A program made the translations under genes and the position numbers. The notes beneath the pieces were generated by a model. That model searched no databases and was not told where the DNA came from. It was given only the letters and a program-made list of their open reading frames with translations. A stretch of DNA of 32,901 bases, from positions 1 to 32,901 of the IMG/VR virus record IMGVR_UViG_3300027971_000012. One strand, written 5' to 3'. Positions 1 to 32,901 of the stretch are shown here, in pieces; positions within the stretch are counted from its first letter, which is position 1, and each line of letters starts with the position of its first letter. Origin of the DNA: a virus.

Positions 1-51
1 TTATTCGTGCCGCTGGTCAAAACGACATGAATGTGGAAAGCAATACCATTT
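1..51. repeat. Terminal direct repeat, left copy (contig closure overlap)
   Basis: These 51 bases are identical to the last 51 bases of the window (32851-32901). The repeat lies in the middle of the tail-fibre reading frame, and joining the two copies keeps that frame open. This fits an assembly overlap of a circular or circularly permuted genome better than a true packaged terminal repeat. Confidence 0.95.
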
Positions 52-1193
52 ACAACTCAGGTTTTAAGTATGCAAACAATGGCTTTGCAAACCGATTTGG
101 TGTTGGTGCGGCAACAGGTCAATTCCAGTGGTTCACCGCCCCATCAGGCACAGCAGGAAATACAGCCACCTTTACTCAGGCAATGACTCTGGATGCTAGT
201 GGGAATTTGGGTATTGGTACAACTAGTCCTGCATCAAAACTTCATTTATCTTCTTCTGCAAGCACTGCTCAAACAATTACAGCGGTTGGTACAACGGCAT
301 ATGCAAGCATTTCTTTAAATAACACCACAACTGGGTATGGATATGACATAGGTTTTGGTGGTAGCGCATCAGTAGCACCAAACAGTTTTTATGTATATGG
401 TGGAAGTAGCGCAAGCGTAAAAATGCAAATTGACTCCTCAGGCAATCTAGGCTTGGGAATGACTCCTACCAATTTTGGTAATGGTTACACAGTATTACAA
501 GTTGCAAATGCTACCAATGGTGGAATGTTGTATTTAACAAATACATCTAACGCTGGTGGTCGGATATATGGAAATGCCGCTGGCTTAACCCACGAATCGT
601 TTGGGGCAACATATCAAGCGTTTAATACCAATGGCTCAGAAAGTGCCCGTATAAACTCAAGCGGTCAATTTCTTGTTGGAACTACTGCGGCATTGCAATC
701 CGCAGAAAAAATGGCTGTACTTGATACGTCAGGAAATAATGCTTTAATTGCAAAACAAGAAGGCGGTAGCGCTGGATGGTGTGCAAAGTTTTGGAATAAC
801 TCAACAAGTGGAGATAACAAATTTGTTGAATTTACAACTGAAACAGCTATTACTGCTAGAGGTTCAATTACTTATAACCGAGTTGGTGGTTTGACTGTTT
901 ACAACACCACTTCTGATTACAGAGCAAAAGAGATTAGTGGCCCTGTAACCAACAGCGGTACATTGATTGATTCTGTACCTGTTTACATGGGTAAGATGAA
1001 ATGGGCAACACAAGAACGCCCAATGTTTATTGCTCACGAAACACCATCTTATGCACATACTGGCGTGAAAGATGCAGTAGACAAAGATGGAAATCCTGTT
1101 TATCAGGAAATGGATGCTTCTGCCCTTATCCCTGTAATGTGGGCTGAAATTCAATCACTTCGTAAACGCCTTGCAACCCTTGAATCTAAATAA
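1..1193 (+). CDS. Tail fibre protein, C-terminal part (continues from 32058)
   Basis: The frame is open from base 3 and continues the gene that begins at 32058, giving about 661 residues in total; this piece is roughly residues 266-661. It has repeated fibre-type segments of the form SSGNLGLG and SGNLGIGTTSP, typical of phage tail fibres that fold as trimers. The last ~95 residues start with SDYRAKEI and contain a long helix ending LRKRLATLESK. This resembles the S74-type intramolecular chaperone that trimerises fibres and often cleaves itself before the conserved Asp. The role is probably receptor binding at the tail tip. The ATG at 27 is only an internal methionine. A small gene follows after 8 bases, then the lysis genes. 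Confidence 0.88.
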   Translation, partial: IRAAGQNDMNVESNTIYNSGFKYANNGFANRFGVGAATGQFQWFTAPSGTAGNTATFTQAMTLDASGNLGIGTTSPASKLHLSSSASTAQTITAVGTTAYASISLNNTTTGYGYDIGFGGSASVAPNSFYVYGGSSASVKMQIDSSGNLGLGMTPTNFGNGYTVLQVANATNGGMLYLTNTSNAGGRIYGNAAGLTHESFGATYQAFNTNGSESARINSSGQFLVGTTAALQSAEKMAVLDTSGNNALIAKQEGGSAGWCAKFWNNSTSGDNKFVEFTTETAITARGSITYNRVGGLTVYNTTSDYRAKEISGPVTNSGTLIDSVPVYMGKMKWATQERPMFIAHETPSYAHTGVKDAVDKDGNPVYQEMDASALIPVMWAEIQSLRKRLATLESK

Positions 1194-1201
1194 GGAAAAT
1201 C

Positions 1202-1498
1202 ATGTCTACCACTTGGAAAATCTCAACCCTTGATCGTGACGTAGCTACAGGCTTTGTCACAACAGCCCATTGGACAGCAACAGCAGTAGATGGAGAACAC
1301 TCTGCTTCTGCTTACGCAACAGTCTCATGGCCTGAAGGGACTCCCGCCATTCCCTACGCAAACTTGACAGAAGAAACTGTTTTGGAATGGGTGTGGAACG
1401 CTGTTGACAAGTCAGCTACAGAGGCTTCTTTGGATGCTCAGATTGAATTGCTCAAGAATCCTGTTAAGGCAACTGGTACGCCTTGGGGTCAAGCATGA
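1202..1498 (+). CDS. Small conserved protein downstream of tail fibre
   Basis: This gene encodes 98 residues starting with ATG after an AAGGAAAATC ribosome site. The N-terminal half reads like a short beta-rich domain (TWKISTLDRD, then HWTATAVDG). The C-terminal half has a helix around LEWVWNAVDKSATEASLDAQIELLKNP. Proteins of this layout (DUF7936-like, by memory) often follow tail-fibre genes in environmental phages. A role as fibre accessory or assembly factor is inferred from position only. Its stop overlaps the next ATG (ATGA), so translation is probably coupled. Confidence 0.75.
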   Translation: MSTTWKISTLDRDVATGFVTTAHWTATAVDGEHSASAYATVSWPEGTPAIPYANLTEETVLEWVWNAVDKSATEASLDAQIELLKNPVKATGTPWGQA

Positions 1499-1641
1499 AA
1501 CTTGAATTAGAAGTCAACGAAATAAACTTTGTTTTGCAGACACTTGGTGAACTGCCAAGCAAGTCAGGTGTGTGGCCTTTGATTCTTAAAATTAAAGAGC
1601 AAGCCGAAACTCAACTACCTAAAGACGCACTAACGGAGTGA
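1495..1641 (+). CDS. 48-residue small conserved phage protein
   Basis: An ATG overlaps the previous stop codon. The frame codes for 48 residues, starting MKLELEVNEINFVLQTLGEL and ending in a charged helix (KIKEQAETQLPKDALTE). It looks like a compact two-helix protein with no membrane segment. Its length, ATGA coupling and placement between two clear genes support it as real. The function is unknown. Confidence 0.72.
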   Translation: MKLELEVNEINFVLQTLGELPSKSGVWPLILKIKEQAETQLPKDALTE

Positions 1642-1644
1642 GCT

Positions 1645-1869
1645 ATGGATGAAGTTACCCACAAGCAAATCTACGACAGGCTCGTTGAAGTTGAAACTAA
1701 GGTAGATAGCATAGACAAGAACACTAAAGGGCTTGTAGAGGCGTTTGATGCCTTACAGGGTGCTTTTAAAGTGCTTGGGTGGGTTGCTTCAGCCGCTAAA
1801 CCTATTTTGTGGATTGGTGGTTTGGTGATGGCTGCGGGTGCTGCTTGGCAGACCTGGATCAAAAAGTAG
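1645..1869 (+). CDS. Small membrane protein with coiled coil, XhlA/holin-like
   Basis: The 74 residues divide into a polar N-terminal helix with a coiled-coil pattern (about 1-40, with VEVETKVDSIDKNTKGLVEA-type heptads) and one hydrophobic helix (about 52-70, ILWIGGLVMAAGAAW) followed by Lys-Lys. That arrangement resembles XhlA-type haemolysin-like proteins, which sit in the inner membrane and help holins. A GGAG ribosome site lies six bases upstream. Three more membrane-associated genes and an endolysin follow, so a role in lysis is likely but unproven. Confidence 0.72.
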   Translation: MDEVTHKQIYDRLVEVETKVDSIDKNTKGLVEAFDALQGAFKVLGWVASAAKPILWIGGLVMAAGAAWQTWIKK

Positions 1870-1874
1870 GTCAT

Positions 1875-2159
1875 GTGAAATGGCTTATTGTTTTAATTCT
1901 ATTTTTAGTTTTCTTTGTAAGTGCCAAAGCACCTTGCACAATTTCAGACTTTTACGCTCTGACTTGGTTGGGAAACCCGTTGGAGAGGCATCAAAGATTG
2001 TCGGATTGGCTCACCGCAAATGGTGATAACTGCTCATCTGAGCAACTAGCGGGCATTTGGAATAATCTTGCGGCATGGGCGGGGACGGCAGATAGTGGGG
2101 AATTGAGAAGCAAAGTTTTGTTTTACTATGCCAAAGCTGTTGAGAGGGAAAAGAAATGA
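1875..2159 (+). CDS. Small protein with N-terminal signal or anchor
   Basis: I chose the GTG at 1875, which follows AGTAGG at a usable distance. The upstream ATG at 1809 would add a Cys/Trp-rich segment overlapping the previous gene. The resulting 94 residues start with Val-Lys-Trp and a strongly hydrophobic stretch (about 3-16, LIVLILFLVFFVSA), then a soluble domain with two cysteines (C21 and C53) that could form a disulfide in the periplasm. There is no clear lipobox, so this is not an obvious o-spanin. It lies inside the lysis cluster; function unknown. Confidence 0.68.
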   Translation: MKWLIVLILFLVFFVSAKAPCTISDFYALTWLGNPLERHQRLSDWLTANGDNCSSEQLAGIWNNLAAWAGTADSGELRSKVLFYYAKAVEREKK

Positions 2160-2392
2160 TAACCCTAAACAAATGGTATCCGATGGTTCAGCCTAACTAT
2201 GACGCAAGAATGGTTGCGTTTGACAAGGCGATGGAAAAGAAACTAGAGCAATACAAAGAAGCCGTGGAATGTAAGAAACTTGCTATCAAGACGCAAGAAT
2301 TAGAAGTTGAGATTTACAACAAACGAGCTAGTGAAAATACAATTTCGTTGGAGAATATCAACAATCACCGACGTTTTGCAATATTTGTGTGA
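2156..2392 (+). CDS. Charged helical protein of the lysis cluster
   Basis: The start ATG overlaps the previous stop (ATGA). The 78 residues are mostly a long charged helix from about residue 20 to 60, rich in Lys and Glu (AMEKKLEQYKEAVECKKLAI), with coiled-coil potential and no membrane segment. I do not recognise a family. The neighbouring genes suggest a possible partner of the membrane proteins on either side. It could be a spanin-like partner, but it has no signal sequence of its own. Confidence 0.62.
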   Translation: MITLNKWYPMVQPNYDARMVAFDKAMEKKLEQYKEAVECKKLAIKTQELEVEIYNKRASENTISLENINNHRRFAIFV

Positions 2393-2399
2393 GGACAAA

Positions 2400-2630
2400 A
2401 TGGAAGATTCAAGAAACAAACTGACATTTTGGGTGACGTTTATGGTGAGCGCCACTCTTTGCCTTTGCATCCTTGGAATGGTGACGGCTTTTCTGCTTGG
2501 CTTATGGGCTAAAGAAGTTGATAACGCTGAAATCTTTGCCATGCTACACCCCGCTTTCCAAACCATCATAGGTGGCTTTATTGGCCTTTTAGCGGGCGTT
2601 AAACTTTCACAGAACCAGGATGAAAAATGA
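2400..2630 (+). CDS. Small two-helix membrane protein, holin-like
   Basis: I chose the ATG at 2400 because it follows GTGAGGACAAA; the longer frame from 2307 overlaps the previous gene without a ribosome site. The 76 residues contain two hydrophobic helices (about 8-36 and 51-69), a short charged loop between them (AKEVDNAE) and a polar tail, SQNQDEK. The size and topology fit a class II-type holin or an antiholin. Its ATGA overlap with the 3TM holin gene that follows supports a joint role in membrane permeabilisation, but sequence alone does not prove holin activity. Confidence 0.7.
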   Translation: MEDSRNKLTFWVTFMVSATLCLCILGMVTAFLLGLWAKEVDNAEIFAMLHPAFQTIIGGFIGLLAGVKLSQNQDEK

Positions 2631-3037
2631 TTGGACTAGATTCACTTTTAAATATTGGTGGCAAGCTCATCGATAAGCTCATTCCCGATCCTGAAGCCAA
2701 AGCCAAAGCGCAGATGGACTTGGCTAAGATGGCTCAAGATGGTGAGTTGGCAAAAATGGCTAACGAAACCGAATTATATAAGACCGAGCAAACGGCCATT
2801 ACAGAGCGTTGGAAATCGGATATGGTGTCCGACTCTTGGTTATCTAAAAATATTCGCCCTATGGCTCTTATAGCCATCTTCATGGCCTATTTTCTCTTTA
2901 CCGCCATGAGCGCATTTGGATATAACGCACAAGAAAGTTATGTTCAGCTCTTGGGGAGCTGGGGACAGATCGTGTTCCTCGCTTATTTCGGTGGTAGAAC
3001 AGTAGAAAAACTCGCTGATATGAGGAATAAAAAGTGA
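2627..3037 (+). CDS. 3TM-type holin
   Basis: The 136 residues start with a short amphipathic region (MIGLDSLLNIGGKLIDKLIP), then a long charged helix (DPEAKAKAQMDLAKMAQDGE). A Trp-Leu-Ser-Lys-Asn-Ile-Arg-Pro motif near residue 72 is followed by hydrophobic helices (about 78-98 and 108-121). This is the pattern of the GTA_holin_3TM family, whose members permeabilise the inner membrane for endolysin release in phages and gene transfer agents. It is coupled to the upstream membrane protein by ATGA and to the endolysin by GTGA. Confidence 0.8.
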   Translation: MIGLDSLLNIGGKLIDKLIPDPEAKAKAQMDLAKMAQDGELAKMANETELYKTEQTAITERWKSDMVSDSWLSKNIRPMALIAIFMAYFLFTAMSAFGYNAQESYVQLLGSWGQIVFLAYFGGRTVEKLADMRNKK

Positions 3038-3471
3038 AGTTAACTGAACATTTTTCTTTAGAAGAACTGACATTTTCAGAAATTGCAGAACGCAATGGAT
3101 GGGACAACACACCAAATGACCATGAACTTGAAAACCTTAAAAGACTCGCAGAATTCCTCGAAGATGTTAAACAAGCCCTTGGAGGAAAACCGATCATTGT
3201 TTCATCGGGTTTTCGCAGTAAAAAAACAAATGATGGAGTGGGTAGTCGTGACAATTCTCAGCATAGGATTGGGGCTGCTGTGGACTTCCGAGTTCCTGAA
3301 CTGACACCTGACCAAGTGGTGCGGGCAATCATCGCATCAGACTTGCCGTATGACCAAATTATTCGGGAATTTGACCGCTGGACACACATCAGCATCCCAA
3401 ATACCCCTGATATGAAACCACGAAAGCAAGCACTTATTATTGATAAACAAGGCACTAGACCGTTTGTTTAA
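3034..3471 (+). CDS. Endolysin, M15 peptidase (D-Ala-D-Ala carboxypeptidase-like)
   Basis: The start is a GTG overlapping the holin stop, preceded by GAGGAA. The 145 residues match the M15_3 fold: VSSGFRS at 56-62, SQHRIGAAVD at 75-84 with zinc ligands His77 and Asp84, and WTHIS with His118 as the third ligand. Such enzymes cut peptide cross-links in peptidoglycan. There is no signal peptide, so release should depend on the holins just upstream. It is the last gene of the lysis cluster. Confidence 0.9.
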   Translation: MKLTEHFSLEELTFSEIAERNGWDNTPNDHELENLKRLAEFLEDVKQALGGKPIIVSSGFRSKKTNDGVGSRDNSQHRIGAAVDFRVPELTPDQVVRAIIASDLPYDQIIREFDRWTHISIPNTPDMKPRKQALIIDKQGTRPFV

Positions 3472-3506
3472 ATAAAAACGTCATAAACTTTATATAAGGT
3501 GTTGTA

Positions 3507-3878
3507 ATGTCAAATATTCCAACATCACAAGATGCTGAGTTTTTTGCACTTTGTGTAAAGAAATGGCAGTCAATTCTTCACCTTGGTGATTGGAGAATTG
3601 AAAAGGGCATGAAGCCCGCCAAACAAGCGATGGCCTCTGTTGAGTTTAATGAGGGCGCACGATTAGCAACCTACAGGCTTGGCGATTTTGGCGAAAAGAT
3701 TACAGATGAGATTTTAGATGCCACAGCTTTACATGAGGTGCTTCATGTATTTCTGCATGACCTTATGGCGGCAGCGCAAGACCCAAAATCATCAGAAGAA
3801 GAAATAGAAAAGCAAGAACACAGAGTAATAAATCGACTTGAGCAACTGCTCCTAAAGGATTCCAATGGTTTCAACTAA
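3507..3878 (+). CDS. HExxH putative zinc metalloprotease
   Basis: A clear zincin motif, HEVLH, sits at residues 76-80 in the helix ATALHEVLHVFLHDL of a 123-residue protein. Glu104 or His105 further on could provide the third ligand. The N-terminal part (about 10-60) looks like a small alpha/beta domain with KWQSILHLGDWRIEKG. Small phage proteins of this type have a predicted minimal zinc peptidase fold, but substrates are not known to me. It starts after AAGGTGTTGTA and overlaps the next gene by 14 bases. Confidence 0.72.
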   Translation: MSNIPTSQDAEFFALCVKKWQSILHLGDWRIEKGMKPAKQAMASVEFNEGARLATYRLGDFGEKITDEILDATALHEVLHVFLHDLMAAAQDPKSSEEEIEKQEHRVINRLEQLLLKDSNGFN

Positions 3879-4851
3879 TGGGCTAACCGCTTGCTCAGAT
3901 GAGGAATTCCTTAAACTTTGGGATCAGTACCAATCAACGTCAAAGATTGCAAAAATTTTATGCGTTACTGATCGAGCCGTAGCTTATCGCAGACGCAGAA
4001 TGGAAAAAGAGCATGGTGTCTTGCCCGCAGCAGACCATCGAGGCGCTTTGTACGATGAGAGGCAGAAATCATTTTCCCCATTAAGACAGATTGACCTTGG
4101 CATATTGGACGGTACGGTCATCGTGTTTTCTGATGCCCACTTTATACCTGGTCAACGATCAACGGCCTTTAAGGGGCTTTTGTGGGCTATTGAGACACTA
4201 TCCCCTAAAGCGGTCATCGCAAATGGAGACAGTTTTGACGGGGCAACCATAAGCCGCCATGACCCAACCGATCAACCCGCTACCACAGTTATTCAAGAAC
4301 TAAAGGCTTGTCAAGGTGCATTGGGTGAGATTGAGGAAGCCGCCAAAGCCGAGCGCCACAACGTCAAACTGATCCACACATGGGGCAACCATGACTCAAG
4401 GTTTGCTAATCGACTTGCACAACACGCCCCACAATATAAAGACGTTTTAGGCTTTAAGATAACTGACCACATCCCCGATTGGGAATTTTGTTGGGCTTGT
4501 TGGCCAACGTCAAAGGTGATTGTCAAGCACCGATATAAGGGGGGAATTCATGCCACCCATAATGCAACTGTTAATGCGGGCGTTTCCTGTATAACGGGTC
4601 ATTTGCACAGCTTAAAAGTCACTCCATTCAGCGATTACAACGGGATTAGATATGGGGTGGATACGGGGACATTAGCGGAACCCGATGGCCCTCAGTTTAC
4701 TTACGCTGAGTTGAACCCAAACAATCATAGGTCAGGCTTTGCAGTTCTGACCTTTTTTAATGGTGAGCTATTGTGGCCTGAGTTGGTTCATGCTTTTTCT
4801 GAGGATCACATCCAGTTTAGGGGCGAGGTAATTGACGTATCTGCGTTTTAG
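3865..4851 (+). CDS. HTH-fused calcineurin-like metallophosphoesterase
   Basis: The 328 residues contain an N-terminal helix-turn-helix (about 12-50, with SKIAKILCVTDRAVAYRRRR). The rest is a metallophosphoesterase core: Asp90 and His92 in FSDAHF, Asp122 in NGDSFD, Asn175 and His176 in GNHD, and GHLH at 245-248. The complete set of metal ligands predicts an active two-metal phosphodiesterase or nuclease, possibly DNA-targeted through the HTH. An AAGGA site lies just before the ATG. The gene ends the main part of the late unit, after lysis. Its natural substrate cannot be read from the sequence. Confidence 0.85.
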   Translation: MVSTNGLTACSDEEFLKLWDQYQSTSKIAKILCVTDRAVAYRRRRMEKEHGVLPAADHRGALYDERQKSFSPLRQIDLGILDGTVIVFSDAHFIPGQRSTAFKGLLWAIETLSPKAVIANGDSFDGATISRHDPTDQPATTVIQELKACQGALGEIEEAAKAERHNVKLIHTWGNHDSRFANRLAQHAPQYKDVLGFKITDHIPDWEFCWACWPTSKVIVKHRYKGGIHATHNATVNAGVSCITGHLHSLKVTPFSDYNGIRYGVDTGTLAEPDGPQFTYAELNPNNHRSGFAVLTFFNGELLWPELVHAFSEDHIQFRGEVIDVSAF

Positions 4852-4882
4852 CCCTCACAGGGACAATAAAGAGTAAAACAGT

Positions 4883-5026
4883 ATGAGTGCTTGGTTAATC
4901 GCCTTTGTGGGGGCAATTTATGCCTATATTGCTGTTGAGCAATTATTTAAAGGCAACCCCGCTATGGCAGTTGTATATGGCGGCTATGCAATAGGAAATG
5001 TGGGGCTTTACCTTTTAGCAAAGTAA
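4883..5026 (+). CDS. 47-residue two-helix membrane peptide
   Basis: The short frame encodes a small hydrophobic protein: a first helix (about 3-18, AWLIAFVGAIYAYIAVEQ), a short loop FKGNPA, then a second hydrophobic stretch (VVYGGYAIGNVGLYLLAK). It is the last rightward gene before the convergent boundary. Its stop codon lies inside the presumed terminator stem. Weak ribosome site (AAAGAGTAAAACAGT). Function unknown; similar small proteins occur in other phages by my recollection. Confidence 0.66.
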   Translation: MSAWLIAFVGAIYAYIAVEQLFKGNPAMAVVYGGYAIGNVGLYLLAK

Positions 5027-5033
5027 GCCCCAC
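5000..5033. terminator. Stem-loop between convergent units
   Basis: The arms GTGGGGCTT (5000-5008) and AAGCCCCAC (5025-5033) are perfect inverted repeats with a 16-base loop. They lie exactly between the rightward late unit (last stop 5024-5026) and the leftward unit (last stop 5038-5040). There is no strong T-tract on either side, so termination may be weak or factor-assisted. Its placement supports a bidirectional terminator. Confidence 0.6.
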
Positions 5034-5037
5034 TTGA

Positions 5038-5235
5038 TTACTCCGCAGCTTCTTCTTCTTCTGTGTCTTCTTCAAACTCAATCTCAAGGCTGTCAATAGC
5101 TTCATAGTCAACCGCCCATCCATGCTCCTCTTGGAATTCAATAAATTCCTGAATGATCTGAATTTTCTCAAAGTCATGTGTTTCTACAGTGATTTTCTCA
5201 GCATCAAGCCAGCCAAAAGTGATCTCAAATTTCAT
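5038..5235 (-). CDS. Small acidic hypothetical protein
   Basis: I chose the ATG at 5235 because GGGGAA lies six bases upstream; the longer frame to 5268 lacks this. The 65 residues start MKFEITFGWLDAEKITVETH, a likely beta-hairpin, and end with a very acidic tail (EIEFEEDTEEEEAAE). The acidic tail suggests DNA mimicry or protein binding, which is inference. It is the last gene of the leftward recombination unit. Confidence 0.66.
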   Translation of the reverse strand: MKFEITFGWLDAEKITVETHDFEKIQIIQEFIEFQEEHGWAVDYEAIDSLEIEFEEDTEEEEAAE

Positions 5236-5281
5236 GGTATTCCCCGTTAACGCAACCGATTGTTGCAATCAAATACTATGC

Positions 5282-5602
5282 TCAATTTGTGACAATTGCT
5301 TGCCATTCACGCTCGCTTCTTCCTGAATTGGATGTCACTTTTTCACCCGTTAAAGTGATAAGCCCAAGCACTTTCATCTCATTGAGCCGCCTGGCAACCT
5401 GATTGCCGTCAAGATCGGTGCGGCTTGAGATGCCATCTTTGCCCATCGGCCCATGCTTTTGCAAGCACTCCAAGATGATGATGTGGTGCTGATTGGCTAT
5501 TTCCTTGATTGAATCCGCTGCCTCATAGGAAGTCACGGGGTCGGTTGCCCTAACCCGTGGGAACTCAGGAAATATTCTGTCAAAAAATTTCACATAGTCC
5601 AT
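5282..5602 (-). CDS. Winged-helix DNA-binding protein
   Basis: The 106 residues include a winged-helix pattern at about 25-100: helix TSYEAADSIKEIANQHHIIILECLQKHG, a recognition-type helix SRTDLDGNQVARRLNEMKVLG, then LITLTGEKVTSNSGRSEREW as the wing. It resembles small MarR- or helicase-associated winged helices in phages. It may regulate the leftward unit or take part in replication. GAGGAAAA precedes the start. It lies directly after the SSB-like gene. Confidence 0.72.
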   Translation of the reverse strand: MDYVKFFDRIFPEFPRVRATDPVTSYEAADSIKEIANQHHIIILECLQKHGPMGKDGISSRTDLDGNQVARRLNEMKVLGLITLTGEKVTSNSGRSEREWQAIVTN

Positions 5603-5611
5603 GACTTTTCC

Positions 5612-5845
5612 TCAGAATGGTGCGTCATCAATGGGTAAGCCTTTGAATTCTTCTCTAGGCTTGGGAGTGTTCATATATGCCCAGCCATTCCAGCCGCCAT
5701 CAGGCAGAGGTATGCTGTCAAGTTTAAGCATCAAGCCGTTTTTAGTCTCAATGACCGAGCCGATGGTTTGATAGCGGGATTTTTCCTGACCATCTTTGTT
5801 GGTGTACTTACCTGAAACAATGGTGATTTCGTATACTTTAGACAT
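5612..5845 (-). CDS. Small SSB-like protein with acidic tip
   Basis: The 77 residues look like a compact OB-type beta domain (YEITIVSGKYTNKDGQEKS, then QTIGSVIETKNGLMLKLDSI). They end with Pro-Ile-Asp-Asp-Ala-Pro-Phe, close to the Asp-rich ...DIPF tip that bacterial SSB uses to recruit partners. A single-strand binding role next to an exonuclease and annealing protein is plausible. The protein is shorter than typical SSB (about 150 or more residues). Its start overlaps the end of the exonuclease gene by eight bases. Confidence 0.62.
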   Translation of the reverse strand: MSKVYEITIVSGKYTNKDGQEKSRYQTIGSVIETKNGLMLKLDSIPLPDGGWNGWAYMNTPKPREEFKGLPIDDAPF

Positions 5846-6464
5846 TTTTGACTTTCATTAGTTGGTTTATTTTGGTATCAAGTTCAGCAAGGAATTTGAC
5901 AATTTCATCTTCAATAAGTTTGATATACATATCATCCCTTGGGACACGTTTTACAAACATCTGAAGTTCTGTTGGTAAGCGATTGTCAAAGCTGACAAAA
6001 TCGCACCATTTGCGCCCTGTGCAAGCTATCTGAAACTGCATCTGGGTATAGTATTTATTCGGCACACTTTCAGACAATAAAGTCTCAATATGTGTCGCAG
6101 TATTAGGGCATTTAATCTCAATCAAGCCATCTTCCCCAACAAGGCCATCAGGAGACGCACCAGACATTTCTATTGTGGGATGGGATACAAACCCCACCTC
6201 ATCGACTAAAACGTCATAGCGGGCTTCATAGGCGGCTCTAGCAAGCGGCTCTGTCTCTGTGCCGTGTTGCATGGCAGCGTTGGTGAAACTCTCACCCTTT
6301 TGGCCTGTTAAGCGTTCACAGACAAGTTGCGCCATGTAGTTATCACGGGTTGTTGAGTAGCCTGTCTTGGTTTTGGCAAGCACATCAGCCACACGACTAG
6401 CGGTGACTTTGCCAATGCGGATGTTAAACCAGGCTTCCGATCCTTGTTCCATAAGTTCAATCAT
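5838..6464 (-). CDS. YqaJ-type viral recombinase / lambda-like exonuclease
   Basis: The 208 residues have the YqaJ PD-(D/E)xK pattern: QGSEAWFNIRIGKVTASRVA at about 7-26, HGTETEPLAR at 67-76, SPDGLV with Asp106, then Glu116-x-Lys118 in IEIKCP. Members resect double-stranded DNA 5' to 3' and work with an annealing protein, here probably the Rad52-like protein encoded at 7401-7955. Length matches the family. Start overlaps the upstream gene by four bases (ATGA). Confidence 0.9.
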   Translation of the reverse strand: MIELMEQGSEAWFNIRIGKVTASRVADVLAKTKTGYSTTRDNYMAQLVCERLTGQKGESFTNAAMQHGTETEPLARAAYEARYDVLVDEVGFVSHPTIEMSGASPDGLVGEDGLIEIKCPNTATHIETLLSESVPNKYYTQMQFQIACTGRKWCDFVSFDNRLPTELQMFVKRVPRDDMYIKLIEDEIVKFLAELDTKINQLMKVKNV

Positions 6465-6730
6465 TGGTTTTTCTCCATTAATTTTTCAAGGGCGGTGTCG
6501 ATGGTGTCTCGCACACCTAAACCGATTTCCATGATTTGCATGATTTCTTCATCTGTCAGATTTGCCAAAGGTTTTAAAGTCTGTTGAACTTTTGCCTGTG
6601 CTGCCATGCCATCCTCAAAGCCTTTGCCATATACAGCGTGGTCAGCATCAATCAATTGTTTGATTAGGTTTAAACATTCTTCGCAAACCTTGGTCAAGCT
6701 CTCTACGGCTATTGCACGTTTGATAATCAT
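6461..6730 (-). CDS. Helical hypothetical protein next to dam
   Basis: The 89 residues are predicted largely helical with no recognised motif (KVCEECLNLIKQLIDADHAV near the N-terminus, then LTDEEIMQIMEIGLGVRDTI near the C-terminus). Ribosome site CAAGGAGAAG lies just upstream of ATG 6730, inside a 32-base segment that is nearly identical to one upstream of dam. Two cysteines (C16, C19) are close together. It ends overlapping the exonuclease start. Confidence 0.65.
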   Translation of the reverse strand: MIIKRAIAVESLTKVCEECLNLIKQLIDADHAVYGKGFEDGMAAQAKVQQTLKPLANLTDEEIMQIMEIGLGVRDTIDTALEKLMEKNQ

Positions 6731-6758
6731 GTGTACTTCTCCTTGAGTTTGGCTTCAA
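6727..6758. repeat. Direct repeat copy B, downstream of dam
   Basis: This 32-base segment matches 7174-7205 with only two mismatches. On the minus strand it contains an AAGGAG ribosome site and, just before the next ATG, an untranslated relic reading EAKLKEKYT-stop, equal to the end of the gene upstream of dam (EAKLKEKNT-stop). The repeats flank the dam gene. Confidence 0.85.
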
Positions 6759-7177
6759 CTAAATATCACAACAGCAGACGGAAATGGTGCAGAATTTTTT
6801 GAGCCGCCAAACTTTAATCGGCCTTTGATAAAAGTGATTTGCCCTTTAATTGCGTAGTCATGCCACCATCTCGTGTCAGTTCTTGCAGGAACTAAGCAAA
6901 CAACTATGGTTCCATTACCCGCAGACTCATACGCTTTTTTCATCCATTTACCAATTTCACGCCCATAAGGTGGGTTCATCCAGCACTTGCCAGTCCACAC
7001 TTGTTTAAGCCCATCAGCTTCTTTGTCAAAGTATGTAACGCATTTTGCATTTTCAGCGTCTGCACAAACATCTAACGTAAACGGACCATGCAAAGCATTT
7101 TGTTGGTCAAAAAAATCTTGTGGTGTCGCCCACAAATCTGTGTTGCTTGTTAATAAGCCTTTGTTTATTTTGCTCAT
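6755..7177 (-). CDS. dam: Phage Dam-family DNA N6-adenine methyltransferase
   Basis: The 140 residues match the phage Dam family: LWATPQDFFDQQNALHGPFT at about 15-34, the AdoMet-side motif LDVCAD at 35-40, and the catalytic NPPYG at 68-72. Further on come CLVPARTDTRWWHDY and a terminal beta-strand PSAVVIFS. The family transfers methyl groups to adenine in DNA, often protecting phage DNA from restriction; the site is not deducible. The gene lies between two near-identical 32-base segments, which suggests it was inserted. Start overlaps the upstream stop (ATGA). Confidence 0.88.
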   Translation of the reverse strand: MSKINKGLLTSNTDLWATPQDFFDQQNALHGPFTLDVCADAENAKCVTYFDKEADGLKQVWTGKCWMNPPYGREIGKWMKKAYESAGNGTIVVCLVPARTDTRWWHDYAIKGQITFIKGRLKFGGSKNSAPFPSAVVIFS

Positions 7178-7205
7178 GTGTTCTTCTCCTTGAGCTTGGC
7201 TTCAA
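7174..7205. repeat. Direct repeat copy A, upstream of dam
   Basis: This copy covers the last codons (EAKLKEKNT-stop) of the gene at 7174-7380 and the dam ribosome site and start. It matches 6727-6758 at 30 of 32 positions. Confidence 0.85.
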
Positions 7206-7380
7206 TTGCTTTTGAAAACGCCATATATTGCATGGAATCATATTTTTTATAGACTTCCCAAATCTCATCATCTGTAAGCCCTACCCATGTGCGTTGTGGG
7301 GCATAGTGATAAGGCTGCCTTTTGATTTTGTTTTCACGCTCGATGCGTTCAAACTCATCATCTTCGTCTGTATGGATCAT
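7174..7380 (-). CDS. Small charged hypothetical protein
   Basis: I prefer the ATG at 7380, preceded by AAGGGAAATT. The ATG at 7401 (adding MWRKREI) overlaps the annealing-gene stop as TAATG and is also possible by coupling. The 68-residue form starts MIHTDEDDEFERIERENKIK, has a central WVGLTDDEIWEVYKKYDS segment and ends with a helix AKLKEKNT. It is acidic at the front and basic at the end. Its 3' end is duplicated beyond dam. Function unknown. Confidence 0.66.
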   Translation of the reverse strand: MIHTDEDDEFERIERENKIKRQPYHYAPQRTWVGLTDDEIWEVYKKYDSMQYMAFSKAIEAKLKEKNT

Positions 7381-7400
7381 AATTTCCCTTTTGCGCCACA

Positions 7401-7955
7401 TTAAAGTTTTGCCTTGGCTTTGTCTTTGGCAGCGATGACTTTCATCTGCCAGGCTTTATCGCCATCACAAGCCGCATAAGCGACTTTATAGGCAATCTTG
7501 AGTTCATCTTGTGTGGTGGCGTTGTCGATGGCCAAGAACAAGTCAATCATGGTGTCAGCCTCAATGGTTGACTCAGGCTCTATAAAAGACGGAAGATCGT
7601 CTCCGTTGTAGATGTACAGACCAAGGCCATGCAAACTAAGTGCTTTGGTCATGCACCGCATAATTGCCGTGTTGACCTGAAAGGCATCAGGGTTTAGGAT
7701 GGCTTTGTTGCGGTGATCCATAACGGGCAACTGGCAAGTCATTGGCTTGTCAAACATGGTAACTGTGACCCAGACCATTGCTGTGCCGTTGATGTCCATG
7801 AAACATTTTTCACCGAACATATTTACTACAAAAGTAGCTTTAGGGTCTGCTTTGAGAGCTTCTGCCCATGCCCAAGCCCATGACAGATAAGTCAGATTGG
7901 CTTTTTTCTCTGTGTGTTCGTTGACGTTTAACGTCAATAAATTAGCGACTGTCAT
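7401..7955 (-). CDS. Rad52-like single-strand annealing protein (DUF1071/Sak-type)
   Basis: The 184 residues begin with a DUF1071-like core: LTYLSWAWAWAEALKADP at about 22-39, FVVNMFGEKCFMDINGTAMV and TMFDKPMTCQLPVMDHRNKA. A basic/Asn-rich stretch follows (FQVNTAIMRCMTKALSLHGL at about 92-111), and then LGLYIYNGDDLP. The family belongs to the Rad52-type annealing proteins of phages, which pair single strands made by an exonuclease such as the YqaJ gene here. The C-terminal 50 residues are a charged helical tail. A 30-residue membrane peptide gene ends directly before the start. Confidence 0.82.
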   Translation of the reverse strand: MTVANLLTLNVNEHTEKKANLTYLSWAWAWAEALKADPKATFVVNMFGEKCFMDINGTAMVWVTVTMFDKPMTCQLPVMDHRNKAILNPDAFQVNTAIMRCMTKALSLHGLGLYIYNGDDLPSFIEPESTIEADTMIDLFLAIDNATTQDELKIAYKVAYAACDGDKAWQMKVIAAKDKAKAKL

Positions 7956-8048
7956 TTAGCCTCTCCAAGCAAGTAAAACACCCCAACCGCCAAAGATGAC
8001 GATGGCCAAAAAGCACTCCACAATGGTTTGAATAATCTTAGATTTCAT
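7956..8048 (-). CDS. 30-residue membrane peptide
   Basis: The frame starts at ATG 8048, overlaps the end of the upstream gene and ends one base before the annealing-protein ATG. It encodes a basic start (MKSKIIQT) and a single hydrophobic helix (IVECFLAIVIFGGWGVLLAW) ending Arg-Gly. It fills the gap between its two neighbours, which otherwise would be 82 bases. No strong ribosome site except GAAAG; translational coupling is likely. Function unknown. Confidence 0.6.
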   Translation of the reverse strand: MKSKIIQTIVECFLAIVIFGGWGVLLAWRG

Positions 8049-8310
8049 TTTGTTCTTTCAGCATACGGGCGTGGTGGGTTTTGACTTCATCCATGATGTA
8101 GTCTGATTGGTCTTTTGGCATATCGTAGGTAATGTCATTACCCTGTTGGTCGTACACAAACACATCGTAAATTTCTGCTGTGTTGTGGTCGTAGGGCAGA
8201 TTGTTTTCTGCTGGGTAGTAGTCGTATCCGACTGTTACTTTGTCAAAACTGTCGCCATCATTGTGTGTGATGAGATCGTTAAAGTGGTATTTGAGTTTGT
8301 AGTCAATCAT
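8038..8310 (-). CDS. Hypothetical acidic protein
   Basis: The 90 residues are rich in Asp, Tyr and Asn (YKLKYHFNDLITHNDGDSFD, then VFVYDQQGNDITYDMPKDQS) and end in a helix with His-His (VKTHHARMLKEQNEI). This suggests a small beta-sheet domain plus a C-terminal helix; no family recognised. AAGGAA lies at a good distance from the start. The adjacent 5' stem-loop with a UUCG tetraloop is on the same strand. Confidence 0.7.
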   Translation of the reverse strand: MIDYKLKYHFNDLITHNDGDSFDKVTVGYDYYPAENNLPYDHNTAEIYDVFVYDQQGNDITYDMPKDQSDYIMDEVKTHHARMLKEQNEI

Positions 8311-8323
8311 GGTGTTTCCTTAA

Positions 8324-8337
8324 AGGGCCGAAGCCCT
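8324..8337 (-). promoter_or_regulatory. UUCG-capped intercistronic hairpin
   Basis: Read on the minus strand the sequence is AGGGC-TTCG-GCCCT, a 5-bp stem closed by C(UUCG)G, one of the most stable RNA tetraloops. TTTAAGG follows. It sits between the first and second genes of the leftward unit. It may be an RNA stabiliser, processing site or weak terminator. Confidence 0.5.
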
Positions 8338-8342
8338 ATTAA

Positions 8343-8531
8343 TTAAGAATATGACAAGCCCTCAGTCTCCAAAACTTCAGCCAAAGCTGGTGCAGCAGAC
8401 TTAGGAAGATTGACAGAAACACAACCATCAGCAATGCGCTGAGATAAAAATTGCTTGGCAGCAATTGTGTTGGCAACTACTGTAATTTCAGTAGCGTTGA
8501 AGTCTGCGGGAGAGAAAGTGAAATCGGTCAT
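8343..8531 (-). CDS. First gene of the leftward unit, hypothetical
   Basis: The 62 residues start MTDFTFSPADFNATEITVVA and contain a helix (IAAKQFLSQRIADG) and strand-rich section (CVSVNLPKSAAPALAEVLE). The ribosome site AGGAGG at 8536-8541 is the strongest in this unit, so expression should be high. It is the first product of the leftward promoter and might be regulatory or anti-host. I recognise no family. Confidence 0.7.
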   Translation of the reverse strand: MTDFTFSPADFNATEITVVANTIAAKQFLSQRIADGCVSVNLPKSAAPALAEVLETEGLSYS

Positions 8532-8541
8532 AAGACCTCCT

Positions 8542-8574
8542 AAAAAGACCCCATGCGATTTGCTAGGGCATGGG
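8542..8574 (-). terminator. Attenuator-like hairpin in the leftward leader
   Basis: On the minus strand CCCATGC (8574-8568) and GCATGGG (8556-8550) form a 7-bp stem with an 11-base loop. They are followed by GTCTTTTTA, then the ribosome site. It lies between the presumed transcription start (about 8571) and the first gene. This is the shape of an intrinsic terminator or attenuator, although so close to the start it may simply be a leader stem. Confidence 0.48.
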
Positions 8575-8577
8575 TTT

Positions 8578-8605
8578 ATTGTATATCAAACTAAACACAT
8601 AGCAA
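8578..8605 (-). promoter_or_regulatory. Leftward sigma70-like promoter
   Basis: On the minus strand TTGCTA (8605-8600) and TACAAT (8583-8578) are separated by 16 bases and match the -35 and -10 consensus at 4 and 5 of 6 positions. Transcription would start near 8571 and drive the recombination genes. Confidence 0.6.
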
Positions 8606-8614
8606 GGTTTTTTT

Positions 8615-8632
8615 ATTAGGACTTTCCCTAAT
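8615..8632. promoter_or_regulatory. Candidate operator 1, inverted repeat
   Basis: ATTAGG and CCTAAT are perfect 6-base arms separated by ACTTTC. The dyad lies between the divergent promoters, just upstream of the leftward -35, and next to the Cro-like gene. A likely repressor site; the binding protein is inferred. Confidence 0.5.
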
Positions 8633-8643
8633 GTGGCTTTTTT

Positions 8644-8668
8644 GCAAATTACGTTTTGTTTATTTTGC
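8644..8668. promoter_or_regulatory. Candidate operator 2, imperfect dyad
   Basis: GCAAATTA (8644-8651) and TATTTTGC (8661-8668) are inverted repeats at 7 of 8 positions with nine bases between. The dyad covers the -35 region of the rightward promoter, a position where a bound repressor would block transcription. Its arms differ from those of operator 1. Confidence 0.35.
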
Positions 8669-8674
8669 TATACT
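8669..8674 (+). promoter_or_regulatory. -10 element of the rightward early promoter
   Basis: TATACT (5 of 6 matches to TATAAT) ends seven bases before the ATG of the Cro-like gene. The start of transcription would fall on or next to that ATG. No good -35 is seen at the right distance, as in activator-dependent or weak repressor promoters. Confidence 0.45.
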
Positions 8675-8680
8675 GATTGC

Positions 8681-8836
8681 ATGGACAAACAAAAAGCTAT
8701 CACATTGGCTGGCTCACAGAGTGAGCTTGCAAGAATATTGGGCATCACCAGGGCAGCGGTACACAATTGGAAAACCATCCCAACGGGGCGGCTTTATCAA
8801 TTGATGGTATTGAAACCTGATTGGTTTATCGAGTAA
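8681..8836 (+). CDS. Cro/YdaS-like HTH repressor
   Basis: The ATG at 8681 is preferred: the 51 residues from there form a complete small HTH domain (helix AITLAGSQSELARILGIT, recognition helix RAAVHNWKTIP). The frame upstream to 8633 reads through the -10 region and lacks a ribosome site. No ribosome site is seen before 8681 either, which fits a leaderless mRNA. It resembles Cro- or YdaS-type proteins that bind their own divergent promoter region. It probably controls the switch between the leftward and rightward units. I see no matching CI repressor. Confidence 0.78.
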   Translation: MDKQKAITLAGSQSELARILGITRAAVHNWKTIPTGRLYQLMVLKPDWFIE

Positions 8837-8887
8837 GATTGTTTGAAACACGGCTAGGTGAGGAGTAATTACCCCACCGAAAAGCGC

Positions 8888-8929
8888 ACTCCCCGCCTGC
8901 CGCAGTTTCTTTTTGGGAGTTTGCGGAGT
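8888..8929 (+). promoter_or_regulatory. Structured leader of the GIY-YIG gene
   Basis: Two interleaved inverted repeats are present: ACTCCC (8888-8893) with GGGAGT (8915-8920), and CCGCA (8900-8904) with TGCGG (8922-8926). The order fits a pseudoknot. The second arm overlaps the GGAG ribosome site (8925-8928), and a second GGAGT at 8925-8929 could compete for ACTCC. Translational control is inferred. Confidence 0.42.
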
Positions 8930-8933
8930 TGCT

Positions 8934-9275
8934 ATGAGCAAATGGAAAAAGTTTGGGTTATACCCAAATAAATCAACCTTGCCCAATCGGGCTTGCGTTT
9001 ATGCTGTTTACTTTGATGATTTACTTGTTTACATAGGTCAATCATCAAGTTTAAGTAACAGATTTAGTGGTCATGCTTTTAGATATGGATATGCAAAAAA
9101 TATTCATACGCCTTGGGCTGACATTTCAAGCGATACCAAAATTGACATTAAAGCAAAATTTTCTGAGAAATTGGGAGATTGGGCTATGTGGGAAATTCGT
9201 TTGATACGCAAATTAAAACCATGTTTTAACAGACACCATAGAAATAAAAGACCAGAGGTTAATTATGAAAATTAA
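8934..9275 (+). CDS. GIY-YIG nuclease-domain protein
   Basis: The ATG at 8934 follows GGAG; the TTG at 8913 further upstream is less likely. The 113 residues show the GIY-YIG core: CVYAVYFDDLLVYIGQSSSL at about 21-40 (GIY as VYAVY, YIG as VYIG), NRFSGH with the catalytic-type Arg, and a late Glu and Asn (WEIRLIRKLKPCFNRHH). The basic C-terminus suggests nucleic acid binding. It may be a homing-like or repair endonuclease. It overlaps the next gene by 11 bases. Confidence 0.82.
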   Translation: MSKWKKFGLYPNKSTLPNRACVYAVYFDDLLVYIGQSSSLSNRFSGHAFRYGYAKNIHTPWADISSDTKIDIKAKFSEKLGDWAMWEIRLIRKLKPCFNRHHRNKRPEVNYEN

Positions 9276-9987
9276 GAACTGGGCAAAGTTTCAGCATTTT
9301 AAAGACAGGCGACCACCTTGGGTAAAGCTATATCGTGACATTTTGGATGATCTTGAATGGCATGAATTAGACCCTTTGGCTGCAAAAGTCTTGGTTATGC
9401 TTTGGTTAATTGCCAGCGAAGATGAAGGTCGTATTCCTGACACTAAAACTCTTGCTTTTCGACTTAGATTGCCAGAAGTTAAAACTAAAGAAATCATTAT
9501 CAAGTTGTCTCATTGGTTGTGTCAAGATGATATCAGTGTGATATCAGAAAAATATCAATTTGATAGTACAGAGACAGAGACAGAGACAGAGAAAGAGAAA
9601 AAGAAAGAGACAGAATGTAATAGTCCACCTGGCGGTGAACTTGACGATCCTAAAATTCCAAAATGTGAACATCAGTCGGTCATTGATATGTATCACAAGT
9701 ATCTACCCACCCTGCGAAAGGTCGAAGTTTGGAATACTGCCAGACAGGGCTATCTTAGACAGCGTTGGCGTGAAGTGGCTATAGAGCTGTCAAAGGAAAA
9801 GGATATTGTGGCTGCCGACATCCTGACTTGGTTTGGCGACTTCTTTCAGCACATCGGTACATCTAAGTTTTTGACAGGCAAGGTCAACAGTAAGGATGGT
9901 CGGGCATTTACTGCGGATTTAGAGTGGATTTTGAAACCAAGCAATTTTGCAAAAATCGTAGAGGGAAAATATCATGGCGCTAACTAA
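9265..9987 (+). CDS. Replication-initiator-like protein
   Basis: The 240 residues have an N-terminal winged-helix-like domain (about 1-95, with WVKLYRDILDDLEWHELDPL and MLWLIASEDEGRIPDTKTLA). A 16-residue Thr/Glu/Lys linker follows, and then a C-terminal domain with RWREVAIELS, ILTWFGDFFQ and NSKDGRAFTADLEWILKPSN. The last is typical of phage replication proteins of the O/DnaD-like kind, in which a wH domain binds the origin and the C-terminus recruits helicase loader. Role assigned from this pattern and position in the early unit. No origin iterons are visible inside. Confidence 0.68.
   Translation: MKIKNWAKFQHFKDRRPPWVKLYRDILDDLEWHELDPLAAKVLVMLWLIASEDEGRIPDTKTLAFRLRLPEVKTKEIIIKLSHWLCQDDISVISEKYQFDSTETETETEKEKKKETECNSPPGGELDDPKIPKCEHQSVIDMYHKYLPTLRKVEVWNTARQGYLRQRWREVAIELSKEKDIVAADILTWFGDFFQHIGTSKFLTGKVNSKDGRAFTADLEWILKPSNFAKIVEGKYHGAN
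9568..9615 (+). repeat. Hexamer microsatellite inside the replication gene
   Basis: Four perfect ACAGAG units (9568-9591) are followed by four drifted units to 9615. They encode the Thr-Glu/Lys-Glu linker. Because the unit is six bases, copy changes keep the frame and only alter linker length. Confidence 0.85.
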
Positions 9988-10198
9988 TTTCAAGAATCAT
10001 CAAGTTGAATCTACTTTTGACACAAACCTTTGCTCTGTGCCTGGTTGCACAAGCTGGTGGTCAGTCAAGATCGACAAGCCTAAATGCTCATTCCATCAAT
10101 GGCACTCTGATGCAAAACCTAGAGCCGCCAAGTTGCCTGAGTTAAAAGTAAAGACTGTGGCGCAATGGTATGACGATAAAGAGAAGGATATATTTTGA
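9974..10198 (+). CDS. Small zinc-finger-like protein
   Basis: The 74 residues contain Cys20-x4-Cys25 and Cys38-x2-His41 (LCSVPGCTSWW, then KCSFHQWH), a pattern fitting a small zinc site. The C-terminus has LPELKVKTVAQWYDDKEKD. It overlaps the replication gene by 14 bases. It may be a DNA-binding partner of that protein; family not recognised. Confidence 0.65.
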   Translation: MALTNFKNHQVESTFDTNLCSVPGCTSWWSVKIDKPKCSFHQWHSDAKPRAAKLPELKVKTVAQWYDDKEKDIF

Positions 10199-10225
10199 AC
10201 AACTACATTTGGAACACCAAAGAAA

Positions 10226-10441
10226 ATGACACCCGAAGAATTGGAACACTTCAAGGACTGCGAAGCCCAAGAGTGGCTCAGACGCTACCAAGCCAAGAAA
10301 TTGACGATTGGCTCAAAGAAAGCGTTAAGTTGGTGGCAGGGTGTGTTAGGGGACTTGGAACAAATCAGAGGCGTGTACGCCACTTTGGATTTGAGACAAC
10401 GCATGAACAGGATTCAAAATGAGACGAGCCGCAAGAGTTGA
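10226..10441 (+). CDS. Small helical hypothetical protein
   Basis: The 71 residues start MTPEELEHFKDCEAQEWLRR and are mostly charged helix (SKKALSWWQGVLGDLEQIRG). The alternative frame starting TTG at 10195 overlaps it over most of its length and is less convincing. The end overlaps the VRR-type nuclease gene. Function unknown. Confidence 0.62.
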   Translation: MTPEELEHFKDCEAQEWLRRYQAKKLTIGSKKALSWWQGVLGDLEQIRGVYATLDLRQRMNRIQNETSRKS

Positions 10442-10685
10442 CGCAAATGCGATACAAGTAGTCTCTGCATTACGAGCCGCTGGCGCTTATGTGTGGATTA
10501 TTGGCTTACCCGTTGACCTTTTGGTTGGATATAAGGGACACACATTCCTTATGGAGATCAAAGATGGCCCTAAAAAGCGTTTAACAAAGCTACAAGCCGA
10601 CTTTTTTGAAAATTGGTCAGGTAGTACTTTATGCCGTGTTGACGGCCCTGAAGCGGCTTTAAGAATGATTGAGGTAGTCAAATGA
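10419..10685 (+). CDS. VRR-NUC-like PD-(D/E)xK nuclease
   Basis: The 88 residues match the compact VRR-NUC fold: VDANAIQVVSALRAAGAYVW helix, PVDLLVGYKGHTFLMEIKDG with the conserved Asp33 then Glu46-x-Lys48, and a closing helix LTKLQADFFENW. Related enzymes resolve or cleave branched DNA. Its start overlaps the upstream gene by 23 bases and its stop overlaps the PAPS-reductase-like start (ATGA). Confidence 0.8.
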   Translation: MRRAARVDANAIQVVSALRAAGAYVWIIGLPVDLLVGYKGHTFLMEIKDGPKKRLTKLQADFFENWSGSTLCRVDGPEAALRMIEVVK

Positions 10686-11407
10686 GAATCGTATGTTGGT
10701 TTTCCTGTGGTGCGGCTAGTGCTGTGGCAACAAAACTGGCAATAGCCGATAACGCAGGCAAGTTGCCTTTAGTCATTGCTTACACCGAAGTCAAAGAAGA
10801 ACATCCCGACAACAAGCGTTTTCTTAAAGATTGTGAACAATGGTTTGGTCAAGAAATACAAATCTTAGGGAATGACTTTTACGATAGGTCAATTTATCGA
10901 GTATTTGAGAAGAATTACATTCGCACACCCAAGGGCGCACCATGCACCAGGGCTTTGAAAAAGCAGATTAGAGAGCGCTTTGAACAGCCTACCGATAGGC
11001 AAGTCTTTGGTTATACGGCTGAAGAACAGGCACGACTAGACCGATTTATTGATGTCAACAATGACGTAAACATTTGGACACCATTGATTGACAAGGGTTT
11101 AAGCAAAGAAGATTGCTTAGGTATGCTTGAAAATGCCAACATCGAATTGCCTGAGATGTACCGACTTGGGTATCACAACAACAATTGCATTGGTTGCGTA
11201 AAAGGCGGGATGGGTTATTGGAACAAGATAAAAGTAGATTTTCCTGAACATTTTGATCGCATGGCTAAGTTAGAAAGGTTTAAAAGCCAAACTATCTTTA
11301 AAGACAGATATTTAGACGAATTAAAACCAACAGACGGCAATTACCCTGAAGAACAACATATTGAGTGTTCTATTTTCTGTCAACTTGCAGAGGAAGAATA
11401 CAAATGA
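10682..11407 (+). CDS. PAPS-reductase-like PP-loop protein
   Basis: The 241 residues contain a PP-loop variant FSCGAASAVA (about 7-16) in place of the usual SGGxDS. They also contain APCTRALKKQIRERF at 87-101, and cysteines at C169 and C172 (CIGC) plus C229 and C233 that could bind a metal or Fe-S cluster. The fold is that of the PAPS reductase/ATP-pyrophosphatase superfamily, which includes thionucleotide and DNA-phosphorothioation enzymes. Phage members of this type are common but their reaction is not established to me. Flanked by a nuclease and NinB in overlapping order. Confidence 0.78.
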   Translation: MRIVCWFSCGAASAVATKLAIADNAGKLPLVIAYTEVKEEHPDNKRFLKDCEQWFGQEIQILGNDFYDRSIYRVFEKNYIRTPKGAPCTRALKKQIRERFEQPTDRQVFGYTAEEQARLDRFIDVNNDVNIWTPLIDKGLSKEDCLGMLENANIELPEMYRLGYHNNNCIGCVKGGMGYWNKIKVDFPEHFDRMAKLERFKSQTIFKDRYLDELKPTDGNYPEEQHIECSIFCQLAEEEYK

Positions 11408-11805
11408 TTATTCGTTTAAATAACCCTCAACAAGCCCATGTAGCTTTAAAAGACTTATGGGTAAAGATTAAAGAAAACTTACAAGCGGGTCAAGAGTTGC
11501 GTTTGGAGGTTAAAAAAGCCACTCGCAGCACAGACCAAAATGATATGTTTCACGCCCTGATTGACAAAATTTACAAAGAAATGAAAGCGGTTGGCTCTGA
11601 ATGGTCAGCAGATGATTGGAAAAGATTACTAATTGATGCTTGGGCAAACGAAACCAACCGCAAGATCGGCAAGATTACCCCAAGCCTAGACGGGCAAAGG
11701 GTTGTGCAGCTTGGCCTACAAAGCCACAAATTTACAAAAGAGGAAAGCTCGGAGTTCATTGAATGGCTCTTGGCTTGGATGGCAAACAAGGGAATACAAG
11801 AATGA
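11404..11805 (+). CDS. ninB: NinB-like recombination protein
   Basis: The ATG at 11404 (overlapping the upstream stop) gives 133 residues; the longer frame from 11365 lies within the previous gene. It has NinB-family features: LEVKKATRSTDQNDMFHALI at about 37-56, SADDWKRLLIDAWANE at about 72-87 and LGLQSHKFTKEESSEFIEWL near the C-terminus. NinB in lambda (Orf) binds SSB-coated single strands and helps recombination. It fits the nearby nucleases and SSB-like protein. Confidence 0.8.
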   Translation: MIIRLNNPQQAHVALKDLWVKIKENLQAGQELRLEVKKATRSTDQNDMFHALIDKIYKEMKAVGSEWSADDWKRLLIDAWANETNRKIGKITPSLDGQRVVQLGLQSHKFTKEESSEFIEWLLAWMANKGIQE

Positions 11806-12431
11806 GTTACATAATCGCATCGTTACCGCCCATGAAATGCTTTGTGAAGCGTGAGTTTCTATACAATGACCACAAGGGGCATGGCGAACTAGAACCCGCA
11901 ATATGGGTCAGCCTTAAAGCATTGCGAGGCCAGGTGTTTCGGATTGAATCACTACTGCCGAACTATGGCGCTTTGTACGACAAACTGCCCATACACGCAT
12001 ATGTTTGGCACGAGGAAGCGGGAAATCTTCCCATCGATACCCTACAGTTATGGGATTGCATGGGGTACAAATTTACCATTCTTGAGAAGATTGGCTTGCG
12101 TAACTTAGGCGTAAAGTTCTTAGGAAAAGATAAAGAGTGGCACTTTGGCCGCTATTTGTTTACCGTTGACTTTTGTGCGGAAGGTATGGAAGTGGACACG
12201 GGCTTTACAGAACAGGCCGAAGAACACAAAAGTTTTAATTTTATTGCATTAGACAATGGGCAGTTTGCCTGTCAACCGAATAACAGATGCTTGTGGTATG
12301 ACCAAAGCCTTATTCCAAGCGAGACAAAATTCCCCGACTTTCAGGCTGCCAAAAGATTATGGACAGTTGACGGCACACGCAAATGGTCAGCGGGTGATGA
12401 TTGGTTTTATGACATAAAGGAAAACGTATGA
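11802..12431 (+). CDS. Hypothetical protein of the early unit
   Basis: The ATG at 11802 overlaps the NinB stop. The 209 residues begin MSYIIASLPPMKCFVKREFL and contain two conserved-looking blocks: WVSLKALRGQVFRIESLLPN and NYGALYDKLPIHAYVWHE near the front, and FNFIALDNGQFACQPNNRCL near the end. Five cysteines are spread along the protein. I recognise it as a type often found in phage early regions but cannot name a domain or role. Confidence 0.7.
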   Translation: MSYIIASLPPMKCFVKREFLYNDHKGHGELEPAIWVSLKALRGQVFRIESLLPNYGALYDKLPIHAYVWHEEAGNLPIDTLQLWDCMGYKFTILEKIGLRNLGVKFLGKDKEWHFGRYLFTVDFCAEGMEVDTGFTEQAEEHKSFNFIALDNGQFACQPNNRCLWYDQSLIPSETKFPDFQAAKRLWTVDGTRKWSAGDDWFYDIKENV

Positions 12432-12658
12432 TGTGTCCTCGCTGTAGTTCAGAAAACCTCAAAGTCTTAGACACTAGATCCACTAACGAATACATCACTC
12501 GTAGGAGAATGTGTTTGAATGGCCACAAATTTTTAACCAAAGAATATGCAATACCCGAAGCACAAGTACGTGAGAAGCCAGAAACTCCTCAAGTTAGTAG
12601 CACAACTCTGCTGTCAAAGCTGTGGCATGGACAATGGCGTTCAGGCGGCTCACAGTAA
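12428..12658 (+). CDS. NrdR-like zinc ribbon protein
   Basis: The 76 residues start MMCPRCSSENLKVLDTRS, a CxxC zinc ribbon. Arg-Arg-Arg-x-Cys29 and His33 complete it in a way that recalls the NrdR N-terminal zinc ribbon (CPxC...RRRxC). Beyond residue 40 the sequence is low in structure. Bases 12546-12658 are shared out of frame with the HNH gene that follows, exactly where the ribbon domain ends. It may be a small DNA-binding regulator or the front half of a two-part nuclease. Confidence 0.68.
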   Translation: MMCPRCSSENLKVLDTRSTNEYITRRRMCLNGHKFLTKEYAIPEAQVREKPETPQVSSTTLLSKLWHGQWRSGGSQ

Positions 12659-12878
12659 TTGGGGCGGTGGTAAGGGGCGAGGAATTAAGGCCGATGACAA
12701 CTTGGTCGCTGCCCTTTGCCTGAAGTGTCATTATGAGATTGACCAAGGCAAGGACATGACCAAGGAAGAACGTCAAAAGAAATGGGCAGAGGCTCATATT
12801 GGGACAGTTTTAACTCTTTGTAATCAGGGAAAATGGCCTATTGATGTCCCATTGCCTTTTACTGTAGAATATGAATAG
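12546..12878 (+). CDS. HNH-type nuclease-like protein
   Basis: The 110 residues have an HNH pattern: CCQSCGMDNGVQAAHSN with Cys pair and His35, GIKADDNLVAALCLKCHYEI with Asn52 and CxxCH, then a helical tail. It resembles DUF1364-like phage proteins (nuclease or recombination protein of NinG type). No start other than ATG 12546 fits. Its initial 113 bases overlap the zinc-ribbon frame. It is the last gene before the early terminator. Confidence 0.74.
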   Translation: MQYPKHKYVRSQKLLKLVAQLCCQSCGMDNGVQAAHSNWGGGKGRGIKADDNLVAALCLKCHYEIDQGKDMTKEERQKKWAEAHIGTVLTLCNQGKWPIDVPLPFTVEYE

Positions 12879-12881
12879 CAG

Positions 12882-12909
12882 TTGCTTTGTGGTGGGACTG
12901 TACTAAAAT
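12882..12909 (+). promoter_or_regulatory. Candidate late promoter inside the early terminator
   Basis: TTGCTT (12882-12887) and TAAAAT (12904-12909, 5 of 6) are 16 bases apart. The -10 lies in the loop of the terminator hairpin, so transcripts starting near 12916 would lack the left arm and escape termination. Drives the Dps-like and packaging genes. Confidence 0.48.
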
Positions 12910-12929
12910 GCACTCTCACCACTTTTTTT
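12889..12929 (+). terminator. Intrinsic terminator ending the early unit
   Basis: GTGGTGGGA (12889-12897) pairs with TCTCACCAC (12914-12922) as a 9-bp stem with one G-U pair and a 16-base loop. Seven T residues follow (12923-12929). It directly follows the HNH stop and is the strongest terminator seen. Confidence 0.78.
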
Positions 12930-12939
12930 AGGAAAAAGC

Positions 12940-13311
12940 ATGGATAAATTCTCAGGCTATGTGTCAAACTTTGTCCTGGCACTACTGCATAGCAGCACAA
13001 ACGCCCATTTGATGCATTGGACGACCAACAGCTTCAGCAAGCACATGGCGCTTGGCACATATTACGATTTAGTCATTGAGCAATCAGACGCTTATGCCGA
13101 GGCTTACATGGGTAAATACGGGCAACTAAAGAAGTTCCCCAATGAATACCATCCCCCAAATAACGACCCAATCAAGTATTTTGAAACGCTTTCTAAGTTC
13201 GTAATGGATATAAGGAAAGAATTACCCCAAGACTCAGAACTGAATCAGCTTGTGGATAACATTCAAGAGAACATCGATTCAACTTTGTATAAACTGAAAT
13301 ATTTAGACTAA
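12940..13311 (+). CDS. Dps/ferritin-like helical protein
   Basis: The 123 residues resemble Dps at its iron site: HLMHWTTNSFSKHMALG at about 23-39 with His-Trp and a following His, then EQSDAYAEAYMGKY with Asp and Glu. In Dps the corresponding residues bind iron and protect DNA from oxidative damage. The protein is shorter than Dps (about 155-170) and ends with a helix NIQENIDSTLYKLKYL, so it may be a divergent DUF5856-like member. It is the first late gene; AGGA precedes its ATG. Confidence 0.62.
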   Translation: MDKFSGYVSNFVLALLHSSTNAHLMHWTTNSFSKHMALGTYYDLVIEQSDAYAEAYMGKYGQLKKFPNEYHPPNNDPIKYFETLSKFVMDIRKELPQDSELNQLVDNIQENIDSTLYKLKYLD

Positions 13312-13336
13312 GCGATACACCCGACAAGGTGCAGCC

Positions 13337-13666
13337 ATGACTGAAAACAACAAATCAAAACAAAGCCGCAAAGGTAAGACCAATAATCCCAACGGCAGAC
13401 CCGCTGGAACGCCCAACAAGGTCACGCAAGAGGCAAGACAGGCCATAGCCTTGTTTGTAGATTCAAACGCTCACAGGCTCTCTGAATGGCTCGACTCTGT
13501 AGCCCAAGGCGACCCAACTAATGATGTGAAGCCAAACCCCGCAAAGGCTTTTGAGCTATTCCAAAGCGTTGTTGAGTACCATGTTCCTAAGTTAGCCCGT
13601 TCAGAAGTCACAGGCGCAGATGGTGGCCCTCAAGAAATGGTCATTAAATGGCAAGCGGAATCATAG
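13337..13666 (+). CDS. terS: Terminase small subunit-like protein
   Basis: The 109 residues start with a basic, disordered front containing NPNGRPAGTPNKVTQEARQA, a motif typical of DUF5681-like small terminase proteins that bind DNA. A helical middle follows (IALFVDSNAHRLSEWLDSVA). It lies directly before the large subunit and overlaps it by 19 bases. Small subunits recognise the packaging site. No packaging site is identified. Confidence 0.75.
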   Translation: MTENNKSKQSRKGKTNNPNGRPAGTPNKVTQEARQAIALFVDSNAHRLSEWLDSVAQGDPTNDVKPNPAKAFELFQSVVEYHVPKLARSEVTGADGGPQEMVIKWQAES

Positions 13667-14988
13667 AAATCCCATATAGCCCTAGAAAGCAGTTTAGGGA
13701 GTTTCACGCTAGAACAGAAAGATGGGCTTGCTTAGTTGCTCACCGAAGGGCGGGCAAGACCGTAGCGGCCATCAACGACATCATCAGGGCGGCAATCACT
13801 TGCAAAAGCCCCATGCCCCTCTTTGGGTATGTTGCTCCATACAGAAGCCAGGCCAAGAGCGTGGCGTGGGACTACCTGAAATACTTTTCACGACCCATTA
13901 CTAAATCAAGCAACGAGGCTGATCTAATCATTGAGTTAATAAACGGGGCAAAGATCAGGTTATTCGGTGCAGACAATGCCGATGCGATGCGTGGATTAGG
14001 CTTTGATGGGCTTTACCTTGATGAGTATGGCGACTTCAAGCCAAGCGTATGGGGTAACGTAGTACGCCCCGCCTTATCTGACAAACAGGGATGGTGCGTG
14101 TTTGGTGGTACGCCCAAGGGCAAGAATCAGTTTTGGAACATCTATGAGACAAGCAAGAGACTGCCTAACGAGTGGTTTAGCCTATCGCTACCCGCAAGCA
14201 AGTCAGGTTTACTGCCTGAATCAGAGTTACAGGCGGCAAGAGCGCAACTGGCAGAAGATCAATATTTACAAGAATATGAGTGCAGCTTTGAGGCGGCCAT
14301 TATTGGTGCGATATGGGGTACTGAGATGCGCAAGGCTGCCGAGGATGGGCGCATAACGAAGGTCGAGAACCAAATTGAGGTCAAGACACACACGGCTTGG
14401 GACTTAGGGCATACCGATGACACGGCCATTTGGTGGTATCAAGTCATTGCGGGTGAGATACATATTGTTGATTTTTTTGCCCTTTCTGGTGGAACTATTG
14501 AAGAATTTGTATCAAAAATCAAAGAAAAACCCTACAATTACGGAAAACACTACTTACCGCATGATGCAAGGGCAAGGACTTTGGCAAGCGGTGGGAAGTC
14601 AGTAATCGAGCAAATGGCAGCGCATTTGGGCATTAACAACTTGGCGATTGTGCCGAGTTTGACTGTTCAAGATGGTATTCAAGCCGTGCGGATGGCGTTG
14701 CCAAGATGTTGGTTTGATGCCGAGAAGTGCGCAGATGGCATTGAGGCGTTGAGACAGTATCAGCGTGAGTACGATGAGGACAAAAAGGCTTTCAGGCAAA
14801 CGCCAAAGCATGATTGGACAAGTCACCCCGCTGATGCCATGAGGATGTTAGCTATTAGTTGGCGGGAAGAACCGAAAGACAAACCGCCTGACCCAAGTAA
14901 AGTGTTGATTGTTGGCCCTGAGAACGAAGTCACAATGAACGATATGTGGGCAATCCACAAACAAACCGCAAGGAGCAATCGAATATGA
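13648..14988 (+). CDS. terL: Terminase large subunit
   Basis: The 446 residues contain Walker A at 31-38 (AHRRAGKT) and Walker B LYLDE at 122-126. The RNase H-like nuclease domain starts with AWDLGHTDDTAIWW (the metal-binding Asp in WDLG), and HPADAMRMLA near the end gives a further acidic site. ATPase drives packaging into the procapsid through the portal; the nuclease cuts concatemers. The nuclease and ATPase motifs are complete. The gene overlaps the next by ATGA. Confidence 0.93.
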   Translation: MASGIIEIPYSPRKQFREFHARTERWACLVAHRRAGKTVAAINDIIRAAITCKSPMPLFGYVAPYRSQAKSVAWDYLKYFSRPITKSSNEADLIIELINGAKIRLFGADNADAMRGLGFDGLYLDEYGDFKPSVWGNVVRPALSDKQGWCVFGGTPKGKNQFWNIYETSKRLPNEWFSLSLPASKSGLLPESELQAARAQLAEDQYLQEYECSFEAAIIGAIWGTEMRKAAEDGRITKVENQIEVKTHTAWDLGHTDDTAIWWYQVIAGEIHIVDFFALSGGTIEEFVSKIKEKPYNYGKHYLPHDARARTLASGGKSVIEQMAAHLGINNLAIVPSLTVQDGIQAVRMALPRCWFDAEKCADGIEALRQYQREYDEDKKAFRQTPKHDWTSHPADAMRMLAISWREEPKDKPPDPSKVLIVGPENEVTMNDMWAIHKQTARSNRI

Positions 14989-15299
14989 GTGGAATTAATA
15001 CACCTTACGCATACCAATATGAACACGTACCCGCAAGTTCAACGGCACAAGTATTGGGTGGCACAGGCGCAGCGGGTGACTACATTCACCGCCTAGCTTG
15101 CACGGTCTCAACTGCCGCAACAGGCAACGTCATCATTCTTGATGGATCAGGCTTTAGCCACACAATTTTGCCCGCCTCACCTGGCGGTGGTATTGGTCAA
15201 TACGACATCGAACTGAACGCACGGTCTAGAAATGGTGCTTGGAAAATCACCACAGGCGCTGGCGTTGAAGTGTTTGCTGTTGGCATTTTCTCGGCTTAA
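14985..15299 (+). CDS. Small virion protein, decoration-like
   Basis: The ATG at 14985 overlaps the terminase stop. The 104 residues are beta-rich and low in charge (HRLACTVSTAATGNVIILDG, then AWKITTGAGVEVFAVGIFSA). Similar proteins sit near head genes and may be capsid or tail decoration. Placement between terminase and portal supports a structural role; no name is assigned. Confidence 0.68.
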   Translation: MSGINTPYAYQYEHVPASSTAQVLGGTGAAGDYIHRLACTVSTAATGNVIILDGSGFSHTILPASPGGGIGQYDIELNARSRNGAWKITTGAGVEVFAVGIFSA

Positions 15300-15301
15300 T
15301 C

Positions 15302-15457
15302 ATGTCTAAAGCGGGACTTTATGCCAATATTTTGGCCAAACAAGAGCGAATCAAAGCGGGTTCAGGCGAGAAGATGAACAAGGTGGGCAGTAAAGACGCC
15401 CCTACCGCCAAAGATTTTAAAGAAGCCGCTAAAACTGCAAAGCCTGAGAACAAATGA
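15302..15457 (+). CDS. 51-residue basic small protein
   Basis: The frame encodes MSKAGLYANILAKQERIKAG followed by a Lys/Ala-rich tail (KDFKEAAKTAKPENK). It is strongly basic and helical. The stop overlaps the next ATG (ATGA at 15454). Small basic proteins in this position are common in related phages, possibly DNA- or scaffold-associated; unproven. Confidence 0.72.
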   Translation: MSKAGLYANILAKQERIKAGSGEKMNKVGSKDAPTAKDFKEAAKTAKPENK

Positions 15458-15747
15458 CAGCCGCATGGACTCGCAAAGAAGGCAAGAACCCTGAAGGCGG
15501 TTTGAACGCTAAAGGGCGGGCGAGTTATGAGGCTGAGACAGGCGGCAAGCTAAAGCCCCCCGTTAAGTCAGGCGACAACCCAAGACGTGCATCTTTTCTT
15601 GCACGAATGGGTGCTACCGCTGGCCCAATGGAAAAGAATGGCGAACCTACACGGTTGGCGCTTGCTTTAAAGGCATGGGGTGCATCATCTAAGGAAGATG
15701 CCCGTGCCAAAGCAAAAGCAATTTCTGAAAGAAACAAAAATGGCTGA
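15454..15747 (+). CDS. DUF6321-like basic protein
   Basis: The 97 residues start MTAAWTRKEGKNPEGGLNAK and contain GGKLKPPVKSGDNPRRASFL, then AGPMEKNGEPTRLALALKAW and a Lys/Ala-rich end. This pattern matches DUF6321 as I remember it, a family found beside phage portals. Basic and partly disordered; could bind DNA. It overlaps the portal start by eight bases. Confidence 0.74.
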   Translation: MTAAWTRKEGKNPEGGLNAKGRASYEAETGGKLKPPVKSGDNPRRASFLARMGATAGPMEKNGEPTRLALALKAWGASSKEDARAKAKAISERNKNG

Positions 15748-18037
15748 ATTAGTACCAACTGAAGTTGACAAGTACAACTCCCTGATAGCCACTTACGACA
15801 ACGAGTTCAAGAAGTGGGAAGCCCGCACTAAGAAGATCATTAGGCGTTATAGGGATGACACTCGAAGCGCAAGCGGCAATGACACCGCTAAATTTAACAT
15901 TCTGTGGTCAAACGTACAGACCTTAATCCCTGCGGTTTATAGCAAGATGCCAAAGGCTGATGTTAGCCGTAGGTTTGGTGACAATGACCCGATTGGCCGT
16001 GTTGCGTCATTATTGGTTGAACGTGCGTTGGACTTTGAGATTGAGCATTACACCGACTTTAGAAGCACGATGCGTTATGCCGTGGAAGATCGGTTCTTGG
16101 GTGGCCGTGGCGTAGCTTGGGTTCGTTATGAGCCGCACGTCACTCAAGTGCCTGGTATGCCCGAGATGCCTGAAAACGATGATGGCTTGCAAGTCACCGA
16201 GGACGCTGACGAGGCAGAATCCCAAGACTTCACCGCTGGCCAAGTCGAGCCGATGGAACAGATTGAGTATGAGTGCGCACCAACTGATTACGTTCATTGG
16301 GCTGATTTTGGCCATAGCGTTGCTCGTACATGGGAGGAAGTGACCCAAGTATGGCGCTGGGTTTACATGACCAAAGATGCGTTGGTTGAGCGTTTTGGTG
16401 AGGAAGCTGCCCGCAATATCCCTTTGGATAGCGGCCCTGATCCATTGTCAAACTATGCAAGCAACCAAAAAGAATACACACGGGCAAAGATTTGCGAATT
16501 GTGGGACAAAGAGACGGCCAAGGTTTATTGGTTCAGCAAGCAAGGCAACAAGTTCATTGACGTTCGTGATGACCCGTTAGAGTTAGAGCAGTTTTTCCCA
16601 TGTTGCAAGCCTTTGTATGCAACGATGACAAGCGACAGCCTAGTGCCTGTGCCTGATTTCGTTCTTTATCAAGACCAAGCCAACGAATTGGACATCTTGA
16701 GCGACCGAATTGATGGATTGGTGAAATCTTTGCGTGTTCGTGGCGTTTACGATGCAAGCGTCCCCGCATTACAACGATTGCTTACCGAGGGCGACAACAA
16801 CACCCTGATTCCTGTTGATAAGTGGATGGCGTTTAGTGAAAAAGGCGGTTTAAAGGGTGCGATTGACCTTTTGCCTTTGGATACTTTGGCCAATGCTTTG
16901 CTGCAATGCTACCGAGCAAGGCAAGAAATTAAACAACAAATCTATGAAATCACGGGTTTGTCGGACATTTTGAGGGGCGCATCACAAGCAAGCGAAACCG
17001 CTACTGCCCAACAGATCAAGGGACAGTTTGCAAGCCTTAGACTGCGTTCTATGCAAGAGGAAGTGGCATTGTTTGCTTCTGAATTGATTAGACTTAAAGC
17101 GCAAATCATTTGCACCAAGTTTCAGCCTCAAACAATTCTGATGTATGCGGGCGCAAGCCAAATGCAACCCGTGGATCAGCAGATGATTCCACAGGCTTTG
17201 CAACTGATTAAAAACAAGCCTTTGCGTAACTTCAGGATTGAGGTGGCGGCAGATAGCTTGGTTCAGTTGGACGAGGCGGCCATGAAGCGTGAGCGTACCG
17301 AGTTTATTGGTGCGTTTGCAGGGTTCTTACAGCAAGCCATGCCTGTTGCACAAGCAAGCCCTGAGATGACCCCTGTTCTGATGGAAATTATGAAGTTTGG
17401 CGTGAGTGCGTTCAAGTCATCTGAACAGCTTGAGGGCGTGATTGACCAGGCGTTGGACAAAATCAAGGAAAAGATGGCGCAACCACAGCAGCCCAAGCCT
17501 GACCCTGAGATGATTAAGATGCAAGCGCAACAGCAAGCCGAGCAGATGCGAGTTCAGGCAGATATGCAAGTGGCACAGGCTAAAGCTCAGTTTGATGCCC
17601 AACTGCAACAGGCCAAACTCCAAGCCGAGGCGCAACAAATGCAATTTAATGCCCAGCTTGAGAGTGCAAAACTTGAGCGTGAGCAACAGATGGAGCGTTT
17701 CAAGGCTGAGTTGGATGCCAATACCAAGATTCGTGTCGCACAGATTAGCCACTCAGCTTCTGTGTTGCCCGAAGATATGGATGCCCAACAGCAGATGCAC
17801 GCTACATTGAATCAAGACTTGCGAGGCATGATTGAGGCAATGATGAACACGGTGAACAACTCTCACCAACAAGTAATGAACAGCCACAACCACAGCGTTG
17901 GCACAATGCAAGAAATGCTGAAAAACCAAAACGACAACACGCAAGTGATGAAGAACGTGGCCGACTTGATTTCAGCACCCAAGCGAATTGTGCGTGGCCC
18001 TGATGGTAAAGCCATAGGCATGGAGGTCATCAAATGA
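15740..18037 (+). CDS. Portal protein
   Basis: The ATG at 15740 is chosen over 15680 because the extra 20 residues overlap the previous gene out of frame. The 765-residue protein shows portal features: an early helical region (NEFKKWEARTKKIIRRYRDD, then NILWSNVQTLIPAVYSKMPK), a long core and an extended Gln-rich C-terminal helix (about 585-680, QAQQQAEQMRVQADMQVAQA). The length is similar to P22 or podovirus portals. It forms the ring through which DNA enters and leaves. It overlaps the next gene by ATGA. Confidence 0.87.
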   Translation: MAELVPTEVDKYNSLIATYDNEFKKWEARTKKIIRRYRDDTRSASGNDTAKFNILWSNVQTLIPAVYSKMPKADVSRRFGDNDPIGRVASLLVERALDFEIEHYTDFRSTMRYAVEDRFLGGRGVAWVRYEPHVTQVPGMPEMPENDDGLQVTEDADEAESQDFTAGQVEPMEQIEYECAPTDYVHWADFGHSVARTWEEVTQVWRWVYMTKDALVERFGEEAARNIPLDSGPDPLSNYASNQKEYTRAKICELWDKETAKVYWFSKQGNKFIDVRDDPLELEQFFPCCKPLYATMTSDSLVPVPDFVLYQDQANELDILSDRIDGLVKSLRVRGVYDASVPALQRLLTEGDNNTLIPVDKWMAFSEKGGLKGAIDLLPLDTLANALLQCYRARQEIKQQIYEITGLSDILRGASQASETATAQQIKGQFASLRLRSMQEEVALFASELIRLKAQIICTKFQPQTILMYAGASQMQPVDQQMIPQALQLIKNKPLRNFRIEVAADSLVQLDEAAMKRERTEFIGAFAGFLQQAMPVAQASPEMTPVLMEIMKFGVSAFKSSEQLEGVIDQALDKIKEKMAQPQQPKPDPEMIKMQAQQQAEQMRVQADMQVAQAKAQFDAQLQQAKLQAEAQQMQFNAQLESAKLEREQQMERFKAELDANTKIRVAQISHSASVLPEDMDAQQQMHATLNQDLRGMIEAMMNTVNNSHQQVMNSHNHSVGTMQEMLKNQNDNTQVMKNVADLISAPKRIVRGPDGKAIGMEVIK

Positions 18038-18219
18038 TTACAACAACCAAAGGCGAAATGGAAGAATCCTTGCTTGAAAAGCGTGAGGGTCAATCCGACA
18101 CCGACACCGAGACAATCGAATGGGTGGAATATTGGCTAGATGGCGAGTTAGTGCATCGTTCTGTTCATGTAAAACTTAAACACGCAGCCGTTGCTGATGG
18201 CGCTGCATCATCTTTCTAA
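18034..18219 (+). CDS. 61-residue hypothetical protein
   Basis: The ATG overlaps the portal stop. The 61 residues have an acidic front (EMEESLLEKREGQSDTDTET), then IEWVEYWLDGELVHRSVHVK, likely a beta-hairpin. Not recognised. The coupling and short gap before the next gene support a real gene. Confidence 0.58.
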   Translation: MITTTKGEMEESLLEKREGQSDTDTETIEWVEYWLDGELVHRSVHVKLKHAAVADGAASSF

Positions 18220-18228
18220 GGAAACAAA

Positions 18229-18675
18229 ATGGCAAATACAACGGCAATGTGTACAAGTTTCAAGGGCGAATTGCTCACGGGAACGCACAACTTCACGCCT
18301 AGCACGGGAAACACCTTTAAAGCGGCTTTGTACTTTGCGACAGGCAGTTTGGGTGCGGCCACTACCGTTTATTCAGCAACCAATGAAGTAACGAATACTT
18401 CAGGCACGGGTTACACAGCGGGTGGCGTGACAGTTACCAATGCAAATGCCCCCGCAACAAGCGGCACAACGGCATATTGGACACCATCCGCTAGTTTTAC
18501 ATGGACTGCCTTAACGATTACAACGGCATTTGATGCGGTTTTGATCTATAACTCGACATCGGCTAACAAGGCGGTCAGCGTTCACAACTTTGGTTCGCAA
18601 ACAGTCACGGCTGGCACATTCACGCTGACCATGCCGACCAATGATGCGACCACAGGCTTACTGCGTATTGCATAA
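18229..18675 (+). CDS. Virion structural protein, beta-rich
   Basis: The 148 residues are Thr/Ala/Ser/Gly-rich with strand-turn patterns (GNTFKAALYFATGSLG, then WTALTITTAFDAVLIYNSTS) and no cysteines beyond C8. AAGGAAACAAA precedes the ATG. It looks like a phage head or tail surface protein, possibly decoration. The stop overlaps the next ATG as TAATG. Confidence 0.7.
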   Translation: MANTTAMCTSFKGELLTGTHNFTPSTGNTFKAALYFATGSLGAATTVYSATNEVTNTSGTGYTAGGVTVTNANAPATSGTTAYWTPSASFTWTALTITTAFDAVLIYNSTSANKAVSVHNFGSQTVTAGTFTLTMPTNDATTGLLRIA

Positions 18676-19328
18676 TGGCACAAGGGCCTTGGGGCACGGG
18701 TACTTGGGACGATGCCCAATGGGATAGCCTCCCATTAGAGGGCAATCAAGCTACGGGTGGCGTTGGCAGCCCAAGTGTCGCCATCAGCCCCACATTGTCA
18801 GGCGTAAGTGCCACAGGCGCTGTTGGCTCATTTTCCAACAGCGTAACCATTGAGCTAGTTGGTGTTCAAGCATCGGGTTTAGCGGGAAATGAAACCCAAT
18901 CGGTAACTGTTGGCCTAAATGGGGTAACGGCAACTGGCGTTGTTGGTTCTTTTGGAACTTCAAAAACCATTCAATTAACGGGTGTTCAAGCTGCGGGCGC
19001 GGTTGGCACTCTTACGGCTTTCAAGCCTATTATCTACATTGACGACACCCATGACCCTGGCCCTGATAAACGTAAGAAACAACATAAACTTGAGCAAGAA
19101 AAGAACAAAAAGCGCAGGGATGAGATTGTTGCCGCGTATGAGCGTATTGTTGAAGGCAAAATACCCGAAGAAATAATTGCGCCTTATGTTGAAACTTTTG
19201 CTACAATCGCAACAAAGCAAAATGTCACATTGACAGACATTCAAAAAATGTTGTTGAATTTGGACAAAATGCAGTTAATTTGGGACGACCACATCGAATC
19301 AGATGACGAGGAAATTTTGCTACTATGA
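18675..19328 (+). CDS. Repeat-containing virion protein
   Basis: Residues 21-120 are five 20-residue repeats of the form L-x-G-V-x-A-x-G-x-V-G-S-x-x-x-S-V-x-I-x, as in LSGVSATGAVGSFSNSVTIE. They suggest stacked beta-strands. The C-terminal 90 residues change to a charged helix (RKKQHKLEQEKNKKRRDEIV) and an acidic end (ESDDEEILLL), probably assembly or packing contacts. The gene starts inside TAATG and overlaps the next by ATGA. Confidence 0.72.
   Translation: MAQGPWGTGTWDDAQWDSLPLEGNQATGGVGSPSVAISPTLSGVSATGAVGSFSNSVTIELVGVQASGLAGNETQSVTVGLNGVTATGVVGSFGTSKTIQLTGVQAAGAVGTLTAFKPIIYIDDTHDPGPDKRKKQHKLEQEKNKKRRDEIVAAYERIVEGKIPEEIIAPYVETFATIATKQNVTLTDIQKMLLNLDKMQLIWDDHIESDDEEILLL
18735..19034 (+). 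repeat. Five tandem 60-base repeats encoding 20-residue units
   Basis: The five units keep the pattern G-V-x-A-x-G-x-V-G and differ mainly at the third codon bases and variable positions. The first unit (residues 21-40) is the most diverged. Confidence 0.78.
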
Positions 19329-19666
19329 GAACAACTTACGTTATGCGTAATGGTGAATTGGTTGAAAAACATAAAACCAATGATGATGTTGATGCCCCTA
19401 TGATTATGGGCGACATCGCTCCTTATAAGTCAATGATTGACGGCTCTATGATACAGAGCCGAAGCCGACACCGTGAACATCTAAAAGCACATGGATGTAT
19501 CGAGGTGGGCAATGAATCAATGGAAACAAAAATCACCCCTCCATCAAGCGAGAAAAGGCGTGAAGTATTGGCTCAACAGTTGGGAAACATGACCCACAAC
19601 GAAGCCAACCAAATAATGAATTCATTGCGTGAGCAAGCCAATCAGATGAAATACCACAGGAGATAA
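19325..19666 (+). CDS. Head-assembly region hypothetical protein
   Basis: The 113 residues begin MRTTYVMRNGELVEKHKTND and end with a charged helix (NEANQIMNSLREQANQMKYH). The middle has SMIDGSMIQSRSRHREHLKA. Similar proteins stand before scaffold genes and may be small scaffold or head proteins. ATGA overlap with the previous gene. No domain recognised. Confidence 0.66.
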   Translation: MRTTYVMRNGELVEKHKTNDDVDAPMIMGDIAPYKSMIDGSMIQSRSRHREHLKAHGCIEVGNESMETKITPPSSEKRREVLAQQLGNMTHNEANQIMNSLREQANQMKYHRR

Positions 19667-19668
19667 CA

Positions 19669-20628
19669 TTGGATACTACAGAACCCATTGTCCCAACAGA
19701 AGCGCCCGACAACAGGCGTGAACTGCTGTCACAGCAATTTGATGAGGTAGCGCAAGCCGAACCCGCCAAGTTCCAACGTGATGATTCGGGCAAATTTGCC
19801 GCTTCTAATGAAAAATCTGTAGAAGAACCCGCAGAAGAACCCGTTTGGAAGCGAGCGCCCGCAAGTTGGAAGAAAGACTATCACGAAGTTTGGCAGACTG
19901 CCGACCCAAGGATGCAAGAGTATGCTTGGCAACGTGAAGAACAAATGCGCAAAGGCGTTGAACCTTTAATTTCCAAGGCGCAGTTTGCAGATCAGATTAA
20001 TGAGGTAGTCAATCCTTATTTGCAGACTATTCAGGGCATGGGTTTAGACACTCCAAGGGCGGTAAAAGCCTTGTTGGAGGCTGACCATATGTTGCGTACT
20101 AGTGATGGGCAACAAAAATTGCAATTATTTAGTAGATTAGCGCAACAATATGGAGTAAACTTAAATGAAGTCAATATGCCGCAAGGTATTGACCCAACGA
20201 TTTACGCACTTCAGAACGAGCTAAACAATGTTCGTGGTGAAGTGATTGGCTGGAAACAGCAACAAGAGCAAGCTCAAAATCAACAGCTTTTAGGCGAAAT
20301 TGAAAAATTTAGTGCTAAAGCCGAGTATTTTGAGGAAGCACGTCCTACCATGATTCAACTCCTACAGAGTGGCGTGGCGCAGACGTTAGAGGACGCATAT
20401 GAAAAAGCTGTGCGCCTCGACCCTGAGTTATTTGACAGCGTACAAGTCAGCAAACAGGCCGAATTGGAAAACGCAAAGCGAGCAGCGGCAGACCGAGCAG
20501 CGAAATCTGCAAGGGCTAGTGCGGTTTCGGTAAAGAGTTCCACACCAGGAATGGCTACCAAAAACAATGCTCAAGATAGGCGCAGTTTATTGGCAGAGCA
20601 ATTTGACCAAATAGCTGCACGACTTTAA
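19669..20628 (+). CDS. Scaffolding protein
   Basis: The TTG at 19669 is chosen because AGGAG lies seven bases upstream and no ATG fits nearby. The 319 residues are acidic at the front and helical throughout, with a Gln-rich middle (WKQQQEQAQNQQLLGEIEKF) and basic end (KSARASAVSVKSSTPGMATK). This composition and position just before the capsid gene fit a scaffold that guides shell assembly and is lost on maturation. The motif RRELLSQQFDEVA near residue 16 recurs near the C-terminus as RRSLLAEQFDQIA. Confidence 0.78.
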   Translation: MDTTEPIVPTEAPDNRRELLSQQFDEVAQAEPAKFQRDDSGKFAASNEKSVEEPAEEPVWKRAPASWKKDYHEVWQTADPRMQEYAWQREEQMRKGVEPLISKAQFADQINEVVNPYLQTIQGMGLDTPRAVKALLEADHMLRTSDGQQKLQLFSRLAQQYGVNLNEVNMPQGIDPTIYALQNELNNVRGEVIGWKQQQEQAQNQQLLGEIEKFSAKAEYFEEARPTMIQLLQSGVAQTLEDAYEKAVRLDPELFDSVQVSKQAELENAKRAAADRAAKSARASAVSVKSSTPGMATKNNAQDRRSLLAEQFDQIAARL

Positions 20629-20647
20629 TTGATATAGGAGAATTATT

Positions 20648-21649
20648 ATGGCATTTGCCAATTCCAGTATCAGCGACATCATTGCGACCAACATTCAAAG
20701 CCGTACTGGTGAGTTAGCTGATAACGTCACAAACAACAACGCCCTTTTGCGTAGACTCAAAGACCGTGGAAATGTGAAAACATTTTCAGGCGGTAATGTG
20801 ATCTTGCAAGAGATTATGTATAACGACAGCACCACAAATAACACGAATTCTTATTCAGGTTACGAAGTGTTGAACGTTTCACAAAACAGCCCTATCAGTT
20901 CTGCTCAATTTAGCATTACTCAATATGCCGCTGCTGTGTCTATTTCTGGTTTGGAAATGATCCAGAACTCAGGCAAAGAAGCTATTATTGATTTGCTCGA
21001 TGGCCGTATGATGGTTGCCGAAGCTCAATTGGCTAACCGCATTGGTGGTGACATTTACACAGATGGCACAGGCAACAGCGGTAAAAACATCACAGGCTTG
21101 GGCGCTGCCGTACCTGATGCACCTTCAACTGGAACTTATGGTGGCATTAACCGTGCAAACTATACTTTCTGGCGTTCACAGAAGTATTCTGGCGTGACCG
21201 ATGGCGGCTCTGCTGTTTCAGCCTCAAACATCCAGTCTTACATGGATTCTTTGGCCGTTCAGTTGATTCGTGGTACAGACAAGCCTGACTTGATCGTTGC
21301 CGACAGTAACTACTACCGTTTGTACTTGCAGTCAATGCAATCCATCCAACGTGTTACTGATGGTGGCAATTCCACTCAAGGCGCTGGCTTTGCTTCATTG
21401 AAATACTATGGCGCTGGCATGGCATCTGATGTTGTGCTTGACGGTGGTATCGGTTCTGCCGCTACTGCAAACCATATGTGGTTCTTGAACACCAAGTATT
21501 TGATGTTCCGTCCCCACGTTGACCGTAACTTTGTGCCAATCGGTGGTGAGCGTCAAGCCGTCAACCAAGACGCAATCGTTAAGTTGATTGGTTGGGCTGG
21601 TAACTTGACTAGCTCAGGCCCACAATTCTGTGGCGTTCTGATCGCTTAA
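20648..21649 (+). CDS. Major capsid protein
   Basis: The 333-residue protein has a strong ribosome site (AGGAG) and lies directly after the scaffold. Features fit a HK97-fold capsid: N-terminal LADNVTNNNALLRRLKDRGN, then VILQEIMYNDSTTN (E-loop area), AQFSITQYAAAVSISGLEMI as spine strands and helix, and C-terminal HMWFLNTKYLMFRPHVDRNF. Expression is likely highest here, with a terminator-like hairpin downstream of the following gene. Confidence 0.88.
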   Translation: MAFANSSISDIIATNIQSRTGELADNVTNNNALLRRLKDRGNVKTFSGGNVILQEIMYNDSTTNNTNSYSGYEVLNVSQNSPISSAQFSITQYAAAVSISGLEMIQNSGKEAIIDLLDGRMMVAEAQLANRIGGDIYTDGTGNSGKNITGLGAAVPDAPSTGTYGGINRANYTFWRSQKYSGVTDGGSAVSASNIQSYMDSLAVQLIRGTDKPDLIVADSNYYRLYLQSMQSIQRVTDGGNSTQGAGFASLKYYGAGMASDVVLDGGIGSAATANHMWFLNTKYLMFRPHVDRNFVPIGGERQAVNQDAIVKLIGWAGNLTSSGPQFCGVLIA

Positions 21650-21660
21650 AGGAGTAAATC

Positions 21661-21957
21661 ATGGCATATACAATCACCCCCCTCATTGGTATTGACTTTA
21701 ACAACATCGTCAACACCAACTTGAACAGCGCAGGAACTGCTGTTCCTACCTTTGGCCCTTTGGGTGCTGAAGTATTCGGCTCTGATGGCAAGATTTATGT
21801 TTTGGCTCAAGCCAACGCATCTATTCCCGCTTCAACAGCCGTTTGCACTATCAACGCAACCACGTTTTTGGTGACGGCTTCAGGTGGTTCTTACACATCA
21901 CCCGCAGTTGCCTTGGTGTCTGGTGACACCGCTTGGTTCTCTAAAGCATCTGTGTAA
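21661..21957 (+). CDS. Small virion protein after capsid
   Basis: The 98 residues are beta-rich (MAYTITPLIGIDFNNIVNTN, then VLAQANASIPASTAVCTINA). AAGGAG precedes the ATG after the capsid stop. It is likely a capsid decoration or head-fibre protein. A terminator hairpin follows within 10 bases. Confidence 0.7.
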   Translation: MAYTITPLIGIDFNNIVNTNLNSAGTAVPTFGPLGAEVFGSDGKIYVLAQANASIPASTAVCTINATTFLVTASGGSYTSPAVALVSGDTAWFSKASV

Positions 21958-21964
21958 AATAAAA

Positions 21965-21991
21965 GGGGCGGCATAAAACCCGCCTCTTTTT
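21965..21991 (+). terminator. Terminator after the capsid gene pair
   Basis: GGGGCGG (21965-21971) pairs with CCGCCTC (21980-21986) as a 7-bp stem with one G-U pair and an 8-base loop, followed by TTTTT. It may be a partial terminator that lifts capsid over downstream tail gene expression. Confidence 0.65.
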
Positions 21992-22006
21992 AATTAAGGA
22001 ACTAAA

Positions 22007-22369
22007 ATGGCTATTCCATCAAGAATTCTTGGCGCGGGTAACTCGCCTTTGTCTACAATTTCCATCGCGGGCGATGGCGCTGTTGGCATTGTTGCATTGG
22101 GTTCAACTGCCGCTACCGCAACACAATTGTCGGCTGTGTTCAACACAATCACAACTTCATCTGCTTCTACGGGCGTTAAATTGCCTCCTACAGAAGCGGG
22201 CGCAATGGTTGGTATTCGTAACGATTCAGGTCAAACAATTACTGTTTACCCTTACAATACTAGCTCAACCATCAATGCAGCAGCCTCATCTGTTACATTG
22301 GCAACAGCAAAGAGCATGATTCTTTTTGCTCCAAGCGCAACAACTTGGGCATCAGTCACTTCAGCATAA
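22007..22369 (+). CDS. Virion-associated beta protein
   Basis: The 120 residues are small, neutral and strand-rich (LSTISIAGDGAVGIVALGST, then AMVGIRNDSGQTITVYPYNT). It resembles small head proteins near capsid genes. AAGGAACTAAA precedes the start. Assigned by context. Confidence 0.68.
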   Translation: MAIPSRILGAGNSPLSTISIAGDGAVGIVALGSTAATATQLSAVFNTITTSSASTGVKLPPTEAGAMVGIRNDSGQTITVYPYNTSSTINAAASSVTLATAKSMILFAPSATTWASVTSA

Positions 22370-22386
22370 TCCCCACAGGATAAAAA

Positions 22387-22917
22387 ATGGCACTAGATTC
22401 CGATATTGCAAACGCAGATACACATCTGCACGTTGAGTTTTATACATTTGACAAAGCACCGTACAAAGACATTCCGTTTGTGCGAATTATGGTTCCTGGC
22501 GACAAGTACAACATCATCGAGCAGCCCGTTCGTGATGACCATAAAGAGCGCTTTCCCCGTCAATGGTTGCACTATCAAATGCAAAACTCAGAGGGTGGGC
22601 CAATCATTGGCACAACTTTGCAAAATTGGCATCTAGATCGCCCTGAAGAATTTACAGACAGTCAAATGGCTGAACTGCAAATTCTAAAGTTTCAAACTGT
22701 TGAGCAAGTTGCTACGGCAAGCGATGCTCAACTTCAGCGCGTAGGTATGGGCGCTGTAGGATTGCGTGAAAAGGCAAGAGCTTATCTGCTGAGACGCAAT
22801 CAAAGTGAGAGTTCATTTGAATTAGAGCAAACCCGTTCTGAATTGAAAGAATTGCAAGAGCAAATGAAAGCCTTGTTGTCTGAAAAAACACGAGGCCGCC
22901 CTAAAAAAGAGGTGTAA
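22387..22917 (+). CDS. Coiled-coil virion protein with AT-hook-like tail
   Basis: The 176 residues have an N-terminal mixed domain (LHVEFYTFDKAPYKDIPFVR), a central helix (EFTDSQMAELQILKFQTVEQ) and a coiled coil at about 138-165 (SSFELEQTRSELKELQEQMK). The tail reads RGRPKKEV, the core of an AT-hook, which may bind DNA inside the head. Similar proteins stand in related phages between capsid and tail-tube genes. Exact role unknown. Confidence 0.7.
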   Translation: MALDSDIANADTHLHVEFYTFDKAPYKDIPFVRIMVPGDKYNIIEQPVRDDHKERFPRQWLHYQMQNSEGGPIIGTTLQNWHLDRPEEFTDSQMAELQILKFQTVEQVATASDAQLQRVGMGAVGLREKARAYLLRRNQSESSFELEQTRSELKELQEQMKALLSEKTRGRPKKEV

Positions 22918-22920
22918 ATT

Positions 22921-23832
22921 ATGTCTAGCACTATGCTCCAGTTAGTGCAGCAAGTTACCAATGAATTAGGCGTGACAACACCGACAAGTGTTGCTGGAAA
23001 TACTAATCAAGACGTTATCCAAATTCTTGCGTTAATGAACGCAAGTGGATACGAATTCTTGCGCAAGCATCCTTGGCGAACTCTTACAAAGCAAAAGCAG
23101 TTCTACACCGAATATCTGACCACCACAGGCACATGGAGCAATAATGGGTTGTCCATCACGGGAATCCCGTCTACCAATGGTTTAGATAGCACCTACATGG
23201 TGGTTGGTACAGGACTTGACCAAAATACTTTCATTCAGACTGTAGACTCAAGCACTTCTGTCACTTTAACTAGAAAAACGACAGAGGCGGGCACAAATGC
23301 AACCGTGTACTTTCAAAAGATGAAGTATGCGTTTCCAAGCGACTATGAAGCCATCATCCCAAGGACAATGTGGGATAAGGATAAACATTGGGAGATGCTT
23401 GGCCCTGAAGATGCACAGCAATGGGAATGGTTGTTGTCGGGATACATTGCCACAGGCCCTCGGATTAGATGGCGTTTGTTTAGCAAGTATTTCCAAATAT
23501 GGCCTGGTTTTTCTACCGCTGAGTTTTTAGGTTACGAGTACCGTTCAAATGCTTGGGCATTGAGCGTTACTGATGAACCTAAGTTATCGTTTACCGCTGA
23601 CTCTGATACTTGTATCTATCCTGACCGTTTAATGGTTCTCTCAACCAAGCTCAAGTATTTTGAGGCTAAAGGTTTTGACACAACGGCCATGTATCGCAAC
23701 TATTTGGAAGAAATGGAAGCGGCTATTGCTTTGGATATGTCTGCGGCTAATTTGTCGTTTGCGCCAAGGCCAGGCACGATTTTGATTGGCTACGACAACA
23801 TTCCTGACAGCGGTTATGGGGCATCACAGTAA
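22921..23832 (+). CDS. Tail-tube-like / head-tail connector protein
   Basis: The 303 residues begin with a helical front (MLQLVQQVTNELGVTTPTSV, then ALMNASGYEFLRKHPWRTLT) like podovirus tubular protein A-type connectors (T7 gp11 class) or P22 gp4-like adaptors. The mid part has beta strands and LPSDYEAIIPRTMWDKDKHW-like motifs, and the end has SAANLSFAPRPGTI. Function inferred: connects portal to tail nozzle. Overlaps the next start by one base (TAATG). Confidence 0.75.
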   Translation: MSSTMLQLVQQVTNELGVTTPTSVAGNTNQDVIQILALMNASGYEFLRKHPWRTLTKQKQFYTEYLTTTGTWSNNGLSITGIPSTNGLDSTYMVVGTGLDQNTFIQTVDSSTSVTLTRKTTEAGTNATVYFQKMKYAFPSDYEAIIPRTMWDKDKHWEMLGPEDAQQWEWLLSGYIATGPRIRWRLFSKYFQIWPGFSTAEFLGYEYRSNAWALSVTDEPKLSFTADSDTCIYPDRLMVLSTKLKYFEAKGFDTTAMYRNYLEEMEAAIALDMSAANLSFAPRPGTILIGYDNIPDSGYGASQ

Positions 23833-25370
23833 TGAAAATTGCCCAAAGAACTGCCGCTAATGTAGCGAGTATTCCTGCGCCCGTTGGCGGGTGGAATGTG
23901 CGTGATTCGTTGGCCAATATGTCGCCAACTGATGCGGTGACGATGACTAATTTCTTTCCTACTGTTTCAAGTGTGAACTTGCGCGGCGGGTACAGTAAAT
24001 GGTCAACAGGTATCACGGGCCAAGTTGAAACAGTGATGGCCTATGAAACAGGCACTACTAGCAAGTTGTTTGGAATTGCAAATGGCTCAATTTACAACTG
24101 CACAACCGCTGGCGCTGTTGGCTCGGCTGAAAGAACGGGTTTAACAAACAGCCGTTTTGAGCATATCAACGTCACAACGGCTGGTGGAAGCTACCTTTAC
24201 GCTTGCAATGGCGTTGATGACCCTTTGCTTTACAACGGCACTACTTGGCTAAGTGTTAACGCCTCCAGTTCAATTGCGATTACAGGCATAACCACAAACA
24301 AGTTTAACAATGTCACGTTGTTTAAAAACCGCGTGTGGTTTATTGAAAAACAAAGTTTGAAAGCGTGGTATTTGCCTACTAATTCGGTGGGCGGCGCTGC
24401 CGAAGTTTTAGACCTAAGTTCTATTGCCCGAATGGGTGGTTACATTGTCTCTCTTAGCGCATGGACAATTGACGCAGGTTATGGCGTAGATGACAACCTT
24501 GTGTTTGTAACGTCACAGGGCGAGATTATTGTTTACCGAGGTACTGACCCCGCCTCTGCTAGTACATGGGCTTTGGCGGGCGTTTGGAAGCTCGGAGCGC
24601 CCGTTTCTAGGCGTTGTTTATACAAGTATGGTGGCGACCTATTGGTTTTAAGTTTAGACGGCTTACTGCCTTTGGCTTCAGCGTTGCAATCGAGCCGCCT
24701 TGACCCAAGGGTTAATTTATCAGACAAGATTCAGGGCGCTATTACTGAGGCAACAACGGCTTACCAAAATTCATTTGGTTGGGCTTTGCTTTATCACGCC
24801 AAAAACAATGCTTTGTGGATCAATGTGCCTGTTGGCCTTGGTTCTCAAGAGCAATTTGTGATGAATACGATCACAAAGTCATGGACAAGATTTACGGGAT
24901 GGGACGCTAATTGTTGGGAGACATTTAACGACAATCCCTATTTTGGCGGTGATGGATACGTTGGATTGGCGTGGGATGGGTTTGCCGATGATGGCAACGA
25001 CATCAATGCCGTGGTTTTACAAGCGTTCAACTATTACGAGAGCCGTGGAGTAAAGAAATACTTTACACGAGCAAGGCCGTCTATTTTCACAGATGGAGCG
25101 CCAACAATTTTGGTCGGCATCAATGTTGATTTTAGTTTGGCAGACACAACGGGGACTTTGAACTTCAGTCCATCCAATTATGGAATATGGGGAACGTCAA
25201 CATGGGACAACGCATTGTGGTCAAGTGGAACGATCATCACAAACAACTGGCAAGGCGTCACAGGCATTGGATATTGTGCGGGTATTCAGCTAAAATCAGC
25301 ATCAAAGGGCTTGCAAATTGAGTGGGCTTCAACCGATGTGGTGTTCCAACAAGGATGGGCTGGCATATGA
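23832..25370 (+). CDS. Tail nozzle-like protein (T7 gp12/P22 gp10-like)
   Basis: The 512-residue protein has the features of podovirus tail nozzle proteins: an N-terminal PVGGWNVRDSLANMSPTDAV, then MTNFFPTVSSVNLRGGYSKW, followed by long beta-rich repeats (YLYACNGVDDPLLYNGTTWL). In these phages they form the short tail tube below the connector and hold DNA in. Its stop overlaps the GNAT start (ATGA). Confidence 0.78.
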   Translation: MKIAQRTAANVASIPAPVGGWNVRDSLANMSPTDAVTMTNFFPTVSSVNLRGGYSKWSTGITGQVETVMAYETGTTSKLFGIANGSIYNCTTAGAVGSAERTGLTNSRFEHINVTTAGGSYLYACNGVDDPLLYNGTTWLSVNASSSIAITGITTNKFNNVTLFKNRVWFIEKQSLKAWYLPTNSVGGAAEVLDLSSIARMGGYIVSLSAWTIDAGYGVDDNLVFVTSQGEIIVYRGTDPASASTWALAGVWKLGAPVSRRCLYKYGGDLLVLSLDGLLPLASALQSSRLDPRVNLSDKIQGAITEATTAYQNSFGWALLYHAKNNALWINVPVGLGSQEQFVMNTITKSWTRFTGWDANCWETFNDNPYFGGDGYVGLAWDGFADDGNDINAVVLQAFNYYESRGVKKYFTRARPSIFTDGAPTILVGINVDFSLADTTGTLNFSPSNYGIWGTSTWDNALWSSGTIITNNWQGVTGIGYCAGIQLKSASKGLQIEWASTDVVFQQGWAGI

Positions 25371-25804
25371 ACGCAAAAATGGAAAGATTTGCCGATGTTT
25401 CAGCCGAAGCCGTGGCGCTTATTGGCAAACATTGGGCTGAACTTTATGGCAACGGCAACCTAAAAAGCGATTTAGGCGGCATGATTGAGCTAGAAAGAAC
25501 AGGAAATTTCGCATATTTCACTTTGCGCACCGAATCAGGTGAATTGGCGGGTCATGCGGGTTTTATGGTGTTCAGATCGCCTTTTTATGGCGCAATGCAA
25601 GCATTAGATGTCTTTTATTATGTTTTGCCTGAGCATCGAGGCGGTCTTGGAATTTGCAAAATGCTGAAATTAGCAGGGCAAATGCTCAAAATCAATGGTG
25701 TTAGCCAAATTATGATTAGCCACAAAAAAGATCAAGATTTGAGCGTGTTGCTTCAGCGAGCAAACTATGAACCATCAGGCGAAACATACGAATTTAAGGA
25801 ATAA
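25367..25804 (+). CDS. GNAT-type acetyltransferase
   Basis: The ATG at 25367 is preferred to the 25322 one, which overlaps the nozzle gene. The 145 residues show a GNAT core: YFTLRTESGELAGHAGFMVF at about 47-66, then LDVFYYVLPEHRGGLGICKM at about 81-100, with the acetyl-CoA loop as PEHRGGLGICK, and VSQIMISHKKD as the following strand. In T7 the same position holds gp13. Substrate unknown; could modify a virion or host protein. Confidence 0.8.
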   Translation: MNAKMERFADVSAEAVALIGKHWAELYGNGNLKSDLGGMIELERTGNFAYFTLRTESGELAGHAGFMVFRSPFYGAMQALDVFYYVLPEHRGGLGICKMLKLAGQMLKINGVSQIMISHKKDQDLSVLLQRANYEPSGETYEFKE

Positions 25805-25806
25805 AC

Positions 25807-28389
25807 ATGGCTTTCTTATGCCCACAACCCAAAGCCCCCGCAACGCCTGATTACGCTGCGGCAGCTACTGCTCAAGGTCAAGCAAACGTAGAAACGGCCA
25901 AAACCCAAGGGTATTTAAACAACCCTAACGTGATTGGCCCGTTGGGTAGTCAGACGGTCATATTTGACCCTGTTACAAATCAGCCAACAATAATGCAGAA
26001 CTTGACCCCAACGGCTCAAGCTACGTTGGAGGCACAGCAAAGAGTTCAGCAAGGCATGGCAAGCCTTGGTGAAAAGGGTTTATCAAGCGCATCAGACATT
26101 ATCAGCAAGCCGTTTCAGTACACAGGGCCAGGTGGTATTTTCTCACTCGCTAATTCGGGAAATATTCAAGGTTCGCCTGACTTAACAGGGATGGGTTCAG
26201 CTAGTGGTGGATTTACGGGCGATAAAGCCTACGGCAATGTCACGGGTGGAACTGCTCAAGGAAATGTTCAAAGCGGTCAAGCATATGGTTCTGTTGATAG
26301 TGGTTTAGCGCAAGGTTCTGTTGCTAATCCTCAAGCAAGTGCCAATTTCCAAGGCGGTCAAGCCGTTGGCGGTGTTTATGGTGGAACTGCTAGAGGTAAC
26401 TTCCAAGGTGGAACGGCAACTGGTGGCGTAAGTGGCCCAACTCTGCAAAATAGCTACGGCAATTATGGACAAGTTCAAAGTGCGCCTGATATGGGTGCAT
26501 ACGGTTCTGCCTCATCTATTGGCGCAGGTCAATATGGATTGTCAGGCGGCATTAACCCATCTCAATATGGCACGGCACAAGGCGGTGTTGAGGGTGTTAA
26601 TCTTCAGCAGTCACTTGGTAACATTGGCCAAATCAATCAAAACCTGAACGCCAATAATTACTTGGCAAACAATCAGTTGAATTTGAGCAATGTGGCTCAA
26701 ATGCCTGTTAATGCGGGTACGACAGGCCAAGCGGCAATCATGTCTCGGCTTGCGCCTCAGTTGGAGCGCCAACAAAAGCTGACTGCTCAGAGTTTGGCCA
26801 ACCAAGGCTTAGTGCCTGGCGGTGAAGCCTACACAAACGCTATGCGTGACCAAAGCCAACAGCAAAATGATCTGTTGACCCAAGCGGCTTTGCAAGGTAT
26901 TAGTTTGGATACTGCGGCCAATCAACAAGGCTTTAATCAAGCGTTGGCCTCTGGTCAATTTGGCAATACAGGCATACAGCAGAACTTTGGTAATGCTTTG
27001 GCGGCTCAACAAGCTCAAAATGCGGCTCAAGGCCAAGGCTTTAACCAACAATTGCAATCAGGTCAGTTTGGCAATCAGGCTCAATTGGCAAGTTTTGGTG
27101 TCAATTTGCAGAATCAGCAAGCGGCCAACCAAGCGATTGCACAAAATTATGGTCAAGGTTTGGGTGCGCAACAATTGCAAAATCAAGCTGTTGCACAAAA
27201 TTTTGGACAAGGTTTGAGCGCATCTAATGCGGCAAATGCGGCAATTGCTCAGAATCAAAATGCGGCATTGCAACAACAATCGGCTGCAAACCAAGCTCAA
27301 GCGCAACAGTATGGACAGGCACAAGGTAATGCTCAGTTTGCCAATCAAGCTCAATTAGCAGGATTTGGTGCAAATTTGCAAAACCAACAAGCGCAAAACC
27401 AAGCTATTGCTCAAAATTCTGCACAAGGATTGGCGCAACAACAGGCTTACAACGCTGCTATTGGGCAGAACTTTGGCCAAAACTTGCAAAATCAACAAGC
27501 CTACAATGCCGCAATAGGTCAAAATTACCAACAAGGCATGGGTCAGCAAGCGGCTCAAAATCAAGCTGCGGCTCAGAATTTTGGTCAAAACGTAACTGCT
27601 CAACAGTTGGCAAATCAAGCCGTTGCCCAAAATTTTGGCCAAAACGTAACGAATCAGCAACTTGGAAATCAAGCTACACAGCAGAATTTCAGTAATGCGT
27701 TGGCTGCACAACAAGCTCAAAACCAAGCGATTGCACAGAACTTTGGTCAAAGCGTTACGGCTCAACAACTTGCAAATGCGGCTGCGGCTCAAAATTATCA
27801 GCAAGGCATGGGGACGCAATCAATGCAAAACCAAGCGCTTGCGCAAAATCAAGCCATTGCCGCCCAACAACAACAATTGGCAAATGCCGCGCAACTTCAA
27901 CAGTACAACCAAAACCTTGGTGCGGCTCAGTTTGGCAATCAGGCGGCCACTCAAGAGTTGCAGAAACAACTTGCTTTGCGTAATCAGCCTTTGAATGAAA
28001 TCACGGGCTTGATGAGTGGCTCACAATTGCAGATGCCTCAATTCCAAGGTTACAACCCAACAAACATTGCGGCAGCCCCGATATTTGCGGGTGCGCAAGC
28101 ACAGGGTAATGCGGCATTGCAGAACTATGGTATTGCGCAATCAGGCGCTAATGCAACAACAAGCGGATTGTTTAATCTTGCGGGTGCGGCAATGATGTCT
28201 GACCGCAGATTGAAGTCAAACATTGAGCGCATTGGCACTCACAAACTTGGCATTGGAATTTATGAGTACGACATCTTTGGTGAGCGTCAGCAAGGTGTGA
28301 TGGCTGATGAAGTTGAGAAGGTCATGCCTGAAGCTGTCTTGATGCACCCAAGCGGTTACAAAATGGTCAACTACGGTTTATTGGGGTAA
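25807..28389 (+). CDS. Large repeat-rich virion protein with S74-type C-terminus
   Basis: The 860 residues have: an N-terminal region (about 1-110) with predicted helices; residues 141-212 as eight 9-residue Gly-rich repeats of form A-x-G-N-V-x-G-G-x; a middle domain; residues 370-730 as twenty 18-residue repeats (A-I-A-Q-N-F-G-Q-x-L-x-x-Q-Q-x-x-N-Q); and a C-terminal ~65 residues MMSDRRLKSNIERIGTHKLG that match the S74 chaperone. The C-terminal part is expected to trimerise and perhaps be cleaved before Asp. It stands where podoviruses place internal virion (ejection) proteins, so could be an ejection protein or a helical fibre. Confidence 0.75.
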   Translation: MAFLCPQPKAPATPDYAAAATAQGQANVETAKTQGYLNNPNVIGPLGSQTVIFDPVTNQPTIMQNLTPTAQATLEAQQRVQQGMASLGEKGLSSASDIISKPFQYTGPGGIFSLANSGNIQGSPDLTGMGSASGGFTGDKAYGNVTGGTAQGNVQSGQAYGSVDSGLAQGSVANPQASANFQGGQAVGGVYGGTARGNFQGGTATGGVSGPTLQNSYGNYGQVQSAPDMGAYGSASSIGAGQYGLSGGINPSQYGTAQGGVEGVNLQQSLGNIGQINQNLNANNYLANNQLNLSNVAQMPVNAGTTGQAAIMSRLAPQLERQQKLTAQSLANQGLVPGGEAYTNAMRDQSQQQNDLLTQAALQGISLDTAANQQGFNQALASGQFGNTGIQQNFGNALAAQQAQNAAQGQGFNQQLQSGQFGNQAQLASFGVNLQNQQAANQAIAQNYGQGLGAQQLQNQAVAQNFGQGLSASNAANAAIAQNQNAALQQQSAANQAQAQQYGQAQGNAQFANQAQLAGFGANLQNQQAQNQAIAQNSAQGLAQQQAYNAAIGQNFGQNLQNQQAYNAAIGQNYQQGMGQQAAQNQAAAQNFGQNVTAQQLANQAVAQNFGQNVTNQQLGNQATQQNFSNALAAQQAQNQAIAQNFGQSVTAQQLANAAAAQNYQQGMGTQSMQNQALAQNQAIAAQQQQLANAAQLQQYNQNLGAAQFGNQAATQELQKQLALRNQPLNEITGLMSGSQLQMPQFQGYNPTNIAAAPIFAGAQAQGNAALQNYGIAQSGANATTSGLFNLAGAAMMSDRRLKSNIERIGTHKLGIGIYEYDIFGERQQGVMADEVEKVMPEAVLMHPSGYKMVNYGLLG
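26227..26442 (+). repeat. Eight tandem 27-base repeats (9-residue units)
   Basis: Units read AYGNVTGGT, AQGNVQSGQ, AYGSVDSGL, AQGSVANPQ, ASANFQGGQ, AVGGVYGGT, ARGNFQGGT and ATGGVSGPT. Gly at position 3, a hydrophobic residue at 5 and Gly at 7 are most constant. The units suggest a regular beta structure. Confidence 0.85.
26914..27996 (+). repeat. Twenty tandem 54-base repeats (18-residue units)
   Basis: Twenty units, one with a single extra residue, span residues 370-730 without a break. Best-conserved positions are A1, I/V/A2, A3, Q4, N5, F/Y6, L/V10, Q13-Q14 and N17. Examples are AVAQNFGQNVTNQQLGNQ and AIAQNFGQSVTAQQLANA. The DNA repeats are diverged, so the array looks old and maintained. 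Confidence 0.88.
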
Positions 28390-28392
28390 AAC

Positions 28393-29985
28393 ATGGCTAA
28401 TCAATACGAACAGTTTAATGTTGCAAACCCTTATCAGTTGCAACAGCAGGAGTTGGACAGACGCCAAAAGATGGCTGAGATTCTCCAACAACAAGCATTT
28501 GAACCTATTCAGGCAGGTTCGTATCAAGGCATCCAAGCCCCGATTAGCCCCGTTCAAGGTTTGGCTAAAGTGCTTCAAATGTACTTGGTCAATAAAAACC
28601 AAGAGGGCTTAAAAGCAGAGCAAAAAGCCTTGGGTGAGCAATATCGTGCGGATACTTCTGCGGATATTCAACGATTAATTCAAGGGTTACAAGGTCAAGC
28701 GGCCAAGCCTGAAATGAAGCAAGAACCAACGGCACAAGACTTTGAAGATAATTCAAACCTTGCGTCAACATTTGCACAGATGCAACCTGACCAACAAAAA
28801 GCGTTTACTATGCCCGCTATGCCCGCAAAGGCAGCGGGTATTCTTGACCCATCATTGATTGGCGAGTTTAAAACGCCTGGTATGCAACAACAAGCCTTGT
28901 CTATGTACATGAGCCAACTTGCTCCTAAAGCGCCTTTGGTGCTTAAAGAAGGTGATGTTGCATTTAATCCTACAACAGGCGCTGAAATGTTTAAAGCGGG
29001 ATCAAAGTCTCCTTTTGGCAATGTCAATCCCGCCCAATTCACTTCTGATAGTTTAAAAGCATTTACAGCGGGAGGCGGCAAAGACTTTTCTTTATTAGTC
29101 CCCGCAGTTGGTGCAGATACGCAAGCAAGATTGAAACAAGAGCGTGAAATTTCTGATCGTGCATTTAATAATCTATCCGCAAAAGATAAAGCAACTCTCA
29201 CTAATGATGCGACAAGACTCAATATTAGTGCGGCTGATCTGTTCTTTAACTCGGGAATGAAGGTAGGAGTGCCAAACCCCTTGGCAAATCAGCCTGTCAC
29301 GCAACCCGTTGTTCAGCCCGTGCAACAACCCTTGGCACAACCTTTGTCGCAGCCTGTTGCACAAGCCGCAACGCAAGCGCCACAACCAAGACCCGTTGCA
29401 CCGCCTCAACCTAGACCCGTTGCGCCCCCTGTTGCGCAACCTACAGCGCTTAATTTGGCCTTGGCTGCCGCCTTGTCGCCAAAAGCCCAACAAGAGTTGC
29501 AAGTCACCCAATTAAAAGCCCAACAAGAGGCGGCTCAAGCATTGCCACAAGTCATTCAACAAGGTCAAACTTTGATCGGTGCAATTGACCAAATGATTGG
29601 TTTAAAAGATGCAAACGGCAAGGTCATCATTCCTGAACACAAAGGCTTGAAAGATGTGGTTGGTACAACCATTCCTTTTGAATACAAATTAGGTCAAGGC
29701 GGCACGCCTGGCGCTGACTTCAAGTCTTATTACGATCAAGTCAAAGGTGGTGCTTTCCTTGAGGCTGTTCAACGCATGAAGGGTTCTGGCGCTATTTCTG
29801 AGATTGAAGGTACAAAGGCCACAGCCGCATTGACCGCAGCCTCAACAGCGCAGTCTCCCGATGCGTTTAGACGAGAAATGTCCAAGTTTAGAGATGCTAT
29901 CCAAACAGGCATGAACAATGCCGCAACAAAAGCGGGTAAAAGTCAAATTCCTACCTACAACCCCGCAACAGGAGAGGTTAAGTAA
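28393..29985 (+). CDS. Internal virion / ejection-like protein
   Basis: The 530 residues start with a Gln-rich helix (MANQYEQFNVANPYQLQQQE), a central soluble part (GDVAFNPTTGAEMFKAGSKS) and a Pro/Gln/Val-rich flexible stretch at about 295-350 (QPVVQPVQQPLAQPLSQPVA). It ends with a helical domain (SYYDQVKGGAFLEAVQRMKG-like, about 433-452, then TAALTAASTAQSPDAFRREM). Position after the S74 protein and before the 687-residue gene matches the T7 gp15 slot. Ejection role is inferred. Confidence 0.7.
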   Translation: MANQYEQFNVANPYQLQQQELDRRQKMAEILQQQAFEPIQAGSYQGIQAPISPVQGLAKVLQMYLVNKNQEGLKAEQKALGEQYRADTSADIQRLIQGLQGQAAKPEMKQEPTAQDFEDNSNLASTFAQMQPDQQKAFTMPAMPAKAAGILDPSLIGEFKTPGMQQQALSMYMSQLAPKAPLVLKEGDVAFNPTTGAEMFKAGSKSPFGNVNPAQFTSDSLKAFTAGGGKDFSLLVPAVGADTQARLKQEREISDRAFNNLSAKDKATLTNDATRLNISAADLFFNSGMKVGVPNPLANQPVTQPVVQPVQQPLAQPLSQPVAQAATQAPQPRPVAPPQPRPVAPPVAQPTALNLALAAALSPKAQQELQVTQLKAQQEAAQALPQVIQQGQTLIGAIDQMIGLKDANGKVIIPEHKGLKDVVGTTIPFEYKLGQGGTPGADFKSYYDQVKGGAFLEAVQRMKGSGAISEIEGTKATAALTAASTAQSPDAFRREMSKFRDAIQTGMNNAATKAGKSQIPTYNPATGEVK

Positions 29986-32048
29986 TGTCTGAAGCCTTTA
30001 AAACTGTCGAAATCCCAAATTATGGGCCTGTTAATTTTCCCGTATCAATGTCGGATGACCAAATCAATGCGGCTGTTGTCAAGATTGCGCAAGCCCCTGT
30101 AAAAATGGATTTTAGGGGCATGGCCTCTCAGCCCGCAGTTGAAAAAACAGTTGAATCCCCCGCTATGGTGGAAGGTCGCCAAGCCGACTTGTCATTGCCA
30201 AGCAAAATGGGTTTGGCAGCGGCTCAAGGTTTAACTTTTAACTTTGCCCCCAAGATTGCGGGTGCGGGCGCTGCGGGCATGGACATTTTGCAACATGGCC
30301 TTAATGCAAACCCAACAGAAACTTACGCCAATACCCGTGATTACATCAAAGGTGTCAATGAGCAATTTAGGGAAACTAATCCTAAAACTGCATTTGTGAG
30401 CGAAGCGGTTGGTGGTTTGCCACTATTGCTTACCCCTTTGGGGATGACAAGCAAAGCGGCTCAAACAGCGGAAGCATTGTCTGCGGCTCAGAAAATGGCA
30501 ATGGCCGCAAAAATGGCGGGTACACAAGGCACTATTTCTGCCGCTGGTGCATCTGACATTAATCCCGTAACTAACCCCACAGAATACGCTGAAGACATTG
30601 CCAAAAAAGGTGCAATTTCTGCGGCTTCAGGTGGTGTTTTATCAGGCACAGGACAGGGCGTTTATAACGTGGGTAGCAATATTGCCCAAAGATATATCCC
30701 TGAAGCAGCGGTAGATGCGGCTCGGCTTAAACTTGCTCAAGCCTTACAACGTGGTTCAAGTGCAGACGGCTCAAACTCTGTTTTGTTGCGTGTTCAGCGT
30801 GAAATGGGCTTAAACCCTAACGCAAGCATTGCACAAGCGGGTGGCCCAAGTGCGTTGTCTCAGTTGGATGTGCTTGCCTCAATGCCTGGTCAAGCTAAAA
30901 CCCTTGTAGAGCGCAGAATTCGTGAGCAACAGACATTTAGACCTGAACGCCTTGCAAATGCGGCTGACGAGGCTCTAGGCACTCAAGGTAAGGGTTTTAC
31001 GGCCACATTGGAAGCATTGGATGCGGCTAAGAAAGCAGCGGCAACGCCTTTGTATCAGCAACTTGAAAATGTGTCATTAAAAGTTGACCCTGAATTGCAA
31101 AAGTTGATCCAAGCCTCAACATCGGCACACGGTAAAGCCGAATTGTTGACGCAATTGAACAGACAGTTGCCGATTGATATTTCTAAGCTAAAGGCGGGCG
31201 ATGATGTGCCTCTTAAAGTCTTAGATGTTGTCAAACAATCACTTTATGACATGGGCGAATCAGCCCGTGGTGAGTTTGGCAAGGCTACAAACACAAGCCG
31301 AGCATATGATGACTTGCGAGTGGCATTGACAAAGAAACTAGAAGCCTTGTCTCCCGCAGATAAGAACGGCTCAATTTACCGTCAAGCCTTGGATGCGTAT
31401 GCAGGGCCATCACAGTTGGGTAATGCCGTGGTCAAAGGTAGAACGGCCATGAAACAAGACGATATTGCCTTATCTGACTTGATGAGCAATATGTCGCCAA
31501 GCGAGTTGGAGGCTTTCCGCATAGGTGCATTGCAGTCTTTGAAAGACAAAGTAGGCACAGAAGCGGGGCAAACATCTTTGCTCAAGATGTGGAAAGAACC
31601 CGCCACAAGTAACAGACTGAAAGAGATATTTGGTGACAACTACCAAAGGTTTGCTCAAGATGTGGCCAAAGAAGCTCGATTGAAGCCTTTAGAGCAAGTT
31701 GGTCGTGGATCGGGTACTTTCTCTAGGATGGCGGGCGCTGAAGATTTGGGCGTAATGCCTACGACTATGGCTGCGGGTAAAGCGGTGGCTAATGCGGCCA
31801 CAGGCAACCCATTGGCGGCTGCGGGTGAGGCGGCTAATGTTAAAAATAGAATTGGTCAAGTAATCAATCAAATGCCTGAGACAACCCGCAATGAACTAGC
31901 TAAAATGCTGTTATTGCGTGGCCCAACGGGTCAGTTAGAAGTTGAAAACACAAAGAAATTGATCGAAGCTCTTAATAAACGATCAACACAAATTCAAACG
32001 GGTGCGGGTTCAATCATTGGGCAAAACCTTGACCAATACGGCAGATAA
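29985..32048 (+). CDS. Large internal virion / ejection-like protein
   Basis: The 687 residues open with EAFKTVEIPNYGPVNFPVSM and have several Ala/Gly-rich amphipathic or hydrophobic segments (about 75-105, then LPLLLTPLGMTSKAAQTAEA at about 145-164) that could enter membranes, as expected of ejection proteins. Later parts are helical (LKLAQALQRGSSADGSNSVL; LQKLIQASTSAHGKAELLTQ). There is no transglycosylase motif like that in T7 gp16. The ATG overlaps the previous stop (TAATG). The tail fibre gene follows after nine bases. Confidence 0.72.
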   Translation: MSEAFKTVEIPNYGPVNFPVSMSDDQINAAVVKIAQAPVKMDFRGMASQPAVEKTVESPAMVEGRQADLSLPSKMGLAAAQGLTFNFAPKIAGAGAAGMDILQHGLNANPTETYANTRDYIKGVNEQFRETNPKTAFVSEAVGGLPLLLTPLGMTSKAAQTAEALSAAQKMAMAAKMAGTQGTISAAGASDINPVTNPTEYAEDIAKKGAISAASGGVLSGTGQGVYNVGSNIAQRYIPEAAVDAARLKLAQALQRGSSADGSNSVLLRVQREMGLNPNASIAQAGGPSALSQLDVLASMPGQAKTLVERRIREQQTFRPERLANAADEALGTQGKGFTATLEALDAAKKAAATPLYQQLENVSLKVDPELQKLIQASTSAHGKAELLTQLNRQLPIDISKLKAGDDVPLKVLDVVKQSLYDMGESARGEFGKATNTSRAYDDLRVALTKKLEALSPADKNGSIYRQALDAYAGPSQLGNAVVKGRTAMKQDDIALSDLMSNMSPSELEAFRIGALQSLKDKVGTEAGQTSLLKMWKEPATSNRLKEIFGDNYQRFAQDVAKEARLKPLEQVGRGSGTFSRMAGAEDLGVMPTTMAAGKAVANAATGNPLAAAGEAANVKNRIGQVINQMPETTRNELAKMLLLRGPTGQLEVENTKKLIEALNKRSTQIQTGAGSIIGQNLDQYGR

Positions 32049-32057
32049 GGAAACAAA

Positions 32058-32901
32058 ATGAGTTACAACGGTTCAGGCACGTTCAATATCAACACAGCGG
32101 GTCAGCCCGTTGTCACAGGCACAACCATCACTAGCACGGCATTTAATCTGCTGACCGCTGACTTGGCAACGGGTTTATCTACCGCGTTGACTAAAGATGG
32201 ACAAACAACCCCAACCGCAAACATCCCTTTAGGGGGATTTAAGATCACGGGCTTGGGCGCGGGTACTGCGGCAACTGATGCGGCTCAATATGGCCAACTT
32301 CAAGCGGGTGCGACAACCATTGCAACCGTAACAGGCACAGACACTTATGTGGGTACTTTATCGCCCGCCATTGCCGCTTATGCAACGGGCAATTTGTTTT
32401 CATTTGTTGCGCCTAATACGAATACGGGTGCGGCCACAATTAACCTGAATAGCTTGGGTGCTAAGAACATTACGAAACTCGGTTCTACGGCTTTGGCTGC
32501 GGGTGATATTGTGAGTGGCCGTGTATATCAGATTGAGTACGATGGCACACGGTTTCAGTTGCTTAACCCATCAGCCTCAAGCGTTGCATCGTTTAGCGCG
32601 GGTTCTACGGGCTTTACGCCATCCTCTGCTACCACGGGCGCAGTAACTCTTGCGGGTACATTGGCCACTACGAATGGCGGCACAGGACTGACATCCTTTA
32701 CTGCTAACGGAGTTGTTTACGCATCTTCATCAAGTGCGCTTGCTACTGGTTCTGCGCTAGTGTTTGATGGTACTAATCTAGGCTTGGGAGTTACTCCCAG
32801 TGTTGCTGGTGCTGGTAAAACATTTGAAATTGGTACAGCCGTAGGAAACCTTATTCGTGCCGCTGGTCAAAACGACATGAATGTGGAAAGCAATACCATT
32901 T
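32058..32901 (+). CDS. Tail fibre protein, N-terminal part (continues at window start)
   Basis: An AAGGAAACAAA site precedes the ATG. The frame encodes MSYNGSGTFNINTAGQPVVT, the common start of phage fibre proteins (cap that binds the tail). A GGFKITGLGAGTAATDAAQY segment follows, then ANGVVYASSSSALATGSALV, typical of modular fibres. It remains open to the window end. Joined to base 1 it continues without a shift, giving about 661 residues with an S74-like end. Thought to carry the receptor-binding part. Confidence 0.88.
   Translation, partial: MSYNGSGTFNINTAGQPVVTGTTITSTAFNLLTADLATGLSTALTKDGQTTPTANIPLGGFKITGLGAGTAATDAAQYGQLQAGATTIATVTGTDTYVGTLSPAIAAYATGNLFSFVAPNTNTGAATINLNSLGAKNITKLGSTALAAGDIVSGRVYQIEYDGTRFQLLNPSASSVASFSAGSTGFTPSSATTGAVTLAGTLATTNGGTGLTSFTANGVVYASSSSALATGSALVFDGTNLGLGVTPSVAGAGKTFEIGTAVGNLIRAAGQNDMNVESNTI
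32851..32901. repeat. Terminal direct repeat, right copy
   Basis: Exact copy of bases 1-51. See the left copy. Confidence 0.95.

Follow-up and report, generated by a model that had tools for sequence, protein, structure and literature searches.

The window, by which we mean the whole stretch of DNA analysed, is a phage contig of 32.9 kb. The 51 bases at its start are repeated identically at its end, in keeping with a circular or terminally redundant genome. The minus strand of the window carries, in this order, a gene for a Sak single-strand annealing protein, a small gene, the DNA methyltransferase gene dam, an 89-aa gene and a YqaJ exonuclease gene (Table 1). The dam product also matches phrog_111, and its TIGR01712 score lies under the cut-off of that model. 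The small gene ends in a tail domain (QRTWVGLTDDE..AIEAKLKEKNT-stop) that is absent from dam-less relatives, and searches of Pfam, PHROGs and NCBIfam returned no named family above cut-off for either the tail domain or the small gene. The Sak-YqaJ interval (7401 to 6464 in the window, loci L001-L153 in relatives) constitutes a variable slot of 26-1137 bp harbouring differing small genes, and approximately 66 distinct intervals were surveyed. Elsewhere in the window, 54-bp periodic repeats at 26913-27890 lie within a Q/N-rich 860-aa ORF (25807-28389), the C-terminus of which looks like a putative intramolecular chaperone domain, and a phosphoadenosine phosphosulfate reductase-like gene occupies 10682-11407 (phrog_424, E 3.6e-47).

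Table 1. Features in and around the Sak-YqaJ slot of the window.
Feature	Position	Strand	Remarks
Sak single-strand annealing protein	7401..7955	-	PF06378, E 4.1e-40; left border of variable slot
Small gene, 75 aa	7174..7401	-	N-terminus common to dam-less relatives
Recently imported or exchanged block	6749..7319	-	1 difference in 571 bp as compared to sibling L084
Upstream linker	7174..7205	-	last codons of small gene (EAKLKEKNT-stop), Shine-Dalgarno site (AAGGAG 7186-7191), dam start (ATG 7175-7177); stop/start overlap ATGA
dam, phage N6-adenine DNA methyltransferase, 140 aa	6755..7177	-	PF05869, E 2.3e-27; NPPY motif
Downstream linker	6727..6758	-	5' half non-coding (relic), then start of 89-aa gene; dam TGA 6755-6757, AAGGAG 6739-6744, ATG of 89-aa gene 6728-6730
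89-aa gene, no assigned function	6461..6730	-	next after downstream linker
Possible diverged linker cousin (tentative)	6461..6490	-	next junction, ..KLMEKNQ-stop; 19/30 by eye
YqaJ exonuclease	5838..6464	-	PF09588, E 1.8e-30; right border of variable slot

The two copies of the segment flanking dam, here termed the linker (TTGAAGCCAAGCTCAAGGAGAAGAACACATGA and TTGAAGCCAAACTCAAGGAGAAGTACACATGA), are identical at 30 of 32 bases and lie 447 bp apart, as compared to an expectation of approximately 2e-7 such direct pairs in a random 32.9-kb sequence of the same composition; in the sibling contig L084 the copies agree at 32 of 32 bases. The repeat was originally predicted from the letters of the window, and the account then given of its two halves is borne out: the upstream copy is a true gene end plus ribosome site, representing the end of the 75-aa ORF (..AIEAKLKEKNT-stop) and overlapping the dam ATG, and the downstream copy is a non-coding relic placed before the next ATG, untranslated in the EAKLKEK frame, of which only three codons are open. 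Two points were absent from that prediction, namely that the stop codon of dam is itself the TGA of the downstream TTGAAGCC, and that AAGGAG is 8 nt distant from the ATG in both copies.

Contigs encoding a Sak protein 95-98% identical to that of the window lack dam, and in these relatives the small gene ends in another tail (e.g. ..AIRARGNT-stop, not EAKLKEKNT-stop) and has the 89-aa gene, or a shorter homologue, as its immediate downstream neighbour. Among the approximately 66 distinct Sak-YqaJ intervals, dam occupies the slot only in the window and in contig 3300027708_001017 (L069/L084/L214). The window and L084 differ by 5.1% in Sak, 6.3% in the 89-aa gene and 8.8% in YqaJ as compared to one base in 423 in dam, and from 7319 down to 6749 a single difference was observed in 571 bp, against approximately 5-9% in the flanking genes outside this block; under a divergence of 6%, one difference or none would occur with a probability of approximately 2e-14. 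Differences restart at 7320, near the point where the small gene departs from that of the dam-less relatives, and at 6748, within the downstream linker. Owing to this disparity between block and flanks, dam must have been recently imported or exchanged in the window lineage, and as the small genes of dam-less relatives end in another tail, the imported block comprises the small-gene tail domain, the upstream linker, dam and the second linker (approximately 6749-7319). In this lineage the upstream copy is thus probably a newcomer rather than long-resident sequence. The original prediction that dam entered by recombination at the short segment therefore stands in part: dam represents an insertion when compared with near kin, in which the small gene runs directly into the 89-residue gene as foreseen (though with a differing tail), and the near kin do not all carry dam at a divergence equal to that of the rest of the genome. 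The part that fails is the notion of one copy becoming two, as the small-gene tail and upstream linker came in too; in addition, a pattern search for the expected dam-less arrangement, a single linker copy directly ahead of the 89-residue gene, matched nothing but the dam-bearing contig.

The linker recurs far beyond this slot. The 30-mer GAAGCCAARCTCAAGGAGAAGAACACATGA, which consists of a gene end, a Shine-Dalgarno site and an overlapping stop/start, was found exactly in at least 120 IMG/VR stretches, and the gene whose ATG it contains differs between copies, 237 downstream genes falling into 130 clusters and thus at least 130 protein groups. The upstream gene mostly has the C-terminus QR.WVGLTDEE...(variable)...AIEAKLKEKNT-stop, with the W[VQ]GL motif in 159/205. 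A set of Sak, YqaJ and dam loci collected independently of the linker (1.35 Mb, the loci partly overlapping) contained 34 copies as compared to zero in the reversed sequence. At 85 EAKLKEKNT-stop tails collected with a codon-neutral pattern, codon choice was nearly uniform (AAG 85/85, GAA 82/85, AAC 82/85, ACA 81/85, GAG 77/85 and GCC 73/85), every preferred codon being well over its background use in the same contigs, even GAA and GCC, which lie beyond the Shine-Dalgarno core, with p values of 1e-7 to 1e-38 that are only indicative owing to the non-independence of related contigs. Such codon choice indicates that the linker is conserved as DNA and not merely as protein, with conservation reaching upstream of the Shine-Dalgarno core, while part of it may be protein-level or translational, as 243/249 copies are in frame with the upstream ORF and end it. 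The tail domain of approximately 43 aa (linker loci L155-L337; 7174-7310 in the window) comprises two DNA-conserved blocks, TGGGTNGGGCTGACG.. and the linker, separated by a middle of approximately 20-25 residues in which the copies can hardly be aligned with one another. Another recurrent tail family, ..AIRARG(NT/QA/EA)-stop with AGCAAGGGG before ATGA (L001 and many fetched loci), likewise sits ahead of many different genes.

Whole records contain one to three linker copies in a single orientation per record, and 16 dam-bearing control phages contained none. Contigs of bacterial genomes in GTDB yielded only two matches, and INPHARED five phage records, those read being from Dishui Lake and Manatee Spring water; the linker is present in DSL-LC04 and DSL-LC05, two phages whose genomes were deposited as complete. 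Nearly all linker sequences are metagenome contigs. As matches among reference genomes and named phages are so few, the carriers represent a phage pool that is for the most part uncultured and apparently of freshwater origin. No stable fold of the linker was predicted with RNA parameters (z -0.9, -0.7 and +1.5), an Rfam search with it gave no match, and a literature search on the peptide EAKLKEKN retrieved no paper mentioning it.

Dam homologues in L343, L344 and L347 also lie between linker copies, with differing neighbours, the copy after dam being partial in L343; in L349 only the 3' half of the linker is present, on both sides. The phages L344 and L347 are otherwise unrelated and share a 474-bp linker-dam-linker block, 96.4% identical, which extends from the GAAGCC of the first linker to the ATGA of the second, all remaining matches between the two being of linker against linker. 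As in the window, the copy that follows dam in L344 does not code for protein and is nearly perfect. Dam moves as a linker-dam-linker unit, in the window lineage by recent import or exchange, and it also lies between two linker copies in unrelated phages whose homology stops at the linker edges. A gene of 236-238 aa (MTTQLVRDSMKLMADAGVDI..) has a linker upstream in several contexts (L249:486-1216, L175 and L263), and in L249 it is followed by a non-coding linker copy, representing a second dam-like cargo. Pairs of relatives with and without a given gene revealed same-slot insertions of gene plus linker (L093/L050, L029/L014 and L010/L020); as the insertion target of L093 and L029 consisted of the ATGA overlap only, with no full linker, linker-linker pairing cannot explain every event. 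The dam homologues of L348, L351, L355 and L357 have another, phage-specific ribosome-site sequence on both sides (e.g. AAGGAGAAGTAAATG and GGAGAGAACAATGA), as though genes were generally framed by matching ribosome sites.

Other genes between such segments were likewise found in number, and linker junctions coincide with mosaic breakpoints. In pairs of joints with a common downstream gene, identity at the 5' edge of the linker drops to that of randomly chosen linker pairs, and in pairs with a common upstream gene it is at background from the first bases past the start overlap, that is, at the 3' edge; example pairs show up to 99.7% identity on one side and no detectable homology on the other. 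In a test at ≥85% identity, far-side homology was lost at 0.86 and 0.84 of linker joints as compared to 0.46 and 0.47 of controls, for which same-strand stop/start joints without the linker, no more than 3 kb away, were taken (Fisher p 0.014 and 0.038, computed on pairs whose counts are small and whose gene types are incompletely matched). The linker combines a gene-junction location, differing neighbours and coinciding mosaic breakpoints, three marks of a boundary sequence.

We consider it probable that the linker is a gene-boundary sequence by means of which accessory genes move as gene-plus-linker units exchanged by recombination at the joints. A joint of 30-32 bp would end the upstream frame, carry a strong Shine-Dalgarno site and give the overlapping start of the next gene, so that recombination there would restore stop, ribosome site and start together, and the incoming gene and its neighbour would stay translatable within the operon; accessory genes of a large phage pool could travel in this manner. 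In the window, tail domain, linker, dam and linker would have replaced the tail of the small gene in the Sak-YqaJ slot. The linker presumably acts as a ribosome-binding site, and we infer that exchange is initiated by linker copies pairing with each other and not by chance joins that selection then retains. In length the linker matches the minimum of 30 bp given for Red-beta recombination (PMC3945230), and the window phage encodes its own Sak protein. Linker records were not enriched in Sak, ERF or RecT (6/34 as compared to 8/16, if anything the reverse), which leaves as candidate agents of the exchange the RecA protein of the host, annealing proteins of other kinds, and chance joining with selection.

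The last of these, in its full form, is a possible though clearly less likely account of the whole pattern: genes would insert unguided, only joints with stop, ribosome site and start in register would survive, and the linker would be carried along as the 3' end of a gene without guiding recombination. The ATGA-to-ATGA insertions of L093/L050 and L029/L014, with no full linker at the empty site, and the lack of annealing-protein enrichment agree with it, and illegitimate joining was favoured at most boundaries in mycobacteriophage work (PMC3029335). Both the presence of dam with linkers on either side in several contexts and the breakpoint excess of 0.85 over 0.46 are, however, simpler if the linker is a site of homology.

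It is unlikely, and already disfavoured by these data, that the copies resemble each other through convergence alone, each phage group favouring one strong ribosome site and start overlap and the copies around dam arising without recombination. AAGGAG and ACATGA are indeed the most constrained parts (AAG 85/85, ACA 81/85), and the dam homologues of L348, L351 and L355 are flanked by ribosome sites that differ from the linker yet match each other. The non-coding copy downstream of dam nevertheless retains GAAGCCAARCTC upstream of its ribosome site (in the window and L214, and nearly so in L221/L344), a stretch expected to be free of both coding and Shine-Dalgarno selection; moreover, flank identity stops exactly at the linker, and divergence is far lower in the dam block than in its flanks. 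A tandem duplication, in place, of the small-gene end, with dam filling the space later or being ancestral, would account for two near-identical copies 447 bp apart, identical throughout in L084, and is very improbable given that the EAKLKEKNT tail is wholly absent from dam-less relatives and that unrelated phages contain this very linker-dam-linker unit; for the wider pattern it is largely refuted by L343, L344 and L347. Usual final assembly k-mers are longer than 30 bp, and although nearly all loci are metagenome contigs, chimeric assembly at short repeats is hardly credible in view of this length, the same dam block in separate records (window and L084), the linkers in the complete genomes of DSL-LC04 and DSL-LC05, and reading frames unbroken across the joints.

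How phage mosaics are joined has been debated for decades, between short shared boundary sequences on the one hand and chance joining with selection on the other, and to our knowledge few concrete boundary sequences are known in phages. A 30-bp sequence with hundreds of precise-edged natural joints makes this question testable by counting and by experiment, and gene swaps exactly at the linker, such as that of a DNA methylase, afford an unusually clear view of phage genome reshuffling. The linker may, in addition, offer a ready-made natural element with which to extend an operon by further genes, each supplied with a working ribosome site.

Integron gene cassettes resemble the linker units on paper, each comprising one gene plus a 3' site (attC), with sites on both sides after insertion, but no attC-like folding of the linker was identified, and the resemblance is one of analogy only; having no stable predicted fold, it was rejected as an attC site. 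We attach little probability to a dedicated, integron-like gene-cassette exchange of freshwater phages, in which the linker would be the site of a specific enzyme and the joints translation-ready. The Start-Associated Sequences (SAS) of cluster K mycobacteriophages, 13 bp in length (GGGATAGGAGCCC) and located just before start codons, are accompanied by inverted repeats in about half of the genes with SAS and are tied to one phage cluster (PMC3203893). Like the linker, they are short asymmetric repeats, conserved as DNA, that precede the starts of many unrelated genes. SAS occur in mostly one orientation, and linker records have one to three copies, in one orientation within each record; the linker, in contrast, is 30 bp long, mostly coding in the upstream gene and without stable RNA structure, and it does not conform to the SAS consensus in sequence or length. 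In the Island3 gene 68 insertion of cluster I mycobacteriophages, a single case read as recombination between repeats, the 3' end of the inserted gene repeats approximately 50 bp of the 3' end of the upstream gene (PMC3029335). The C-terminal 18 residues of gene 68 match those of its upstream gene, whereas the downstream copy at dam is non-coding. Exchange by homologous recombination at short conserved gene-joint sequences has long been proposed for lambdoid phages (work cited in PMC3029335). As far as that citing account describes them, the lambdoid boundary sequences are a close parallel in kind, being short homologous sequences at gene joints where modules are exchanged. Lambdoid boundary sequences are generally regarded as local to one group, while the linker is common to many unrelated phages, precedes at least 130 different gene groups, and combines C-terminal codons with a ribosome site and start. 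We judge the linker to be a new and unusually widespread case of the boundary sequences proposed to promote phage mosaicism.
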